DNA from: Myxacorys californica WJT36-NPBG1
Lineage (GTDB): Bacteria > Cyanobacteriota > Cyanobacteriia > Leptolyngbyales > Leptolyngbyaceae
Direction of reading: 5' to 3'
Assembly: GCA_019359315.1 (NCBI GenBank)
Contig: JAHHHO010000022.1
Coordinates: 1-64,000 of the forward strand
Length of the DNA stretch: 64,000 nucleotides
Shown: in pieces, positions 1-64,000 of the stretch
How the letters are laid out: each line of letters starts with the position of its first letter
How positions within the stretch are numbered: position 1 is the first letter of the stretch
Program-made: the position numbers and the translations under genes
The notes under the pieces: generated by a model
Database searches by the model: none
What the model saw: only the letters and a program-made list of their open reading frames with translations
What the model was told of the DNA's origin: nothing

Positions 1-1
1 T

Positions 2-94
2 CGCAAGACCATTTGCTTCTCCAAGTCCGAGTGGCTGCATGACATTGTGATTGGATTGTTTATCAATCGCTATGAATTTGGACGGGCGGTTTGA
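2..94 (+). mobile_element. IS1-family transposase, C-terminal fragment (cut by window edge)
   Basis: Reading from base 2, about 30 codons are open to a TGA at 92-94. They contain the segments FSKSEWLHD and VIGLFINRYEF, which match the conserved end of IS1-type (InsB-like) transposases, the DDE enzymes that move IS1 elements. Only the C-terminus is inside the window, so I cannot say whether the copy is intact. The dyad-rich repeats that follow may lie at or beyond its right end; no terminal inverted repeat could be identified. Confidence 0.75.
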
Positions 95-138
95 CTGATG
101 AATCCCCATGTCTAGAACACGACCGACGTAGTAGTACG

Positions 139-586
139 CGTCTCTATGTCTCATATGAGACTTAAATTGAGTCTATATCTAAGTCTTTTATGAGACTATG
201 AGATGCGATTGCGATCGCAATTTGTACGGGAGCATTTTGGCAATTGAACATAACAGTATTATAAGTCTCACTCGAAACAGTGAGACTTAACTTGAGTCTA
301 GAATTAAGTCTTCTTTGAGACTATGAGATATGATTACGATCGCAATTCTTCTGATCAGCCTACGTGCTGGTTGGTAATTGGCCGTAGTAATGCACACGTC
401 TCAATATCTCAATTGAGACTTAGCTTGAGTCTATGTCTAAGTCTTCTCTGGGACTATGAGATGTGTCGCAATTCTCTGATCAGCCTAGGTGCTGGTTGGT
501 AATTGGCCGTACTAGTATGCGTCTCAACATCTCAATTGAGACTTAGCTCGAGTCTGTTTCTAAGTCTTCTCTGAGACTATGAGATT
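139..586. repeat. Four copies of a 66-bp dyad-rich repeat
   Basis: Copies lie at about 139-204, 264-329, 397-462 and 521-586. Each is built from alternating GTCTCA/TGAGAC and GACTTAG/CTAAGTC words, so each can fold as nested hairpins, and each ends in GACTATGAGAT. Copies 3 and 4 also share a leader at 351-389 and 477-514, so they are a tandem duplication of about 124 bp. Copies 1 and 4 are followed by the same HIP1-like tail at about 205-229 and 587-611. No coding sense is apparent. Confidence 0.85.
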
Positions 587-604
587 CGATTGCGATCGTA
601 ATTT

Positions 605-962
605 GTACAGTAGCTCTACGAAAGCACGTTAGGGCAATGATTAAACGCAGTATCGACGCGATCACGAAAGTTCTCAAAGTCATCCCATCGTTGCCGCATC
701 CTTCACTCAAGGTTTGAAATTATGTTTGCAAAGCGATCGCAACTCACACAATGATCAATTCTGGTCAATTCACTCAAAGCACCAAAACCATTGACCTAAA
801 ATGCCAAGACCTAAAATGCCAATGCGGTGGCAGCACAACCAATAAAAGCTCTCCAAGTGCTACAAACCCTGGAGAGAAGAATGATTACTGAAAGTATAAC
901 GATCGCTGCGATCGCCAATGACCCGCTCAAAGCGTCAGAATTGGGAAGACTGCCGAGTGCAA
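605..962. other. Gene-free stretch, nothing recognised
   Basis: Spacer between the repeat cluster and the DUF309 gene. A 66-codon plus-strand frame at 827-1027 runs into the 3' end of that gene and resembles nothing I know. The short phrase CCTAAAATGCCAA occurs twice in a row near 796-822. No promoter or RNA could be supported. Confidence 0.5.
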
Positions 963-1403
963 CTAACTATTGCTCTCTTCTAGAGCGGGTTTGGATTTTT
1001 GGAGAATTGGGGGACGAAGAAAAATAGGTTCAGAAGGCGTTGCTTGATCAGCAGCTTGATTTAGAACGATGCGATCGACTTTTTCCGGGCCCAAGGTTTG
1101 CAGTTCTGATAGAAGATCAGCGGCATCTGCGCTAAATTTCTGAACATCAATTCCACCATAGTCTGGCTGGTAGTCTCGCAGCCGATTCAGTCCTTCACCC
1201 AGCAAAATGACTGCACCACGCCAGTTGCGGTTGCCCAAGTGGTAGAGCGCCACCGACACTTGTAAGATGCCTTGGTAGAATTTCTTCTCGAACGTAGGAG
1301 CCTCGATCCAGATTGCTTCTAAGGTATCGTGGCAGGCATAGAAGTCGCCTTGATTGAATTGCTCGACTCCAAGCCAAAACTCAGCTGGTAGGGCTTCGAT
1401 CAC
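963..1403 (-). CDS. DUF309 domain protein
   Basis: A 146-residue soluble protein starting at a GTG. Residues about 14-75 carry the DUF309 signature: FNQGDFYACHDTLEAIW followed by FYQGILQVSVALYHL, a helical bundle with a conserved H-x3-E pair. The family is common in cyanobacteria and plastids; its biochemical role is not established and I do not assign one. The C-terminal 50 residues are proline- and serine-rich and probably disordered. It stands alone, about 80 bp downstream of the DUF58 gene on the same strand, and could be co-transcribed with it. Family call is firm. Confidence 0.85.
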   Translation of the reverse strand: MIEALPAEFWLGVEQFNQGDFYACHDTLEAIWIEAPTFEKKFYQGILQVSVALYHLGNRNWRGAVILLGEGLNRLRDYQPDYGGIDVQKFSADAADLLSELQTLGPEKVDRIVLNQAADQATPSEPIFLRPPILQKSKPALEESNS

Positions 1404-1481
1404 GGTTGCTTAAACCTATAGTTGCTTATCTTATGAAACATCTCCACTCTAAAGGTGTCTGCTGCGTTTCTCCACTGCACC

Positions 1482-2639
1482 CTAGGAGGACGTTGAATCA
1501 TTTTGTAGCTGACGTTGAAGCGATTGGTTTCGCCCCGCTCCGGTGGGCTGCTCTGGCTGGATCACCAGTCCAGGCAGAGGAATAAGCTGCTTCGGTCGGT
1601 CATTCCATAAGATCCAGCGACTTCCGTTCGGTAAGCTATGGAGGCTGAGGGGATTTTGGGTCAGCCAAATCAAAGATGTCATGGGAAGACGCTCGATTTG
1701 AGTCTCTTCTGCAGGTGTAATTGCCGCTAAAGTTTCTAAGACAGCTTGATTTCCAGCAATAACACCGCTCCCCGCCGTCCAGACGCGAATATTGATCGTT
1801 TGGTGAATCGCATAGAAATAAAGAGAAGCGGCAGCAACCACGGCTTGCTCGAAAGCTTCAGAGTCCCAACTGGTAGTGCTATCGAGGCAAATGGTCATCT
1901 CTTGTCCGCTGGTGAGCGTCTCCAATTCTCGAACTCGCAGTTCTCCGTAGCGGGCACTGGTGCGCCAATGAATTAAACGAGTTGAGTCACCCCAGCGATA
2001 GGGGCGTAGCGATCGCGTTAAGCCCTCGGTGGCGGCTTGCGTTCGTCGATGGTCATCCAGAAGGCTGGTGTCTTGTCCAAGTTCATCGATCAAAGGGCAG
2101 CGCGATAGGGGTAGAACGGTCGGATAGACGGTTGCGATCGCGCTGACACCAAACTCCTGCCGACACCAAAATAGCCCCAAGGGTGCGGCTGTCCTGACTC
2201 GTACGCTGTGCCATCGGTAGATTCCGCGTTTGGCGACGGGTTGCTCATACACCCAGTAGTGCGTTCCATGGGCAGCCAACGTTTCTACGACTCGGCGAAC
2301 GGGTTCACCCAGAACCGACGGAATTAAGTCTTCCACTTGCAGCAGTTCTTTGCGCTTTGAGGTCGAGTTCTGAACGAGTAGTTCTACCGTGAGCGTTTCC
2401 CCTGCACTAATCGGCAGAATCGGACGCCGGGAAAGCTGAATCTGGGCGAGTGTTTGTCGGGAAAGCAGAGCGGCGATTGTCAGCAGAGAGACTAGAACGC
2501 CACTGATGACGTAAAGCCAGCCTGCCATCGTATTGGTAGCCGCTAAGAAAAAAAAGAGCGCTAATCCACTCAACACCAAGCCACTAAATGATGGAGCGAC
2601 CCAGCGAGTTTCTAGCCACGGCAGAATGCGAGTGTTCAT
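1482..2639 (-). CDS. DUF58 domain membrane protein
   Basis: A 385-residue protein with two adjacent hydrophobic segments at about residues 18-62, then a long soluble part. The DUF58 signature is clear near residues 205-235: SLRPYRWGDSTRLIHWRTSA followed by GELRVRELE. The region after it, with CLDSTTSW, looks like the von Willebrand A-like fold these proteins often have. Family members frequently neighbour MoxR-type ATPases and transglutaminase-like proteins, but neither is seen here. The exact function is unknown; a role in assembling cell-surface or protein complexes is inferred from the family only. Confidence 0.85.
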   Translation of the reverse strand: MNTRILPWLETRWVAPSFSGLVLSGLALFFFLAATNTMAGWLYVISGVLVSLLTIAALLSRQTLAQIQLSRRPILPISAGETLTVELLVQNSTSKRKELLQVEDLIPSVLGEPVRRVVETLAAHGTHYWVYEQPVAKRGIYRWHSVRVRTAAPLGLFWCRQEFGVSAIATVYPTVLPLSRCPLIDELGQDTSLLDDHRRTQAATEGLTRSLRPYRWGDSTRLIHWRTSARYGELRVRELETLTSGQEMTICLDSTTSWDSEAFEQAVVAAASLYFYAIHQTINIRVWTAGSGVIAGNQAVLETLAAITPAEETQIERLPMTSLIWLTQNPLSLHSLPNGSRWILWNDRPKQLIPLPGLVIQPEQPTGAGRNQSLQRQLQNDSTSS

Positions 2640-3000
2640 AGCGAATTATGGCATCAAAATATGAAGGCTTTGCAAAGCGGGGAGCGATGGATCAGTTTCG
2701 TTTGGCGCGAGTAATACTTAGAGCGATCTAGAGAAACATAGACTACGTAGCGCTTTTAGGAAGAAAATCAGTTCTTCTTTAATCCCGCTTCTCAATCTCG
2801 CTATGTTTAAGGAAATAGAAAAATTTGTAAACACCTAAAATCTCTGTGATTCTACTGGTTAGAATTTTGAACACAGCTACAAATCAAACTTAGACCAGCG
2901 AATACACTGACAGCCTCATTTCTATTGCCTCATATTCTGCGCCCCCAGATGTCACTGATTTGATCAAGAGTTTATTCAACTAAATCCGGCCCTAGTAACT
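2640..3000. other. Divergent spacer upstream of the pilus ATPase gene
   Basis: 361 bp, AT-rich towards its right half, between the divergent DUF58 and pilT-type genes, so it should carry both promoters. No convincing -35/-10 pair, operator or RNA was recognised. No strong Shine-Dalgarno precedes the ATG at 3001, where the sequence is GGCCCTAGTAACT. Confidence 0.45.
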
Positions 3001-4266
3001 ATGACAAACAGTAATCCTGATGGCCCTGCTCAGCAGGGCCTAAATCAAGGCGCTTCTCATCGCTCATTCAAAGCCAGCTTGACTCCGCCACCACCCAATT
3101 TTGGCCGAATGCGAGTTAGGCAAGCTACCGCCAACACCGTTTCCTCCATTGAGCAACTAGTAAAAGATGCCCATACTAGGCATGCCTCGGACATTCATCT
3201 TCGCGTTGGTGAAGTGCCTCGATTTCGGATTCGGGGCAAAATGGTGCAGATGAGTGACCTTGAGATCGTCACACCAGAACACTTTCATCAATATCTCGCT
3301 GAAACCCTCACCCCCGAGCAACGCAACCGATTTGCCCAAGAGAAAGAGCTAGACACAGCGATTTACTATCCAGGATTTCTACGGTGTCGGATCAACTGTT
3401 TTGAGACTTTGACCGGAGGCGCAATGGTACTGCGCTTAATCTCTCTAGAGGTACCGTCAATTGACAATCTTGGCTTGCCCTCCGTCCTGAAATACCTGAT
3501 TAACCATGAGCAAGGATTGATTTTGGTGACAGGGCCGACGGGTTCGGGTAAATCCACCTCGATCGCGGCGATGATTCGAGAACTCAATGAGTCTCAGCAT
3601 CGCCATATTGTCACGATTGAAGATCCGATTGAATATATCCATCCGTCCAACCAGTGCTTGATTAGCCAGCGAGAAGTCGGGCTGCATACTCACCAATTTC
3701 ATCAAGCACTACGAGCCGTCTTGCGGGAAGACCCGGACGTGATTTTGATTGGAGAAATGCGCGATCGCATCACCGTCGATATTGCGCTTCAAGCGGCTCA
3801 AACGGGACATTTGGTGTTGGGAACGCTGCACACCAAAAACGCCATCAGCACGATCAATCGTCTGCTCAATATCTACAACCCTGACGAACAGAGCGCGATG
3901 CGGCTTCAGATTTTGGAATCGCTTGTCTCTGTGATTTCACAGCAACTGCTTCCCACTACCGATGGACGCCGAATCGCCGTTCATGAGATTCTGATTAACA
4001 CGCCTGCCATTCAAGATTATTTGCTCAAGGGCAATGATACGGATGCCTTTCAACTCATGGCAACAAGTACCAGCGAAGGGATGCAGGTGATGAACCAAGC
4101 GCTATGCGAATTAATTTTACTGGGTAGAATTAGTCCTGATGATGCGGTCAAGGCCTCTCCTGATTTGGGCGATCTGCGACGACGCGTGCGAAATGAAGGC
4201 TATGATCCGGGACAGTCTTCCAATCGCGAGTTTAGTCCCACTGCCCGTCACTATCGCCCGGCGTGA
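3001..4266 (+). CDS. pilT: Type IV pilus retraction ATPase, PilT family
   Basis: A 421-residue secretion/retraction ATPase that would hydrolyse ATP at the inner-membrane pilus base to depolymerise pilin. Visible motifs: Walker A GPTGSGKST at 178-186, Asp box TIEDPIEYIHP, Walker B LREDPDVILIGEMRD and His box TGHLVLGTLHTKNA. A 45-residue proline-rich lead precedes the PilT N-domain. The C-terminal part (AIQDYLLKGN, GMQVMNQAL) lacks the AIRxxIREGK helix of classical PilT, which fits a second, PilT2/PilU-like paralogue. It is not next to pilB or pilC, unlike the main cyanobacterial pilT. Family is certain; the paralogue type is inferred. Confidence 0.9.
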   Translation: MTNSNPDGPAQQGLNQGASHRSFKASLTPPPPNFGRMRVRQATANTVSSIEQLVKDAHTRHASDIHLRVGEVPRFRIRGKMVQMSDLEIVTPEHFHQYLAETLTPEQRNRFAQEKELDTAIYYPGFLRCRINCFETLTGGAMVLRLISLEVPSIDNLGLPSVLKYLINHEQGLILVTGPTGSGKSTSIAAMIRELNESQHRHIVTIEDPIEYIHPSNQCLISQREVGLHTHQFHQALRAVLREDPDVILIGEMRDRITVDIALQAAQTGHLVLGTLHTKNAISTINRLLNIYNPDEQSAMRLQILESLVSVISQQLLPTTDGRRIAVHEILINTPAIQDYLLKGNDTDAFQLMATSTSEGMQVMNQALCELILLGRISPDDAVKASPDLGDLRRRVRNEGYDPGQSSNREFSPTARHYRPA

Positions 4267-4326
4267 GGCGACTAGTGTTTTGTCAAGCGTAGGTTTTATC
4301 AAGCAAGGGAAGAGAGAAGGAGGGAT

Positions 4327-4350
4327 GAAAAAACAAGCCGAACGGCTTCA
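4327..4350 (-). terminator. Rho-independent terminator of the SLH-protein gene
   Basis: Read on the minus strand, the stem AAGCCG/CGGCTT (4335-4348) is followed by GTTTTTT, about 85 bp past the stop of the SLH gene. The surrounding 4310-4400 also holds opposed GGAGGGATG and CATCCCTCT words and a GCGTTGCCGCAGGCATCC phrase, which look like dispersed repeat sequence. Confidence 0.75.
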
Positions 4351-4432
4351 TCTCTCTTCGCCAATCCATCCCTCTTTGCAAAGCGTTGCCGCAGGCATCC
4401 CTCTAACGAAGCACTAGGGCCAATCACTAATC

Positions 4433-5476
4433 CTACTGGGCACTAGGCGTAATTCGACCATCTTTCACCATCGCCTGATACACCAAAGCAGCAGCGTCTG
4501 CCCGTGTCGCAACCCGATTCGGCTCAATTTTATTTGGCGATGGATAGTTGGTCGCAATACCAGATTCAACAGCGGCGGCAACCTTACCTTGTGCCCATTT
4601 TGGAACCTCTCCAGCATCTTGAAATCGAGACAAAATCTGGCTAGGTTGGGACGGAGGCTTCAACTTCAAGCCTGTTGCTAGTGCTGTTTGAAGCTGAAGA
4701 ATCGGAATTTCTTGATTAGGTTGAAAGACACCGCCAGGATAGCCATTTAGAAATCCCGTTTGCACCGATTCATCGATCGCGCCCTTTGCCCAATAATTTG
4801 GTTCTAAGTCTCGGAACGGCAGGAGTTCCTGGTTTTTTGGTTTCTCAAACGCCTTACTCACAATTCCCGCAAATTCAGCCCGAGTAATAGGTTTATTGGG
4901 CTGGAATGTGCCATCTTTGAAGCCGTTAATGATATCGCGGCGGGCTAATTCTGCAATGTAAGCCGACGCCCAAAAGTCCGCAGGCACATCTGAAAAGCCC
5001 GTTGGAGATGTGGCATTGGGAACAAGAGAGGAGGATGGAACCCTAGGAGCGGGGGTCAACGTCGGCAGAGGAGAGGCGGCGATCGATGGCGAAGGTGCTC
5101 CCGAGGGCACGACTATAACGCCTGGAAACTGAGCGTTCGTTCGTGGGTCAACTTGAGGAGCAGGATCAAACAGAGTACCCCCGGATGAGTAGGGAGCAGC
5201 ATTTGAAGAGGTTTGCGGTGCGATCGCCGTGCCATTTCCTGTCGTTGGAGCCGTTGTCACCCCTGAATTCGGTAGAAGTGGAGCCGGGGTCGGCAGTGCC
5301 CCTGTCAATGCTCCCAAGTCGAATCCTTGATCAGGCTGACTAACTGCCCAAGCGCCAATGCTGCCAATGCTGAGGAACGCGACAAACATAGCAATTAGCT
5401 CATCCGCCGTCAGCCTGCGGCGCTCTGAACTGGGTGGAAGTGGGTCGTCGCGGCGTGGATCTGGAGAAGAGGTCAT
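4433..5476 (-). CDS. SLH-domain envelope protein with N-terminal membrane anchor
   Basis: 347 residues. A short charged cytoplasmic lead (PDPRRDD) is followed by one hydrophobic segment at about 27-48 (MFVAFLSIGSIGAWAV), a long Pro/Ser/Thr/Ala-rich linker to about residue 155, and three S-layer-homology repeats. The first repeat is canonical: FSDVPADFWASAYIAEL, then GFKDGTFQPNKPITRAEF; the second has YWAKGAIDESVQTGFLNGYP. SLH modules bind cell-wall-linked polysaccharide, so the protein probably links inner membrane and peptidoglycan. It has no catalytic domain. It is a single gene with its own terminator. Domain call is secure; role is inferred. Confidence 0.88.
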   Translation of the reverse strand: MTSSPDPRRDDPLPPSSERRRLTADELIAMFVAFLSIGSIGAWAVSQPDQGFDLGALTGALPTPAPLLPNSGVTTAPTTGNGTAIAPQTSSNAAPYSSGGTLFDPAPQVDPRTNAQFPGVIVVPSGAPSPSIAASPLPTLTPAPRVPSSSLVPNATSPTGFSDVPADFWASAYIAELARRDIINGFKDGTFQPNKPITRAEFAGIVSKAFEKPKNQELLPFRDLEPNYWAKGAIDESVQTGFLNGYPGGVFQPNQEIPILQLQTALATGLKLKPPSQPSQILSRFQDAGEVPKWAQGKVAAAVESGIATNYPSPNKIEPNRVATRADAAALVYQAMVKDGRITPSAQ

Positions 5477-5548
5477 TTTAGAGACAAACTCTCATAGCAA
5501 TTTATTCCTCCAAATCCTAAAGCAAATTGTTCTAGAACAACAGAGGCC

Positions 5549-6616
5549 TTAGGAAGATTTGAGAAATTTTGTGATGTTTCTCGGACGATCGACATCGATA
5601 GTGCGAGCGATCGCAAGGTGATAGGCCAAGAGTTGCAGCGGAACGATGTTCAGAAATGGAGACAACAACTCCTCACAGGGCGGAAGCACGATCGCAGCAT
5701 CAGACCCGCCCAGCAGGATTACATCACTGCCGTTACTGCTGATTTTTTGAGCCACTTTAAGAATGCGCTCTGCACTGGCTGATCTAGAGGGCTGAGAAGG
5801 ACAGATCGCGATCGCAGGAATGGTTTGATCTAACAGGGCAATCGGTCCGTGGAGAAATTCCCCTGCCGCATAACCTTCTGCATGGGTATAGGTGGTTTCT
5901 TTTAGTTTCAGTGCGCCTTCTAGCGCGAGCGGATAATTAATTCCTGTACCTAACAGAATGAGAGTTTTCGTGTCTTTTAGAGAAGCTGCGATCGCAGCGA
6001 TTGTAGCCTCTTGTTGCAGTACCTTCTCCACCTGTGCGGGTAGAGCATCCAACTGGGCGTTCCACCCTTTTAGCTGTTCGTGACTCAAATGCTGTCCCTG
6101 CCGGGCGTAGAAAAATGCTAAACCGTAGAATAGCGCTAACTGTGCTGTGAAGGTCTTGGTGGCGGCAACACTTGTTTCAACGCCCGCCGCAACAGAAATC
6201 TCACAATCGGCTTCGGTAGCGATGGAGCTTTGGGAATTGTTGGTGATCGCCAGAATCTTGAAAGCCCCACCTGAAGATTGTTTTACAGCCTGCATTGCCG
6301 CTAAGACATCGGCTGTTTCTCCCGATTGGCTAACTACCATAAGTAAGGTGTTTCGAGTCCGGGGGAATGGAGCAGCAAGAAATTCTGACGCCGATCGCAC
6401 TCGCGTTGGAATTCCCGCGACTTGTTCTAATAAAAATTGCCCAACTAGCCCAGCATGAAAACTGGTTCCACAGGCGAGAATTTGAATCTCTTCAACCTGA
6501 TCTAACGTTGGCAACACCTGAAACGCTTTATTAGGATCGTTGAGGGAGTGACGAATCACCTCTGGTTGCTCATAAATCTCCTTCAGCATGAAATGCTGAA
6601 ATTTCTGTAGCGCCAT
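5549..6616 (-). CDS. GlmS-like SIS isomerase protein lacking the glutaminase domain
   Basis: 355 residues matching the isomerase half of glucosamine-6-phosphate synthase: linker HFMLKEIYEQPEVIR at 8-22, first SIS domain with CGTS (49-52) and SQSGETAD (96-103), second with ALEGALKLKE (231-240) and HGP (256). Residues equivalent to the E. coli isomerase set Lys485, Glu488 and His504 are present as K237, E240 and H256, and a lysine remains near the C-terminus (DVDRPRNITK). The roughly 240-residue N-terminal glutaminase domain, beginning MCGI in full enzymes, is missing and is not found upstream in any frame. It may use free ammonia, or act as a sugar-phosphate isomerase or deaminase. Confidence 0.85.
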   Translation of the reverse strand: MALQKFQHFMLKEIYEQPEVIRHSLNDPNKAFQVLPTLDQVEEIQILACGTSFHAGLVGQFLLEQVAGIPTRVRSASEFLAAPFPRTRNTLLMVVSQSGETADVLAAMQAVKQSSGGAFKILAITNNSQSSIATEADCEISVAAGVETSVAATKTFTAQLALFYGLAFFYARQGQHLSHEQLKGWNAQLDALPAQVEKVLQQEATIAAIAASLKDTKTLILLGTGINYPLALEGALKLKETTYTHAEGYAAGEFLHGPIALLDQTIPAIAICPSQPSRSASAERILKVAQKISSNGSDVILLGGSDAAIVLPPCEELLSPFLNIVPLQLLAYHLAIARTIDVDRPRNITKFLKSS

Positions 6617-7105
6617 CCTCTATTGTCCTTATGCTCTTTAGTTCACTGATTTGGCAGCGCGAGTGTATCCGCAAGTCCGCTTCTAGTGTAGTCTTCTAAC
6701 TTGTGAGTCAGTCGATTCAACGAATTGAAATTAATAGCGGCTCCTGCTGAAGTTGTAGAGGCGGTGAAAACAGATCCACTTAAAATCTTCGGCTTACTAG
6801 GAATTCTGCGGCGCATCTCAACTGTATTAACTGGAATAGGCATCTATCTAAGAGTTATTTTGGCAACGAAGCAACTAGAGTTCTGCTGCCAGACTCGTAA
6901 ATCAGGATTTCTTAATGATTTTGAATTTCATAACCCAATTCTTTTGTTACTGTAGAAAATACTACCAGCGTACTAAATTTAACGACAACGAGAGAATGGT
7001 TTTGCTGATTCTGTCAATACGATGGAGTAAAACATTTTTAGAATACTCTTAGTTAAGATTTTCAACTCTAGTTAAGATTTTCACTTCTCCAGCAGTTTGT
7101 TCTCA
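6617..7105. other. Divergent spacer, nothing recognised
   Basis: 489 bp between the SIS protein and the Npun_F0494-type gene, AT-rich in its right half. Two opposing short frames (6643-6843 minus, 6725-6955 plus) show no family resemblance and no good ribosome site. TAGTTAAGATTTTCA occurs twice in tandem near 7050-7083. No glutaminase-domain remnant was found. Confidence 0.5.
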
Positions 7106-7510
7106 ATGACTTCTACAACGTCTCCTACACCTATTTGCTACACTCAACGCACAATCGATAGAGCCGCCCGTGCGGTTCGCTGCGCTCCGTTTCGGCTCAA
7201 ACTCTATGCGGCGATGATTGCCCAAAGCGTTGCTTTAGGTGCGATCGCGGGCACATCTGGCGTCCAACATCAGTACACCCACCGCCCCCTGCTCGAACTT
7301 GCCGCCGAAGCCGAACTCCTATGGCTAATTCAGGTCGGTCTGCTGAGACGTGAAGTAGACGGACAAGGACTAACCGACAGTTTCCGTCTAACCCCGCTCG
7401 GTCGTCAACTCGTTCAGACTTGGCAAACCGAAGGTGGAGTAGAGTTTCGGCCTAGTTTAAGCGATCGCTTTTACAATGCATTCAGTCGTTGGGTCAGGTT
7501 GCCGTTTTAG
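7106..7510 (+). CDS. Npun_F0494-type conserved cyanobacterial protein
   Basis: About 134 residues from the ATG at 7106; a TTG three codons earlier is less likely. The sequence has the conserved core of a small cyanobacterial family: TQRTIDRAARAVRCAPFRL, then AIAGTSGVQHQYTHRPL and GLLRREVDGQGLTDSFRLTP. Predicted to be soluble, helical, and reminiscent of a winged-helix regulator, particularly around GLTDSFRLTPLGRQLVQTW. No catalytic residues are evident and no function is known to me. It precedes cobQ by about 190 bp, across an inverted-repeat sequence that probably separates their transcripts. Confidence 0.75.
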   Translation: MTSTTSPTPICYTQRTIDRAARAVRCAPFRLKLYAAMIAQSVALGAIAGTSGVQHQYTHRPLLELAAEAELLWLIQVGLLRREVDGQGLTDSFRLTPLGRQLVQTWQTEGGVEFRPSLSDRFYNAFSRWVRLPF

Positions 7511-7640
7511 AAGGAATGAGGGATGAGGGATGAGGGATGAATGTATGCTTTTTGGTGGCTGACAATTCAACGTCGAAATCTCCTCTTATTATTTAGCTTT
7601 TCTTATTTAGCTTTTCATCCCTCATCTCTCATCCTCCTTG
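7511..7640. repeat. Inverted repeat rich in GAGGGAT heptamers
   Basis: Three tandem copies of ATGAGGG follow the stop of the preceding gene (about 7515-7540). Their complement, CATCCCTCATCTCTCATCC, lies at about 7615-7635. The arms of roughly 28 bp frame an 80-bp AT-rich middle in which TTATTTAGCTTTTC occurs twice. It could act as a terminator or be a small non-autonomous element. Similar GGAGGGATG words occur near 4320. Confidence 0.7.
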
Positions 7641-7696
7641 TATCAGCGTTGCGTAAGGTGTCCCTTGTTCTCAGGTTGCCCCGGAGGTCTCTCTAA

Positions 7697-9169
7697 ATGA
7701 AAGCCATCATGGTCGTGGGAACAACATCCCACGCTGGAAAATCTCTAATTACCGCCGCACTGTGTCGCATCTTGGCACGGAAAGGATTTCGCGTTGCTCC
7801 GTTTAAGGGGCAAAATATGGCGCTAAATTCTTATGTCACCGCCAATGGTGGTGAAATTGGCTATGCGCAAGCGGTGCAGGCATGGGCAGCCGGGATTCCG
7901 CCTTGGGTGGAGATGAACCCGATTTTGCTGAAGCCTCAAGGGGATATGACCTCACAGGTGATTTTGAAAGGTCGGGTCGTCGGTCGGTGCGGAGCCGCCG
8001 AATATTATGAGCAGTTTTTTGATGCGGGCTGGCAAGCGATCGAGGACTCGCTGCGGCGACTGAGCGAAGAATTTGACATGGTGGTTTGTGAAGGGGCGGG
8101 CAGTCCTGCGGAGATTAATTTGAAGCACCGCGACTTGACTAATATGCGGGTGGCGAAGTATCTCAACGCCCCGACCATCTTGGTGGCCGACATCGAGCGG
8201 GGCGGCGTGTTTGCCCACATTGTCGGAACGCTAGAGTTACTCGACCCGGAGGAGCGATCGCTGATCAAAGGCATCGTGATCAATAAGTTTCGGGGACAGC
8301 GATCGCTGCTGCAATCAGGAATCGAGTGGGTCGAAAACCGCACTGGAATTCCGGTGATTGGCGTAATTCCCTGGCTCGATCAATCGTTTCCGGCTGAAGA
8401 TTCGCTCAGCTTGCTCGATCGCGGCATCAACGCGAAAGGAGACTTGACGATTGGAGTCGTGCGATTGCCGCGCATCTCAAACTTTACTGATTTCGATCCG
8501 CTCGAAGCAGAATCGTCTGTGAATGTGAAATATCTCCATCCGAAGCAATCGTTGGGGCATCCGGATGCGGTGATTTTGCCAGGATCGAAGACGACGATCG
8601 CCGATCTGATCCTCTTGCACAAGACAGGAATGGCAGAAGAAATCCAGAACTACGTGGCGGCAGGGGGAACGGTACTAGGCATCTGCGGTGGCTATCAAAT
8701 GCTAGGTAGAATCCTTGCTGACCCGGAAGGCATTGAAGGGCACGAGGGGCGCTATCGCGGGTTAGGTCTATTGCCGCTTAAAACCGTAATTGCGGGGCAG
8801 AAAGTGGCTCGTCAGCGCAGCGTTACCTCTCACTTTCCTCAAGAAGGGTTGCCCGTTGCCGGATACGAAATTCATCAAGGACGGACGCGATTGCTTGAAG
8901 AAGACGGTGGTGGCATCCAACCCCTGTTTGACGATGCGAATTTAGGGGTTGTAGACGAATCACATTCGGTTTGGGGCACCTACCTGCACGGTATTTTTGA
9001 TAATGGTCCGTGGCGGCGGGCATGGCTTAACCGCTTACGGCAACAGCGCGGTTTACGATCGCTTCCGACAGGCGTTGCCAATTACCGTGAGCAGCGAGAA
9101 CTGATGCTAGACCAGTTAGCAGACGCGATCGCGCCTCACCTTGATCTCAAAACCGTGTTGCCTCAGTAA
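7697..9169 (+). CDS. cobQ: Cobyric acid synthase
   Basis: 490 residues; the ATG follows GGAGG by nine bases. The enzyme amidates four carboxylates of adenosylcobyrinic acid a,c-diamide using glutamine and ATP in cobalamin synthesis. The N-terminal dethiobiotin-synthetase-like P-loop domain shows GTTSHAGKSLITAALC and FKGQNMALNSYVT; a middle segment has VCEGAGSPAEINL. The C-terminal class I glutamine amidotransferase domain has the nucleophile motif GICGGYQMLG (about 334-343) and the late histidine motif WGTYLHGIFDN. Length is normal. No cobalamin riboswitch was recognised in the 190 bp upstream. No other cob genes adjoin it. Confidence 0.95.
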   Translation: MKAIMVVGTTSHAGKSLITAALCRILARKGFRVAPFKGQNMALNSYVTANGGEIGYAQAVQAWAAGIPPWVEMNPILLKPQGDMTSQVILKGRVVGRCGAAEYYEQFFDAGWQAIEDSLRRLSEEFDMVVCEGAGSPAEINLKHRDLTNMRVAKYLNAPTILVADIERGGVFAHIVGTLELLDPEERSLIKGIVINKFRGQRSLLQSGIEWVENRTGIPVIGVIPWLDQSFPAEDSLSLLDRGINAKGDLTIGVVRLPRISNFTDFDPLEAESSVNVKYLHPKQSLGHPDAVILPGSKTTIADLILLHKTGMAEEIQNYVAAGGTVLGICGGYQMLGRILADPEGIEGHEGRYRGLGLLPLKTVIAGQKVARQRSVTSHFPQEGLPVAGYEIHQGRTRLLEEDGGGIQPLFDDANLGVVDESHSVWGTYLHGIFDNGPWRRAWLNRLRQQRGLRSLPTGVANYREQRELMLDQLADAIAPHLDLKTVLPQ

Positions 9170-9323
9170 TCCTACTGACAAAAAAACAAGCGCACCAGCA
9201 ATTCTGAATGCGCTCTTATCCCTAACCCTTTCGGTGCAACGTACCCGTTTGTCCTTGTCTTACACACTAAACTTAAAGCGGCGGGTCAACCCGTTGCGTT
9301 TAGATATTCTTTAGAATTGCATC

Positions 9324-9563
9324 ATGAGCATTCGCATTCGATTTTTGCCGGACGATGTCGTAACCACTGCTGAAGTGGGGGAACCGTTGCTTCACGTTGC
9401 AGACCGGGCAGGCATTTCAATTCCCACGGGCTGTTTGATGGGGTCTTGTCATGCGTGTGAAGTCGAAATCGATGGTGAGGAATCAGTGTGTAGCTGCATT
9501 TCGTCCGTGCCATGCGGACGTGAGGAATTGACGATTAATCTGTTTTTCGATCCAACTTGGTAG
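9324..9563 (+). CDS. [2Fe-2S] ferredoxin, short plant-type domain
   Basis: 79 residues, about the minimum for a beta-grasp ferredoxin domain. The cluster loop is visible as GCLMGSCHACEVEI, the plant-type C-x4-C-x2-C arrangement, with further cysteines at VCSCISSVPCG supplying the fourth ligand and extra residues. It would carry single electrons to an unidentified partner. It lacks the C-terminal part of photosynthetic PetF, so it resembles the small ferredoxin-like proteins of cyanobacteria rather than the main ferredoxin. The gene stands alone, downstream of cobQ. Domain call is firm; partner unknown. Confidence 0.85.
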   Translation: MSIRIRFLPDDVVTTAEVGEPLLHVADRAGISIPTGCLMGSCHACEVEIDGEESVCSCISSVPCGREELTINLFFDPTW

Positions 9564-9911
9564 CAAAAGTCTCTCCACAGGCAACAGATCCATTCCAGAG
9601 ATCATCACCTGTTAGTGGGTTGCACGGAGCGGGCTTTTGCAAAAGGATCGACCTGCGAGATCGCGGAAGGCTGCAATGCGGCAACAGAAACAAAGGCAGT
9701 TTTAACGTCAACAACTTCAACGCCGTTGAGGTTGTTTAGAGCGCTCCTTTGGAGCTTGGCAAAGCCACTCGTGGCAACTCTATTTCACTGACGCACCGTT
9801 CTACAGGATGACGGCGGATGGGGCATGACTATGAGAAACTAGAGATTAGCCTCAAACATTCAGATTTAATGGTTGAAGGGCAAAGACTAAACTCTAAAGG
9901 ATTGCGGCACG
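9564..9911. other. Spacer with a dispersed-repeat fragment
   Basis: 348 bp without a supportable gene. At about 9736-9770 lies TTTAGAGCGCTCCTTTGGAG, continuing as CTTGGCAAAGCC. This matches parts of sequences at about 31476-31548 (inverted) and 59117-59165, so it is probably a piece of a dispersed repeat. Nothing else was recognised. Confidence 0.55.
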
Positions 9912-11120
9912 ATGGCAGTTCAGAGCGAATTAGAGACGTTAAACCGCGATTCTAAAGATTGGAATTGGTTATGGTGGTTTACGGTACCGCTTTACCCTTA
10001 CAGCAAACGGCGCACACTTCGCGCAGAAGTGGTTAGAGACACAATATGGACGTTTGACCAAGTTCAAGGCATCTTCTACGTGGCCACGCCGATTCGCATG
10101 ACTGCTGTGAAGCTTGAAGAAGGCGGACTGTTGATATATGCACCTGTTGCGCCGACACCCGAATGCATTCGGCTCGTGAATGAATTAGTCGCTGAGCATG
10201 GGGATGTAAAGTACATTATTCTGCCCACAATTTCTGGCTTGGAGCATAAAGTATTTGTGGGTCCGTTTGCGCGATTTTTCCCGAACGCTCAAGTGTTTGT
10301 AGCACCCAATCAGTGGAGCTTTCCGGTCAATTTACCGCTCAGCTGGCTAGGATTTCCAGCAAAGCGCACTCACGTTTTGCCAGATGACGGTTCAGAAACG
10401 CCATTTGGCGATCAGTTTGAATATGCGATTTTAGGCCCGGTGGCACAGGGCATTGGTTCATTTGGAGAGGTGGCATTTTTTCACAAGCGATCGCGCACGC
10501 TGCTCGTAACGGATTCTGTCCTTTCCATTTCTGACACACCACCTGCGATCGTTCAACTCGATCCGTATCCGTTGCTCTATCACGCGAGAGAGCGCGCCAG
10601 CGATGCCATCCAAGATACACCAGAGCTTCGCCGCAAGGGTTGGCATCGTATTTCGCTGTTTGCCTTCTATTTCCTTCCTAGCACGTTAGACACTCTGGAT
10701 CTGCTGCCATCGATTTGGGATGCTCGAACGGCGATCGATCATTCCAAGAAAAACTATTTTGGGTGGTTTCCCTTCCGGTGGAAAGACGATTGGCAACGAT
10801 CGTTTGATGCCTTGCGCGGGAACGGACGGTTGTTTGTTGCGCCAATTTTGCAGCGATTAATCTTAAATCGAGTTCCAAAAGAGACGATCGCGTGGGCAGA
10901 TCGCGTCGCCAATTGGAACTTCGAGCGCGTGATTCCCTGTCACTTTGCTTCGCCTGTGCAAGCTACGCCGCAGCAATTTCGTCAGGCATTCGCGTTTTTA
11001 GAGCGTCAGCCATCGTCAGAACAGGCGATTCTGCCCGAAGAAGATTTTGGGCTGCTCAAAGACGTGGAGGCAGGATTGATCAAGCGAGGAATTACGCCAC
11101 CAGCCAAAGAGAAAATTTAG
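9912..11120 (+). CDS. DUF4336 domain protein
   Basis: 402 residues. The conserved DUF4336 features are clear: DWNWLWWFTVPLYPYSKRRT at about 16-35, then TPIRMTAVKLEEGGLLIYAP and YIILPTISGLEHKVFVGPF. The family is thought to have a metallo-beta-lactamase-like fold, and SGLEHKVFVGPFARFFP resembles its shell, but the full HxHxDH metal motif is absent, so hydrolase activity is not claimed. It is found in cyanobacteria and plant plastids. It ends convergently with the regulator gene and seems monocistronic. Function unknown. Confidence 0.85.
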   Translation: MAVQSELETLNRDSKDWNWLWWFTVPLYPYSKRRTLRAEVVRDTIWTFDQVQGIFYVATPIRMTAVKLEEGGLLIYAPVAPTPECIRLVNELVAEHGDVKYIILPTISGLEHKVFVGPFARFFPNAQVFVAPNQWSFPVNLPLSWLGFPAKRTHVLPDDGSETPFGDQFEYAILGPVAQGIGSFGEVAFFHKRSRTLLVTDSVLSISDTPPAIVQLDPYPLLYHARERASDAIQDTPELRRKGWHRISLFAFYFLPSTLDTLDLLPSIWDARTAIDHSKKNYFGWFPFRWKDDWQRSFDALRGNGRLFVAPILQRLILNRVPKETIAWADRVANWNFERVIPCHFASPVQATPQQFRQAFAFLERQPSSEQAILPEEDFGLLKDVEAGLIKRGITPPAKEKI

Positions 11121-11164
11121 CGATCGCGCTTTGTCAACATGCGAGTTTGAATTGGCAAGCGTAG

Positions 11165-11188
11165 ATCTATGCGATCGCGCATTTTTTA
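11165..11188. terminator. Probable terminator built on a HIP1-like palindrome
   Basis: ATGCGATCGCGCAT (11169-11182) is an almost perfect palindrome, followed on the plus strand by TTTTTT. It lies about 45 bp past the DUF4336 stop, in a convergent gap. The stem is only five base pairs outside the central ATCG, so the call is moderate. Confidence 0.5.
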
Positions 11189-11209
11189 CCTGGCATTCTC
11201 TTCCAGCAG

Positions 11210-11716
11210 TTAGCCTGCTAATGTCGTAGACCGCTGTCTTCTAGATATTTTTCTGCTTAGAAACTGTCGCTTTATAATTTCGTAAGCTTGCTTGTAAATC
11301 TGGAAGTCCGTTGGCTTTTCGATTTCAGGAACACTTCTTGTAACCCTGTGAAACGCTTGAAAGAGGGCATTCAAGCCTGCGATCGCGTCTTCTTTAGGAA
11401 TCGCGATCCGAACCGATTCTTTACTAAATTTAGTCACATAGTTAAGTTCGTTGCGGTTCGCTAGCTTTTCGATCTTGTTTTCGTGAACGAGCCGCGCAAT
11501 TTCAGTCGGATTAGCACCAATAATTCGGGTGATTCGACTGGCCGTGTCCTCATCTGGATTGCTTTGCTTGCGACAAATCCAACCCAGTCCTGCTCGCGAG
11601 ATGTTTACTTCTCTCGCCAACTGGCTCATGTTGGTATGCGGATTTTTCTCCAAGTACTGTAGCACCAAGACTCCGAATGCCGAACATTCTTCTGCACGTA
11701 GCTTTAAAGGGTTCAT
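11210..11716 (-). CDS. Helix-turn-helix DNA-binding protein, family unassigned
   Basis: 168 residues. Residues about 30-70 form a helix-turn-helix resembling XRE-type regulators: NMSQLAREVNISRAGLGWIC, then DEDTASRITRIIGANPTEIA. The rest is helical and basic, ending in RKISRRQRS. It has no recognised ligand or catalytic domain. It is divergent from the PRC-barrel/DUF2382 gene at 12129 across 412 bp, so it is a plausible regulator of that group; this is inference from position only. It could equally be a phage- or plasmid-type regulator. Confidence 0.6.
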   Translation of the reverse strand: MNPLKLRAEECSAFGVLVLQYLEKNPHTNMSQLAREVNISRAGLGWICRKQSNPDEDTASRITRIIGANPTEIARLVHENKIEKLANRNELNYVTKFSKESVRIAIPKEDAIAGLNALFQAFHRVTRSVPEIEKPTDFQIYKQAYEIIKRQFLSRKISRRQRSTTLAG

Positions 11717-12128
11717 AGCAAATTCTTAAACCGAAGCGCTTAACAAGGACGATTTTTCTGAGCAAAATTTTGTAGTGAAGGAATCAACTCATTCACCCAA
11801 AACTTTTAGCTTATAAAGACTTGGTTCAGAAAGGGGAGTGCGATTGCAGTCTCTTTCTGTGCGTCCAGCTTTAAGTAAAACGAGTGTAATTACTTTTAGG
11901 ATAGTCGGCTATTGCTTAGCACTCATCTACCCTTTGCTAGAACCGAATTTAAGCGATCGCTACAAATTAAAACGTTAGATGGGGCAAGTATTTGAGCTGA
12001 TGATCCGTTGTTGCTCACCTTTGGAGATAGCGCTGAATGTAACTTAAGACAGGTGAATAACATTAGCGCAGCCTCTTTACTGTTAAGTATAAGTATTACG
12101 TTTACTTTAAACAAATTAAAGGAGAAAA
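11717..12128. promoter_or_regulatory. Divergent promoter region of the regulator and the DUF2382 group
   Basis: 412 bp between divergent genes, so both promoters should lie here. The right end is AT-rich, with TTAAGTATAAGTATTACGTT at about 12083-12102, and AAAGGAGAAAAATG gives a strong ribosome site for 12129. I see no confident operator dyad or standard -35/-10 pair. Confidence 0.45.
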
Positions 12129-12983
12129 ATGGCACTTCACAAGATTAAAGACTTTGACCCAGACTATCGGAGCCACTTCGACAATGATGATGTGATCGGA
12201 CTGGATCTCTATTCTGGAGATGACAAAATTGGTTCTGTTGACGATGTGCTTGTTGACGATAATGGGGAGTTTCGTTACCTCGTGATCAACACAGGTATTT
12301 GGGTGTTTGGTAAGACTGTATTACTCCCGATCGGCAGTGCTAGGATTGATTATTCCAATCGCCGCGTCTATGCCAAAAGCTTGACCAAGGAACAGGTCGA
12401 AAGCCTGCCTGAGTTCAATGAGAATACGCTAGTTGATTATGATCACGAAGAGCAAGTAAGAAGCGTGTATCGTCCTTCTGGGACGACTGGGTTAGCTGGT
12501 GCTGTTGCTGCCCCTGACCGCGATCTGACTCCAGACTATCATCGTGATACTTATAATTATCAGAACGAGCCTGCTCTATATGATCTCAACGATCAGGATC
12601 ACCAGAGTTTAAGGCTGTATCAGGAACGCCTAATTGCTAGCAAGACTCGCAGAAAAGCTGGAGAAGTTACGATCGGCAAGCATGTCGAAACTGAAACCGC
12701 ACAAGTATCCGTTCCGATTGAGAAAGAGCGCGTCGTAATTGAGCGGACTCCGGTAGATTCTGCAACGATCGCTCCTAGCGAAGCAAACTTCCAGGAAGGG
12801 CAAGTTACCCGCGTGGAAGTGTACGAAGAAACGCCAGACATTCGTAAAGAAGCGTTTGTGCGTGAGGAAGTGCGCGTGAAGAAAGTGGTCGATCAAGAAA
12901 CAGTTACGGCTGAAGAGACAATACGCCGAGAAGAACTTGACGTGAACACAGAAGGCCATCCCGTGATTAACAAGAACCTGTAG
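12129..12983 (+). CDS. PRC-barrel and DUF2382 domain protein
   Basis: 284 residues with a strong ribosome site (GGAG). An N-terminal PRC-barrel domain spans about 20-95: GLDLYSGDDKIGSVDDVL, then GEFRYLVINTGIWVFGKTVLL. After a polar linker, DUF2382 covers about 155-280: RLYQERLIASKTRRKAGEV, VETETAQVSVPIEKERVVIE and highly charged repeats such as REEVRVKKVVDQETV. DUF2382 is the domain of the B. subtilis stress protein YsnF, and similar proteins in cyanobacteria are often induced by desiccation or salt. It leads a small plus-strand group ending at a terminator at 14304. Domains are certain; the stress role is inferred. Confidence 0.88.
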   Translation: MALHKIKDFDPDYRSHFDNDDVIGLDLYSGDDKIGSVDDVLVDDNGEFRYLVINTGIWVFGKTVLLPIGSARIDYSNRRVYAKSLTKEQVESLPEFNENTLVDYDHEEQVRSVYRPSGTTGLAGAVAAPDRDLTPDYHRDTYNYQNEPALYDLNDQDHQSLRLYQERLIASKTRRKAGEVTIGKHVETETAQVSVPIEKERVVIERTPVDSATIAPSEANFQEGQVTRVEVYEETPDIRKEAFVREEVRVKKVVDQETVTAEETIRREELDVNTEGHPVINKNL

Positions 12984-13005
12984 GTTTTCGTTGACCACGC
13001 TCACA

Positions 13006-13110
13006 GCAGCGTTGTAGACCTGTTGATTAGCTTGAATGCCGTGTCCTAAAGACACAATTAGAGTGTCCAATTACGGTCTAAGAGTGTCCAACTACGGTCT
13101 ACAACACTAC
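13006..13110. mobile_element. Small inverted-repeat element with two 21-bp tandem units
   Basis: GTTGTAGACC (13011-13020) and its complement GGTCTACAAC (13096-13105) frame a 95-bp sequence. Inside are two 21-bp units at 13061-13081 and 13082-13102 that differ at two positions. The left part, AGACCTGTTGATTAGCTTGA, closely matches 37061-37080, where a similar element follows the DUF1830 gene. This looks like a small non-autonomous element or a repeated 3' structure. Confidence 0.65.
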
Positions 13111-13240
13111 CAAAACTCATTAAAACTTACGGCTTTGATCACGGGGATTTGTGTAGGCGGATTCATCCAGCATCCGCATGCATTTCCTCCGGACTGCCGT
13201 CATACTGCGTTATTTGTTCCAATATTTGAAGGAGGAAAAA

Positions 13241-13687
13241 GTGAACGTTTTTCAAAGAAGTCGCAAGTTTTTCACTGCGATCGCACTTGTTGTAGTTCTC
13301 ATGTTCACAACTGCTTGTGGAGCCGCAACGGCAAAAGAACCACGAGCCATCAGCCCAGCACCCATTGATCACACAAGCAATTACAGCCAGCTGGAACGCG
13401 GCAATTCAGTTGCAGGTCAGGATTTTGGAAACTGGGTCGTGACTGCGAGCAAAGGCTTGATTAAAGATGCCTATGTGCGAGACAACAACAAACTCGGGGT
13501 TGTTATTTCTTCTCAAGTGCGTCCAACTGAAGTGAAAGATTTAACAAAATCCCTCGCGCAAGGCTTTCATAAAAACTTTCCCAATCAAGACTTAACCGTT
13601 TTGATGTACGCCCCAGACAAGAAACTGATTCTGACGGCCCGTTACGATAGCCAGTCAAACCAGATTGAGTATCAGCAAGCCAGTTAG
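13241..13687 (+). CDS. Probable lipoprotein, family unassigned
   Basis: I place the start at the GTG at 13241, seven bases after AAGGAGG, giving 148 residues. An upstream ATG in frame (13178) has no ribosome site and would bury the signal peptide. The N-terminus VNVFQRSRKFF, hydrophobic AIALVVVLMFTTAC and a lipobox-type cysteine indicate a lipoprotein. The mature part has NSVAGQDFGNWVVTASKGLI and ends with KLILTARYDSQSNQIEYQQ. I do not recognise the family. It lies between the DUF2382 protein and another small soluble protein, and may be expressed with them. Confidence 0.7.
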   Translation: MNVFQRSRKFFTAIALVVVLMFTTACGAATAKEPRAISPAPIDHTSNYSQLERGNSVAGQDFGNWVVTASKGLIKDAYVRDNNKLGVVISSQVRPTEVKDLTKSLAQGFHKNFPNQDLTVLMYAPDKKLILTARYDSQSNQIEYQQAS

Positions 13688-13747
13688 TCAATTGTTAAAC
13701 CTTAACGTGTTAAACCTTAACGTGATTTGACCAGGAGATATAACACC

Positions 13748-14260
13748 ATGTCTAGTAGTGATGCTTACAAGCGCCAAGTGATGCACGATTTGGCAGGCGG
13801 CAACACAGAAAGCCTCGATGATGCTAGCACGTCACAGGACTATCAAAACTTTGATGATTTTGCTCAACGATCGACACGAGATGAGCGTCATCAGTTGTTT
13901 AGCCGTTCTTTCAATCCAAATCAGGTTCCTGCAAGCCAAATGGAGCCAGAACTTCAAAAAGCGATCGCTCAAATCAAACCCAATGAGCGGGATGATGTAG
14001 CGCGTGACTTCCTCAATCATTTCAAGAAGCGCGGCCTTCACGATCGTGACTTAGAACGACAACTAGGACTGTCGAGCCATCATCCCAGTCGGATGAGTGC
14101 AGATGATGTCAGCAAACTAGCAGGATTTGCCTACCACAATCACCCTGACATTTTCCATGAGGTGTTGGCGGATCAGCCTGCCTTGGTGAAATTTTTGAGT
14201 AATCCTGTCGTGGGTGCTGCATTTGGCGCGATCGCGGCTAAGTGGTTGGGACATCGTTAA
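13748..14260 (+). CDS. Hypothetical protein with glycine/alanine-rich C-terminal helix
   Basis: 170 residues from the ATG at 13748, preceded by AGGAG (an earlier in-frame start at 13727 lacks one). The N-terminal 60 residues are polar and probably disordered. A helical core follows: ELQKAIAQIKPNERDDVARD, LERQLGLSSHHPSRMS and ADDVSKLAGFAYHNHPDIFH. The end, NPVVGAAFGAIAAKWLGHR, is a GxxxG/AxxxA helix of the kind that packs in membranes or oligomers. Many bacterial stress-associated proteins are similarly built, but I know no family. It closes the group begun by the DUF2382 gene and has its own terminator. Confidence 0.7.
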   Translation: MSSSDAYKRQVMHDLAGGNTESLDDASTSQDYQNFDDFAQRSTRDERHQLFSRSFNPNQVPASQMEPELQKAIAQIKPNERDDVARDFLNHFKKRGLHDRDLERQLGLSSHHPSRMSADDVSKLAGFAYHNHPDIFHEVLADQPALVKFLSNPVVGAAFGAIAAKWLGHR

Positions 14261-14303
14261 CTTCTCATCAGCATGAATGCATGAGGAGGTTAAACGGAAA
14301 TGA

Positions 14304-14338
14304 GGGAGGCGGATGACCGCCTCCCTTCGCGTCTTTTT
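14304..14338 (+). terminator. Rho-independent terminator
   Basis: GGGAGGCGG (14304-14312), loop ATGA and CCGCCTCCC (14317-14325) form a perfect nine-pair GC-rich stem. It is followed by TTCGCGTCTTTTT. It ends the 12129-14260 group about 45 bp after the last stop codon. Confidence 0.88.
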
Positions 14339-14395
14339 ACAGGAGTACCTTACTTCACAGCATTAGCTGCTATGGAAAAAATTGATTGTCTGCGT

Positions 14396-15475
14396 TCAAT
14401 CAGATTTTGTTGGAATCAAAAGCTGTCCGGTATGCCCAGTTGAACGGTATTGTTCTAGCACGCTTTGAGCAATTTCATAGGGCATAGGTGAAGCCTTGAC
14501 ATCAACCAACGCTACACACGCGCCGCCAAACCCTGCCCCCGTCAGACGTGCGCCAAAAACTTCTGGTGTTGACTGCAAGATTGTTACTAACTGATCGAGC
14601 CCTGCGATCGACACTTCATAGTCATCGCGCAAACTAGCATGGGAAGCATTCATCAGTTCTCCAAATCGGGTTGCAGACACACCTTGTTTGGCTTCTAAAA
14701 CGCGATCGTTTTCGGTAATTACATGTCGTGCCCGACGTTGAAGCGGTTCAGGAAGTTGAGCAATGGCATCAAGATCGGTCACGTCTCGCAGTGCTTTGAC
14801 ACCAAGTAATCGTGCTGCTTCCTCACATTCTGCCCGTCGCTGATTGTATCCACTCGCCGCTAATGTCCGAGGAATGCCACTGTCAATCACTAAAATTGCT
14901 GCACCCTCTGGAAGGGGAACAAGTTGGCGATCGAGAGTGCGCGTGTCGAGAAACAAGAGATGCTTGGTGTCTGCAAGACTCGACGCCATTTGATCCATAA
15001 TGCCACACTGAACTCCGGCGTATTGAATCTCAGCTTGTTGCGCAAGTTTGGCGATGTCGACGTCATCGAGATTGAGATGAAGTAGCGATCGTAGTGCCCG
15101 CAACATGGCGACTTCCAATGCCGCACTACTCGATAGACCTGCACCGATCGGTACTGTAGAGGTAACAAACACATTCAGAGGCGGGATTGTATGACCAAGT
15201 TGTTCTAGAACTCGAACACATCCGATTAGGTAACTAGCAAACCCTTCAGAAACGGGATCTGTAGAGGTGAGGTTGACTTGTGCTTCTAGGTCTTGCGAAT
15301 AAAAGTGGTGTTGTGTGTTGGGGCTAAAGCCAAGATAGACAGCCGTGTGTTGCTCGATCGCAGTGGGCAGCACGAATCCATCATTGTAGTCAGTGTGTTC
15401 TCCCAGCAAATTGACTCGGCCGGGAGCTTGGGCTTGAACCTGTGGAGCCGCATTAAAGATCTGTTGAAAATCCAT
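14396..15475 (-). CDS. galK: Galactokinase
   Basis: 359 residues from the ATG at 15475 (MDFQQIF); the open frame extends 29 codons further but that part is not galactokinase-like. GHMP-kinase fold: APGRVNLLGEHTDYNDGFVL at the N-terminus, ATP loop PIGAGLSSSAALEVA, QCGIMDQMAS, and GARLTGAGFGGACVALV near the end. It phosphorylates galactose to galactose-1-phosphate with ATP, the first committed step of the Leloir pathway. It is the last gene of the minus-strand set GH2, galT, M24-like, galK. A gap of 90 bp separates it from the M24-like gene, so it may have its own ribosome site or promoter. Confidence 0.95.
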   Translation of the reverse strand: MDFQQIFNAAPQVQAQAPGRVNLLGEHTDYNDGFVLPTAIEQHTAVYLGFSPNTQHHFYSQDLEAQVNLTSTDPVSEGFASYLIGCVRVLEQLGHTIPPLNVFVTSTVPIGAGLSSSAALEVAMLRALRSLLHLNLDDVDIAKLAQQAEIQYAGVQCGIMDQMASSLADTKHLLFLDTRTLDRQLVPLPEGAAILVIDSGIPRTLAASGYNQRRAECEEAARLLGVKALRDVTDLDAIAQLPEPLQRRARHVITENDRVLEAKQGVSATRFGELMNASHASLRDDYEVSIAGLDQLVTILQSTPEVFGARLTGAGFGGACVALVDVKASPMPYEIAQSVLEQYRSTGHTGQLLIPTKSD

Positions 15476-15565
15476 TTTAAATCGGAAATTGAATAGAATT
15501 ATGAAATTTGGAATTGGCAAGATTAATGCCTTTTTTGCATTAAATTTCAATGCTTTGAACAATGC

Positions 15566-16690
15566 TTACTGAATCACTAACGGAATCGGACGTAACCGAC
15601 CCGCGACCTCGGCACTTGGCCAGTTTGAATCAAACGTCAGATTCTCTAAAGTACCATCCTCATGCAGTACGAAGGTATCTTCAATTTTCGCTCCCGCTAA
15701 GCTTGGATTCCATGCGATCGCAGTATTGGCACTCAAGCGATCGACGGTCGTTGAATTGGCGACAATTTCTCGCGCCAAATATCCCGTTGTTCCGCCTTGA
15801 TGATGTTCGCGAATCGCTTGTGGGTAACCTTGCTGTTCGTAACTATGATGGAGAGTTTGATAAACCTGATTTAGAGGTGTATTGAGTTGGGACTGGTTCA
15901 AGGCAAACGCTTCAATTTCACGCACTTGCTGATGTAACTTGTGTTCCTGAGCGGTCAGCTCACCGAAGACAACAAAGCGGGTCAAGTTCGCGTATAGTCC
16001 AAATCCACGGGCACAAAACACGAGCATAGCAACTCGCTCGATCTTCGCTCCACTGGGCACCGGATGTCGATAGCGAGAAATGCGTTGTTCTCCAGCCGCA
16101 AGCGTAAGGGCAGGATGTAATCCTCGTTTCCATAACGCTTCTGCTCCCGCTCCAGCGAGATCATACTCCGTCCAAGTGAGTTGTGCTTGGGTCAGAACTT
16201 CGGTCATCGCTTCACTAGCAAGTTGTCCGACTTGACGATAGCGATCGAGTTCAGACGGGAATAATTTGCGCTTGTATTGAATTAGAGAACCAGGTAGAGA
16301 AAATTCAGATGATGTAGGTCGGTCGCTGAGGATTTTTCCTCGTGCTGTTACTTCTTGCACAAACCGTTCCCGTTGGGCTGAATCTGCCCAGGGAGACACA
16401 TTCAGGGCATAAGGATTTTGTTTTTCACGGCCCGGTAATTCTTCGTCGGTTAATCGTTGCGCCTCGATTTCATCGGTGAGTATCCACGCATTGTTCTCTG
16501 TCACCAATACGTCTGCAACGCCTGTTTCAGCCGCTAATAGCACACTGTTCGAGGCTCCAGCAGTTGCCCACGCGAACCAATCCGTTCCGCGTAGACGAAT
16601 CGCGGCGGCATCAGTCTCATGCAAACACGCTTGCATCAGTTTCAGCTTCTGCAAGCATTCATCTTGTCTTTCAGAAGGATCTGTGTTCAT
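15566..16690 (-). CDS. M24 (creatinase/aminopeptidase-fold) protein lacking most metal ligands
   Basis: 374 residues with the two-domain creatinase/aminopeptidase P build. In active M24 peptidases five metal ligands are D, D, H, E and E. Here the DxG...DxTR segment reads LVFCARGFGLYANLTR, giving C226 and N235 in place of both aspartates. The histidine is kept in HHQGG (about 297), the first glutamate is replaced in IAWNPSLAG (about 328), and the last is kept in KIEDTF (337). A two-metal peptidase is therefore unlikely; metal-independent chemistry, as in creatinase, or a binding role is possible. Its start overlaps the galT stop by four bases, so it is part of the galactose operon. Confidence 0.8.
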   Translation of the reverse strand: MNTDPSERQDECLQKLKLMQACLHETDAAAIRLRGTDWFAWATAGASNSVLLAAETGVADVLVTENNAWILTDEIEAQRLTDEELPGREKQNPYALNVSPWADSAQRERFVQEVTARGKILSDRPTSSEFSLPGSLIQYKRKLFPSELDRYRQVGQLASEAMTEVLTQAQLTWTEYDLAGAGAEALWKRGLHPALTLAAGEQRISRYRHPVPSGAKIERVAMLVFCARGFGLYANLTRFVVFGELTAQEHKLHQQVREIEAFALNQSQLNTPLNQVYQTLHHSYEQQGYPQAIREHHQGGTTGYLAREIVANSTTVDRLSANTAIAWNPSLAGAKIEDTFVLHEDGTLENLTFDSNWPSAEVAGRLRPIPLVIQ

Positions 16691-17778
16691 GCTTCACCAA
16701 ACTCGATTGCGATCGCTTGAAGTTCCTTTGCCTTTTCTTCCGGTAGGGCATCATTGGCAAACATGCCTGCTGCAAGCTCGGTTCCTGCTAAATACTTGAG
16801 TCTGTCAGCAGTGCGATAAGGCGGATAAAATTCGGCGTGCAGATGAAATTCGGGATGCGGCTGCTCGTCTGTGGGCGCTTGATACCAAGCCATTAAGTAC
16901 GGAAACGATCGATTCCACAAGCCATCATATTTTAGCGTCACGGTCTTCAATGCTTTGGCAAGACTGCGGCGTTGTTCGTCTGATAGATCATTCAAGGTAG
17001 CAACAGGTTGAATCGGCGCAATCCAAACTTCATAGGGATAGCGGGCACACACCGGAACAAACGCGATCGCGGCTTCATCGCAATACAAAATTCGCTGATT
17101 GTCTGCAATTTCTTTCTCAATCAAGTCTTGTAACAGTCCGCGTTGATGCTGTTGGTAATGCTGTTGTTGTTGGGCCAGCATTCGCGCCGGAACCGGAGGC
17201 ACAAACGGATAGGCATAAATTTGCCCATGGGGATGGTGCAACGTTACGCCCACTTCAACGCCTTTATTCTCAAAGGGCAACACATATTGAATTTGAGGAT
17301 AGCTCCCCAAAATTCGAGTGCGATCGCCCCACACTTGCAGCAACAACTCAAGATGGTCGAGTTCTAAAACACTCAACGATTTTGTTGGATCTTGAGTGAA
17401 GACAACCACTTCACAAGCTCCTGTAGCAGGCAGTGTATCCACAATCAAATGAGGTGGATCATGTGCCTGCACAGTTAGCGACGGAAAGCGATTCTCGAAC
17501 ACCGCGACATCATATTGTCCTTGAGGAAGTTCAGTCGGAAACTCCGGATTGGTCGTGGGTGCAAGCGGGTTATATTCAGGGGGGGGCATAAACGTCCGCC
17601 CCTGACGATGACTCGCATAGGCTACCCACTCCCCCCGCAATGGATGCCACCGCAAATGAGGATTCGCTTGAATCGGTTCATTACCAGGGCTGGGCGCATG
17701 AAGGCCCGGCGCAATGGGGCGTCTGCTGTACAGCGTGATCTTCCGACCATCCGGTTTGAGAAGTTCCTGAAAATCCAT
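16687..17778 (-). CDS. galT: Galactose-1-phosphate uridylyltransferase
   Basis: 363 residues. It exchanges UMP between UDP-glucose and galactose-1-phosphate. The HIT-superfamily active-site motif HPH is at 182-184 within TLHHPHGQIYAYPFVPP, and the N-terminal signature LRWHPLRGEWVAYASHRQ is intact. Later motifs YEVWIAP and PEFHLHAEFYPPYRT also fit. The start at 17778 (MDFQELLKPDGRK) agrees with cyanobacterial relatives. The upstream GH2 frame reads 98 bases into this gene in another frame, which is unusual. It is translationally coupled to the M24-like gene by a 4-base overlap. Confidence 0.95.
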   Translation of the reverse strand: MDFQELLKPDGRKITLYSRRPIAPGLHAPSPGNEPIQANPHLRWHPLRGEWVAYASHRQGRTFMPPPEYNPLAPTTNPEFPTELPQGQYDVAVFENRFPSLTVQAHDPPHLIVDTLPATGACEVVVFTQDPTKSLSVLELDHLELLLQVWGDRTRILGSYPQIQYVLPFENKGVEVGVTLHHPHGQIYAYPFVPPVPARMLAQQQQHYQQHQRGLLQDLIEKEIADNQRILYCDEAAIAFVPVCARYPYEVWIAPIQPVATLNDLSDEQRRSLAKALKTVTLKYDGLWNRSFPYLMAWYQAPTDEQPHPEFHLHAEFYPPYRTADRLKYLAGTELAAGMFANDALPEEKAKELQAIAIEFGEA

Positions 17779-19675
17779 GATCTGCGCCTGATCCTGTCGC
17801 TGAGACTTTGTTTGTGGTCAGTATAGCGCCCCCTGACCCGTGACTATCCCTACCTAGAGTGGCAGACGCGATCGCGTCGAGCGGAAATTTAGGAGTGCGA
17901 TCGGCATACAGCAATCCATTCGCTTCTTGGAAAGTGTCGGTAAGCTGGGTGTAGCAAAAGCCGCTAAACATCTCGACCCGGTTTACAGCCGTCAGTAAGG
18001 CGCTATAGCGTTGATGCAAATCAGTCGCATCGCAAGAGCGAGCATACCCCCAAGCTTTTTGAATATCAGCATCGGTGGGTTGAACGTAAGCAATGCCGCC
18101 GAACTCAGTCAACATAATCGGCTGTCCTTGATGCGGATAGCCATCTAGCGTTAAGACTCGTCCACCCGGACGTTGACGCTCGAACAAATCGGATAGTTTG
18201 ACTTCGGGACCGTAGCGTTTTGCTAATCGCTGGGGCTGATTGTCGTAATCGTGAATCGCCAAAATATCCGTCGTGGTGCTTTCCCAACCATCATTACCAA
18301 TCACCGGACGAGTGGGGTCAAGAGTTTTGGTCAGGTAGTAAAGCGCTTGAACATAATGACGATGAGCAGCCGTTTGGGTGAGATTCGGAACACCCCAAGA
18401 TTCATTAAACGGAACCCAAGCAATGATGCAAGGATGACTAGCATCGCGCTCGATCACTTCTGCCCATTCTTTCGTAATGCGCTCAACCGCTTTGCGCGTG
18501 AAGCGATAGGCACTCGGCATTTCTTCCCACACCAACAGCCCCATGACATCGGCCCAGTAGAGAAATCGCGGGTCTTCTACTTTCTGATGCTTTCTGACGC
18601 CGTTAAAGCCCATGCGTTTCGTGAGTTCAATATCTTGGCGCAAGGCTTCATCTGAAGGCGGCGTCATCAACGTATCCGTCCAGTAGCCCTGATCGAGAAC
18701 TAATCTCAGATAGTAAGGATGGCCATTCAGCATAAAGCGATCGCGCTGAATATCCACCGTCCGCATCGCGGTGTAGGACTTGACCTCATCCAGCAACACC
18801 CCATGATGCCAAAGCTGAATTTGAGCATCAATCAGAGTCGGCTTTTCGGGACTCCACAGTAACGTATTGCGATAATCATCAATTCCAGGATCAGATAAGG
18901 CAATGTGGCGATTAATGTCGCCGTTTACCACTTCGTAACAATCGTTCACTAGTAAACGATCGCCCACCGTTAGCCGAACTTTAATCTGTAAGTCATCGCA
19001 TTTTGTACCAGCAAGCATGGCTTCAAACCCGATTTCCCACCGTTCAAAATCAGAGGTCCACCGCACTTTCTCTAGATAGGTTTCTGGAACGCACTCCACC
19101 CAAACCGTTTGCCAAATGCCGCTCGTGCGTGGATACCAAATGCTATGCGGCTCTGGCTGCCAGTCTTGCTTTCCTCTCGGTTTTGCCAAATCTTGCGGAT
19201 CGTCTTGTGCCCAAACCGTGACTCGTTGCACGGCATCCGAATTCAGAAAATTTGTGATATCAAAACTGAACGGCGTATGTCCGCCTTCATGCGTGCCAAC
19301 AAACTGACCGTTGACCCAAACGAACGCTTGATAATCGACCGCTCCAAAGTGCAGCAACACATGCTGACGGTCAATTGGCACTTCAAATTCCCGTTCATAC
19401 CAGCAGTTTGGGTGGAACTGGGTGTCATGAATGCCGCTACGTTCAGTTTCTGGTGCAAAGGGGACTTCAATCTGGTGTGTCCAGGCTTGAACATCTGCGG
19501 GTCGCTTGAATTTTCCTTCATCGTCGAAGGAAAATTTCCAGGTGCCGTTTAAGTTAATCCACTGCGCTCGCTGGAGCTGCGGACGTGGATACCCTGTTTC
19601 AAGCTGGCGAAATTGAGCAATTGATGGGGACATAGATAGAGATACAGCGTCGAGGCTTTTTCCGAGTAGTTTCAT
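17681..19675 (-). CDS. Glycoside hydrolase family 2 (beta-galactosidase/glucuronidase-like)
   Basis: 664 residues. GH2 domain order is visible: sugar-binding jelly roll (WINLNGTWKFSFDDEG), Ig-like domain, then TIM barrel with acid/base motif FNESWG and nucleophile motif MLTEFGG. The core ends near LTDTFQEANGLLYADRTPKF. About 60 further residues, Gly/Ser/Thr-rich, run 98 bases into galT and do not look like a GH2 end, so a small frameshift near 17850 may have removed the natural stop. It probably releases galactose for the downstream galT and galK; substrate is inferred from context. No secretion signal was seen. An alternative start lies at 19633. Confidence 0.85.
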   Translation of the reverse strand: MKLLGKSLDAVSLSMSPSIAQFRQLETGYPRPQLQRAQWINLNGTWKFSFDDEGKFKRPADVQAWTHQIEVPFAPETERSGIHDTQFHPNCWYEREFEVPIDRQHVLLHFGAVDYQAFVWVNGQFVGTHEGGHTPFSFDITNFLNSDAVQRVTVWAQDDPQDLAKPRGKQDWQPEPHSIWYPRTSGIWQTVWVECVPETYLEKVRWTSDFERWEIGFEAMLAGTKCDDLQIKVRLTVGDRLLVNDCYEVVNGDINRHIALSDPGIDDYRNTLLWSPEKPTLIDAQIQLWHHGVLLDEVKSYTAMRTVDIQRDRFMLNGHPYYLRLVLDQGYWTDTLMTPPSDEALRQDIELTKRMGFNGVRKHQKVEDPRFLYWADVMGLLVWEEMPSAYRFTRKAVERITKEWAEVIERDASHPCIIAWVPFNESWGVPNLTQTAAHRHYVQALYYLTKTLDPTRPVIGNDGWESTTTDILAIHDYDNQPQRLAKRYGPEVKLSDLFERQRPGGRVLTLDGYPHQGQPIMLTEFGGIAYVQPTDADIQKAWGYARSCDATDLHQRYSALLTAVNRVEMFSGFCYTQLTDTFQEANGLLYADRTPKFPLDAIASATLGRDSHGSGGAILTTNKVSATGSGADHGFSGTSQTGWSEDHAVQQTPHCAGPSCAQPW

Positions 19676-20257
19676 TAGACTTCACTCATCTGACTAGAAG
19701 AAAGTATGCTTCGTTTCACCACTTTCTCAACATCAAAATTAACAGTATTAGAAAAACTTTGTAGATTTACGAATCGAATCTTATTTACGAACGCTTCAAG
19801 GCGTCAAAGCTATACGTGATAACACTTAAACCGATTTAAAGATTGTTGGGAGGTAATATTTGAGGCTAAATTACTTTACCCTAGCAGTGCTTATACTGAA
19901 CATTATAACTAATATTAATAATTCTTACGGTAGATGTAAGTTTAATTGTAGAAGCATAATTTTCGTTGCCTTACATATTTTGCCAACAAACAATAAAGGC
20001 GGCTGAATTTGCTTTTGAAAGCAGAACAACCTAACTAGGCAAAATTAGAATTTCTACCGATAAAATTGGGATTTATTTTGATGAAAGTTCCGCTTAACCT
20101 TACTTAGCTTCCAGCACGGATGACGGAAACCGATGCGCGGTAATTAGATTTAGTATAGAGAATCTCGTTATGATTTCCTCCCTGCAACCTCAAACAATGT
20201 CAATCGGCGACTATTTGAAATGAGAGGCTTGTCAAGAAATACGAGTATATTTACGGC
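19676..20257. other. Gene-free AT-rich stretch between galE and the GH2 gene
   Basis: About 580 bp, very AT-rich, upstream of the GH2 gene and downstream of galE. It should hold the promoter of the GH2-galT-M24-galK set. No operator dyad, RNA or remnant gene was recognised. Confidence 0.5.
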
Positions 20258-20290
20258 GAAGTTCTGGCCATATATCATGGCCAGAACTTC
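20258..20290. terminator. Perfect 13-bp hairpin after galE
   Basis: GAAGTTCTGGCCA (20258-20270) and TGGCCAGAACTTC (20278-20290) form a perfect stem with a seven-base AT loop. It lies 15 bp past the galE stop codon. No long T run follows on the minus strand, so it may be a terminator or an RNA-stabilising end. Confidence 0.65.
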
Positions 20291-20305
20291 ACAACGATAT
20301 TATGA

Positions 20306-21313
20306 TTATTTTTTGACGGCAGGGTGCCCACTTGCGCCGTGTCGATGTTGATGCCACTGCCAAGCGTGGGCAAGAATTTCGTTGAGATCAGAATACTGGG
20401 GTTGCCAGTCAAGCGTTTTCTGAGCTTTGTCACTACTCCCGACTAGAATGGGTGGATCTCCCGAACGGCGATCGCGCTCTACGATCTGAATTTCCCGCCC
20501 GGTCACTTGCCTAGCTGCATCAATCACTTCTCGGACTGAAAATCCATTACCGTTGCCCAAGTTAAACACATCACTGTGTCCGCCCTTTTCCAGATATTTC
20601 AGCCCCAAAACATGCGCTTGAGCTAGATCAGTGACATGAATATAATCACGAATGCAAGTGCCGTCTCGTGTCGGATAATCGGTGCCCAGAATTTGAATCG
20701 CAGATTGTTTGCCGATCGCAGTCAGCAATACCAAAGGAATCAAATGCGTCTCAGGATTGTGATCTTCGCCTAATTGCCCGCTTGGATCGGCTCCTGCCGC
20801 ATTGAAATAGCGAAATCGAACTGACTTCAGACCATAAGCGACTTCAAAATCAGATAACATTCGTTCGACCATCTGCTTACTGGCAGCGTAAGGACTGATC
20901 GGCGCTTGAGGATGATCTTCGGTAATCGGAACGAATTGGGGAATGCCATAGAGCGCGCAAGTCGAAGAAAAAACAAATTGCTGAATCGATGCTGCCGTCA
21001 TTGCTTCGAGCAATGTTAGCGTTCCCACAACGTTATTGCGGTAGTATTTCGCTGGATCACTAACTGATTCACCTACAGCAATATAAGCAGCAAAGTGCAT
21101 CACAGCGGTGATGGGATAAGTTGCAAACACGCGATCGAGCAGGGCTCGATCGTGAATGTCTCCAACAATCAATGGCACCTGTAAAACTTGCTCAACCAGT
21201 TCTCGATGCCCGTATGACAAATCATCAAGCACAATGACTTCATATCCTGCCCGTTGTAACTCCATTACAGCATGAGCGCCAATATAGCCCGCTCCACCCG
21301 TTACTAAAATCAT
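20306..21313 (-). CDS. galE: UDP-glucose 4-epimerase
   Basis: 335 residues, normal length. This extended short-chain dehydrogenase interconverts UDP-glucose and UDP-galactose with tightly bound NAD. Seen: Rossmann motif GGAGYIG at 6-12, active-site YAASK, FRYFNAAGADPSG, and VFNLGNGNGFSVREV. It precedes the galactose-catabolic genes on the same strand and is divergent from the glycosyltransferase/glf set, so it links galactose use with production of UDP-galactose for polysaccharide. A hairpin follows its stop. Assignment is secure. Confidence 0.96.
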   Translation of the reverse strand: MILVTGGAGYIGAHAVMELQRAGYEVIVLDDLSYGHRELVEQVLQVPLIVGDIHDRALLDRVFATYPITAVMHFAAYIAVGESVSDPAKYYRNNVVGTLTLLEAMTAASIQQFVFSSTCALYGIPQFVPITEDHPQAPISPYAASKQMVERMLSDFEVAYGLKSVRFRYFNAAGADPSGQLGEDHNPETHLIPLVLLTAIGKQSAIQILGTDYPTRDGTCIRDYIHVTDLAQAHVLGLKYLEKGGHSDVFNLGNGNGFSVREVIDAARQVTGREIQIVERDRRSGDPPILVGSSDKAQKTLDWQPQYSDLNEILAHAWQWHQHRHGASGHPAVKK

Positions 21314-21735
21314 TGGCTTAATTTCTAGAATTGAGCTAGAAATGCGAAAAATTGAGAATTAATGTACTCAAGTCTTACTCATTAAATTTCTCTTTGTCCT
21401 CTTTCCATAGTAAGTAAGCAGGTAGTAATTAAGCACATTTAAGTTTAGATGCAACCTGCTTAATTGTATTAGCTACCACATTATTTCAACACAGTTATAT
21501 AGATTATATAGATGAGACTACATAGATGAAAAACTATAGGTCTTGCGTATAACTTAATATGAGAATTAATGTAACTGTACTTCAAATAAACTCAGTACTA
21601 ACGATACAAACTGACTTAATGTTTTTTAATTAAACTCTTGATTATTCCGCTGGATAGAAGATTTTTATATCAAGAATGCGTACTTTTAGGCTACTAGTGT
21701 AAATTAGACGCCCTGATGAGAATTCGAGAAAGCTT
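21314..21735. promoter_or_regulatory. Divergent promoter region between galE and the glycosyltransferase set
   Basis: 422 bp, strongly AT-rich, between divergent transcription units. TATATAGAT-type words recur around 21498-21530 (TATATAGATTATATAGATGA, then CATAGATGA). No confident -35/-10 pair or known operator was identified. Confidence 0.45.
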
Positions 21736-23055
21736 ATGGCGCAATCTGAGCAACTGTCAGCCAATTATGGATCTTCAACTGCACCGATAAGGTTATTTCC
21801 TAATAGAGCATCGCAATCAGAAAAATCTGATTGCGATGTTTCAGATCTTGAACAAGCCAGTTTGAAGACATTAAAAAATACATCGGATTTAGTTTGTTTT
21901 TCTCATCTTCGATGGGATTTTGTTTATCAAAGACCGCAGCATCTTTTGACCCGTTGTACCCAAGAACGAAGAACCTTTTTCATTGAAGAACCAGTCTTCG
22001 AATCTAGTGCTTCTTGGTGGTTAGAGGTCAGCAGACGTGAGTGTGGTGTTTGGGTAGGTGTGCCACATCTACCCCATGGAATGAGTGAAGAAATGCTGGC
22101 AGCAATGCAGCAGAGTCTTGTAGATGAGCTGTTTACAGAGTTTGCGATCGCAAACCCAATGCTTTGGTACTATAACCCGCTCGCTTTGTCGTTCACAAAC
22201 CATTTAGAGCCGGTTTATGTTGTGTATGACTGCATGGATGAGTTGACTGCATTCAAAGGCGCATCCGCTACGCTAAAGAACTGGGAAGCGCAACTGTTTA
22301 AACGGGCTGACGTGGTATTCACCGGAGGGCAAAGCCTGTACGAAGCGAAACAACATCAGCATTCCAACATTCATCCGTTTCCGAGCAGCATTGATGTCGC
22401 GCATTTTGCTCAAGCCAAGGGCATTGCGGACGATCCTCCAGATCAAGCTTGCATTGCTCATCCTCGTCTCGGTTTTTATGGCGTGATTGATGAACGGATG
22501 GATCTGGATTTGCTCGATGGAATCGCTCAAGCAAGACCGGATTGGCAATTGGTGATGATTGGTCCGGTCGTAAAGGTTGATGCGGATAGTCTGCCGCGTC
22601 GTCCCAACATTCATTACTTAGGCGGCAAGTCTTATCTCGAATTGCCCCGTTACTTAGCCGGATGGGATGTTGCGCTGTTGCCCTTTGCGCTAAACGAATC
22701 GACTCGATTTATTAGTCCAACAAAAACGCCGGAATATTTAGCCGCTGGAAAACCTGTGGTTTCAACTTCGATTCGCGATGTTGTCCGTCCTTATGGTCAT
22801 CAAAATTTAGTTCACATTGCCGATAGCGTTGAAGAATTTGTTGAAAAAGCTGAAATTGCTATGCAGCAAAACCAACATGTCTCTTGCGAAGTGCAACTTC
22901 GCGCCTATCAAGATTGGCGCACACGCGTTGACGCATTTCTCTCTCAAACTTCTTGGGATGAGACTTGGGCGAGCATGATGCGACTCATCGAGGCTGCAAT
23001 TCAGAATCGTGCTTCAGCTTCAGAAGCAATGTCCCCTATTTTGGAGAAATTTTAA
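21736..23055 (+). CDS. Glycosyltransferase, family 1-like (GT-B fold)
   Basis: 439 residues. The N-terminal part shows CFSHLRWDFVYQRPQHLLTR and FFIEEPVF, typical of TuaH-like transferases. The C-terminal nucleotide-sugar-binding half shows GVIDERMDLDLLDGIAQARP, then PNIHYLGGKSYLELP, and TKTPEYLAAGKPVVST, a donor-binding loop with glutamate. It would move a hexose from an activated donor onto a glycan on the cytoplasmic face. The first 50 residues are polar. Its stop overlaps the start of glf by one base (TAATG), so the two are coupled and galactofuranose is a plausible donor sugar; that is inference. Confidence 0.88.
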   Translation: MAQSEQLSANYGSSTAPIRLFPNRASQSEKSDCDVSDLEQASLKTLKNTSDLVCFSHLRWDFVYQRPQHLLTRCTQERRTFFIEEPVFESSASWWLEVSRRECGVWVGVPHLPHGMSEEMLAAMQQSLVDELFTEFAIANPMLWYYNPLALSFTNHLEPVYVVYDCMDELTAFKGASATLKNWEAQLFKRADVVFTGGQSLYEAKQHQHSNIHPFPSSIDVAHFAQAKGIADDPPDQACIAHPRLGFYGVIDERMDLDLLDGIAQARPDWQLVMIGPVVKVDADSLPRRPNIHYLGGKSYLELPRYLAGWDVALLPFALNESTRFISPTKTPEYLAAGKPVVSTSIRDVVRPYGHQNLVHIADSVEEFVEKAEIAMQQNQHVSCEVQLRAYQDWRTRVDAFLSQTSWDETWASMMRLIEAAIQNRASASEAMSPILEKF

Positions 23056-24287
23056 TGTTTGATTATCTAATTGTGGGTGCAGGCTTTGCAGGTAGTATTC
23101 TTGCCGAGCGATTAGCCAGCCAATCTGGCAAGAAAATATTGATTTGCGATCGCAGAACCCATATTGGGGGTAATGCTTACGATCATTACAACAATGCAGG
23201 GATTCTTGTTCACCGCTACGGTCCTCACATTTTTCACACCAATTCCCGCGACGTCTTTGAATATCTATCGCATTTCACCGAGTGGCGACCCTATGAACAT
23301 CGCGTTCTTGCGAGTGTAGATGGGTTGCAAGTTCCAATTCCGATTAACCTCAATACGATCAACAAGCTTTATGGCTTGAATCTCACCTCGTTCCAAGTTG
23401 AAGAGTTTCTTGCCTCGCTCGCAGAGCCAAAAGAGTATATTCGCACCTCAGAAGATGTGGTTGTCAGCAAAGTAGGACGCGAATTGTACGAAAAATTCTT
23501 CCGGGGCTACACCCGCAAACAATGGGGCGTAGATCCGTCTGAACTCGATAAATCGGTCACAGCACGGGTTCCTACTCGCACCAATCGTGACGATCGCTAT
23601 TTCACTGATACCTATCAAGCGATGCCGTTGCATGGATACACGCGCATGTTTGAAAATCTGTTGTCACATCCAAACATCAAAGTGATGCTCAACACAGATT
23701 ACCGCGAGATTCAGAAAGTAATTCCGTTCCGAGAAATGATCTATAGCGGGCCTGTTGATGAATTTTTCGATTATCGGTTTGGCAAACTACCATATCGATC
23801 GCTCGAATTCAAACACGAAACACACGACAAAACTGTTTTTCAACCCGCTCCGGTGATCAATTATCCCAATGAACACGCCTACACTCGTGTTACGGAGTTC
23901 AAGTATTTGACCGGACAAGAGCATTCCAAAACCAGCATCGTTTACGAGTTGCCGAAAGCAGAAGGCGACCCGTACTATCCTGTGCCTCGCCCCGAAAATG
24001 CCGAACTCTACAAGAAATATAAAGAGATCGCCGATGCAACGCCGAACGTGCATTTTGTTGGACGCTTAGCCACGTACAAGTACTACAACATGGATCAAGT
24101 TGTTGCTCAGGCACTTGCAATTTACGCCAAACTGTCCGAGCGTCCAAGCTGGCATCCCGAAGAAAAACAAGCAACTCCAAAAGCAGTCGCACTTGATTCT
24201 AATGGAAGCTTGCCGAGAAATGGAGACGTAAATCCTCCGGCTCAGAAAAATGGTGCAAAGACCGTAGCGATGACGCAGACCGAATAA
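23055..24287 (+). CDS. glf: UDP-galactopyranose mutase
   Basis: 410 residues from the ATG at 23055, which overlaps the previous stop; the open frame extends 30 codons upstream inside that gene. The flavoenzyme interconverts UDP-galactopyranose and UDP-galactofuranose. Seen: FAD-binding VGAGFAGSILAERLA, RRTHIGGNAYDH, YGPHIFHTNSRDV, FFRGYTRKQWG, and late motifs YKYYNMDQVV. About 35 polar residues follow the usual C-terminus. Together with galE and the flanking transferases it implies a galactofuranose-containing surface polysaccharide. Assignment is secure. Confidence 0.95.
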   Translation: MFDYLIVGAGFAGSILAERLASQSGKKILICDRRTHIGGNAYDHYNNAGILVHRYGPHIFHTNSRDVFEYLSHFTEWRPYEHRVLASVDGLQVPIPINLNTINKLYGLNLTSFQVEEFLASLAEPKEYIRTSEDVVVSKVGRELYEKFFRGYTRKQWGVDPSELDKSVTARVPTRTNRDDRYFTDTYQAMPLHGYTRMFENLLSHPNIKVMLNTDYREIQKVIPFREMIYSGPVDEFFDYRFGKLPYRSLEFKHETHDKTVFQPAPVINYPNEHAYTRVTEFKYLTGQEHSKTSIVYELPKAEGDPYYPVPRPENAELYKKYKEIADATPNVHFVGRLATYKYYNMDQVVAQALAIYAKLSERPSWHPEEKQATPKAVALDSNGSLPRNGDVNPPAQKNGAKTVAMTQTE

Positions 24288-24299
24288 GGACAAGTAAAG

Positions 24300-26603
24300 A
24301 TGACAATTAGGCAGAATGGTCAGCGACACACACCAAAGGTGCCGCTGGCCTCTGACATGGCGCAGCAGCTTGCAGCCCCTAGCTCTCAACCTTCACCGCT
24401 TGAAGTGTGGGGTGGGGTGGAATGTACGGTCAATCGAGTGGGTGACCAATATTTTGATCAACTCGAACGCAACGGGCACGCCACCCGCTTGGAGGATCTC
24501 GACCAATTTGCCTCCTTAGGAATTACGGCAATTCGTTACCCAATTCTCTGGGAACGCATTGCTCCAAATGGACTCGCGCAAGCAGATTGGACATGGGCAG
24601 ACGAGCGGCTCGATCGCTTACAGGCTTTGGGCATTCGTCCAATTTTGGGGCTAGTTCATCATGGCAGCGGTCCCCGTGATACTAGTCTGGTCGATCCGGC
24701 GTTTGCCGAGAAAGTCGCACAATTTGCTGCTGCGGTTGCGCGGCGCTATCCTTGGGTGAGCCATTACACGCCAATCAATGAACCTCTAACAACAGCCCGC
24801 TTTAGTGGGCTGTATGGTCATTGGTATCCTCACGGACGCGACGACCAAACGTTCATCCGGGTCTTGCTAAACGAGTGTCGTGCTGTCGTTCTGGCAATGC
24901 AAGCAATTCGGCAAGTCAATCCACAGGCGCAACTCGTTCAAACTGAGGATTTGGGCAAGATTTTCAGCACACCTTTGTTGGCCTATCAAGCGCAGTTTGA
25001 AAACAGTCGGCGTTGGCTCAGTCTCGATTTGCTCTGCGGTCGCATCGATCGCGCCCATCCCCTGTGGAAATATTTACACCATCAAGTTGGGATTGACGAA
25101 GCTGAACTGGTTTGGTTTCAAGAGAATGCTTGTCCGCCCGACGTGGTAGGGATTAATCGGTATTTGACCAGCGATCGCTGGCTCGATGAACGTCTCGATC
25201 GCTATCCGGCCTCCTCACATGGGGGCAACGAAACTCATCAATATGCCGATGTAGAAGCTGTTCGGGTCTGTATCGAAGGCATCTGGGATCCCTACTCAAT
25301 GCTCAAAGAAGTGTGGGAACGCTATCAGTTGCCGATTGCTGTCACCGAGGTGCATCTACAATGTACCCGCGAAGAACAATTGCGCTGGTTCAAAGAAATT
25401 TGGGACGCTGCACAACGCCTCAGCCGTGATGGGGTAGAGATTCGAGCCATCACGGCTTGGTCATTGCTAGGTGCCTACGATTGGAATAGCTTGGTCACTC
25501 GTGCCGACGGATGCTATGAGCCAGGAGTTTTCGATTTGCGTGCGCCTCGCCCCCGAGCGACCGCCATAGCCGAGATGCTGCGATGTTTGGCGCAAGGACA
25601 GAACTACTCCCATCCTGTTTTAGAAATTCCAGGATGGTGGCAGCGATCGCTGCGATTGCTTTACCCACCTGTAAGCTGTACAACAGGTGAACAAAGCCCT
25701 GAACAACCTCATTCTGTTGAACAACCTATTGAACAACACCCTGTCGCTCAGACGGTCGCCCCCCTCGTCATTACTGGAGCCACAGGAACCCTCGGACGCG
25801 CCTTTGCTCGAATGTGTGAGATACGAGGGATTCCCTATCGGCTGCTTTCCCGCCAGGAGATGGACATTACTAACCCAACGTCTGTGGATCAAGCGTTGGT
25901 AGCGTTAAAACCTTGGGCGGTGATCAACGCGGCGGGATATGTTCGAGTCGATGATGCGGAACGCGAGCCGCAGTTGTGCCATCAGATTAATGCAGATGGA
26001 GCGGCAATCTTGGCAAAAGCTTGTCTTCAGTACGACACTCCTTTAGTCACGTTTTCATCGGATTTGGTGTTCGATGGCGATCGCGCGGCTCCGTACACCG
26101 AAAGTTCGCTAGTTAAACCATTGAACATCTACGGGCACAGTAAAGCGATCGCAGAACAATGGGTGTTAAAAACGCATCCCCGTTCGCTTGTCATTCGCAC
26201 CAGTGCCTTTTTCGGACCTTGGGACGATTACAACTTTCTCGCGATCGCGCTCAAGACGCTAACGGCGGGAGAGTCGTTTATTGCAGCAGAAGACGCGATC
26301 GTGTCACCGACTTACGTTCCTGACTTGGTAAATGCAACCCTAGATTTATTAATCGACGGAGAGTATGGCGTTTGGCATTTAGCTAATTCCGGCGCAACCA
26401 CTTGGGCAAACTTTGCCCAGCAAGCGGCTGAACTGGCTGGACTCGATGCCACTCGGATCGAATCGCGCCCTAGCGAAGAACTAGGGTGGATTGCTCCTCG
26501 TCCTGCTTACAGTGTTCTAAGTAGTGAACGAGGAACATTACTGCCGTCATTGGAAGGCGCTATGGATCGCTATATTCAGCAGTACATTGCAAACCGCGCT
26601 TAA
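24300..26603 (+). CDS. GH1-like glycosidase fused to an RmlD-like reductase
   Basis: 767 residues in two domains. Residues about 35-440 form a GH1-like TIM barrel: VWGGVECTVNRVGD, IRYPILWERIAP, TPINEPLTTA (acid/base E161) and a possible nucleophile E350 in AVTEVHLQC, where classical GH1 enzymes have TENG. A Gln/Glu/Pro-rich linker at about 462-487 leads to an RmlD/dTDP-4-dehydrorhamnose reductase-like domain: TGATGTLGRAFARM (493 on), INAAGYVRVDDAE, TFSSDLVFDGD and IYGHSK. It starts 12 bp after glf. It may trim a glycan and reduce a nucleotide sugar, or the barrel may only bind sugar. No signal peptide. Confidence 0.85.
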   Translation: MTIRQNGQRHTPKVPLASDMAQQLAAPSSQPSPLEVWGGVECTVNRVGDQYFDQLERNGHATRLEDLDQFASLGITAIRYPILWERIAPNGLAQADWTWADERLDRLQALGIRPILGLVHHGSGPRDTSLVDPAFAEKVAQFAAAVARRYPWVSHYTPINEPLTTARFSGLYGHWYPHGRDDQTFIRVLLNECRAVVLAMQAIRQVNPQAQLVQTEDLGKIFSTPLLAYQAQFENSRRWLSLDLLCGRIDRAHPLWKYLHHQVGIDEAELVWFQENACPPDVVGINRYLTSDRWLDERLDRYPASSHGGNETHQYADVEAVRVCIEGIWDPYSMLKEVWERYQLPIAVTEVHLQCTREEQLRWFKEIWDAAQRLSRDGVEIRAITAWSLLGAYDWNSLVTRADGCYEPGVFDLRAPRPRATAIAEMLRCLAQGQNYSHPVLEIPGWWQRSLRLLYPPVSCTTGEQSPEQPHSVEQPIEQHPVAQTVAPLVITGATGTLGRAFARMCEIRGIPYRLLSRQEMDITNPTSVDQALVALKPWAVINAAGYVRVDDAEREPQLCHQINADGAAILAKACLQYDTPLVTFSSDLVFDGDRAAPYTESSLVKPLNIYGHSKAIAEQWVLKTHPRSLVIRTSAFFGPWDDYNFLAIALKTLTAGESFIAAEDAIVSPTYVPDLVNATLDLLIDGEYGVWHLANSGATTWANFAQQAAELAGLDATRIESRPSEELGWIAPRPAYSVLSSERGTLLPSLEGAMDRYIQQYIANRA

Positions 26604-26617
26604 TCAACAGAGCTAAA

Positions 26618-26665
26618 TTGGTGTTGCAGAATCACTGGATTAATTCAGTGATTCTGCAACACCAA
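26618..26665. terminator. Perfect 20-bp hairpin in a convergent gap
   Basis: The arm TTGGTGTTGCAGAATCACTG (26618-26637) is perfectly complementary to 26646-26665, with an eight-base AT loop. It lies 14 bp past the GH1-RmlD stop and 25 bp from the stop of the opposing membrane-protein gene, so it may end both transcripts. The 15-mer ATTCTGCAACACCAA recurs near 33897-33911. Confidence 0.75.
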
Positions 26666-26690
26666 TTGTTCAATCTATAATTTGTTCGCT

Positions 26691-27104
26691 CTATGAAGAA
26701 TTAGCACCAAAAGATTGTTCGAGATAAGAACGAACAGCGCGTCGGCTTAACGCTCGGCCTAGCAAGAACCAAGCAAGATAACCAGCTAGAAAGGTGACGA
26801 TTAAGGCAAGAATAAGAGAAGGAAGAACTGGTAAACCAAGAACTTCTAATTCAGCGGCTAAAGTGATATAAAAACCACCGATCACGCCTGAAAAAGGGAC
26901 AATAATTTGTAGCTTTGCTTCCGTTGGTAAGTTTTCAGGGGAAAGGTACTTAGACCAGTACTTAATTCGTTGCCTGACTGCGATCGCGAATGGGATGGCG
27001 CAGACAAGGGTAATGAATAGTCCTGATAGCAGCAAAACGTAGGGTGGCGAGGGTCTAGCTGTTACCAGCTCCTCAAATTGCTTTAGAGAAATGAACCAGT
27101 CCAT
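26691..27104 (-). CDS. Small integral membrane protein, function unknown
   Basis: 137 residues with three likely membrane helices: about 20-45 (PPYVLLLSGLFITLVCAIPF), 67-90 (LQIIVPFSGVIGGFYITL) and 92-118 (LPVLPSLILALIVTFLAGYL). The loop between the first two is basic and aromatic (RQRIKYWSKYLSPENLP). The C-terminus is basic then polar. I do not recognise the family. It is isolated, with gene-free DNA upstream and a convergent neighbour downstream. Confidence 0.65.
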   Translation of the reverse strand: MDWFISLKQFEELVTARPSPPYVLLLSGLFITLVCAIPFAIAVRQRIKYWSKYLSPENLPTEAKLQIIVPFSGVIGGFYITLAAELEVLGLPVLPSLILALIVTFLAGYLAWFLLGRALSRRAVRSYLEQSFGANSS

Positions 27105-27560
27105 AGTTGAGGTAAGAATGTTGTAGGTTTTGGTGAATCTTGAAGACTTATCTTAAGCGGTATACCACCTTTTCTAAAGTGGATAAAGTCGCCCTACAAA
27201 ACCCAGCAAATAATACCTATAGTCCCAGTTCTATTTGCAAAAAGGGTAGCTGTAGGGTAAAGCGCGATCGCGCTTATTAAGCCAGCGTCTTCACGTATAG
27301 TTTATGAAATTGGTTGTTGAGTGACTCCATCAAAAGTTGGAGGTTGAAAAATTAAAATTTTACACAGCATAAATTCATCAATTATTCACTGGCTACTTAA
27401 TCAGCAACAATTGACATCAGATGGGTAGTTATTAGGCAAAATTGTTCCGTTGATATCTCCGCGCAAATGGGTTTGCAGCCGCATTTTTGGCATCTCTTCC
27501 ATATTGCAGCACTATTCAAAATCTGCACTCACTAATCCCAATTTTTCAAAGGAATTAGAA
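27105..27560. other. Gene-free stretch, nothing recognised
   Basis: 456 bp between two minus-strand genes; it should hold the promoter of the membrane-protein gene. AT-rich with one HIP1-type GCGATCGCGC near 27262. No RNA or repeat was recognised. Confidence 0.5.
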
Positions 27561-27761
27561 CTAATCTGTCAGGAAAGATCCATCTTCTAAAATGGGCGAT
27601 CGCTTCTCTGGCATAGCAATCTCAACAGTTTCCATTTTTAGTGGAACAGATAAATGTCCTAATTTTGTCTGTTCTTCCAAGGCAGAAAGCAAGGTGTGGA
27701 GTTCTTCTAACTTCTGATGAATTACTTCTACGTTGCTCTGTAGATCTGAGACACTGTCCAT
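27561..27761 (-). CDS. Small coiled-coil protein, hypothetical
   Basis: 66 residues. Residues about 5-35 show a heptad pattern with leucines and glutamates (VIHQKLEELHTLLSALEEQ), suggesting a short coiled coil. The rest is polar with no motif. It lies 27 bp downstream of the small zinc-ribbon gene on the same strand, which supports translation as a second operon gene. No family recognised; it could be a partner of that protein. Confidence 0.5.
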   Translation of the reverse strand: MDSVSDLQSNVEVIHQKLEELHTLLSALEEQTKLGHLSVPLKMETVEIAMPEKRSPILEDGSFLTD

Positions 27762-27788
27762 AGTTCATCTGCCTAAATGATTTTAGTT

Positions 27789-28040
27789 TCAAGCACTAAT
27801 TGGTATTTCCAAAACTGGAGTTTGTTCTATCACGATCGTCTTTGGTTGATTCAATCGTTCAAAGCGATCGCTGAGCCAGCCAAACCCCTTTCCCAAACAT
27901 TTCGGACAAACTTCACCGTAGTAAGTGCCCTGCTCATTACAGATAATGATTTTTGCTTCTGTCATCTCAAACAATTGTTTACAAATCAAACAAGATTTTT
28001 TCTGAAGCAAACTGCTATTGTGTTCAACTTGAAGTTGCAT
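27789..28040 (-). CDS. Small protein with two CxxC pairs (zinc-ribbon-like)
   Basis: 83 residues. Two cysteine pairs, SCLICKQLF at about 16-24 and VCPKCLGKGFGWL at about 44-56, are spaced as in small zinc ribbons. Between them is IIICNEQGTYYGEVC. Such proteins bind metal and often nucleic acid or protein, but no function is claimed. It is followed by the small coiled-coil gene, with which it probably forms a two-gene unit. Confidence 0.6.
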   Translation of the reverse strand: MQLQVEHNSSLLQKKSCLICKQLFEMTEAKIIICNEQGTYYGEVCPKCLGKGFGWLSDRFERLNQPKTIVIEQTPVLEIPISA

Positions 28041-28526
28041 TGACCCTCTTTTTCGGCTTCTAAAATTTAGTTCTGCAAATCTGTATCTTTACCGATGCTG
28101 CAAGCATAAGAATTCGGCCCGACAATAGCTTCTCGCTAGGGAATGAGCGCAGATATAGTCCAGCTGTGACAGTCTATACAAAACAAGTTAAATGTTTCAA
28201 CTTACGGCCTAACTATTGCCTAACTGATACAAATAGAACAGGCCAATTCATAGGGAAATTTACAGATTTGTTGTCTCTGCAACCAGCAATTTACCCCTTA
28301 GAATAGGTGAGCATTATTCTCTAAGAAAAGCAGCGTAGTGAAGTTTGTCTTGAGTGTTTACACCGAGGATTTGAGCGGATTCAGCAAAACTTAGAAGCCA
28401 TTTCCTCAACAATTGAATTTATCGGTAACGCCAGCAAATTAAGTAACGTAAACAAGGATTTTTTCTAGGCTCCATTGCATAATAAATCGCATAGACTTGT
28501 ATAAGACGTTACTTCTTCAATTTGCA
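28041..28526. other. Divergent spacer, nothing recognised
   Basis: 486 bp between the small zinc-ribbon gene and the PhyH-like gene, so promoters of both should be here. No operator, RNA or known repeat was recognised. The sequence just before the ATG at 28527 lacks a clear ribosome site. Confidence 0.45.
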
Positions 28527-29333
28527 ATGGTGCAAAGTATTAGCCCGGTGAGCTTTTCAGAGGCTGACTTCGATCGGTTTGCCTCAGATCTCAATCAAGA
28601 TGGAATTTGTGTGATTCGCAATCTTTTCGATCGCAGCCTAATCGAAGAGTGGAAGGATGCCTTTGATCGCGTGGTGAGAGCAAGGAAAAATCAGCCTGGA
28701 GGACTCGCGCCACGAGAGCAAAATCGCTACTACCTAACGCTGCCTTGGATTGCTCCGTTTGCCAATGCCGAGGTATTTGCGAATCCTGTCATTATGGGAG
28801 TCCTCGATCGCGTATTTCTGCAAGAATATCGCCTGGTGCAGCTGGGCGTTGATTTTCCGATGCAGGGTTCGACGTATCAAGACATTCATCGAGATTTTCG
28901 TCCGTTATTTTCGGATCAAATTGTCACTCCACTCTATGCGTTAGCGGTAAACTTTCCCTTAGTCGAAGTCAATGCCGAAAATGGGCCGTTTCAAATGGCG
29001 CGCGGAACGCACACGTTATCGCGTGAAGAGGGATTACGGAAAGTCGCGACAGGCGAAATTGAAGTCGAGTCTTTTTACATGCAGCCCGGAGATGTGATGA
29101 TCCGATCGCCGCTGGCGTTGCATCGCGGTTCGCCAAACCAAACCGATGAAGCGCGGCCGATGGTAGTGATGGGATATGTGATGCATTGGTTGCACACGCC
29201 AAAAGTCGATCTCACGCTTCAGCAGGATTATTACGATAGCTTACCGGAACCGTTGCAGGAAATGTTGCGCTGCGAGGTCATCGATCGCTTACCGGAAAAT
29301 CGAGCGGAAACCTACATCAACTTCAAGTATTAA
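28527..29333 (+). CDS. Phytanoyl-CoA dioxygenase (PhyH) family protein
   Basis: 268 residues from the ATG at 28527; a TTG ten codons earlier is possible but less likely. The 2-oxoglutarate/Fe(II) double-stranded beta helix is visible: the iron-binding HRDF within YQDIHRDFRPLF, GPFQMARGTHTLS, and the distal histidine in LALHRGSPNQTDEARPMVVM. Such enzymes hydroxylate small molecules, lipids or natural products; the substrate cannot be read here. The GH43 gene begins 37 bp downstream and may be co-transcribed. Family call is firm. Confidence 0.85.
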   Translation: MVQSISPVSFSEADFDRFASDLNQDGICVIRNLFDRSLIEEWKDAFDRVVRARKNQPGGLAPREQNRYYLTLPWIAPFANAEVFANPVIMGVLDRVFLQEYRLVQLGVDFPMQGSTYQDIHRDFRPLFSDQIVTPLYALAVNFPLVEVNAENGPFQMARGTHTLSREEGLRKVATGEIEVESFYMQPGDVMIRSPLALHRGSPNQTDEARPMVVMGYVMHWLHTPKVDLTLQQDYYDSLPEPLQEMLRCEVIDRLPENRAETYINFKY

Positions 29334-29369
29334 GATCAAAAACGTTTGCCACTCTAGTTGAGAAGCCTG

Positions 29370-30392
29370 ATGTCAGATACTAAGCCAGTCACATCACTAA
29401 AGGAAGCCCGCACTTACATCAATCCGGTTTATCCGGGCTACTTTGCTGATCCATTTGCTTGGGAACATGAAGGCGTTTACTATGCGATCGGGACGAGCGC
29501 CGCTGAAGCCGCAGGAGCAGTTGATGAGGTTGACGAACGGCGCGTTTTTCCCCTCCTGCGCTCCGAAGATTTTGTAACTTGGGAGTTTGCAGGCAATGCG
29601 CTCATTCGTCCCGATCCTGCCTTGGGTAATGACTTCTGGGCACCTGAAGTGGCCTACTCAGATGGCGTGTTTTATCTTTACTACTCGGTTGGGCACGAGG
29701 ATAAACAGCATCAGTTACGGGTTGCTAAGAGCGATCGTCCTTTAGGCCCCTATCAAGATTTGGGAGAATCGTTACTTGATCCCGAAGCTTATCCGTTTGC
29801 GATCGATCCCCATCCCTTCCGGGATGATGATGGGCAGTGGTATTTGTTTTATGCGTGCGATTTTCTGGATGCGGATGCAGAAATCAGGGCAGGAACAGCG
29901 CTCATGGTTGATCGACTTGACGGCATGACCAAGCTAGCTGGAGAAGCAACCGTTGTGCTGCGGGCACGCTCGGACTGGCAGCGCTTCTTAAAAGACCGCC
30001 CAATGTACGGGGGCATTTATGATTGGCACACCTTAGAAGGTGCTTGTGTTCGGAAACACGGCGATCGCTATTACTGCTTCTATAGTGGCGGACGATGGGA
30101 AACTGAAAACTATGGCGTTGACTATGGCGTTGCCGATAGCGTTATGGGTCCCTACTCGGATGCAGGAAATGAAACAGGGGCGCGAGTGTTGCGATCGCTT
30201 CCAGACCGGGTTCTTGGTCCGGGTCACAACTCGATTGTGGTTGGTCCTGATGGACAAACGGAGTACATTGTTTACCATGCGTGGGATATCAGCAGAACTG
30301 CCCGTCGAATCTGCCTAGATAAACTGATTTGGACGGCAGATGGACCTCGATGCAATGGTCCAACCTGGACAGTGCAAACCGTTCTTTTCTAA
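29370..30392 (+). CDS. Glycoside hydrolase family 43 protein
   Basis: 340 residues from the ATG at 29370. It has the five-bladed beta-propeller pattern and the three acidic residues of GH43: the base aspartate in GYFADPFAW, the pKa-tuning aspartate in FAIDPHPFRDDDGQWYLFY, and the acid glutamate in HTLEGACV. Family members cleave arabinan, xylan or related side chains. No signal peptide is present, so it may act on imported or intracellular oligosaccharides. It follows the PhyH gene closely and fits the carbohydrate theme of the region. Confidence 0.88.
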   Translation: MSDTKPVTSLKEARTYINPVYPGYFADPFAWEHEGVYYAIGTSAAEAAGAVDEVDERRVFPLLRSEDFVTWEFAGNALIRPDPALGNDFWAPEVAYSDGVFYLYYSVGHEDKQHQLRVAKSDRPLGPYQDLGESLLDPEAYPFAIDPHPFRDDDGQWYLFYACDFLDADAEIRAGTALMVDRLDGMTKLAGEATVVLRARSDWQRFLKDRPMYGGIYDWHTLEGACVRKHGDRYYCFYSGGRWETENYGVDYGVADSVMGPYSDAGNETGARVLRSLPDRVLGPGHNSIVVGPDGQTEYIVYHAWDISRTARRICLDKLIWTADGPRCNGPTWTVQTVLF

Positions 30393-30576
30393 GGCACGGT
30401 GCCGAGCGCAAAACTATTTCTAATTGCGTTGCACAATATATTGCGTCTATATTTGTTTTTACTATTGATAGGTTTGTTAATTTAGCCCCGCCGCTAGATG
30501 ACATTGAGGCTCATTCGACTAATCTAGTCCTTATGTGGGCTAGCGAAGAGTGTTCCTCAGCCAATGATTTTATACT

Positions 30577-31452
30577 ATGGCAGAAAATAATTCTTCAACC
30601 TCAACTCTTTCGTTTGAGGTACTCCTGGAGTACCTCAAACGAAAGCATCATTTTGATTTTACAGGCTATAAACGTTCTAGCTTAGAGCGGCGGATACAGC
30701 ACCGAATGGGCCAGCTTGGTATCGAGAGCTACAGCGAGTATCTGAGCTATTTAGAGGCCACTGAGGAAGAATTTGCACATCTGTTTAGCACGATTGAAAT
30801 TAACTACACCTACTTCTTCCGCGATCGCGACACGTGGGACTATCTTTGTCAGGACATCATTCCTCGCATTCAGGCGGCTAAGCCACCGGATCAACCGATT
30901 CGGGTGTGGAGTGCGGGTTGTGCGTCTGGGGAAGAAACATATACCTTGGCGATCGTTCTGGCTGAAGCGCTGGGGATCGAACAGTTCAACCAACGAGTCC
31001 ACATTTTTGCTACAGACATAGACGATGATGCACTCCGGAAAGCTCGTCAAAGCAGCTATCTGGAGCACGAAATGACCAGAATTCCTCCCCATCTTCTGAA
31101 TCAGTATTTTGAACGGATTAACGATCGCTATCAGTTTCGTAAAGACTTACGCGCTGCGATCTCCTTTCATCGGCACAATCTGATTCAAAATGCGCCTATG
31201 TCGAAGATTGATTTACTTGTGTGTCGCAATACGCTAATTTACTTCGATCTCGATGCACAGACAAAAGCACTGGTTCGCTTTCACTTTAGTCTCGAAGACC
31301 GTGGCTTTCTCTTCTTGGGCAAAGCAGAAATGGTACCGGGCGAATTGGACCTCTTCAGGACGATCAATGTCAATCATCATGTCTACACCAAACTACCAAA
31401 GGAATATCTGAGTCCACGTCTGTTCGTCCAAGCGTTTAAGCGACCTCGATGA
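30577..31452 (+). CDS. cheR: CheR-type protein-glutamate methyltransferase
   Basis: 291 residues. N-terminal CheR helical domain (FDFTGYKRSSLERRIQHRM, TYFFRDRDTWDYL) then the SAM-binding domain: VWSAGCASGEETYTLAIVLA, IFATDIDDDALRKAR and LLVCRNTLIYFD. It would methylate glutamates of a receptor-like protein using S-adenosylmethionine. It lacks any PAS or tetratricopeptide extension. It is convergent with the CheR-PAS gene, whose methyltransferase half is closely similar. No receptor, CheA or CheW gene is in the window, so the target is unknown. Confidence 0.92.
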   Translation: MAENNSSTSTLSFEVLLEYLKRKHHFDFTGYKRSSLERRIQHRMGQLGIESYSEYLSYLEATEEEFAHLFSTIEINYTYFFRDRDTWDYLCQDIIPRIQAAKPPDQPIRVWSAGCASGEETYTLAIVLAEALGIEQFNQRVHIFATDIDDDALRKARQSSYLEHEMTRIPPHLLNQYFERINDRYQFRKDLRAAISFHRHNLIQNAPMSKIDLLVCRNTLIYFDLDAQTKALVRFHFSLEDRGFLFLGKAEMVPGELDLFRTINVNHHVYTKLPKEYLSPRLFVQAFKRPR

Positions 31453-31574
31453 GTTGCGGTTAGCGCAGAGCGCAACTTCAGAGAAATTAGCTCTGCCAAG
31501 CTCCAAGGGGGTTTGCTGCCCGGAGTCCTTCGGATCGCTCTAAAATTTCTAGCAGTGAAGCAGGTTCGGCACCC
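31453..31574. repeat. Dispersed repeat in the convergent cheR gap
   Basis: The gap between the two convergent methyltransferase genes holds TTAGCGCAGAGCGCAACT (about 31458), GCCAAGCTCCAAGGGGG and CGGATCGCTCTAAAA. On the other strand, parts match 59117-59155 (AGTTGCGCTCTGCGCTAA) and 9736-9770. It is therefore a copy of a dispersed element that sits after stop codons and may serve as a terminator. Confidence 0.6.
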
Positions 31575-33443
31575 TCAAACGCCGTTGCCACCTTCTTCGC
31601 GCTCTTCCATCAGCAAAATCGCTCCTTGCGGTTGGAGTTCCGCCTCCATCAGCGAACTACAACTCACAGAGCAGTGAATCGTTCTACCGCGACGATTGAT
31701 CGCCTCCAACGTCACCTTAAGTGCTTCGGGTGTCCGCTGCGCTAAGCATTCTCGAATCGTTTCTAGCAATTGAGCCACCGGAAGCCCAATGTCAAGATTG
31801 AGAAGATTCTGTCCCACTGCCTCTTCGGTGCGCAGTCCCCATAAATCTTCGGCTTTATGGTTCCAGATTTGTACTTGCAAATTACGATCGACGACAACCA
31901 CTCCATCGCGCAAACTTGCCAAAATCGACTCCAGAAACGTATTGGCCTGATTGATTGATTTGCTCCGTCGCTGAAGTTCATCGTTTAACGTCTGCAATTC
32001 TTCATTGGTTGACTGCAATTCCTCGTTCATCGTTTCCAATTCTTCGTTACTCGATTGCAGTTCTTCGTTTGTGGTTTCTAATTCTTCGTTACTTGACTGC
32101 AATTCTTCGTTTGTCGTTTCTAACTCTTCATTGGCAGACTGCAATTCCTCATAGGCCATTTCTAGCTCTTGATTCGCGTGTTCGAGTTCTTCTCGCAGTC
32201 GCTTGTAGCAAGTGACATCAATAAACGTGATGCTGATGCCCAAAATTCGACTTAACGGATCAAACAGCGGCGAAACTTGCACATCAAGGTAAATGGTTTC
32301 ACCTTGAGCAGTTTGATAAAGTGCGTCATAAACATTAACAGTTCGCCGCTGCTGATAGACCTGTTCTACGCACGATCGCAGTTCTACCGGGCGGTAAGAC
32401 AGTTCTAAATCTTGCAACGGACGAGCGAGATCACGGGTAGATAAGTTAAACAGGTTTCTTGCCCGTTCGTTTGCCAATGCCAGTGCCCCGTTCGCATCGA
32501 GCACTAAGCGAGCCAAAGTACCCGAATCAAACGCCGCTTCTCTCAGGCGGATCTGATGCGAGGGGCGCTCTACCACGTTATTGCCGTTTGTTTTGGAGAT
32601 GACTGACAAGTGATCGCGCAGATTCAGCCTTGGCAATCTCGTAAAGATGCGGCACTTTAAATCAATCACCGCAAACGTGCTACCGTGCGATAGCAGCGTT
32701 TCGGCTTTACCGAGAAATAGAAACCCTTCATCGCGTAGCGCAAAATGAAAGTGGTTGACAATTCTGGCTTGCGTTTCTGCGTTGAAATACATTAACGCAT
32801 TGCGGCAGATTAACAAATCGAGTCTAGAAATTGGCGCATCTTGAATTAAGTCATGACGACCGAAAATAATCGACCGCCGCAAATCTTTACGAAAGCTATA
32901 TTCACCGTCTGACTGCTCGAAATACAGCGCTAATTGTTCATCCGATAGGTCTTTTAACTTGTCAGGCGAGTACATCCCCAGCCGCGCTTGAGCCAACGCT
33001 TCTTCATCAACATCGGTCGCATAAATTTTGACGCGATCGCGAAATTCTTCAACGCCGATCACATCAGCGATCGCCATCGCAGTGGTGTAGGCTTCCTCTC
33101 CAGACGCGCAGCCTGCACTCCAGATGCGAATCTGTTCGTTGGGTTCTCGACGCGACATAATGCGAGGAATCACTTCGCTAGAGAGATAGTCCCATGCAGC
33201 GCGATCACGAAAAAACGCAGTGACATTAATTAATAAAGTGTTGAATAAAATATTAAATTCTTCTGGGTGGACTTCTAAATAGTCAAGATACTCTCCATAA
33301 CTTTCGATATTGATGGCGTGCATTCGCTTAAGCACACGACGTGTTATGGTAGAGCGCTTGTAGCCTGTAAAGTCAAACCCTCGGCTCTGTCTTATATACT
33401 CTAAAAGTGTTTCAAACTCAGAATGGCTATTGGCGTTAGTCAT
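31575..33443 (-). CDS. CheR-PAS hybrid with long coiled coil
   Basis: 622 residues. Residues 1-280 are a CheR methyltransferase (GFDFTGYKRSTITRRVLKRM, IWSAGCASGEEAYTTAM, LLICRNALMYF). A first PAS domain at about 300-410 (LVLDANGALALANERARN) leads to a coiled coil at about 415-490 made of seven-residue units of the form EELxxxN, and a second PAS domain (DGVVVVDRNLQVQIWNHKAE) closes the protein. No histidine kinase domain follows. Known CheB-CheR-PAS hybrids have this order with CheB in front; here CheB is a separate gene 490 bp upstream on the same strand. Role in sensing or methylation-based signalling is inferred. Confidence 0.9.
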   Translation of the reverse strand: MTNANSHSEFETLLEYIRQSRGFDFTGYKRSTITRRVLKRMHAINIESYGEYLDYLEVHPEEFNILFNTLLINVTAFFRDRAAWDYLSSEVIPRIMSRREPNEQIRIWSAGCASGEEAYTTAMAIADVIGVEEFRDRVKIYATDVDEEALAQARLGMYSPDKLKDLSDEQLALYFEQSDGEYSFRKDLRRSIIFGRHDLIQDAPISRLDLLICRNALMYFNAETQARIVNHFHFALRDEGFLFLGKAETLLSHGSTFAVIDLKCRIFTRLPRLNLRDHLSVISKTNGNNVVERPSHQIRLREAAFDSGTLARLVLDANGALALANERARNLFNLSTRDLARPLQDLELSYRPVELRSCVEQVYQQRRTVNVYDALYQTAQGETIYLDVQVSPLFDPLSRILGISITFIDVTCYKRLREELEHANQELEMAYEELQSANEELETTNEELQSSNEELETTNEELQSSNEELETMNEELQSTNEELQTLNDELQRRSKSINQANTFLESILASLRDGVVVVDRNLQVQIWNHKAEDLWGLRTEEAVGQNLLNLDIGLPVAQLLETIRECLAQRTPEALKVTLEAINRRGRTIHCSVSCSSLMEAELQPQGAILLMEEREEGGNGV

Positions 33444-33936
33444 GGAATGAAGGAGTCAAGGATCTAGCTGTTCTGGCAAAAAGTAAAGATACCAGATTAA
33501 AGGTCGGGTTGCTAGCGCAGAAAAACCCACCTACCTTGGGTTTATCTCTTCTTGGGTTTATCTCTAAGTGAATTGTCTGGAACTTACGCAAAATCTCGTA
33601 GGCAACGGATTACACGTGACTGCGGAAGAGGCTTCGCCTGCAAATTGATCAGACGCATACAGCAATGCTTCCCAACGAGGAATGAAGTAAGACAGTTCAA
33701 GATCTCCGATCGCGCCGAGAAATCAGAGATTTTTGTACAACGAGGCATGCAATTAATTCTGAGCGTTGCTAAACGTGGGGATAAATCGCCCAGCGATTTG
33801 AAATCTTATTTGCCCCCTACATTTCCCAACTCTAGGAAAACTAGATCAGCCCAAAATCCCTCAGAATTGGGGGTTAGGGGACGGATTCATCTCGTAATTC
33901 TGCAACACCAAATTCTGTCTCCCTACTATAAGATAA
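33444..33936. other. Spacer with decayed repeat sequence
   Basis: 493 bp with no supportable gene. GGAACTTACGCAAAATC near 33581 resembles the AGGACTTACG ends of the element at 40838-41345. ATTCTGCAACACCAA at about 33897-33911 matches one arm of the hairpin at 26618-26665. The stretch looks like a pile of old non-autonomous elements. Confidence 0.5.
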
Positions 33937-34965
33937 TCATTCTTTCATTATTGATTCCTCACTCTTCACCTGCTGCATTTTCTCACCTTGCGTACTAATT
34001 ACTCCACGCACAACATCCGCCTGCTGCCTAGATTCCTCGGCGCGTCGGAGAAATTGCGCTTCTGAGAGCATTCGTTTTTGCTCCCGTGCCTGTTTTGCCA
34101 TTCGTTCTGCTAAAGCTGCTTTTTCTTCGAGCGCCCGCACTGCCGACCAAAGCGATGTCTCAACCAAGTCGGCTTGTTCAGACAGCAAACTATCGCTCGA
34201 ATATGCGTGTCCAGCATGACACCGATAACGAATGAGCCCATTGCTTCGCAGTTCCCACAGCACCCCGCCGCAGTCGGGACAAGTCACCATTGAAGGCGAA
34301 GTTTCAGGATGTTCGCCCTGCTCTAACTCCGCCTTGCTTTGTGCCACGAGTTCGGCTTCTTGTTCGAGGTTATTAGACATTGAATTGTCCTCTTCAACAG
34401 GATTTTGGCTCAAAACAACTAACTGAGCCGCTAAATCACTAAGCCTCAAAATAGCGTCAACCTTCACATTTTTTATTGCGCTGGACACCATTCCGTCAAA
34501 TAAGGCTTCGCTAGGATCTTGCACGATCGCAATCCCACCGTGGGCTTTGATCAGTTTCAGTCCAGCAGTGCCATCGTCTAACATTCCCGACAAAATTACT
34601 CCAATCGTTCGCGGCCCATAGGATCGCGCTGCCGATCGAAACATGGTATCAACCGCCGGACGGTGCCCATTTTCTCGCGGACCTCGATCGAGGCGAATGT
34701 GAGAATTGCCCAGCAATAAATGATAGTCAGGCGGAGCAATATAAATTCGTCCTAACTCGATCAGGTCGCCGTCATTCGCATGCATAGCAGGTAAAGTACA
34801 GCAACGGTTGAGAATCTGCGGTAGCATGCTGGTCGCATAGGACGGAAAATGCAACGTCACAAAAACTGCAACAGGCAGATCAGCAGGAAGCGCTTTGGCA
34901 AGTTGGCTCAGTGTTTCGACCCCACCCGCCGAAGCACCAACAACAATAATATTGCGCTCAAGCAT
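33937..34965 (-). CDS. CheB-type methylesterase without receiver domain, with zinc ribbon
   Basis: 342 residues. The catalytic domain begins at residue 1, so there is no phosphorylated receiver domain. The triad is visible: Ser12 in VVGASAGG, His39 in VTLHFPS, and aspartate near 130 in SGMLDDGTAGL. A C-terminal ribbon (CPDCGGVLWELR, YRCHAGHAYS) with four metal-type ligands follows at about 233-258, then a helical tail. It would remove methyl esters from glutamates of a partner. It lies upstream of the CheR-PAS gene on the same strand, as expected for a split CheB-CheR-PAS system. Confidence 0.9.
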   Translation of the reverse strand: MLERNIIVVGASAGGVETLSQLAKALPADLPVAVFVTLHFPSYATSMLPQILNRCCTLPAMHANDGDLIELGRIYIAPPDYHLLLGNSHIRLDRGPRENGHRPAVDTMFRSAARSYGPRTIGVILSGMLDDGTAGLKLIKAHGGIAIVQDPSEALFDGMVSSAIKNVKVDAILRLSDLAAQLVVLSQNPVEEDNSMSNNLEQEAELVAQSKAELEQGEHPETSPSMVTCPDCGGVLWELRSNGLIRYRCHAGHAYSSDSLLSEQADLVETSLWSAVRALEEKAALAERMAKQAREQKRMLSEAQFLRRAEESRQQADVVRGVISTQGEKMQQVKSEESIMKE

Positions 34966-35077
34966 AAAGTCTTTCGGGTTAGCAAACTGTTGATACCGAT
35001 GATTGGTATTTCAATTAGTCGGTAGTTCAATCTAGCAAGATCTGAACGATCGCTCATCCATCCTGGGGTGTCTTCTT

Positions 35078-36430
35078 TCAGGAGCCAGGGTTTTGCATCG
35101 ATACTCGGCGCGGAAGCTCGGCGCGGAAGGTGGTTCCCACCCCGACTTGACTTTCGACTGAAATCGTTCCTTGCATGAGTTCGACTAGAGCCTTAGTGAT
35201 CGACAAGCCCAGCCCCGTGCCGCCTTGAGATCGAGTATTGGTTTGATTCACTTGCCAAAATTCGCGAAAAATCTGAGAGTGATCGGCAGTATCAATGCCA
35301 ATTCCAGTATCACTCACCACGATCGCAAAGCGTCCTTCAGGCAATTCTAAGACTTCTAAAGAAACACGTCCAATATCAGTAAATTTGATGGCGTTTGAAA
35401 GCAAATTAATGACGATTTGACGCAACCGCATTGGGTCATTCACGATCGCGATGGGAGCCGACGGTACGCAAAACTGCAACTCTATCTGTTTTTGATCCGC
35501 CAAAGGACGCAGTTCCTCAACGATCGCGCTCATCAATTCGCTTACATCAACCGCTTGTAAGGTGAGTTGTAATCGGTTCGCTTGCAGTTTAGAAAAATCT
35601 AGAATGTCTTCAATTAGCATGAGCAGGTGGTGTCCGTTTTTCAGCACCCGTTCTAGCATTGTGATCTCACGAGCCTGACCCTGAGCGCGAAATTGACGCA
35701 TCAGTAAATCAGAAAATCCTAGAATTGCATTCATCGGTGTGCGTAGCTCGTGTGTGACCGTTGCCATAAACTGCTGTCTGAGGCGATCGGCTTCGATCAG
35801 TTGCACGTTTTGTAACTGTGCTTGGTGCAGTTGTTCTTCAGCATGCTTGCGCCCAGTGATATCCCGAATCAGCCACCGCAGCCCAACGGTCTGCCCGTCA
35901 TTGCGCACAGTTTCCACCGTAATTGCGGCTTCAAATAGCCTTTGCTCTCTGTTACGCAATTGCACTTCCCATTCTTGAATTCGGCTCAAGACCGGAAGCT
36001 GATTCAGAATCGCGCGAAATGCCTGACGATTTTCCTCAGGTACAAAGGTGAGGATCGGTTTGCCAATTAGATGTTTGGAGCCAACCTTTAGTAGATTTAC
36101 GGCTGCCCGATTTGCCTCGCGCACAGTGCCAAATCGATCGGTAATTAAATAGCCATCAGGGGCAAATTCAAATAGCTCCCGATAGCGTTGCCGCTCTGCC
36201 TCAATAGTTTGCTGAGCCTCTAAAATGCTGATTTGCTGTTCGCGGATTTCTTCTTGAGCAACTTGCAATTCTTCTAGCGATACATGAAGTTCCTCTAAAC
36301 AGTCCACCAAAATTTGTGATTGTTCTCCAGGCAGTTCTTTGACCGCCTGGTTCATTATTCTGGCGCGTTGGTGGACTGCCTGAATTTGCTGATCAAAGAA
36401 GCCGCTTTCAGCTTTCATTTTCATTCTCAT
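35078..36430 (-). CDS. PAS-domain sensor histidine kinase
   Basis: 450 residues, soluble. An N-terminal coiled coil (about 10-82, with ELHVSLEELQVAQEEIREQQ) leads to a PAS domain at about 85-195 (LFEFAPDGYLITDRFGTVRE). The kinase core has H box TVTHELRTPMNA with the phospho-histidine near 227, N box NLLSNAIKFT, G1 VSDTGIGID and G2 GGTGLGLSI. No receiver domain is attached and no response-regulator gene adjoins it. It is on the same strand as the CheB, CheR-PAS and PAS-CRP genes. Its first 195 residues are related to those of the PAS-CRP protein. Confidence 0.92.
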   Translation of the reverse strand: MRMKMKAESGFFDQQIQAVHQRARIMNQAVKELPGEQSQILVDCLEELHVSLEELQVAQEEIREQQISILEAQQTIEAERQRYRELFEFAPDGYLITDRFGTVREANRAAVNLLKVGSKHLIGKPILTFVPEENRQAFRAILNQLPVLSRIQEWEVQLRNREQRLFEAAITVETVRNDGQTVGLRWLIRDITGRKHAEEQLHQAQLQNVQLIEADRLRQQFMATVTHELRTPMNAILGFSDLLMRQFRAQGQAREITMLERVLKNGHHLLMLIEDILDFSKLQANRLQLTLQAVDVSELMSAIVEELRPLADQKQIELQFCVPSAPIAIVNDPMRLRQIVINLLSNAIKFTDIGRVSLEVLELPEGRFAIVVSDTGIGIDTADHSQIFREFWQVNQTNTRSQGGTGLGLSITKALVELMQGTISVESQVGVGTTFRAELPRRVSMQNPGS

Positions 36431-36783
36431 GCAAACAAAACATAGATGATTTCGTCAAGCGCATATCCATTTCAGGCAGTATAGATAAATCCTGAGTTGG
36501 CTTCTATCATTTAATATGAGCTTCCTTTTTGCATCTATGGTTGGGCAGAGAAGAGCATGTTCCAATACTCATAGTAGCAAACATTGTAAAGATTGTTTAA
36601 CTCCTAAAAATTGAACTGAAAACTTAATTTTTACGCTCACTGGTATTGTTTGATACAGCTTGAATTAGCACTTCTTGGTGCTTGGGATAGACCAGGAAAT
36701 ACCTCTCTAGTTGTTACGTTAGTTTTAGTTAATGTTTACAGAAGATTTTCTCTGCAAGATTCATTCTTATTTTGAAGAAATTC
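36431..36783. promoter_or_regulatory. Divergent spacer of the histidine kinase and DUF1830 genes
   Basis: 353 bp, AT-rich, between divergent genes. The half sites of an NtcA-type GTA-N8-TAC box were not convincingly found. TAGTTGTTACGTTAGTTTTAG near 36711 is T-rich but not a recognisable operator. No other feature was seen. Confidence 0.35.
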
Positions 36784-37041
36784 ATGACACAAACCTATTT
36801 AACTCAGGACAGTTCTGAGAGTATCTATGGCTACAAAAATAGAACTCGTCAACTCCAAATTGTGAGAATTACAAATATTCCCAATTGGTATTATGAGCGG
36901 GTTGTGTTTCCTAGCCAGTATCTTTTGTTTCATGCCCCAACTGGAGCTAAGCTTGAAATCCACGATGGCAAACCGATCACCGCAGTTGTAAAAGATACAA
37001 TCGATTGCGCTTCGCTAAAAATTTGCACCTTGAGTCGCTGA
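36784..37041 (+). CDS. DUF1830 domain protein
   Basis: 85 residues from the ATG at 36784; a TTG four codons earlier is in frame. The DUF1830 core is clear: CYVNATSQ-type start here as GYKNRTRQLQIVRITNIPNW, followed by YYERVVFPSQYLLFHAP and LEIHDG. The family is small, cyanobacterial and of unknown function. The gene is oriented against its signalling neighbours and followed by a long hairpin. It appears to be monocistronic. Confidence 0.8.
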   Translation: MTQTYLTQDSSESIYGYKNRTRQLQIVRITNIPNWYYERVVFPSQYLLFHAPTGAKLEIHDGKPITAVVKDTIDCASLKICTLSR

Positions 37042-37050
37042 ATTTAGGTT

Positions 37051-37166
37051 GGTAGTGCTGGAGACTTGTTGATCAGCTTCAATGCCCTTGTTAAAAACAA
37101 AACTTATCGTGTTTTTAACAAGGGCAATGTGATCGTTCCACACTGTTCAATCCTGGGTCTACTACC
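37051..37166. mobile_element. Small inverted-repeat element enclosing a 16-bp perfect hairpin
   Basis: The left end GGTAGTGCTGGAGAC matches the right end, on the other strand, of the element at 13006-13110, and its own right end is GGTCTACTACC (37156-37166). Inside, GCCCTTGTTAAAAACA (37084-37099) and 37110-37125 form a perfect 16-bp stem with a ten-base loop. It separates the convergent DUF1830 and PAS-CRP genes and probably ends both transcripts. Confidence 0.65.
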
Positions 37167-37190
37167 CTAATTCTTAATCTTCAAAAATTC

Positions 37191-38408
37191 TTAATCTCTT
37201 AGAATTAAATGGTTATGGGAATCGAAATAAATTTTGCCTTGCTGCTGAAGTTGTCCGAGTAGGCGGGTAATCGTTACTCGCGTCGTACAGCAAGCGCTGG
37301 CAAAATCTTGATGCGTAAGTTTTACCTTTAACCGAACTTCAGGCTTGTTCCCGGTAGAAGCGTCACCAGATGCAGGAACCGCTTCCCCAACCTCTTCTTT
37401 CAACAAGCGCAACAACTGATTAAACCGCTCTTGCGTGCGCAGATGTCCGTGCATCATCAGAAACTTTTCCGCACGCTGTAACCGTTGCATAATACGCGGG
37501 AGTAGCGCTTGGGACAGTTCCAGTGATTGAGCCATTTCTGCAACTGGAATCCCAACTAGCTCCACATCCGAAAGCGCGATCGCTTGATAGACCGATAGCG
37601 TTGTCAAACACGCTCCAAACACTTGTTCTTCGGCCACTAAGCCCACCACAATTTCTTCGCCGCATTGAGAGAGCGTGGTCAGCTTCACAATGCCTTGCTT
37701 GACGAGCCATAGGGTCTGCGGCTCAAGAGGGATCACTTCTCCTTTGCGGTAGCGATCGCAGGAAGGAAACTTTGACACATCTTGACTTGCCTGAGTTAAC
37801 GCCATCAGCGATCGCTGACGGCTGCTTAAATCTTGCACCTGCCATCGCAACAAAAGCGGTTCGTCTTGGTCGTTGCGAATCACATCGACGGTCAACCCTG
37901 CTTCAAACCAATCTTGCTGCCGCCGCTGTAACCGAACGCTCAACTGCGCCCGATTTCGCTGCCCGTTGGCTGAGCTATCTTGCTGACTAATCTGAGTCAG
38001 AATGTTACGAAATCCATTGCGATCGTCGAGGGTGACAAGACTCGATAAAGGTTTTCCGATCAGATAAAGCATATGGCGATCGAACAGGGTCACCGCTGCC
38101 CGATTCACTTCTTGAATCACTCCAGAAAGCGTCGTAATAATCAATGCATCGGGAGCAAATTCAAACAAGCTTTGATAGCGAAATCGCGCGGCATTTGCTT
38201 CGTGTTGAACAACGGTAAGAGCTTCGTTTTGGCGAGTCAATTCTTCTACAGCAACCTGCAATTCTTCTGAAGCAAGCCCCAATTCTTTTAGCGCGATCGG
38301 CAGTACATCAGCTGTTACATTTTTCGATTGTGGCGACAACTGATGCAGTCCTAAAACCTGTCCATGGATAACTTGAATCTGCTTGTTCAATAAATCCATG
38401 TCATACAT
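37191..38408 (-). CDS. PAS domain fused to a CRP/FNR-type transcription factor
   Basis: 405 residues. A coiled-coil lead (ALKELGLASEELQVAVEEL) and PAS domain at about 78-195 (LFEFAPDALIITTLSGVIQE) are followed by a CRP-like beta-barrel (about 212-300, LWLVKQGIVKLTTLSQCGEE), a dimer helix and a winged helix (about 364-400, LTHQDFASACCTTRVTITRL). The barrel lacks the FGE...RxA cyclic-nucleotide pocket; it reads VFGACLTTLSVYQAIAL. DNA binding is therefore probably controlled by the PAS sensor rather than by cAMP. The PAS half resembles that of the histidine kinase at 35078. Confidence 0.88.
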   Translation of the reverse strand: MYDMDLLNKQIQVIHGQVLGLHQLSPQSKNVTADVLPIALKELGLASEELQVAVEELTRQNEALTVVQHEANAARFRYQSLFEFAPDALIITTLSGVIQEVNRAAVTLFDRHMLYLIGKPLSSLVTLDDRNGFRNILTQISQQDSSANGQRNRAQLSVRLQRRQQDWFEAGLTVDVIRNDQDEPLLLRWQVQDLSSRQRSLMALTQASQDVSKFPSCDRYRKGEVIPLEPQTLWLVKQGIVKLTTLSQCGEEIVVGLVAEEQVFGACLTTLSVYQAIALSDVELVGIPVAEMAQSLELSQALLPRIMQRLQRAEKFLMMHGHLRTQERFNQLLRLLKEEVGEAVPASGDASTGNKPEVRLKVKLTHQDFASACCTTRVTITRLLGQLQQQGKIYFDSHNHLILRD

Positions 38409-38557
38409 GCGTTTCTCCCCCTAGCCAGATACCTAGAACTAAGCATAAAGAATTACGCTCAACTTTGCTATTGAACCAAATAGAGATTTCTTGTATTACC
38501 TGACTTGAGATTACTTTGCTTTGTCTCAAGTAAAGTAATCGTACAAAATTTTTTTAA

Positions 38558-39598
38558 TTATACAAATGTTCCTTCCTCATTTTCGATTTCAGTGCGTTTT
38601 GTCGCAAAGCCACTCAGAATAATTCCTCGAATCAATGACACTTCTTCATCCAAGCTCTTTGCATGATCCTCATATTTCAGGGCTGCCTTTTGTAAGTTGT
38701 GACCTTTCATTCGCCCTGCCATTTGGCGCGAAAACGTGACTTTTTCCTCCATCACCCGAATTGCTGACCAAAGGGCATTTTCTAGATTCTGCGTTTGCTC
38801 GGATAGGAAGGCATCCGCTGTAAATGAATGCCCGGTATGACAGCGGAACCGGAGCGGATCTTCGTCACCAATCTGCCAAATGCTCCCGTTACACTCAGGA
38901 CAGGTGTAGGTTGTTCGGGTTCCAATCGATTCAACGTTTTCCAGAAATTCCTGGGTGTTCAGTTGCTGTTCAGCAATTTTAGATTCAATTTCGATTTCTT
39001 TAGTCACTGGGTACGCTTCCTCCGGTTCTGCGGATTCAGTGGATAAACGGACGAGAAGGGCGGGAATTTCGGCAAGCGGCAGACAATGATCGACTTTGAC
39101 AAATCGCAAGGCATTCTTCACCATGCTGGGGTATTCTGCTTCTTTCGGATCTTGTACGATCGCGACCCCGCCGCGTTTCTTGATCGCTTGCAATCCTACG
39201 GTGCCATCATCGAGAAAACCCGTCAACACCGCTCCTACCACCCTAGAACCATAAGCGAGGGCGGCAGAACGAAACAGCGCATCAACGGCGGGTCTAAATC
39301 GGTTTTCTTGAGGTCCGCGCACGACCCGTACGTATCCTTGATTCACCAACAAGTGATGATCGGGCGGCGCAACATAAATTCGCCCCGGTTGAAGCTTCTC
39401 TCCGTCCTTTGGGTGAGAGGCTGGCAGAGACCCTACCTCTGTCAGAATGTCGGGGATCATACTCGCTCGATTGGGATCGAGGTGCTGAACGATCAAGATA
39501 GCAGCATTTATATCAGCAGGCAGAGCGCTAACGATCACACCGAGTGCTTTGAGTCCACCTGCTGAAGCTCCGATAACAATAATGTCGTGTCCAGGCAT
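38558..39598 (-). CDS. Second CheB-type methylesterase without receiver domain, with zinc ribbon
   Basis: 346 residues, a paralogue of the protein at 33937-34965. Triad: Ser12 in VIGASAGG, His39 in IVQHLDPN, aspartate near 131 in TGFLDDGTVGL. The C-terminal ribbon CPECNGSIWQIGDEDPLRFR, then CHTGHS, is kept. Again there is no receiver domain, so control by CheA phosphorylation is not expected. Two esterases and two methyltransferases in 9 kb suggest two parallel methylation pairs. It is followed, 150 bp on, by the PAS-CRP gene on the same strand. Confidence 0.9.
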   Translation of the reverse strand: MPGHDIIVIGASAGGLKALGVIVSALPADINAAILIVQHLDPNRASMIPDILTEVGSLPASHPKDGEKLQPGRIYVAPPDHHLLVNQGYVRVVRGPQENRFRPAVDALFRSAALAYGSRVVGAVLTGFLDDGTVGLQAIKKRGGVAIVQDPKEAEYPSMVKNALRFVKVDHCLPLAEIPALLVRLSTESAEPEEAYPVTKEIEIESKIAEQQLNTQEFLENVESIGTRTTYTCPECNGSIWQIGDEDPLRFRCHTGHSFTADAFLSEQTQNLENALWSAIRVMEEKVTFSRQMAGRMKGHNLQKAALKYEDHAKSLDEEVSLIRGIILSGFATKRTEIENEEGTFV

Positions 39599-39898
39599 AA
39601 ATTTCTTCTAATTTTCTCTGTGTTTGTACTTTGCTCTATGTTTGTAAATGTAAGTTTTGTAAATGAGAATAGCACCATCTACTCCGCATATTCACAATGA
39701 TTCAGCACAAATAAAATAATCAATTTTCCATTCAAATGCTTGTCGAAATATGATTTTCAACAGCAAAATATCATGCTAACTCTAACATCTACAAATCCTA
39801 CAGAAGAACCATATGCGATCGTGCAGCGAGACAATCCCGAGACACACGGAATTTCTCATCACCGATGTTCTCAACCGCAAAACAAATCTATTTGCGAA

Positions 39899-40657
39899 TC
39901 AGTAAATGCTTCTCCACGCTTTGACGGTTCCTTGACCGATCGCACTATCCACTACTTCGCCGTTATCCGCGATCGCTCTGAGTTGAACGTTCTGTGGCGC
40001 ATTCCTGAGCGCAGTTGCTAATTCTGGATTGATTGGAAACTGCCCGTTTTTGTTCTGGAGCTGAAAAACGCGATCGCCCGCTTTGACTGATAGCTCGGTA
40101 ATCTTTTGAACGCCATTATTAGCAACGCAAATAGAATCGGGAAAGTCATCATAAAAATATCCAAACGGATAATATCCAAACCTTGAGGCATGTAACCGAC
40201 GATGAAACGGGAATGAATGCCGAGCGAGTCCTCCAAAGTTATGCCTAGAGCTAATCGCACATTCTCGTCCACTGTAAGCCAACAGCACACGCACCGAGTC
40301 AGGCTTCCACAGACTAACGACCTTGACTTGACTATTGGTATTGCGGAACGATCTCGGAAAATAATTTTGATCAAAGACCGCGAGCGATTCTCCCTCAAAC
40401 GGATCAATCACTCTCACAGGCTGCGACCACGGCACCCGCAAATTTGGCTGCAAGATCGACGATCGCACGATCGGCAGCCCCGATGTAGACGTTTGCGCAG
40501 CGAGTTTTCCAAGGTTGCGATCGGCGCTCATCGCGGGGGAACTTAAGAGGCTGGTGGTTACAAGTGCAGCAATTCCTACAGAGTTGCACAGGGCGCTAAT
40601 TGTACCAGTCCGAATCCAAGACCTCATCAAGCAAGTTAACATCGCTCTTCCACTCAA
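39899..40657 (-). CDS. Exported hypothetical protein
   Basis: 252 residues; the start may be this methionine or one a few codons later (MLTCLMRSW). A signal peptide is likely: basic SWIRTG, hydrophobic VGIAALVTTSLLSS, cleavage near PAMSA. The mature protein has PVRVIDPFEGESLAVFDQNY, a segment VRVLLAYSGRECAISSRHNF with a cysteine, and a C-terminal ITELSVKAGDRVFQLQNKNG. No catalytic motif or family is recognised. An opposing frame at 39740-40021 overlaps its end and is probably not real. Probable periplasmic protein of unknown role. Confidence 0.65.
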   Translation of the reverse strand: MSGRAMLTCLMRSWIRTGTISALCNSVGIAALVTTSLLSSPAMSADRNLGKLAAQTSTSGLPIVRSSILQPNLRVPWSQPVRVIDPFEGESLAVFDQNYFPRSFRNTNSQVKVVSLWKPDSVRVLLAYSGRECAISSRHNFGGLARHSFPFHRRLHASRFGYYPFGYFYDDFPDSICVANNGVQKITELSVKAGDRVFQLQNKNGQFPINPELATALRNAPQNVQLRAIADNGEVVDSAIGQGTVKAWRSIY

Positions 40658-40837
40658 TCAGCAGGATATAGTTTGATTCTAGCGATTGGTTTTACGATCA
40701 GGGAGCGGGAGAAATGAAGGAAATGCTTGGATGTTGTTTTGTCCACTGCCTGTCCAGACTTGAAGCTAAACGTCAGTAGAAACCAGCTTCATACCCTAGA
40801 TAACGTCAATGGATGACCAACTTAAATACGTAGGTAT

Positions 40838-41345
40838 AGGACTTACGTAAATCATTACAGATGTTTCAGTGCAGCCGTAGGTCTTTACAAACAGAGTGCC
40901 TGTGGTAAGGAGGTTGCTTCTGGCGCAAGGAAGGTTGCTTTCGACGGAAGGAGGGTTGCTTCTGGCGCAAGGAAGGTTGCTTTCGACGGAAGGAGGGTTG
41001 CTTCTGGCGCAAGGAAGGTTGCTTTCGACGGAAGGAAGGTTGCTTCTGGCGCAAGGAAGGTTGCTTTCGACGGAAGGAAGGTTGCTTCTGGTGTAAGGAA
41101 AGTTGCTTCCCAACGCAAGGAAGGTTGCTTCTAGTTTAAGGAAGGTTGCTTCTGGTGTAAGGAAGGTTGCTTCCCAACGCAAGGAAGGTTGCTTCTAGTT
41201 TAAGGAAGGTTGCTTTCGACGGAAGGAAGGCTGCTTCTGCCGTAACGAACCTTGCTTCTAGCGTAAGGAATATTGCTTCTGTGATGAAGTCTAGGTTCGT
41301 GTCGTTATAAGGTCAGTGTTTTGATGTCACCAGTGCGTAAGTCCT
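40838..41345. repeat. 21-bp minisatellite inside a 10-bp inverted repeat
   Basis: AGGACTTACG (40838-40847) and its exact complement CGTAAGTCCT (41336-41345) enclose about 17 tandem units at 40913-41271. Units are 21 bp (two are 22), begin GTTGCTT and end AAGGAAG or AAGGAGG. Two unit types alternate in the left half (CTGGCGC and TCGACGG variants), giving a 42-bp period. Several frames on both strands stay open because the period is a multiple of three; no ribosome site supports translation. Best seen as a non-autonomous element that acquired a tandem array. Confidence 0.85.
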
Positions 41346-41358
41346 GATATAGAGAAAT

Positions 41359-43566
41359 TTAGGACGTGGATTTTCTGGCTTGAATCCACGCTGTCTGACT
41401 GCTCCAAATCACCGTTTGATTAGTCAAGCGAGTCGAGAAAATCCGCTGAATTTGGGCGAGTTCAGTGGGGGACAACACGCGAGCGAGGTGATCTGCATAG
41501 GTGAGTTGACTTGGGTTAGAGGTAAACCAACGATCAATCAACGATTCCGATAGATATACCTCGGTTTGGGTCTGCTCGGTTTGCAACTCGACCTCGAAGC
41601 CTACTTGCTCAAAGTAAGAGTGCAAGTCTTGGGTCGTCCAATTCAGCTTAGGATCCGCAGACTGGCTATAAATTGCTTCCTCGGCTTGCTGCCAGCGATC
41701 GTACAGTTTCGAGTTTACCCAAGACGGATCAGCCAGTCGATACAATCGCTGGGCAGCTCGTGGAACGGATTCTGCTAACACAACTCGCCCATTTGCTGTC
41801 ATCAGCGATGCGAGTGATGCAACCATATCCGCTTTATCGACCTCAGCTTGAAGGGCGTTGCGTCCAATGATGCGATCGAACGGTATGGACTCTGGCAAAG
41901 CTTGCACCAGAATCGGACGAGATAGTTCCGGCAAGGACTGCATTTGCTCACTCAATGCCGCAAAGTCTTTCTCACTTTGCACACGAGCATACACACCTCC
42001 TTCGGGAACTTGACGAATCGCTTCCCACACGAGCAAACCGCTACCTGCATTCAAATCGAGAATCACATGATGGCGCTGCGGCTGTGCGATCGTAAAAATG
42101 CGATCGCGAACCTTCCCTAGCGTTTCTCCCACTTGACCGAGCGAGCGGGCTATCCATCGATCTACACTCGAATTGGCAGGACTTACCGTGAGCGTTTCAG
42201 GCATCTCAATTCCGATTCCTTCGATCAAGGCCGCCAGTTGCGCTTCGCGATCGCGCTGCACCCTGATTCGAATCGAGCCTTCAAATCCTTGCTCTGACGG
42301 TTGATAAAACACTTGACCTTGCAAATTGCTGGGTAGGTACTGCTGTGCGACCCAATGTTCTCGATACGAGTGCGGATAGAGATAGCCTGCTCCATCTCCA
42401 AACCCCTGTCGGTCGCGATTCGAGTCGCGCAGATGCAGCGGTACTTCTGCTTCGCGTTCTCGCTCCACAGCAGATAGCGCATCGAAAAAGCCCATTACAC
42501 TGTTTGATTTGGGTGCAGTCGCAAGATACAGTGCTGCTTGCGCCAGCGGATAGCGACCTTCCGGCATTCCCACCCGATCAAACGCCGTAGCACAAGCATT
42601 CACAACCACGATCGCATTCGGATCAGCGAGTCCCACATCTTCGCCCGCTAAAATCAGCATGCGACGAAAGAGGAATCGCGGATCTTCTCCGGCATACACC
42701 ATCCGCGCCAACCAATACATCGCCGCATCTGGATCAGAACCGCGCAAGCTTTTAATGAAGGCGCTAATCGTGTCAAAGTGGGCATCGCCTTCTTTGTCAT
42801 ACAGAACCGCGCGTTGCTGGATCGACTCTTCCGCGATCGTCATGGTGAGATGAATGATACCTTGGTCGTTCGGTGGTGTCGTTTTGACAGCTAGTTCCAG
42901 TGCATTGAGGAGCGATCTAGCATCCCCATTTGCAACATTCACCAAATGATCAAGTGCGTCTGGATCAAGAGCAATATTTAAGGTTCCATAGCCACGAGTG
43001 CGATCGTGCAACGCTTGCTCAACCACTTGCTTCAGGTCGTCAAACGTGAGTGGTTTGAGTTGGAAAATGCGCGATCGACTGACCAACGCTTTGTTGACTT
43101 CAAAGTAAGGATTCTCGGTCGTCGCTCCAATCAGAATAACAGTTCCATTTTCCACCCACGGCAGCAGCGCATCTTGTTGCGCTTTGTTGAATCGATGGAC
43201 TTCATCGACAAAGAGAATCGTGCGCTGATTCGATTGTCGATATCGCTCCTGGGCAGTTGCGATCGCGTCTCGAATGTCTTTAATACCTGCAAGAACCGCA
43301 TTGATCGCAATGAAATGAGCCTTCGTAGTGTTGGCAATGATTTGTGCGATCGTAGTTTTTCCGGTTCCTGGTGGGCCGGAGAAGATCAGCGAAGACAACT
43401 GATCCGCTTGAATGGCGCGGCGTAATAATCGTCCTTGACCAACGATCTCGGTTTGTCCAATAAATTCATCGATCGTTCTGGGCCGCATTCGAGCAGCAAG
43501 TGGGGCTTCTTCAGAAGCGCGACGAGGCAAGTCAAATAGATCCACGGGCTTAAGAAAGGCTGTCAC
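41359..43566 (-). CDS. rarA: RarA/MgsA-type clamp-loader ATPase fused to a methyltransferase-like domain
   Basis: 735 residues. Residues 1-430 are a RarA (MgsA/WRNIP1) ATPase: Walker A GPPGTGKT at 64-71, Walker [11 protein letters not shown] at about 117-126, [11 protein letters not shown], and the RarA domain [20 protein letters not shown]. RarA works at stalled replication forks. About 290 further residues form a class I SAM-methyltransferase-like domain with motif [15 protein letters not shown] near 503, and DRIIGRNAL. Bacterial RarA normally ends near 440; the longer form is known to me from cyanobacteria. Whether the added domain is active is not evident. It is a single gene. Confidence 0.9.
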
Positions 43567-44158
43567 AACTGAGAAATAAACTGTAGCACTGTAAGCTTTC
43601 TCCTTTGCTTACAGGAGTAATACCAAGTTAAACAAGATCTGCTAGGAATGAGGTCAACTGCCTTCAGGGTGTCGGATACTCATTCTGATCGCAGGACGAC
43701 ACTCGATGGGTCAATCCTCAACATCAATCCTCAACAATAGTGACTCAATAGCCTCACTTGACGAGCCAATGGCACAAACTGACTAGGGAAGATACTGAAT
43801 TGACGGGTCAATGGACTGCATTGGTTAGGGAAGATACTGAATCAATCGACTAGGAGAGATACTGAATCGACGCGTCGATGGCACGAACCGACTAGGGAAG
43901 ATACTGAATCGAGGGATGGAGCGATTGAACGCACAGGACGATTAGCGTTGCAGAGCTTCCCAAGAAGTGCTTCCCTACTCTTGCTGTCCCTGTTGCGAGA
44001 GATTTTTTAGGGCATTTGCCGCAACGATTGATTTGGTATGAGTTGACTGCAATACCTAAAATCCAGCAAAGCTGCGTTATTTAGAACCGCCGAGAATTAA
44101 AGAAGTCAGTGCTGACCCCTTTCGTTTATAGTGGGTAGCTGACTCTTTGAGAACATCC
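43567..44158. other. Gene-free divergent spacer holding the 42-bp array
   Basis: 592 bp between the divergent rarA and acyltransferase genes. It contains the repeat array described separately, a CTCAACATCAATCCTCAAC tandem phrase just before it (about 43718-43737), and promoters that I could not pinpoint. No gene was supported. Confidence 0.55.
43758..43908. repeat. 42-bp tandem array with a covarying dyad
   Basis: Full units lie at 43758-43799, 43800-43841 and 43867-43908, with a 25-bp partial unit at 43842-43866. Each ends AGGGAAGATACTGAA (AGGAGAG in the partial one). Each full unit opens with a dyad: TTGACGAGCCAA, TTGACGGGTCAA and TCGACGCGTCGA. In the last, both arms changed together (T-A to C-G), so the symmetry is preserved. 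No coding sense was found. Confidence 0.85.
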
Positions 44159-45094
44159 ATGACTAGGGATTGGGATAGCAAAAAAGCGAGAGAAAATCGG
44201 TTTGATGGCTGGTCACTAGAGGGACGAGACCCCAGCGTCATTCAAGCCCTTCTGCCGTTAGGAGACTGGCTCTATCGCCACTATTTTCGGGTGACAAGCG
44301 ATGGCTGGCAGCACTTACCCCCATCGGGAAAGATGTTGATTGTCGGATCTCACAATGGCGGCATGATCGCCCCAGACACCTTGATGTTTATGGTGGACTG
44401 GTTTCACCGCTTTGGTGCAGAACGATTAGTGTATGGGCTGATGCACCCCAACGTCTGGATGGTTCCTGGGTATTCCAAACTGACGGTGCAATTAGGAGCC
44501 ATCCGAGCGCATCCTCACATGGCAGCGGCTGCTCTGCAAAAGGATGCAGCAGTCTTGGTCTACCCTGGCGGCGCTGAAGATTTATGGCGACCGCACCACG
44601 ATCGTCATCGCATTCACTTTGCAGGACGGAAAGGGTTTATTAAACTCGCCCTGCGAGAAGGGGTGCCCATTGTTCCGGCGATCTCGATCGGTGCTCACGA
44701 GACGCTGATCATTCTGGCGAATCTCTACCCGCAACTGCGACAACTGCACGAGTGGGGAATGCCGTGGCCGTTGGGGATTGATCCGATCGTCTTTCCCGTT
44801 TACCTAGGATTGCCGTGGGGATTAGCAGTGGGTCCGTTGCCTAACATTCCGTTGCCTGTGCAGATCCACACTCGGGTGTGTGCGCCGATCGTGTTTGAGC
44901 GCGCAGGTCGGGCAGCGGCAAACGATCGGGACTATGTCGATGCCTGCTATGAGCAAGTCTGTATGCAGATGCAACAGGAACTCGATCGACTTGTGCAAGG
45001 GTTGGACGGTCTCGCTCCCAATGGCGGTGGCGTCGAGCCGTTGCCTAACGAAGCCGTAGGAACTGGCAGCCCTATGGATGTTGCAGACGTGTGA
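44159..45094 (+). CDS. Lysophospholipid acyltransferase-like protein
   Basis: 311 residues from the ATG at 44159; a TTG four codons upstream is in frame. Acyltransferase-superfamily features: catalytic-type histidine in LIVGSHNGGMIAPD, then VYPGGAEDLWRP and GRKGFIKLALREGVPIVPA, which match the glycerol-acceptor block of PlsC and DGAT2-like enzymes. The canonical HX4D is stretched here to H-x7-D, as in relatives that acylate neutral or unusual acceptors. No strong membrane helix is present, so it is probably peripheral. The C-terminal 30 residues are repeat-like in DNA (GCCGTTGCCTAACGAAGCC) and may be acquired. Confidence 0.85.
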   Translation: MTRDWDSKKARENRFDGWSLEGRDPSVIQALLPLGDWLYRHYFRVTSDGWQHLPPSGKMLIVGSHNGGMIAPDTLMFMVDWFHRFGAERLVYGLMHPNVWMVPGYSKLTVQLGAIRAHPHMAAAALQKDAAVLVYPGGAEDLWRPHHDRHRIHFAGRKGFIKLALREGVPIVPAISIGAHETLIILANLYPQLRQLHEWGMPWPLGIDPIVFPVYLGLPWGLAVGPLPNIPLPVQIHTRVCAPIVFERAGRAAANDRDYVDACYEQVCMQMQQELDRLVQGLDGLAPNGGGVEPLPNEAVGTGSPMDVADV

Positions 45095-45157
45095 AAACGG
45101 CGAAAGTTGTTCATCCGCCGTCCAGCTAGAAAAATCTGATCTTAGTTCGGAAGGTGG

Positions 45158-45340
45158 GTGTTAGCTCTCTTCTTCCAATTGGAACTGCTTCTAAAATTAT
45201 TGCCAACTGAATCGCAACTCCGATTGGAGCGTTGGGAGATCGATTCCGAAGACACGCAAATTACTTTAGTGATTCGCTCTATTCAAACTCAAATTCACTG
45301 TTCAGGTTGTCAAAGGTTAAGCTATCGGGCGGAGTTTGTA
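45158..45340 (+). pseudogene. ISL3-family transposase, N-terminal remnant
   Basis: From a GTG at 45158 about 60 codons resemble the N-terminus of ISL3 transposases: LELLLKLLPTESQLRLERWE, then ITLVIRSIQTQIHCSGCQRL, with the CxxC of the zinc-binding lead. The frame then degenerates and stops at 45388, far short of the usual 400-plus residues. No catalytic DDE region follows. Confidence 0.7.
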
Positions 45341-45406
45341 AAATGTTCTGTGTCAGAGGGTCAGAAGTTTGATCTAATAAACCTCTGAACCGAAAGAACA
45401 ACGATT

Positions 45407-45498
45407 ATGACATTTCGACCTGAATTGCTCGATGAATTGCTGAAACACTATCAAAGTCCGGACGACTTAGTAGGAGAAGGAGAAATTCTGAAACAGCA
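45407..45498 (+). pseudogene. IS256-family transposase, N-terminal remnant
   Basis: An ATG at 45407 opens about 30 codons typical of IS256/Mutator transposase starts: MTFRPELLDELLKHYQSPDD, then LVGEGEILKQQL. The match ends where the opposing ZIP-like gene terminates (45500). Beyond that the frame merely mirrors that gene. It lies directly after the ISL3 remnant, so at least two insertions decayed here. Confidence 0.7.
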
Positions 45499-45499
45499 G

Positions 45500-46288
45500 C
45501 TACAACACCAGCAGCAGCGCAGCATATCCAACTGCCCCCACCGCAAATGCCCAGAAGCGGCTTTCTCGTTCTTCTGGCAGTTCTTCTTTTAATACATTAA
45601 GCACAATACCACCCGCTAAAAATGCAAACAGAATTGCGATCGCAGCGTTAGAGAGTTTTGTGCCACTACCGATCGCCCAACCTGCAATCACAGCAGCGGC
45701 TAAAATCCAGCGTCCGGCGTGGTCGTACATCTTCTTGTGGTGTTCGCGCAAGCCATAGTCATTCACGATAAAGTGCAGGGCCATAGCGATCGCGAAAAAT
45801 AGCAGACTTGTTAACCCTGACACTTCCCGATGCAGCAGCAGGTAGCCAATCAACGCATTATAAATAGCAAAGGAAGCCATGTGTAGCCAGAACATTTCAG
45901 TACTGGTCACATCTCCATTGCCCATCTCTTGGCTTCGTCGCCGTGATATTTTCGCGGCTCGTTCCAATCCGTAAAATACAGCTAGACCAAATAACGCCAA
46001 CAAATAGATGTGATGTTCTAGAAACGCTAGTTCTACATTTAAGTCTTGCTGGATCGTTTTCTGGGCGTCGCTTAGATCAGGCAGAATATGTACAAACACA
46101 TAAGCAACCGAAACACCACTGCTAAATGAGAGCCAATAGCTACGAGGAGTTGCTTGAAGAAACCGTAATCGACTAGAGAACAGGTGAATTAGTGCCAATC
46201 CTACAGCCAGAAATCCTGTTAATATAATTAGCTCTATTGAAGGGACAGATGCTTCAGGAATTGCAGCAAGCATATTTATAGAGTTCAT
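45500..46288 (-). CDS. ZIP-like multi-pass membrane protein
   Basis: 262 residues with about seven or eight hydrophobic helices. The sequence VAYVFVHILPDLSDAQ resembles the histidine-containing helix of ZIP metal transporters, and NALIGYLLL plus HFIVNDYGLREHHKKMYDH add further histidines. Classical ZIP metal-site motifs (HSxxDG, HE) are not clear, so transport of zinc or iron is a guess. The C-terminus ends exactly at the junction with the IS256 remnant, so it could be slightly altered. The gene is isolated. Confidence 0.65.
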   Translation of the reverse strand: MNSINMLAAIPEASVPSIELIILTGFLAVGLALIHLFSSRLRFLQATPRSYWLSFSSGVSVAYVFVHILPDLSDAQKTIQQDLNVELAFLEHHIYLLALFGLAVFYGLERAAKISRRRSQEMGNGDVTSTEMFWLHMASFAIYNALIGYLLLHREVSGLTSLLFFAIAMALHFIVNDYGLREHHKKMYDHAGRWILAAAVIAGWAIGSGTKLSNAAIAILFAFLAGGIVLNVLKEELPEERESRFWAFAVGAVGYAALLLVL

Positions 46289-46766
46289 TACAATTATCCA
46301 TTAGCTTGCTTAAAACCAGATTTTAGCAAGTCTTCCAATCGGTGGATCTTGGAATTAAGTTTTGTTAATCAGAATAAATTGGAATCATTCTTTGCCTCAT
46401 TAACTGGAGTGCCCATGCAGTAATGCCTGCGATCGCTAACAAGGCTTGCCCGATCCAAGCAGCAATGCAATAACCTTTCCAGTTTGCGTGTTGCATCATG
46501 CTTTTCCAGTTTCCATTACCTGACGCTACACTTCCTCTACAATTTGCTGATCCCGCTGCTGAAACGATCCCTCTCGGCTTCCTTACACAATCATCTCCAC
46601 TTGTTGTTCTAGAGTCAGTGGCTTTTTGGCGAAAGTCTGATAGAATCTCTGAGGATTTTAATTGACGACTTTAAGCAAGATTACGAGAAGTTACTGTAAG
46701 AATTCAAAGTAATCGGCGCTAATTGTTGAACATTCAAAATTCACGGAATGAATCAGGAGAACACGA
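46289..46766. other. Spacer with a possible small gene and a decayed reading frame
   Basis: 478 bp. A 44-codon minus-strand frame at 46365-46499 is listed separately. On the minus strand around 46640-46520, codons for AKKPLTLEQQVEMIV are followed by stops, which suggests a decayed gene, but I cannot name it. Nothing else was recognised. Confidence 0.4.
46365..46499 (-). CDS. Possible 44-residue single-span membrane protein
   Basis: A short frame with start ATGATG and stop TAA. It encodes a basic lead (MMQHANWKGY), one hydrophobic stretch of about 20 residues (IAAWIGQALLAIAGITAWAL) and a polar tail with RQRMIPIYSD. That is the build of a small membrane protein. It begins on the same strand upstream of the ZIP-like gene. 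No homologue is known to me and no strong ribosome site was seen. Confidence 0.35.
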   Translation of the reverse strand: MMQHANWKGYCIAAWIGQALLAIAGITAWALQLMRQRMIPIYSD

Positions 46767-47126
46767 ATGCATTATCGGATACTCACGCTTGGATCGCTCC
46801 TGCTCCTGCTCGTTGGGTTTTCTGTGCCAATGGCTCGTGCAGAATCAACGATCGCGAATTTTACAGCAGGTTCCAATTCTGCAATTCCGTCTATGACCCC
46901 ATATGATGTAGTTTTCTTGGCGTATCAAGGATACTTTCGTAACCAAGGACTGAGAGGGTATGGAGCCTTTGCCGATGGCTGCAATCAAGGAAAGTTGACT
47001 GCTCAAGATGTGGTTGAAGCAGCAATCAAAGCCAATCAATTACCTAGGACGATTGTGAATAATCGGGGCTTCATGAATGCTGTAGATGCGAACATGAAGG
47101 CATTTAAAAATAACTCTGGTGCATGA
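46767..47126 (+). CDS. Small exported protein, hypothetical
   Basis: 119 residues; the ATG follows CAGGAG by nine bases. A signal peptide is clear: MHYRI, hydrophobic LTLGSLLLLLVGFSVPM, cleavage near ARAES. The mature part, about 93 residues, contains YDVVFLAYQGYFRNQGLRGY and KLTAQDVVEAAIKANQLP and has one cysteine. Similar short exported proteins occur in cyanobacteria but I know no function. It is a single gene. Confidence 0.7.
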   Translation: MHYRILTLGSLLLLLVGFSVPMARAESTIANFTAGSNSAIPSMTPYDVVFLAYQGYFRNQGLRGYGAFADGCNQGKLTAQDVVEAAIKANQLPRTIVNNRGFMNAVDANMKAFKNNSGA

Positions 47127-47185
47127 GAGTTCAACTGTCATCTAATAAAATTCCGGGCGTTGAATAATAGAAGTATGAATTGAGG

Positions 47186-47235
47186 CTAAGTACAGGACAA
47201 AGGTTTTTGTCTTGTACTTTTTGTCCTGTACTTAG
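47186..47235. mobile_element. 50-bp palindromic remnant with CTAAGTACAGGACAAA ends
   Basis: CTAAGTACAGGACAAA (47186-47201) and its exact complement (47220-47235) lie almost back to back. The same ends, with one change on the left, bound the 276-bp element at 49465-49740. This is the smallest possible derivative of that element, or its internally deleted form, and may act as a terminator for the preceding gene. Confidence 0.7.
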
Positions 47236-47343
47236 ATTAGCTAGTTGTAATGCGCTTCATCTACCCCATAAGTTGACGATCTTTGTGCCAAATCTAGCAT
47301 TACACTTCAGCAACGCCGCCTTTGATTGTCTTTCTCCACAAGT

Positions 47344-48258
47344 CTAGTTCACTAGCCCTTCCCTTTGCCTTGATTTCTGTCGCATGGCGTCTCCCACCAC
47401 GACATTTAACTCACTCCCCAATAACATCGCAAATGCACTGAGGTAGAGCCACAACAGCAGGATGATGGCTGCCCCGATCGCGCCATAGGCTTGGTTATAG
47501 TAGCCAAAGCGTGAAACATAAAACCGAAGTAGCCCAGAGAGAACTGCCCACAGGAGCGCTGCCAAAATGGCTCCCGGCATAATTGGGGTTCCTTTGCGCC
47601 AGCGACTCGTTCCAAAACGGTAAATAAAACCAAGGGAGAGCGCCACAATTCCTAACGCGATCGGTAGACTCAGCAGATGCCAGTACCGAAACAGGCTGGG
47701 AGCCATCGTGCCGCTGCGCTGCGCCACAACCGTGACGCTCACATCACCAATAAAGATGACCAGCAAAGCGATGACGAGCAATAGAAAGGTTCCTAAACTC
47801 AGTCCAATCGAGACCAGCTTTGCCTTCCAGAAGGGACGAACGCGATCGCGAGGGATTTGATGAATTTGATCTAACGCCGCCATTGCCGCTCCTAGCACGC
47901 TGGAGGACACCCAAATCGCTGCCAGGAAACTGAGCGAGAAAAGTCCCCGAGTGCGGGCGATACTCAGTTGCGGCAGAACTTTTTGAATCAGTATCATTGC
48001 TTCATTTGGGATGACGCCACTCACTTGATGAGTGAAGTGACGAAATTCTGACTCTGGAATATTCAGCAGCCCGATCGCGGTTAGAACGACCAGAATTGCT
48101 GGAAATAGCGCAAAGACAGCGTTATAAGCGATTTCTGCGGATAGACCAAATAAACGATGCTGCCCACTGCGGCGAATCACTTCTGATATCACCCCAATGT
48201 TGAGATACTTGAAAAACCGAAAAAAACGGGCAGTTAGATTAGACACAGTTGAAATCAA
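47344..48258 (-). CDS. YihY/BrkB-family inner membrane protein
   Basis: 304 residues with six likely membrane helices. Family signatures: SAEIAYNAVFALFPAILVVL (about 40-59), a loop FRHFTHQVSGVIPNEA, WVSSSVLGAAMAALDQIH and the late GSELNVVVGDAMRQ. The family was once annotated as ribonuclease BN and as a virulence factor; its true role, perhaps transport, is not settled. The final helix pair contains YNQAYGAIGAAIILLLWLYL, which is diagnostic. It is separated from the RarD-like gene by about 75 bp and may be co-transcribed. Confidence 0.88.
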   Translation of the reverse strand: MISTVSNLTARFFRFFKYLNIGVISEVIRRSGQHRLFGLSAEIAYNAVFALFPAILVVLTAIGLLNIPESEFRHFTHQVSGVIPNEAMILIQKVLPQLSIARTRGLFSLSFLAAIWVSSSVLGAAMAALDQIHQIPRDRVRPFWKAKLVSIGLSLGTFLLLVIALLVIFIGDVSVTVVAQRSGTMAPSLFRYWHLLSLPIALGIVALSLGFIYRFGTSRWRKGTPIMPGAILAALLWAVLSGLLRFYVSRFGYYNQAYGAIGAAIILLLWLYLSAFAMLLGSELNVVVGDAMRQKSRQREGLVN

Positions 48259-48334
48259 AGCAAGTGCTTGAACATTTGATCGTGAATCCGAGTTTGTTGC
48301 GCGAGTACAGGTTGCGTTGAGAAGAGTCTAAGTT

Positions 48335-49243
48335 TTATGTTGCCACTTGCCCCGTCCTCAAGGAAGTTACTGAGTAAATCACAAGCGCTGTCCAAATCAA
48401 GGTAAAGGTGACAGTGTGAGTCAGAGTGAAAGGCTCATGGTAGAGGAACACGCCTAACAAAAGCTGCAGACTGGGTGCAAGGTACTGAAAAAATCCCAAT
48501 GTTGAGAGCCGTAACCGTTTAGCGGCATTGTTGAACCAGAGCAGCGGAAATGAAGTCACCACACCACAGCCGACAAACAAAGCGGTCAGCCATCCATTGA
48601 TCCCTAAATGTCCTGTTCCCTGGCTTGCCAAGTATTCAACGAATATCAATGCGGCAGGAGTTGCTAAGCCTGTTTCTACCGTTAAGCCGACCAGTGGCGT
48701 GACCGGAATTAGTTTACGCAGAAAACCATACAGCGCAAACGATCCGGCTAAACCAATCGCAATCCAAGGGATTTGACCAAAGTTCCTTACAAAGTTTGCT
48801 ACTCCCACTGCCGCCAGCACCACCGCGATCGTTTGCCCCCGATTCAATCGCTCTTTGAGAAACACAGATCCCAGTAACACACTGACCAGAGGATTGATGT
48901 AGTATCCCAAACTCGCTTCAACAACCTGATTGATCGTAATGCTGTAGATGAACAATCCCCAGTTGAAGGAAATCAGAACAGTTGTCATTAGTAAAGCACT
49001 CAGCGTTTTAGGGTCGCGTGCTAATTGACGCAACTCAGCTCCACGCTGTTGAAGCACAAGAAGTACAGTTAGAAAGACCATCGACCAAATGATTCGGTGG
49101 CTGAGGATTTCTAAGGCTGGAATTTGTCCGAACAACTTCCAGTACAGTGGAACAATCCCCCAAGCGGTATACGCTAAAACAGCATAGAGTGCGCCAATTC
49201 TAGTCAACCTAGGCGATGAGGCGGAAACGACAGAATTCTTCAA
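48335..49243 (-). CDS. rarD: RarD-type EamA-family transporter
   Basis: 302 residues, about ten membrane helices in two EamA repeats. RarD signatures: AYTAWGIVPLYWKLFGQIPA, LEILSHRIIWSMVFL, FNWGLFIYSITINQVVEASL, GYYINPLVSVLLGSVFLKER and FFQYLAPSLQLLLGVFLYHE. RarD proteins belong to the drug/metabolite transporter superfamily; E. coli RarD was linked with chloramphenicol sensitivity, and the substrate is uncertain. It lies upstream of the BrkB-type gene on the same strand. Family call is secure. Confidence 0.88.
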   Translation of the reverse strand: MKNSVVSASSPRLTRIGALYAVLAYTAWGIVPLYWKLFGQIPALEILSHRIIWSMVFLTVLLVLQQRGAELRQLARDPKTLSALLMTTVLISFNWGLFIYSITINQVVEASLGYYINPLVSVLLGSVFLKERLNRGQTIAVVLAAVGVANFVRNFGQIPWIAIGLAGSFALYGFLRKLIPVTPLVGLTVETGLATPAALIFVEYLASQGTGHLGINGWLTALFVGCGVVTSFPLLWFNNAAKRLRLSTLGFFQYLAPSLQLLLGVFLYHEPFTLTHTVTFTLIWTALVIYSVTSLRTGQVAT

Positions 49244-49464
49244 GGGAGATGCTGAATGATGAACAGAAGTCTATCTTAGCGATCGCGATCGCCATTCATC
49301 CAGTCACAGTTTGCTGGTGAACTAGGCAATACAGATGCTTAGCAAGAATGTAAATCCACCTGTAAATTCTTCTGGGATGAAGCTTTAGAGCTGACAAAAC
49401 TTATATTGTAAAATCCCCATCCTCTCTACCCCATCCCTTTGGTAGAAGATCATATGCAAATCAA
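49244..49464. other. Spacer upstream of the RarD-type gene
   Basis: Promoter-containing gap with a GCGATCGCGATCGCC HIP1 doublet near 49279. No gene, RNA or operator could be supported. It abuts the 276-bp element described next. Confidence 0.4.
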
Positions 49465-49740
49465 CTAAGTACGGGACAAAAACTTGCAAAGTGGGAACAG
49501 GAAAGGGTTTCATGCAAATAGCAATAAATGATATGAGACCCTATGCATCAGATTACCGAATTACGCTGCACCTGGGAGCCTCATCTCGGCTGGCATGGTG
49601 CACGAGTCACCTTTCTGGCTTTGTTCCTCGTCGCCCTGTATCGGTTCAAAACGGTGAATCTGGCTCGGCAGATTCTGCTGAATCTAGAGAGCCGCATGGC
49701 TGGATATTTTGCTGTTTTACGATTTTTGTCCTGTACTTAG
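49465..49740 (+). mobile_element. 276-bp non-autonomous element with transposase remnant
   Basis: The left end CTAAGTACGGGACAAAA (from 49465) and right end TTTTGTCCTGTACTTAG (to 49740) are inverted repeats of 17 bp with one mismatch. Inside, a frame at 49543-49740 reads MHQITELRCTWEPHLGWHGA, then FLALFLVALYRFKTVNLARQ, resembling the start of IS4-type transposases. The catalytic part is gone. No target duplication was seen. Its right end forms the last codons of the neighbouring gene. Confidence 0.75.
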
Positions 49741-49944
49741 ACCCTGCACAAGTTGCCACAGGAATTGGCCTATTTGACCGATCTCTTGTGTCACCTTGTC
49801 AGGCCCAATGCCAATAAACTGCAAGGCAAACAGTACGATCGCAACTAGAAGTGCCGTTTTTACCGTGGCTTTGACTACTTTGACAAGCCATGTAAATACC
49901 AAAAACGTAACAACGATCGCAGCCCCAAGCAGTAGCAGATCCAT
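49717..49944 (-). CDS. Small membrane protein with element-derived C-terminus
   Basis: 75 residues. Two hydrophobic segments at about 2-22 (DLLLLGAAIVVTFLVFTWLV) and 30-46 (TALLVAIVLFALQFIGI) are followed by an amphipathic region (VTQEIGQIGQFLWQLVQG). Codons 69-75 and the stop (LSTGQKS) lie inside the inverted repeat of the 276-bp element, in exact frame from its outer base at 49740. The original C-terminus was therefore replaced. Small proteins of this kind occur in cyanobacteria; function unknown. It is downstream of the pentapeptide gene by 30 bp. Confidence 0.65.
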   Translation of the reverse strand: MDLLLLGAAIVVTFLVFTWLVKVVKATVKTALLVAIVLFALQFIGIGPDKVTQEIGQIGQFLWQLVQGLSTGQKS

Positions 49945-49974
49945 AGCACTATTAGCGGTCGAGTATAGCTGACT

Positions 49975-50889
49975 TTACCTCAAATCCGTAGCGATGTAGC
50001 CAATCGCTTTAGAAAAGTCTGTGTGCCGTAAGTCTGTATTCTTAAACGTTGCATCCGTCAAATCGGCTTCTCGAAACGAGGTGCCAGTGACGTTTTTCCA
50101 GTGGTAGACAATTGATCGCAGCGACAGAGTTGTACACCCCAAGTAGAACACCGTCGCAAGGCTTAGTAACACTCCAAACCCAAACTCATGCGTGCTGAGA
50201 AACGCGCCTGCTGTTGTGCCCCAGAAAAAAGCAGCCCCGTAGCTGACAATGGTTCCGGCAATGGCGATCGCGACTTTAAAGGCTGGAGTATGTCTAAATC
50301 GCGTCAACAGCAGGAGCGCGATCGCGCCAATCACGATTCCTCGCTGAGCCAGTCTAGTGCGCTGTCCGGCTAAACGTCGAGTCGCGTCATAAAGCTCTAG
50401 GGGTATTGTATCGGGGTGATGTAGCTCGTAGATCGTGAGATAATGGTGCAGTGCTGATCCGTAAAAGAAGGCGATGGTGAATCCCATTAATGCACCGCAT
50501 AACGTCGCAGTGGTGATTCGGGCGATTTGTCCTCGTTTCGTGTTAGGCCACAGCGCAGCCAGTGTGGAACAAACGCTCGTCACACTGAGGATGATAGCCA
50601 GGACAGGAATGAATTCTGCACTCTTGTCTAAGGGCGATTGTGAGATCGTATTCAACACGAGCCGAGAAACCGCATCTCCGCTAACGAGTGCAACGCTGAT
50701 CGTCAGCAAGACCAAACCAACTTTCTGCCGTCTGCTCAGACCTGTGATCGCGCCTGTAAAATTTGCCCCATTCAACTGAGCATTTTTGAAGTTGCACCCT
50801 CGAATGTCTGCACCCTGAAAGTCAGATCCAGCTAGATTCTGCGCTTTGAAGGAGCGATTTTGAAGATTTTGGTGAGTGAAGTTCGGCAT
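49975..50889 (-). CDS. Pentapeptide-repeat membrane protein
   Basis: 304 residues from the ATG at 50889; the frame is open further but the pentapeptide repeats begin at this start. Residues about 5-45 are A(D/N)LxX repeats: NLQNRSFKAQNLAGSDFQGA, then DIRGCNFKNAQLNGANFTGA. About six membrane helices follow, and a second set of repeats closes the protein (FREADLTDATFKNTDLRHTD). Such proteins form right-handed beta helices; the role is unknown. It starts 93 bp from the divergent phosphodiester glycosidase gene. The C-terminal repeat block is short and may have been truncated. Confidence 0.8.
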   Translation of the reverse strand: MPNFTHQNLQNRSFKAQNLAGSDFQGADIRGCNFKNAQLNGANFTGAITGLSRRQKVGLVLLTISVALVSGDAVSRLVLNTISQSPLDKSAEFIPVLAIILSVTSVCSTLAALWPNTKRGQIARITTATLCGALMGFTIAFFYGSALHHYLTIYELHHPDTIPLELYDATRRLAGQRTRLAQRGIVIGAIALLLLTRFRHTPAFKVAIAIAGTIVSYGAAFFWGTTAGAFLSTHEFGFGVLLSLATVFYLGCTTLSLRSIVYHWKNVTGTSFREADLTDATFKNTDLRHTDFSKAIGYIATDLR

Positions 50890-50982
50890 AGCGGAAATTG
50901 CAAGATTCAGCCTGAAGTACAGTAAACCATGTGATGTGTAAGTTGTTACCATCAATTCCCAGTCACTCAATCCTCAATAACA

Positions 50983-51897
50983 ATGATGAAACTGCATTTT
51001 CCGGGACATCTTAAACCGATTTTCAGTATTTTAGTGGGAGGATTGCTCAGTATTCCAATCTTGCTGTACGTTTTGGCGCAATTCTCTCGTCCCCCTCGTA
51101 CGGATGAGACGCGATCGCTCTTTCCCAATGTGACCTACACCCGGGATGCCATAGCCCTTCCCCGTCCGGTCATGATTCACGTTGTTCGCTTAGATCTATC
51201 TGCTCAGAATCTGAAGGTGTTTGCCACTCCGGGAGTTCGGGCAGAGCGAAATAGGCCAGAAGTCAAAGCGCGAACCGTTTCAGAGTTTCTTAGGGAATTT
51301 CGCGTTCAGGTTGCCATTAACGCCAATTTTTTCTATCCGTTTCGAGAATTAGCGCCGTGGGATTTCTATCCTCGTAGTGGGGATGGGGCAAACAATACAG
51401 GCCAAGTCGTCTCCAACGGGACAACCTATTCTTTGCCTCAGTATGATTGGTCTACGCTCTGCTTTTCGGCCCAAAATCGCGCTCAAATCGATAAGCTTGG
51501 AGTGTGTCCGGCGGGGACGGCACAGGCGATCGCGGGAAATGATGTATTAGTGAAGCAAGGCAAACCTGTGTCTCTGCCCCCAGACGTGGCAAAAAAAGAT
51601 GAGCCATATCCACGCACAGCCATTGCGATCGATAAAACAGGTGAGAAAGTTTGGTTAGTGGTGGTTGATGGAAAGCAGTTTCGCTATAGCGAAGGGCTAA
51701 CGATCGCCGAATTGACAGACTATATTGTGACCCAATTGGGAGCCGATGCTGCTCTAAACTTAGATGGCGGTGGATCTGTAACTCTAGCTGTGGAAACGCC
51801 AACAGGAGCGCAGGTTTTAAATGCACCAATTCAGACTCGATTACCGATGCGAGAACGCCCGGTGGCGAGCCACTTAGGATTTTACGTTGGGCGATAG
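50983..51897 (+). CDS. Phosphodiester glycosidase family protein, membrane-anchored or exported
   Basis: 304 residues. One N-terminal hydrophobic segment (about 12-30, FSILVGGLLSIPILLYVLA) serves as signal or anchor. The catalytic-type domain resembles the NAGPA (phosphodiester glycosidase) family: LKVFATPGVRAE, VAINANFFYP, TAIAIDKTGEKVWLVVVDG and the diagnostic ALNLDGGGSVTL. Human NAGPA removes N-acetylglucosamine from a phosphodiester; bacterial members are thought to act on cell-wall glycans. Divergent from the pentapeptide gene. Family is secure; substrate unknown. Confidence 0.85.
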   Translation: MMKLHFPGHLKPIFSILVGGLLSIPILLYVLAQFSRPPRTDETRSLFPNVTYTRDAIALPRPVMIHVVRLDLSAQNLKVFATPGVRAERNRPEVKARTVSEFLREFRVQVAINANFFYPFRELAPWDFYPRSGDGANNTGQVVSNGTTYSLPQYDWSTLCFSAQNRAQIDKLGVCPAGTAQAIAGNDVLVKQGKPVSLPPDVAKKDEPYPRTAIAIDKTGEKVWLVVVDGKQFRYSEGLTIAELTDYIVTQLGADAALNLDGGGSVTLAVETPTGAQVLNAPIQTRLPMRERPVASHLGFYVGR

Positions 51898-51917
51898 GAG
51901 CGGGTATAGGATGTGAG

Positions 51918-53123
51918 CTAACGCAATGCCCAAGCTAGAAACCGCTCGGTGTAATATAGGGCTAGTTGATTACCCACTCCATTAAACACGGCATCAAACG
52001 CATGTTCTGCCCATGGAACTTCAATGAATACAGTAGTATTGCCATTTTTATTTAACTTTTCATACAAGGCGCGTCCATATTTTGATTGAACGACGTGATC
52101 ACGCTTGCCATAAATCAGCAGAGTTGGTGGCAATCCAGGTTTCACATATTCGTAAGGAGATGCCTGCCGATATAATCCTGGCAACTCTTGAGGAGTGCCG
52201 CCTAGAAACGATCGCAAAATAGCCTGTATGTCTAGTGGGTCAGGAGAGGGCGGATCTTCATAGCCAAGGGTCAGCTCCACTGGACTGTAGTAACTGACGA
52301 TCGCCCGAATTGGCAACACTTGAGATTGAAAGCCCGTTAATTTTGCTAAGTGCCCGCCTGCCGAACGGCCCATCAATGCAATTCTATTAATATCAATATC
52401 GTATTCATTAGCATGTTGCTGAATAAACTCAAGTGCAGTTTTAATATCTGCTATCTGTGTTGGGAACTTATACTGAGGTGCATGACGATAATCGATTGCC
52501 ATTACGGTATATCCGCGAGCCGCCATGTATTGGCTAAAATTTTCATTGGCGGACGGAGAACCCGTTACCCACGCTCCTCCGTAAATCATGATAATGGTTG
52601 GATTTTTACCCGGCTCCATCGGGCGGTATGCATTCATCGTTAACTGAACGCCATCAGGACTCGCCACTTGAATTCCTGTTGTTTTACGGATCTCTTGAGT
52701 CGGGATTCCGCGAAATGCATCGATCAAAACAAACGGATCAGGACGCATTTTCGCTTGAGAGATTTGAGTTAAGTACGTTTCACCGAGACCCACTTTCATG
52801 GAGATCGCAGCTTCCTGATTGGCTCCCGAAAACTGCACCAGCGGCAATGTACTGATGACTAACGCCACTATACTGATCCCCAACACGACATAAGATCCCC
52901 GGTTTGACAACAGCTTGAGGGCAATTAACGTTGCGATCGCATTGAGTCCAATCAGCCAAGGACTCACCTCCGCTGCGCCCACGGCTAACGGCAGCACTGC
53001 AATCACGGGAGGGGGCACGACAATCCAACTAGCAAGAAATAGCCCCGTGCAACTTAATAACAGGGCAATCACCCTGAGGTAGTAAACGTTGAGCAGTTTG
53101 TTTATAAGGTTCATAGTGGCCAC
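51918..53123 (-). CDS. Alpha/beta hydrolase (esterase-type) with N-terminal membrane region
   Basis: 401 residues. Three hydrophobic segments at about 12-95 anchor the protein. The hydrolase domain begins near 150: oxyanion block IIMIYGGAWVTGS (in place of HGGG), VMAIDYRHAPQYKFP, nucleophile elbow MGRSAGGHLA, acid region LLIYGKRDHVVQ and catalytic histidine WAEHAFDAVFN. It resembles hormone-sensitive-lipase-type esterases; the substrate is unknown. It follows the MocR-type gene on the same strand with a 9-bp gap and could be in one operon with it. Confidence 0.88.
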   Translation of the reverse strand: MATMNLINKLLNVYYLRVIALLLSCTGLFLASWIVVPPPVIAVLPLAVGAAEVSPWLIGLNAIATLIALKLLSNRGSYVVLGISIVALVISTLPLVQFSGANQEAAISMKVGLGETYLTQISQAKMRPDPFVLIDAFRGIPTQEIRKTTGIQVASPDGVQLTMNAYRPMEPGKNPTIIMIYGGAWVTGSPSANENFSQYMAARGYTVMAIDYRHAPQYKFPTQIADIKTALEFIQQHANEYDIDINRIALMGRSAGGHLAKLTGFQSQVLPIRAIVSYYSPVELTLGYEDPPSPDPLDIQAILRSFLGGTPQELPGLYRQASPYEYVKPGLPPTLLIYGKRDHVVQSKYGRALYEKLNKNGNTTVFIEVPWAEHAFDAVFNGVGNQLALYYTERFLAWALR

Positions 53124-53132
53124 AAATGAGGT

Positions 53133-54620
53133 CTATTCTAAACCATCATTTCTTTCCTCGACGCCCAGCATCTTCTTAGCCAACTGCTGTTTAACTAGAG
53201 ATCCTAGCGTTTGCATCGCGTCATTAATGGTTTGTGACCACGGCAGTCCACAATTTAACCGGAGACAGTTTGTATAGTTTCCAGAGGGCGAAAACATATT
53301 ACCAGGAGCCACGCTAATGCGATGTTCCAGCGCCTTTTCGTAGAGTGCCATCGCGTCAAATTCATTGGGTAATTCTAGCCACAGCACATGCCCGCCGCCG
53401 GGTCGAGTGACTCGCGTTGGGCAGGGGAAATACTCACAAATGGCTTGAGTCATGCGGGAAAGCTGGGCTTGATAAGCGCGGCGGAGATGGCGAAGATGGC
53501 GATCGTAACTGCCCGTCGATAGAAATGCGGCGACCGTCAGTTGAGGTGCGATCGCGGTTGTCCAGTTCATTGCCATTTTCAACTGTTGAACCTTCATCTG
53601 ATAGCGTCCTGGCGCACACCAACCAATTCTCAATCCAGGCGACAGCGTTTTGCTAACCGATGCACAATACAACACCCGTTCTGTTGTATCAAACGCTTTA
53701 ATCGCTTTAGGCCGATGCCCTGACAGAAACGTCTCGCCGTAGGTGTCATCTTCAATCAAAGGTACGTCATAGCGTTCGAGCAGTTCCAGAAGGTGCTTTT
53801 TCTTCGAGTCACTCATACAACTGCCCAATGGATTACTAAAGTTGGACACTAGAAGACAAGCGGCAATAGGGCGTTGTTCGAGGGCAATTTCCAACTGCTC
53901 AAGGGAGATTCCATCTTTTGGATGAGTTGAAATTTCCAACGCTTTGAGGTGCAAAGATTCTAAGATTTCTAGAAATCCATAATAGGTCGGCGACTCGATC
54001 GCTACGATGTCTCCTGGTTTCGTCACAGCTCGCAATGCTAAATGAATCGCCTCGGTTGCACCATTGGTAATGACTAAGTCATCGGGAGATAAAGAACATC
54101 CTGCCTCCATTAATCGTTTGGCAACCTCATGGCGCAACGCTTCACATCCATTCGATGGACTGTAGGTGTGCAGGAGCGCAGGATTTGTCCGCAAGATTTT
54201 TCCCATCAACCGATTTAATGCGTCAACAGGCAGCAATTCAATACCGGGAACCGCTGTTCCTAAGCCAACATTGCAGGTATCGCGCATCGTTTCACTGACT
54301 CGAAACGCTAGAGAAATATCAACGGGAAGCGCTTGTTTTGGCAACGTACACTGATGGGGTTCATCTGGAGGGTTGAGGTGAACGGGCTTGACAAAATAGC
54401 CTGACTGCGGACGAGCTTCAATCACTCCTTGATCTTCAAGAGAGCGATAGGCTTCAAGAACAGTCGAGATACTGATGGAGAGTTGCTGATGAAGCTTGCG
54501 AACAGACGGTAAGCGATCGCCGTCTTGTAATGTACCTTCGCTGATCAACGTGCGAATCCGATCGGCAACTTGCTCATACAACGTTGAAGACGGCGTTGCA
54601 TCAATGGGCTTTATTTTCAT
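53133..54620 (-). CDS. MocR-type GntR regulator with aminotransferase domain
   Basis: 495 residues. An N-terminal GntR winged helix (about 10-80: LYEQVADRIRTLISEGTLQD, LPSVRKLHQQLSISISTV) is joined to a fold-type I aminotransferase domain. The PLP lysine lies in SVSKTLSPGLRIGW, with VSNFSNPLGSCM and DDTYGETF also visible. MocR proteins use PLP as an effector to control genes for pyridoxal, GABA or amino-acid metabolism. The target may be its downstream esterase or a divergent gene; not shown. Domain call is secure. Confidence 0.9.
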   Translation of the reverse strand: MKIKPIDATPSSTLYEQVADRIRTLISEGTLQDGDRLPSVRKLHQQLSISISTVLEAYRSLEDQGVIEARPQSGYFVKPVHLNPPDEPHQCTLPKQALPVDISLAFRVSETMRDTCNVGLGTAVPGIELLPVDALNRLMGKILRTNPALLHTYSPSNGCEALRHEVAKRLMEAGCSLSPDDLVITNGATEAIHLALRAVTKPGDIVAIESPTYYGFLEILESLHLKALEISTHPKDGISLEQLEIALEQRPIAACLLVSNFSNPLGSCMSDSKKKHLLELLERYDVPLIEDDTYGETFLSGHRPKAIKAFDTTERVLYCASVSKTLSPGLRIGWCAPGRYQMKVQQLKMAMNWTTAIAPQLTVAAFLSTGSYDRHLRHLRRAYQAQLSRMTQAICEYFPCPTRVTRPGGGHVLWLELPNEFDAMALYEKALEHRISVAPGNMFSPSGNYTNCLRLNCGLPWSQTINDAMQTLGSLVKQQLAKKMLGVEERNDGLE

Positions 54621-54866
54621 CGTTCATTCCTCTGTGTTCATTTCTCCGCCGTTAGCGATCAGCAATACAGTTATGGGCAGGAAAGACCATAACAGTGACT
54701 AAAAAATAAACTGTATTCATAACAATTTAGTCTAACTGCATCTGTTTAGACAAGAAAAAATGACTCAAAATTAACGTTAGAGGAAATACAACTACGGCGC
54801 TCGAAAAGCACATAGGGCAAGCATTTTGTCCTCTGCTTTTCCATGCCAAACAACGGAGAAATAATC

Positions 54867-55067
54867 ATGAAAATTCGACTTGACCAGATTTGGCAACATT
54901 GGATAAATACGATCGCAAACCGCTATGAACCGCAAGTGTCGCACCGCCGCGATCGCAAGGGCAACAACTACTTCAAAACGTATGATCCGGAAACTCGCAA
55001 GTCTAATACATTTAGTTCTGAGCAAGAGATCCGCATCTGGTTAGATCAACGTCACTCCGATCTGTAA
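54867..55067 (+). CDS. Short basic hypothetical protein
   Basis: 66 residues from the ATG at 54867, which follows CGGAG at good distance; an ATG eight codons earlier (54843) has no ribosome site. Rich in aromatic and basic residues: IRLDQIWQHWINTIANRYEP and HRRDRKGNNYFKTYDPETRK. The second half (SNTFSSEQEIRIWLDQRH) suggests a small alpha/beta fold. No family recognised. It is a single gene between the regulator and the DinB-like gene. Confidence 0.6.
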   Translation: MKIRLDQIWQHWINTIANRYEPQVSHRRDRKGNNYFKTYDPETRKSNTFSSEQEIRIWLDQRHSDL

Positions 55068-55185
55068 CAAATATAAAAAGTGTTCGAGATCAATTGACAA
55101 CAGAATCTATAACGGTAAGGCACAAGATATTAATTGCGGTCTCAAAAGCACATTACAACGCAGCAGTTTAATTCAAAATCGGAAC

Positions 55186-55716
55186 ATGAATAACGCTTCA
55201 GAGCTTAGCGGAGCCAATCGCATGTACTACACCACACTGGCTGAGTATAACTATTGGATGAACCAGAAACTCTATGCAGTTTGTGCAGATATTCCTGACG
55301 CAAAGCGAAAAGAAGATTTGGGAGCCTTTTTCAAGTCAATTCATGGAACGTTAAACCATATTTTGATCGGCGATCGCATCTGGATGGGACGCTTCACCCA
55401 TCAGCCCTTTATCGCTAAACTCGATGAAGACCTGTATGCTGACTTTGACGAATTACGGCGAGCGCGCGATCGCACCGATCAAGATATTCTAAATTGGACA
55501 ACTCGGCTCTCTCCAGAGTGGCTAAATGCACCATTCGCCTTTACCAGTACTCAACAACCTGTGAAGACGCGAACACGACCCGCTTGGCTGCTCGTGACTC
55601 ATCTGTTTAATCATCAAACCCATCACAGAGGCCAATTAGCGACGCTGCTGAGCCAGCTTGGGTATGATTTAGGTAGAACTGATCTGCCCTATTTGCCTAG
55701 CTTCGACGACTCATGA
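55186..55716 (+). CDS. DinB-family protein
   Basis: 176 residues. A four-helix-bundle DinB/YfiT-like protein: MYYTTLAEYNYWMNQKLYA, IHGTLNHILIGDRIWMGRFT and HLFNHQTHHRGQLATLLSQL. The three histidines (in NHIL and HQTHH) are the expected metal site. Many members act as thiol-dependent S-transferases; the substrate here is unknown. Its stop overlaps the start of the ybaK-type gene by four bases (ATGA), so the two are translationally coupled. A start a few codons later (MYYTTL) is possible. Confidence 0.88.
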   Translation: MNNASELSGANRMYYTTLAEYNYWMNQKLYAVCADIPDAKRKEDLGAFFKSIHGTLNHILIGDRIWMGRFTHQPFIAKLDEDLYADFDELRRARDRTDQDILNWTTRLSPEWLNAPFAFTSTQQPVKTRTRPAWLLVTHLFNHQTHHRGQLATLLSQLGYDLGRTDLPYLPSFDDS

Positions 55717-56192
55717 AGACCAACGCCATTCGCGTTTTAGACAATCTTGGTATCTCCTACGAACTGCGAACCTATGAGGTCGATCCTAACGATCTAGCGG
55801 CAGAAAGCGTTGCCCAGAAAATCGGATTGCCTGCGGAACAAGTGTTTAAAACTTTGGTGGTGCGAGGTGATAAACATGGAATTGCTCTTGCTGTGATTCC
55901 AGGCAATACTCAGCTAGATCTCAAAGCGTTCGCGCAACTATCTGAAAATCGAAGAATTGAAACGGTTTCTCTTAAGGAAGTGCAGCCCCTTACAGGATAC
56001 ATTCGCGGAGGGGTGACAGCATTAGCGTGCAAAAAAGAGTATCCAGTCTACGTTGATGAATTGATTGAACTTTTTGATGTCATCTCTATTTCTGCTGGTA
56101 TGCGAGGACTGCAAATTTTATTACATCCTAGCGATTATATTCACGCTGTTAAAGGTGTTGTTGGGATGATTTCACAGGATAAGACTACTTGA
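55713..56192 (+). CDS. ybaK: YbaK/EbsC-type aminoacyl-tRNA deacylase
   Basis: 159 residues, normal for the family. It would hydrolyse Cys-tRNA(Pro) and related mischarged tRNAs. Seen: IGLPAEQVFKTLVVRGDKHG with the conserved lysines, LAVIPGNTQLDLKAFAQL, GYIRGGVTALACKKEYPVYV and the terminal GMRGLQILLHPSDYI. The INS superfamily also contains ProXp-ala, but the GG and GMRG motifs favour YbaK. It is coupled to the DinB-like gene by a 4-base overlap; no functional reason for the pairing is evident. Confidence 0.92.
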   Translation: MKTNAIRVLDNLGISYELRTYEVDPNDLAAESVAQKIGLPAEQVFKTLVVRGDKHGIALAVIPGNTQLDLKAFAQLSENRRIETVSLKEVQPLTGYIRGGVTALACKKEYPVYVDELIELFDVISISAGMRGLQILLHPSDYIHAVKGVVGMISQDKTT

Positions 56193-56344
56193 GCGAGGCT
56201 ATTGGATGCGATCGCGAAGCTGTATCTGTATCAAATTTGAGAACAACTCCCCAATCAACTGAACAGCGAGGCTAATATCGTTGCACAACATTCATTTTGC
56301 GCTTTCTACAAAATCCTTGAAGAAGCGTATTTTCGGAGAAACGT

Positions 56345-56986
56345 ATGGCTACTCGCAAATTTGGACTTATTCTTGGTTTTCTCTCACTAACAGCAAGTGC
56401 TTCGGCAGCAGTTCTGATGTTCCCAGAACAAACTATCGGACTTACGCCGCTTACAAAGCCGCTTCAGCAAAATCAAACTCGCGTTGTATTAACGCGTCAA
56501 TCGACCTCAACAACTCGAAAAAGCTACACTAATAAGCAGTTTGGGTTTCGCTTCAGCTATCCAACCCAATTGGCTTTAGATAAGACTCATGAGAAGAAAC
56601 AGCCACGAGCCGGAGAAACGCTGCGGTCGAGTCTTTCTCTCTGGCCTCAGAAGGTCTACGACAACATTCAGGCAGGCAAATATGAAGGCGGAACAGAATA
56701 TCCTCCCAGCATTGATGTTTCAGTACACAGCAATCCTAAAAAACTCTCTCTTATAAATTGGGCCAAAGGGCATCAACCAGGAATTCAGAACGTGCGATCG
56801 CTGAAAGTGGACGGACAAGCGGGCATTGCATACACGGCAGATGGGCTTTACGCATCCGATAATGTGGCATTCTATAGCCCGAACCGCCAAATCATTCTCT
56901 TGAGTGTGGGCTATCTCAACCCAAATGAGCAACCTCTACGCAGCGCTTTTCAGGATATTGTTGCCAGCTTTCGATTTGTTCGGTAG
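56345..56986 (+). CDS. Exported hypothetical protein, PsbP-like C-terminal half possible
   Basis: 213 residues with a signal peptide (MATRKFGLILGFLSLTASAS, cleavage after about AVLMF or earlier). A Thr/Gln/Ser-rich linker leads to a domain beginning YTNKQFGFRFSYPTQLALD and ending FQDIVASFRFVR. The FGFRFSYP start and ASFRF end are reminiscent of PsbP/MOG1-like folds found in cyanobacterial lumen or periplasmic proteins, but the similarity is slight. Function unknown. It is upstream of the GUN4-WD40 gene on the same strand. Confidence 0.65.
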   Translation: MATRKFGLILGFLSLTASASAAVLMFPEQTIGLTPLTKPLQQNQTRVVLTRQSTSTTRKSYTNKQFGFRFSYPTQLALDKTHEKKQPRAGETLRSSLSLWPQKVYDNIQAGKYEGGTEYPPSIDVSVHSNPKKLSLINWAKGHQPGIQNVRSLKVDGQAGIAYTADGLYASDNVAFYSPNRQIILLSVGYLNPNEQPLRSAFQDIVASFRFVR

Positions 56987-57218
56987 CAGATGAACTCTCT
57001 AGCGCTCTTGACCCACAAGGCATTGCTCTGAAAAAATGCCATTGACTTATGCCTATAGGAACTACAGGCACGGCTCAGTCTGTCTGAATTATCTGAATTA
57101 ATTGAAGTCTGGGATTCAGGTTTCTCAATCTGGTGAGTCACTAAAGTGGAAAGTCCAAAGTGGAAAGTCCAACCAGACTCATCCAATCTACCTTAAGCGC
57201 ATCGTTCAACACAGCCAC

Positions 57219-59114
57219 ATGAACCATCGGATTTCTTACCTACTCCCTCTGGGAATTGGTCTACTAATCACCCTTTCGCAATCGCTTGCAGGAATGGCAG
57301 CGGATTTGAGTCAGCGTTCTGTCCTAACGGCACAAACGACTGCGGCTCCTAGCCAAGACTATAAGCTGCTACAGAATTTGCTCGCTGCCAAGAACTGGCA
57401 GGCAGCAGATCAAGAAACCCGGCGCATTTTACAGCAGTGGATACATGCAGATGGTGATCTGTTTGCAGTCCCACGAGCGAACACTATTCCAGCAGAAGCG
57501 ATTCAGACTCTCGATCGGATGTGGCGAGATGCGAGTGGAGGTCGCTTTGGCTTTGGTGTGCAGCAGCGAATCTGGCAAGAAGCCTTGGCTCAGAATCCAA
57601 CGAACGTTAATGCTGCCGTGAAAGCGTTTGGCGATCGCGTCGGCTGGACTCGCACCACACCAGACCCCACGAATTTCATTGCTCCTGACTGGCTCACAGA
57701 GCCGGAATTGAAGTACAGCACTCAGGCTCCTCAAGGGCATCTGCCGTGGGCAGGCATCTCATGGGAAGTCGTCTCTAAGCTGGCTCAAGCGCAGGGCTGC
57801 GGCAGTTGCACGACCGACGCTCTATATTTACAGGGAGAGCGCTTTATCCGCTATGTTCCTGCCCTATTCAACCGAGTCGGAACGGCTCTCGATACTCCAT
57901 CCTCTGTCAATCCTTGGCAGAACCTGCAACAACGACAACAAATTAATCTCAAGGCACTTTATCCAAATATCTCCTGTCCTGTTTACACCCTAGATCAAGC
58001 GATTAGTCCAAACAGTCAAATTCTGGCTGTGAGCAGCTATAGCTATGAGCGGGCGTGTGTCGGAGCAACAAACAACAGCACACTGGCTCTGTGGAACCTT
58101 CAGCGAGGAACGCGACTCGTTACCTTAGTGCGAGGACAGGCGACGGAATCTTCTTCCTACAAAGGACAAGCTCAAGAACCGCCGACCCAACCGACTCGAA
58201 TTGTGGGGGATGTGGCAAATGCGATCGCGTTTACGCCAGATAGCCGTCTAATTGCCGCAGGTCTCTCAAATGGCAACATTCGCCTATGGGCAACCGATAC
58301 AGGACAAGTTATTCGGGCTATAGCTGCTCATCCCTACGCAGTCAGAGCGATCTCCATCAGTCCCGATGCCCAGTTCCTAGCGAGCGGTAGTTCCGACCAG
58401 ACGGTCAAGATCTGGAATCTTCAAACTGGACAGGTACGGCAAACCATTCGGCTACAACCCGCCGGTGGAATCGTGCATACGGTGCTGATTAGCCCTGATG
58501 GTCAACGAGTTGCTACGGCTACCGACAAAAACAGGCTACAGCTTTGGGAGATTTCAACGGGTCGGCTGATTCGCACTCTTGTGAATGAAACCGTCACCAC
58601 CGATGATCGACTGCCCATGATGTTTAGCCCCAGTGGGCAAGTGATCGCGATCGCAGATGTTGACCATAGCGTTAAGCTTTGGAACGCTACAACAGGGGCA
58701 CGGCTGATTACCCTGCGAGGACACCAAAAGACGGTGCAAGCGATCGCCTTTAGTCCAGATGGTCAAACGCTAGCCAGCAGTAGCCAGGACAACAGCGTGC
58801 GATTGTGGAATCTGAAAACTTACCAGTCGGCACGAACGCTCAAGGTTGCAGACTCAGCGGGTCACCCGATCATGCCAATCAACGCAGGACATCTAGCCTT
58901 TAGTCCAACTGGACAAGTGCTGGCAATGAGTGCCTTACTGCTGCCGACTGTCCAGAGCGAACCAATTCCCACCCAAGGCATTCGGTTGTGGGATGTGGCA
59001 AGTGGTCAGACGGTGAAAGCGATCGAAGGGGCGTATACGTTTGACTTTAGTCCGAATAATCGGTTTCTAGTCACTAACGGTCAAACAGTGCAAATCTGGC
59101 AGACGCCGCAGTGA
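57219..59114 (+). CDS. Exported GUN4-WD40 repeat protein
   Basis: 631 residues from the ATG at 57219 (MNHRISYLL), giving a good signal peptide (LLPLGIGLLITLSQSLAGMA); the frame is open 39 codons further upstream. Residues about 40-160 form a GUN4-type domain: LLQNLLAAKNWQAADQETRR and GRFGFGVQQRIWQEA. The rest is a WD40 propeller with repeats such as IAFTPDSRLIAAGLSNGNIR, FLASGSSDQTVKIWNLQTGQ and TLASSSQDNSVRLWNLKT. GUN4 binds porphyrins in chlorophyll synthesis; exported GUN4 domains are different proteins whose ligand is unknown. Confidence 0.9.
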   Translation: MNHRISYLLPLGIGLLITLSQSLAGMAADLSQRSVLTAQTTAAPSQDYKLLQNLLAAKNWQAADQETRRILQQWIHADGDLFAVPRANTIPAEAIQTLDRMWRDASGGRFGFGVQQRIWQEALAQNPTNVNAAVKAFGDRVGWTRTTPDPTNFIAPDWLTEPELKYSTQAPQGHLPWAGISWEVVSKLAQAQGCGSCTTDALYLQGERFIRYVPALFNRVGTALDTPSSVNPWQNLQQRQQINLKALYPNISCPVYTLDQAISPNSQILAVSSYSYERACVGATNNSTLALWNLQRGTRLVTLVRGQATESSSYKGQAQEPPTQPTRIVGDVANAIAFTPDSRLIAAGLSNGNIRLWATDTGQVIRAIAAHPYAVRAISISPDAQFLASGSSDQTVKIWNLQTGQVRQTIRLQPAGGIVHTVLISPDGQRVATATDKNRLQLWEISTGRLIRTLVNETVTTDDRLPMMFSPSGQVIAIADVDHSVKLWNATTGARLITLRGHQKTVQAIAFSPDGQTLASSSQDNSVRLWNLKTYQSARTLKVADSAGHPIMPINAGHLAFSPTGQVLAMSALLLPTVQSEPIPTQGIRLWDVASGQTVKAIEGAYTFDFSPNNRFLVTNGQTVQIWQTPQ

Positions 59115-59185
59115 CTTTAGAGCGTTTCCTTCGGAGTTGCGCTCTGCGCTAATCGCTTTGCCAGAACCTTTCAAAGGGGATCGCA
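59115..59185. repeat. Dispersed repeat in a convergent gap
   Basis: TTTAGAGCGTTTCCTTCGG, then AGTTGCGCTCTGCGCTAA, occupies the space between the convergent GUN4-WD40 and rdgB genes. The second part is the exact complement of TTAGCGCAGAGCGCAACT near 31458. AGAGCG and CGCTCT can pair, so it may work as a terminator. Confidence 0.6.
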
Positions 59186-59761
59186 TTAAGATTCCAGCGC
59201 CTTCAGTTGGGGTAATAGCGCCTGAAATGCCCGTCCGCGATGGCTCACCTCCTGTTTCATCGCGGGGGGCATTTCTGCAAACGTTAATCCCTTTTCGGGC
59301 ACAAAGAAGATCGGATCGTAGCCAAACCCACCTTCCCCACGGGGAGCCAGAAGAATCTCACCAGGACAAATTCCCTCGGTTTGCATCGCGATCGCGCCAT
59401 CAGGTCGAGCTACCGCGATCGCACACACAAACCGCGCCTCTCGGTCCGGGCGATCGCCCAATTCCCGCAATAATCGCTCAATCCGATCCGCGTCAGATGT
59501 TCCGTATCGCGCCGAAAAAATGCCTGGCGCGTTGTCTAGCGCCGTCACTTCTAAACCCGAATCGTCCGCGATCGCCCAGTTTCCAGTGGCGATCGCCACT
59601 TGTGAGGCTTTCAGCGCTGCATTCTCAGCAAACGTTATCCCTACCTCATCGACCTCTATTTCCTCAGGCTTTAGCTTCAGGTCCCAACTCAACCCTTCCA
59701 AATAAGGTTGAATCTCACGCAACTTTCCTGGATTTCCCGTCGCAAGAACCAGTACCGTCAT
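59186..59761 (-). CDS. rdgB: XTP/dITP pyrophosphatase (HAM1/RdgB)
   Basis: 191 residues, normal length. It hydrolyses non-canonical purine triphosphates (XTP, dITP) to monophosphate and pyrophosphate and so protects DNA. Signatures: VLATGNPGKLREIQPYL at the start, TFAENAALKA, ADDSGLEVTALDNAPGIFSA, and GGFGYDPIFFVPE, then SHRGRAFQAL. It is 27 bp downstream of the SGNH-hydrolase gene on the same strand and may be co-transcribed with it. Confidence 0.95.
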   Translation of the reverse strand: MTVLVLATGNPGKLREIQPYLEGLSWDLKLKPEEIEVDEVGITFAENAALKASQVAIATGNWAIADDSGLEVTALDNAPGIFSARYGTSDADRIERLLRELGDRPDREARFVCAIAVARPDGAIAMQTEGICPGEILLAPRGEGGFGYDPIFFVPEKGLTFAEMPPAMKQEVSHRGRAFQALLPQLKALES

Positions 59762-59788
59762 GATTATTTTTCCTTCGCGATCGGCATC

Positions 59789-60496
59789 TTATACCTTATC
59801 GCCTTCCCCAATCCATTGCTGAAATGCCTGCCAATTTAATACATCTTGCAAAAGAGTTTGATAGCCAGACACATTTGGATGCAATCCATCTTCTGTAAAC
59901 TGCGCCTTGCACCACTCTGATCCACGCGCCATCCAAAGGTCAAAGAGATCGAGATAGGGAATTCGGCGATCGTCACACGCCGATCGTGTGGCTTCTTTGT
60001 AGCGATATTGATCAGCGTGGTTGTAATACAAGCAGTCAAGAAACGGCATTTGTTCTTCATTCACCGGAATCATGCCCACAAACAAAACGGGGCACAAGCG
60101 CCGAGCGCGATCGAGCAGGTCCGTCATCTCAGCCCCAAACTGATCAAACTCAGTGTAATTCTTGCCGTCTGGTCGCCCTAATCGCGAGGAATCATTTACT
60201 CCAACCGATAAAATAATCAAATCAGGAACGCGATTTCGCAACTCGCCTCGGCTCTTAAACTCATCTTCCAACCGATGCGAAACCTGCCGCACTCCATCGC
60301 CCCGCACTCCCAGGTTATACAGCGCGTGATTCGCTCCTCCTGGTGTCATCCACTGCCGCCTGAGTCGCTCAACCCAGCCACCCCCAACCGGATCGCCAAA
60401 GCCGTAAACTAAACTATCACCCAATGCCAGTATTCTGAGGGAGGCTGGCAGAGCCTGAACGCGGTTGGATTGAGACGGAGAGACAAGCGTTTGCAT
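59789..60496 (-). CDS. SGNH/GDSL-type hydrolase
   Basis: 235 residues. All four SGNH blocks are visible: LRILALGDSLVYGFG (serine), NLGVRGDGV (glycine), ILSVGVNDSS (asparagine) and EDGLHPNVSGY (Asp-x-x-His). The fold supports esterase, lipase or acetylesterase activity; no signal peptide is seen, so a cytoplasmic substrate is likely. The N-terminus (first 20 residues) is polar and may start later. It precedes rdgB on the same strand. Confidence 0.9.
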   Translation of the reverse strand: MQTLVSPSQSNRVQALPASLRILALGDSLVYGFGDPVGGGWVERLRRQWMTPGGANHALYNLGVRGDGVRQVSHRLEDEFKSRGELRNRVPDLIILSVGVNDSSRLGRPDGKNYTEFDQFGAEMTDLLDRARRLCPVLFVGMIPVNEEQMPFLDCLYYNHADQYRYKEATRSACDDRRIPYLDLFDLWMARGSEWCKAQFTEDGLHPNVSGYQTLLQDVLNWQAFQQWIGEGDKV

Positions 60497-60690
60497 GAAG
60501 CCGAATAATTTGAGCTAGGGCTAAACTATGTAATTAAAAAAACGTTACTTGAACTCTATCATCGTTAACAGAGGTCTTTAAAACTTTACATAACGTCGAG
60601 TAAAATGTCATCCCTATAATCTAAGTAGATAATCTAGTAGGGTGTGGTAGTCACTCACTCATAGACCGCATCACTAACATTCCAAATCCT

Positions 60691-60936
60691 ATGGCAAAAT
60701 CTGGCTCTCTCCATAAACGTCCATCCTTTGATACGGTTCAACTCATGCGCCGCGCCGATGAGCTGATCAACGCGGCGTCTAACCGCTATCGCATTACTGT
60801 TCAAGTTGCGAACCGCGCTAAGCGACGTCGCTTTGAGGATTTTGATAGCGGTGAAGATCCAATGATGAAACCTGTAATGCGGGCGATCATTGAGATGTCC
60901 GATGAACTGACCCAACCGGAAATCATTGGCGAATAA
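60691..60936 (+). CDS. rpoZ: RNA polymerase omega subunit
   Basis: 81 residues. Omega stabilises the beta-prime subunit and helps sigma recruitment in cyanobacteria. The sequence has the cyanobacterial pattern: [40 protein letters not shown] and [17 protein letters not shown]. Length is typical. It has its own downstream terminator (60949-60979). Confidence 0.95.
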
Positions 60937-60948
60937 GGTCTAATCTAG

Positions 60949-60979
60949 AGCGGGGTGAAGTCTTTTCACCTCGCTTTTT
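60949..60979 (+). terminator. Rho-independent terminator of rpoZ
   Basis: AGCGGGGTGAA (60949-60959) pairs with TTCACCTCGCT (60965-60975), with one G-T pair, and is followed by TTTTT. It lies 12 bp after the rpoZ stop. Confidence 0.88.
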
Positions 60980-61045
60980 GGATGCTCAATTTTTAGATGG
61001 TCAATCAAATTAGACGTTCGATTTAAGACGGGAGTGCCTGAGACG

Positions 61046-61681
61046 ATGAAAACCTCTAAGCGGCTGTTGATCGGGTTACTGCTGCTGACCTCCATCTTGG
61101 TTAGCCGTGTTCATCTGTCTGTTGCTAAAGAAGCACCGAGTCCTCAGCCGATACGATCGCAAGACGTTAACTCACCTCATCTACTAGCACAATCGAACGC
61201 GACTCCAGCCAGTCCTGCATCGCCAGGACGCGTCAGAATTCAAGAGGTTTGGCGACGAATTTATCAAATGTTGCCTGATCTTCCCCTCGAAAACCAGTAT
61301 GTCAATCGTGCAAACGGAAAGGTCGATCTGAACAACACGCTGGTGAGCCGTTTGATCCGCTATCACTACTATGGGAAAGGGCGGCCGGTCAACTATCGCC
61401 TCGATTGGAAGTTTACTCTAGCTGATTATTTAGGAGTGAATGAGCCGATGGATGTCTCCACCTATCCCGGTGCAGACAATTTGAAGCAAAATCCGTTTGA
61501 GCGCGATCGTGCCGCGATTGCCAAGCTCGATCGTAAACAGCGCAACGCGCTCATTCAAGCCTTAGTCACTGCTTTTAGTCCGTTAGAGAACGCCTCATCG
61601 CCACCGACCCCATCTCCAGCACCAGGACTTCCTCGCACCCCCCTACGCCAACCTTCTGGTGGAGCGCAGTTATTGAAATAG
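61046..61681 (+). CDS. Exported hypothetical protein
   Basis: 211 residues from the ATG at 61046; a GTG four codons upstream is in frame but GGGAG lies too close to it. A signal peptide (MKTSKRLLIGLLLLTSILVS) is followed by a Ser/Pro/Gln-rich stretch and a conserved-looking core: WRRIYQMLPDLPLENQYVNR, then LVSRLIRYHYYGKGRPVNYR and RLDWKFTLADYLGVNEPMD. The C-terminus is proline-rich. I recognise it only as a cyanobacterial exported protein without known function. It precedes the DUF1818 gene by 6 bp, so both probably share an mRNA. Confidence 0.7.
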   Translation: MKTSKRLLIGLLLLTSILVSRVHLSVAKEAPSPQPIRSQDVNSPHLLAQSNATPASPASPGRVRIQEVWRRIYQMLPDLPLENQYVNRANGKVDLNNTLVSRLIRYHYYGKGRPVNYRLDWKFTLADYLGVNEPMDVSTYPGADNLKQNPFERDRAAIAKLDRKQRNALIQALVTAFSPLENASSPPTPSPAPGLPRTPLRQPSGGAQLLK

Positions 61682-61687
61682 AACCTC

Positions 61688-62053
61688 ATGGGACGACTGC
61701 TTAAAACTGGGTCGGGTTGGCGAGTTGGATGGAACCCAACCGCTTCTGAGTTTAAAGGATTAGTGGGAGCAGAGGATTGGGCAGTCGAACTCACCGAAGC
61801 GGAATTCAACGATTTCTGCCGTCTTGCGGAGCAACTCAGCCAAACCCTACAGCAGATTGCCAACGAATTAATGGACGAAGAGAAAATAGCCTGTGAACTA
61901 GAAAGCAGTTTAGTGTGGCTAGAAGTCGAAGGATACCCCACTAGTTACACACTGCGGTTGATCGTTTTATCTGGGAGACGAGCGGAGGGATTTTGGTCAG
62001 CCACTGCCGCACCAGAGTTGCTACAAGCGATTCAAACTCTAAGTGTTTTCTAG
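61688..62053 (+). CDS. DUF1818 family protein
   Basis: 121 residues. The cyanobacterial DUF1818 pattern is evident: GSGWRVGWNPTASEFKGLVG, EDWAVELTEAEFNDFCRLAE and LVWLEVEGYPTSYTLRLIVL. A small soluble alpha/beta protein with no catalytic motif and no known function. It starts 6 bp after the exported-protein gene, implying an operon. The pairing is not explained. Confidence 0.85.
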   Translation: MGRLLKTGSGWRVGWNPTASEFKGLVGAEDWAVELTEAEFNDFCRLAEQLSQTLQQIANELMDEEKIACELESSLVWLEVEGYPTSYTLRLIVLSGRRAEGFWSATAAPELLQAIQTLSVF

Positions 62054-62178
62054 AGAGTGTTATGCACTTTTGAACCTGGTTATTCTAGGTATTACTGGCC
62101 ATCAACACGACAAACACAATCAGGGAAAAGCCAACCAACGCGCGATCGCAAGCTACTGAATTACGCGCTACCGCACGC

Positions 62179-62994
62179 TTAGGGGAGGGTAGACTGTAGT
62201 TTTGCGGGTTCAAGATTAATGAAGGGGACAGCACCCTCGCCTCCTAACACCTGCGGAAATTTGCCATCCCATTTTTCGATCGCTTGCTTTTGCAACAGTT
62301 CTGACGTTAGAGTTTCCCGCAGTAGCCGTTGGGCTTCCGCTTGTCCTTTTGCTCGATTAATCGTTGCTTCGGCTTCTTGCTCCGCTTCTCGCGCAATATA
62401 AACTGCTCGTTGCGCACGCTGCTCTGCAATTTGCTTCTCTTCAACCGCCTTTGAGAACTCGGTTGAAAAATTTAGATCGACTACGCTGGTATCTAAAACA
62501 AGAATGCCGTACTTATTCAGGCGTTCTCCCAATGCTTCATCAAAGTCCTGCTTGAGTTCATCCCGTTTGGTAATCGCTTCTTCTACGGTGCGTCGCGCCG
62601 CTGCAATCTTGAACGACTCTTGCGTTTGAGGCGCGATGATTTTCGACACGATATTCTGCAAGGTGCCTTGAGTGCGGCGAATTGTGACGACCTGCATCGG
62701 GTCTAATCGAAAGTTAATGGCGAAACTAGCCGATAGCTGTTGCAGATCTTTGGTAGAACTTTGAGCAGGCACCTCAAATTTTTGTACTGTTACGTCATAA
62801 ATATCTGCCTTTGAAATAAAGGGTGGTTTCAAGTGAACACCTTCTAGAAGCACTCCATCTCTGGATTTGCCTAGAATGCTCAGTACTCCTGCCTGACCCG
62901 GATTAATGATTAGAAAGGAACTCAGTCCGAGGGCGACTAAAATTCCTAACACTCCCACCAGCAGGATCGTTTGCCAGCTTGGTTGCTCTTTCAT
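62179..62994 (-). CDS. Prohibitin/SPFH-domain membrane protein
   Basis: 271 residues. One N-terminal membrane helix (about 9-30, ILLVGVLGILVALGLSSFLI) is followed by an SPFH/Band 7 domain (about 28-190: INPGQAGVLSILGKSRDGVL, VTVQKFEVPAQSSTKDLQQL, NLKYGIL-type segment read here as RLNKYGILVLDTSVVDL) and a helical region (EKQIAEQRAQRAVYIAREAE). Prohibitins form large rings that hold membrane proteins or proteases. It is a single gene convergent with the DUF1818 gene. Confidence 0.92.
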   Translation of the reverse strand: MKEQPSWQTILLVGVLGILVALGLSSFLIINPGQAGVLSILGKSRDGVLLEGVHLKPPFISKADIYDVTVQKFEVPAQSSTKDLQQLSASFAINFRLDPMQVVTIRRTQGTLQNIVSKIIAPQTQESFKIAAARRTVEEAITKRDELKQDFDEALGERLNKYGILVLDTSVVDLNFSTEFSKAVEEKQIAEQRAQRAVYIAREAEQEAEATINRAKGQAEAQRLLRETLTSELLQKQAIEKWDGKFPQVLGGEGAVPFINLEPAKLQSTLP

Positions 62995-63757
62995 CGGTTG
63001 TCTCCAGCAATTTAAGCTTTTAGAGTCTAATGTACATACTAGAGTTGCCTAAGAGAGGCCATTATTCCACACGGAATGCAGACAAGCAGTACTTCGCCAA
63101 GATAGGGACGAGGAATGAAGCGAAGCATCATGGCACTTCTTTGCACTCTCAGTTTCGTTTAGTAAAAGTTAATTCACCTATACGCTATCTCACGAGTAAT
63201 TAAACAGCGCATGATCGTTCTTCACCTTTAACTTCAGGGGACATTTTGTTACCACTCTGGTAGATGAACTAACGGTGCTCAAGCAATTAGCAATCGGCTG
63301 AGCAATTTGGTTAAACAGTAAAGCGAAGTAATTTACAGCTAGGAGAGGATTTGCTACATCCACTGGCGATATTAGAGAAAACGCTCATCAGTGGTCAGCA
63401 TGTTGTCTTAGAAATTTTTATTTTCTAGCCAACACTTTATATTCATTTATTCCAAAGCTGCTGCAAATAGAGATTATGTAAAGCGAGTGCGCTGCAACAA
63501 AGCTGGCGGGATATCTGAGTGAAGTAACACTGGCTGAAATTTACATCAATGAAGGACCTTTCGCTCTGGAGAGACGATCGCTCAACGCCTCAAGAGCCGC
63601 AGGGAAATCCTGAATTTTTTCATGCAGTTCTAAAGTCTGCCCTATAGATTTATATGGCATTGCTTAGGAAAAGTTAGGTGTTGTAGTCCCCACATCACGA
63701 CCGGCGAGTTTGAGCTAGAAATATCCAATCTTTATTCAGTTTGGGAGACGCACTACT
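62995..63757. other. Gene-free stretch upstream of the last gene
   Basis: 763 bp between the divergent prohibitin gene and the gene cut by the window end. It is mixed in composition and has no frame with family resemblance. No RNA, repeat or operator was recognised; it must hold the promoters of both flanking genes. Confidence 0.5.
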
Positions 63758-64000
63758 ATGAAAAACCTGAAGCGACTATTCGTCGGAGCCTCGGTTGCGA
63801 TCGTTCTAGAAGCAAGTGCTACTACGTTAGCTTCTGCGGCGACGCTTGGACCTCAAGAGATTGTATTTGATACAGCCAATATCAACACTTGGCTGTACAA
63901 AGATCCCACAAATCCTACCTATGAAGTCGTGCAAGGAGTCTCACGTAAGTCATTAAATGACTTCAACAATCAGGGAAATGTTGCAAAGGCAATTCAAGCG
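63758..64000 (+). CDS. Exported protein, N-terminal part (cut by window end)
   Basis: An ATG at 63758, preceded by GGGAG, opens a frame of 81 codons without a stop to the window edge. It begins with a signal peptide (MKNLKRLFVGASVAIVLEAS, cleavage near LASAA). The mature start reads TLGPQEIVFDTANINTWLYK and is rich in Asn/Thr. The remainder is outside the window, so length and function cannot be given. Confidence 0.7.
   Translation, partial: MKNLKRLFVGASVAIVLEASATTLASAATLGPQEIVFDTANINTWLYKDPTNPTYEVVQGVSRKSLNDFNNQGNVAKAIQA

Follow-up and report, generated by a model that had tools for sequence, protein, structure and literature searches.

We find that a cluster of six genes in the window, the whole 64,000-nucleotide stretch of DNA analyzed here, combines CheR-type methyltransferases and receiver-less CheB-type methylesterases with intact active-site residues, a PAS histidine kinase, and a coil of extreme conservation that lies within one of the CheR proteins. 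We put the odds at about even (probability roughly 0.5) that this locus is the split form of a widespread chemoreceptor-independent module, in which CheR and CheB would reversibly esterify the coil, and the coil would replace the chemoreceptor and tune the kinase. The core of such a module would consist of a receiver-less CheB, a CheR-PAS-coil-PAS protein (CheR-PAS) and a histidine kinase with an N-terminal coil and PAS domain (N-coil-PAS), to which this locus adds a PAS-CRP regulator and one further CheB and CheR each.

Pfam matches and coordinates confirm the gene inventory of the original prediction between positions 30577 and 39598, namely two CheR proteins, two zinc-ribbon CheB proteins, a PAS kinase and a PAS-CRP regulator (Table 1). 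Five of the genes follow one another on the minus strand in the order CheB2, PAS-CRP, PAS histidine kinase, CheB1, CheR-PAS, and CheR1 is encoded on the plus strand, convergent to the other five. The intergenic gaps along the locus from CheB2 to CheR1 are 149, 760, 112, 493 and 122 bp. One flank contains PhyH-like and GH43-like genes, and the opposite flank an ORF lacking Pfam matches and a gene for a RarA-type ATPase. A promoter and terminator scan returned fewer sites than its shuffled sequences and gives no operon support, and nothing in the window matched Rfam at the gathering score. A reading of the locus as a defence system was rejected, as its PADLOC matches were weak and fell mostly on the coil.

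Table 1. Coordinates of the genes and coil segments of the locus, with the basis of each assignment.
Feature	Position in window	Strand	Basis
CheR1, stand-alone CheR methyltransferase, 291 aa	30577..31452	+	PF03705 + PF01739
CheR-PAS: CheR, PAS_10, long coil, PAS; 622 aa	31575..33443	-	Pfam, 28-sequence alignment
Glu-pair coil of CheR-PAS, aa 428-490, NEEL[EQ][ST][ST] heptads, candidate methyl acceptor	31974..32162	-	conservation, structure model
CheB1, receiver-less CheB methylesterase, 342 aa; ribbon aa ~223-256, helices aa 257-295 and 299-341	33937..34965	-	PF01339, model
PAS histidine kinase, 450 aa, N-terminal EEL coil ~36206-36301	35078..36430	-	Pfam PAS, HisKA, HATPase_c
PAS-CRP transcription regulator, 405 aa, coil ~38199-38294	37191..38408	-	Pfam PAS, cNMP_binding, HTH_Crp_2
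CheB2, second receiver-less zinc-ribbon CheB, 346 aa	38558..39598	-	PF01339, ribbon motif

Chemosensory pathways are recognized by MCP, CheA or CheW genes in the cluster, and profiles for these three had zero matches among the window ORFs. The genome to which the window belongs, as contig 126, measures 5.97 Mb, is 99.98% complete and, judging from its gene content and relatives, is of cyanobacterial type. As a whole it has 4 CheR, 3 CheB, 5 MCP and 10 CheW-domain hits, with a canonical cluster of cheR, receiver-bearing cheB, MCP, cheW and cheA on contig 125. The proposal of a system without CheA, CheW or receptors is thus true for the neighborhood and false for the genome.

The catalytic domain PF01339 is the sole Pfam match in CheB1 and CheB2, starting at residue 7 (E = 2e-57 and 2e-55), so that neither protein has the N-terminal receiver of canonical CheB, which is present in the genome's own canonical CheB. 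This bears out the claim that these enzymes cannot be controlled by phosphorylation of a receiver. Residues S12, H39 and D131 (CheB1 numbering), which we take from the roles described for Salmonella CheB to be the equivalents of the catalytic Ser/His/Asp, are invariant in 52/52 aligned zinc-ribbon CheBs, and the PF01339 fold and this triad place both proteins in the CheB family. Both also carry the motif CPxCxG...RCHxGH, whose C229, C232, C249 and H253, likely zinc ligands, are equally invariant (52/52). A structure model of CheB1 (mean pLDDT 91.8) agrees in its catalytic domain with the solved CheB 3sft (Z 31.9, rmsd 1.3 over 184 residues, 34% identity) and continues past it into the strands of the ribbon and then two long helices. 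A second PDB look, aimed at the ribbon and helices, was taken up by matches of the catalytic domain. CheB1 and CheB2 are only 40% identical to each other, whereas CheB2 and its relatives are 71-79% identical, so the two are separate lineages and not a fresh duplicate. None of the six CheB2-type relatives (L044-L049) adjoins CheR-PAS, and four of the six have a CheB-CheR-PAS-HK fusion in the same stretch.

CheR1 and CheR-PAS both belong to the CheR family (PF01739, E = 2e-54 and 2e-53). Residues R79, D146, R214, N215 and Y219 of CheR-PAS, presumably part of the CheR core, are invariant in an alignment of 28/28 sequences; together with the invariant CheB residues, they rule out that the enzymes are degenerate. 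CheR1 is a paralogue of the CheR domain in CheR-PAS, and its best matches outside its own genome, among 42 genomes of the host's family, are the CheR domains of CheR-PAS proteins (50-57%). TPR repeats, which are fused to CheR in pathways of the ACF type, are found neither among the five Pfam matches of CheR1 nor among the 25 best of the 50 matches of CheR-PAS. CheR1, like CheB2, belongs to the set by position only.

The coil helix of CheR-PAS is built of repeated heptads of the form N-E-E-L-[EQ]-[ST]-[ST], with seven Asn-Glu-Glu-Leu heptads in the window protein. Coils of EE heptads are common in signaling linkers. No other part of CheR-PAS is as conserved as the coil, which is unusual because conservation tends to be particularly low in linker coils. 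Averaged over 34 homologues (family, n = 8; other cyanobacteria, n = 17; other phyla, n = 9; the CheR-coil protein of L086, >820 aa, was omitted from this alignment), identity to the window protein is 93%, 90% and 81% in the coil, compared with 66%, 60% and 53% in the CheR domain, 60%, 53% and 37% in the first PAS domain and 62%, 54% and 43% in the second. The paired Glu and the Ser/Thr on either side rank among its best-conserved positions; the Asn, the Leu and the Gln/Glu after the Leu are conserved as well. Where E, L, N, Q, S and T residues are identical, the fraction of identical codons is 0.50-0.57 in the coil compared with 0.39-0.48 outside it. Synonymous codons in the coil have drifted, which rules out recent copying of the repeat as the cause of its conservation, and therefore selection acts on the protein.

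In the structure model of CheR-PAS, a single helix spans aa 411-508, and the heptad block is modeled with pLDDT values of 90-97 up to aa 490 and lower values past it. The model is a monomer with an overall pTM of 0.41 and is silent on contact between the CheR domain and the coil. With Leu at the core position d and Asn at a, which is our own assignment, the Glu pair occupies positions b and c. Methylation of MCPs sits at heptad position c (PMC6829392), and the second Glu of the coil thus matches the heptad register of the MCP methylation helices.

The kinase retains in alignment the motifs that we take to be the H, N and G boxes. The PAS-CRP regulator shares its N-terminal coil-PAS with the kinase, as seen when its N-terminus is aligned with those of kinases, and the conserved N-terminus common to both is an EEL coil with paired Glu. 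A match of the regulator to the NCBIfam family PtrA is below the cut-off of that family.

We scanned for methyl-acceptor sites with a strict MCP consensus, [ASTG][ASTG]xx[EQ][EQ]xx[ASTG][ASTG], and with a relaxed form in which position -5 is free. The strict, MCP-type site is found in 0/27 split CheR-coil proteins and in 4/23 fused ones, never as a run with 7-residue steps. The relaxed form has at least one match in 27/27 split CheR-coil proteins, and at least two matches in 7-step in 26/27 split and 23/23 fused proteins. Such relaxed runs were found in 1/5 of the host's own MCPs and in none of the N-coil-PAS proteins (0/28), zinc-ribbon CheBs (0/83), other kinases (0/27) or other genes (0/445), while single relaxed matches occur in 2/28, 3/83, 3/27 and 45/445 of these groups, respectively, and in 3/5 of the MCPs. 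The enrichment of the relaxed motif in CheR-coil proteins is a lead, not proof, because the relaxed form was chosen after the coil had been seen.

The core of the module recurs in relatives of the host, where kinase orthologues adjoin CheB and CheR-PAS, in keeping with the original treatment of the proteins as a set. Among the 42 family genomes, 14 encode the zinc-ribbon tail and 16 a CheR-PAS orthologue. CheB1, CheR-PAS and the N-coil kinase are clustered in six relatives (L050-L053, L056 and L057); CheB and CheR-PAS are found together in two others, with the kinase ~3.4 kb off in L054 and a PAS-CRP gene ~2 kb off in L058. In L055, which is CheB1-type, CheB is alone in the examined stretch and the CheR-PAS of that genome is ~11 kb off. 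CheR-PAS is present in 10/10 genomes with a CheB1-type zinc-ribbon CheB compared with 6/32 others (Fisher p = 5e-6, uncorrected for relatedness). When any zinc-ribbon CheB is counted, 10 genomes have both genes, 6 CheR-PAS only, 4 CheB only and 22 neither (Fisher p = 0.003). Gene distances and the entries of the two-by-two table were extracted manually.

All 16 genomes with CheR-PAS have N-coil-PAS matches, located 5 kb or less from CheR-PAS in 14/16. Matches are also found in 13/26 genomes without CheR-PAS, and the kinase type is therefore not exclusive to the module. In five of the six genomes that have CheR-PAS and no zinc-ribbon CheB, the N-coil-PAS kinase adjoins it, and four of these five loci include a plain CheB of 203-211 aa that lacks the ribbon. 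Neighboring genes overlap by 4 bp in L149, L151, L152 and L153; in L154, CheR-PAS is alone on a 4.1-kb contig. CheR-coil-PAS and the N-coil-PAS kinase, mostly with a plain CheB, look like the minimal form of the module. As some relatives keep a small plain CheB gene between CheB1 and CheR-PAS, we looked for a remnant of one; neither the 493-bp gap nor seven further gaps contained any (best E = 0.36).

To follow the module beyond the family, species genomes were scanned with an alignment of zinc-ribbon CheBs, and the best 80 loci were analyzed using all six-frame ORFs and custom-built profiles rather than Pfam. These loci span cyanobacteria (e.g., Phormidesmis and Leptolyngbya), Ktedonobacteria, other Chloroflexota, Acidobacteriota and Planctomycetota, and include Nitrospira, Bacteroidota, Azospirillum, Mesorhizobium and Nannocystis, among others. 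In this neighborhood survey, of the kind suggested in the original prediction for receiver-less zinc-ribbon CheBs, CheR is frequent (n = 54), and MCP (n = 0), CheW (n = 0) and CheA (n = 1) are absent or nearly so. Similar counts are obtained for the 51 loci of at least 15 kb (CheR, 41; MCP, 0; CheW, 0; CheA, 1). In control regions selected for a Pfam MCP alone, the MCP profile recovered the MCP in 8/8, and the CheW profile saw a CheW in five of these eight. No CheR was seen in 26/80 loci, including 10/51 of the longer ones. The PAS-CRP regulator is rare among the surveyed loci.

The 80 loci also contain CheB-CheR fusions (n = 27), the coil (n = 51), an extra CheB without ribbon (n = 20, a count that includes the second CheB domain of a single chain) and N-coil-PAS matches (n = 24, some of which may be ordinary PAS proteins, as L125 appears to be, since the profile contains PAS). 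Proteins with both CheR and the coil profile comprise 23 fusions and 27 split proteins. Of the 27 split loci, 23 have a CheB on the same strand no more than 3 kb away, and 17 have an N-coil-PAS gene so placed. The ribbon CheB is fused to a second CheB domain in L105, L112 and L126, and a 918-aa protein of Brasilonema (L086) joins CheR-PAS-coil to an N-coil-PAS-kinase. Other loci encode CheB-CheR-coil-PAS-HK fusions, and the window, which has the CheB, CheR, coil, PAS and kinase parts of this fusion family, represents its split form. Because CheB, CheR, coil and kinase form one chain in these fused relatives, a direct effect on the kinase is plausible.

We also examined 28 non-cyanobacterial carriers, hand-picked from the best 80 loci and not a random sample, for MCPs elsewhere in the genome. 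The MCP signaling domain is present in 16/28 and absent in 12/28 (Fibrisoma, two Larkinella, Pedobacter, a Spirosomataceae MAG, Chitinophaga, Hufsiella, Flavisolibacter, Dyadobacter, Fibrivirga, an Anaerolineae MAG and Mesorhizobium); ten of the twelve are, we assume from their names, Bacteroidota, and two (L127 and L106) are MAGs. All 12 have CheR and lack a CheW domain, and the missing CheW also speaks against a standard CheA. Nine of them carry the fused form and only one, the MAG L106, the split form; no CheR was seen in the examined stretch of L109 and L127.

These carriers bear on the possibility, raised in the original prediction as one that would overturn it, that the CheB and CheR proteins are trans-acting adaptation enzymes for MCPs encoded elsewhere in the genome. 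The host has five MCPs on five contigs and a cheR/cheB pair beside an MCP on contig 125 only, and more than half of the chosen carriers do have MCPs, all of which would fit such a role. On the other hand, provided that their genomes are complete, the 12 carriers without an MCP domain leave the enzymes no MCP to serve, no MCP lies near any of the best 80 loci, and the recurring partner is a PAS kinase. Related sets in genomes without MCP or CheW domains, mostly of the fused form, indicate that such enzymes need not serve MCPs, and we regard service to distant MCPs as improbable here.

If the substrate is encoded within the module, the question is which protein carries it. The original prediction favored the kinase and the PAS-CRP regulator, which have a conserved N-terminal coil with paired Glu in common and whose genes adjoin those of the enzymes. 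This idea finds no support in the motif scan, since neither window protein contains the MCP consensus, strict or relaxed; across the N-coil-PAS proteins, 7-step runs of either form number 0/28, with one single strict and two single relaxed matches, and the CRP regulator occurs in few loci. We judge methylation of the kinase and regulator very unlikely, and from sequence the coil inside CheR-PAS is the better candidate substrate. A less easily dismissed reading, although still an unlikely one, is that the coil serves for docking of partners or for dimerization, its conservation reflecting the several proteins that must pair with it, and that the substrate of CheR and CheB is another protein or a small carboxylate. 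The split CheR-coil proteins lack the strict MCP consensus, the conserved Asn, Leu and Gln/Glu after Leu exceed the needs of methylation alone, and the kinase and CRP regulator bring a common EEL coil of their own. Yet it is the paired Glu and flanking Ser/Thr, beside a methyltransferase domain and in the MCP register, that are highly conserved, and we found no other candidate substrate common to the loci.

For the split module with the coil as substrate, we propose the following scheme. The PAS domains that flank the coil would sense a cytosolic signal, and the coil's paired glutamates (positions b and c of the heptad, with a-b-c-d = N-E-E-L) would be reversibly methyl-esterified by CheR and CheB. 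The altered charge may change the packing of the coil and its pairing with the N-terminal EEL coils of the kinase and CRP regulator, so that methylation state would set the output of the kinase and of transcription. As a docking or regulatory domain, the zinc ribbon and long helices of CheB could replace the missing receiver. More broadly, and more tentatively, the loci may represent a chemoreceptor-free methylation class that extends over several phyla, in which the near-invariant, leucine-zipper-like coil fused to CheR would act as a multi-site acceptor and adaptation memory that tunes PAS kinases and CRP-type regulators.

The known role of CheR/CheB methylation is that of a chemotactic memory, linked to chemoreceptors. 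If the scheme is true, methylation-based adaptation would be a portable add-on to ordinary two-component kinases, also in bacteria free of chemoreceptors, and chemistry annotated as "chemotaxis" in genomes would be reassigned. The coil as methyl acceptor would be the new element, and it offers one short, testable candidate substrate. In a literature search with subscription journals mostly outside its coverage, zinc-ribbon CheBs, the split module and the coil as methyl acceptor were undescribed, and no tested function was found for CheB-CheR(-PAS-HK) fusions.

Several known systems share parts of this arrangement. The canonical CheR/CheB adaptation pair of MCP-CheA-CheW pathways shares its catalytic domains with the window proteins, in which the active-site residues are intact, whereas the window CheBs lack a receiver, their cluster lacks MCP, CheW and CheA, and the family is also found in MCP-free genomes. 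The CheB of Campylobacter jejuni is likewise receiver-less; it acts in an ordinary MCP pathway and is not known to carry the zinc ribbon by which the window CheBs differ. Pathways of the ACF type have CheR-TPR fusions, for example FrzF of Myxococcus (PMC3447774). These resemble CheR-PAS in joining CheR to an extra domain and in an output other than flagella, and differ in that CheR-PAS has PAS-coil-PAS in place of TPR, within a cluster that has no chemoreceptor or CheA. Fusions of CheB to CheR are already known as sequences and counted as chemotaxis genes, as in a table footnote that lists a "cheBR fusion" among those of Geobacter (PMC8396549). The CheB-CheR(-PAS-HK) fusions in the surveyed loci have the domain order of the module, receiver-less CheB, CheR, coil, PAS and often kinase; the window differs from them in encoding the parts as individual genes, in having a zinc ribbon on its CheBs and in including a PAS-CRP regulator.

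Two further places in the same genome carry matches to gene types of the module. The genome's fourth CheR lies on contig 40, directly downstream of the gene for a kinase with three receiver matches; no CheB match was found in the stretch examined around this CheR. No CheB or CheR match was found in the 14-kb stretch around the genome's third match to the kinase type with an N-terminal coil and PAS domain (N-coil-PAS).

Within the module, a perfect inverted repeat occupies the 5′ coding part of CheR1, the stand-alone methyltransferase gene, beginning 30 nt past its start codon. Judged from the sequence, this repeat could form a hairpin in the CheR1 message. The stretch that separates the module from the RarA-type gene contains a tandem array that gives rise to a repetitive ORF, and the window holds two other arrays.

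Coordinates of repeats and of related genes in the same genome
Feature	Location	Details
Inverted repeat in CheR1	30607-30645	19 bp, spacer 1 nt
Tandem array beside module	40907-41281	21/42-bp unit, 17.8 copies of 21 bp
Repetitive ORF	40796-41182	
Tandem array	281-603	period 123 bp
Tandem array	43758-43912	rows of 21, 42 and 67 bp overlap
Fourth CheR, with kinase	L064 (contig 40), 3855-8368	CheR 276 aa, kinase 1224 aa
Third N-coil-PAS kinase match	L156, 6453-7811	

Among loci from the species-genome scan with the zinc-ribbon CheB alignment, three (L105, L112 and L126) encode CheB-zinc ribbon-CheB proteins of 541-565 aa, in which one chain contains two methylesterase domains; the domains of the L105 protein were also read by Pfam. 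In Azospirillum, ORFs of 1115 aa (L133, from ~6.7 kb) and 1034 aa (L137, from ~6.9 kb) have zinc-ribbon CheB matches, and each adjoins a second zinc-ribbon CheB. These ORFs of >1000 aa are possibly larger fusions.
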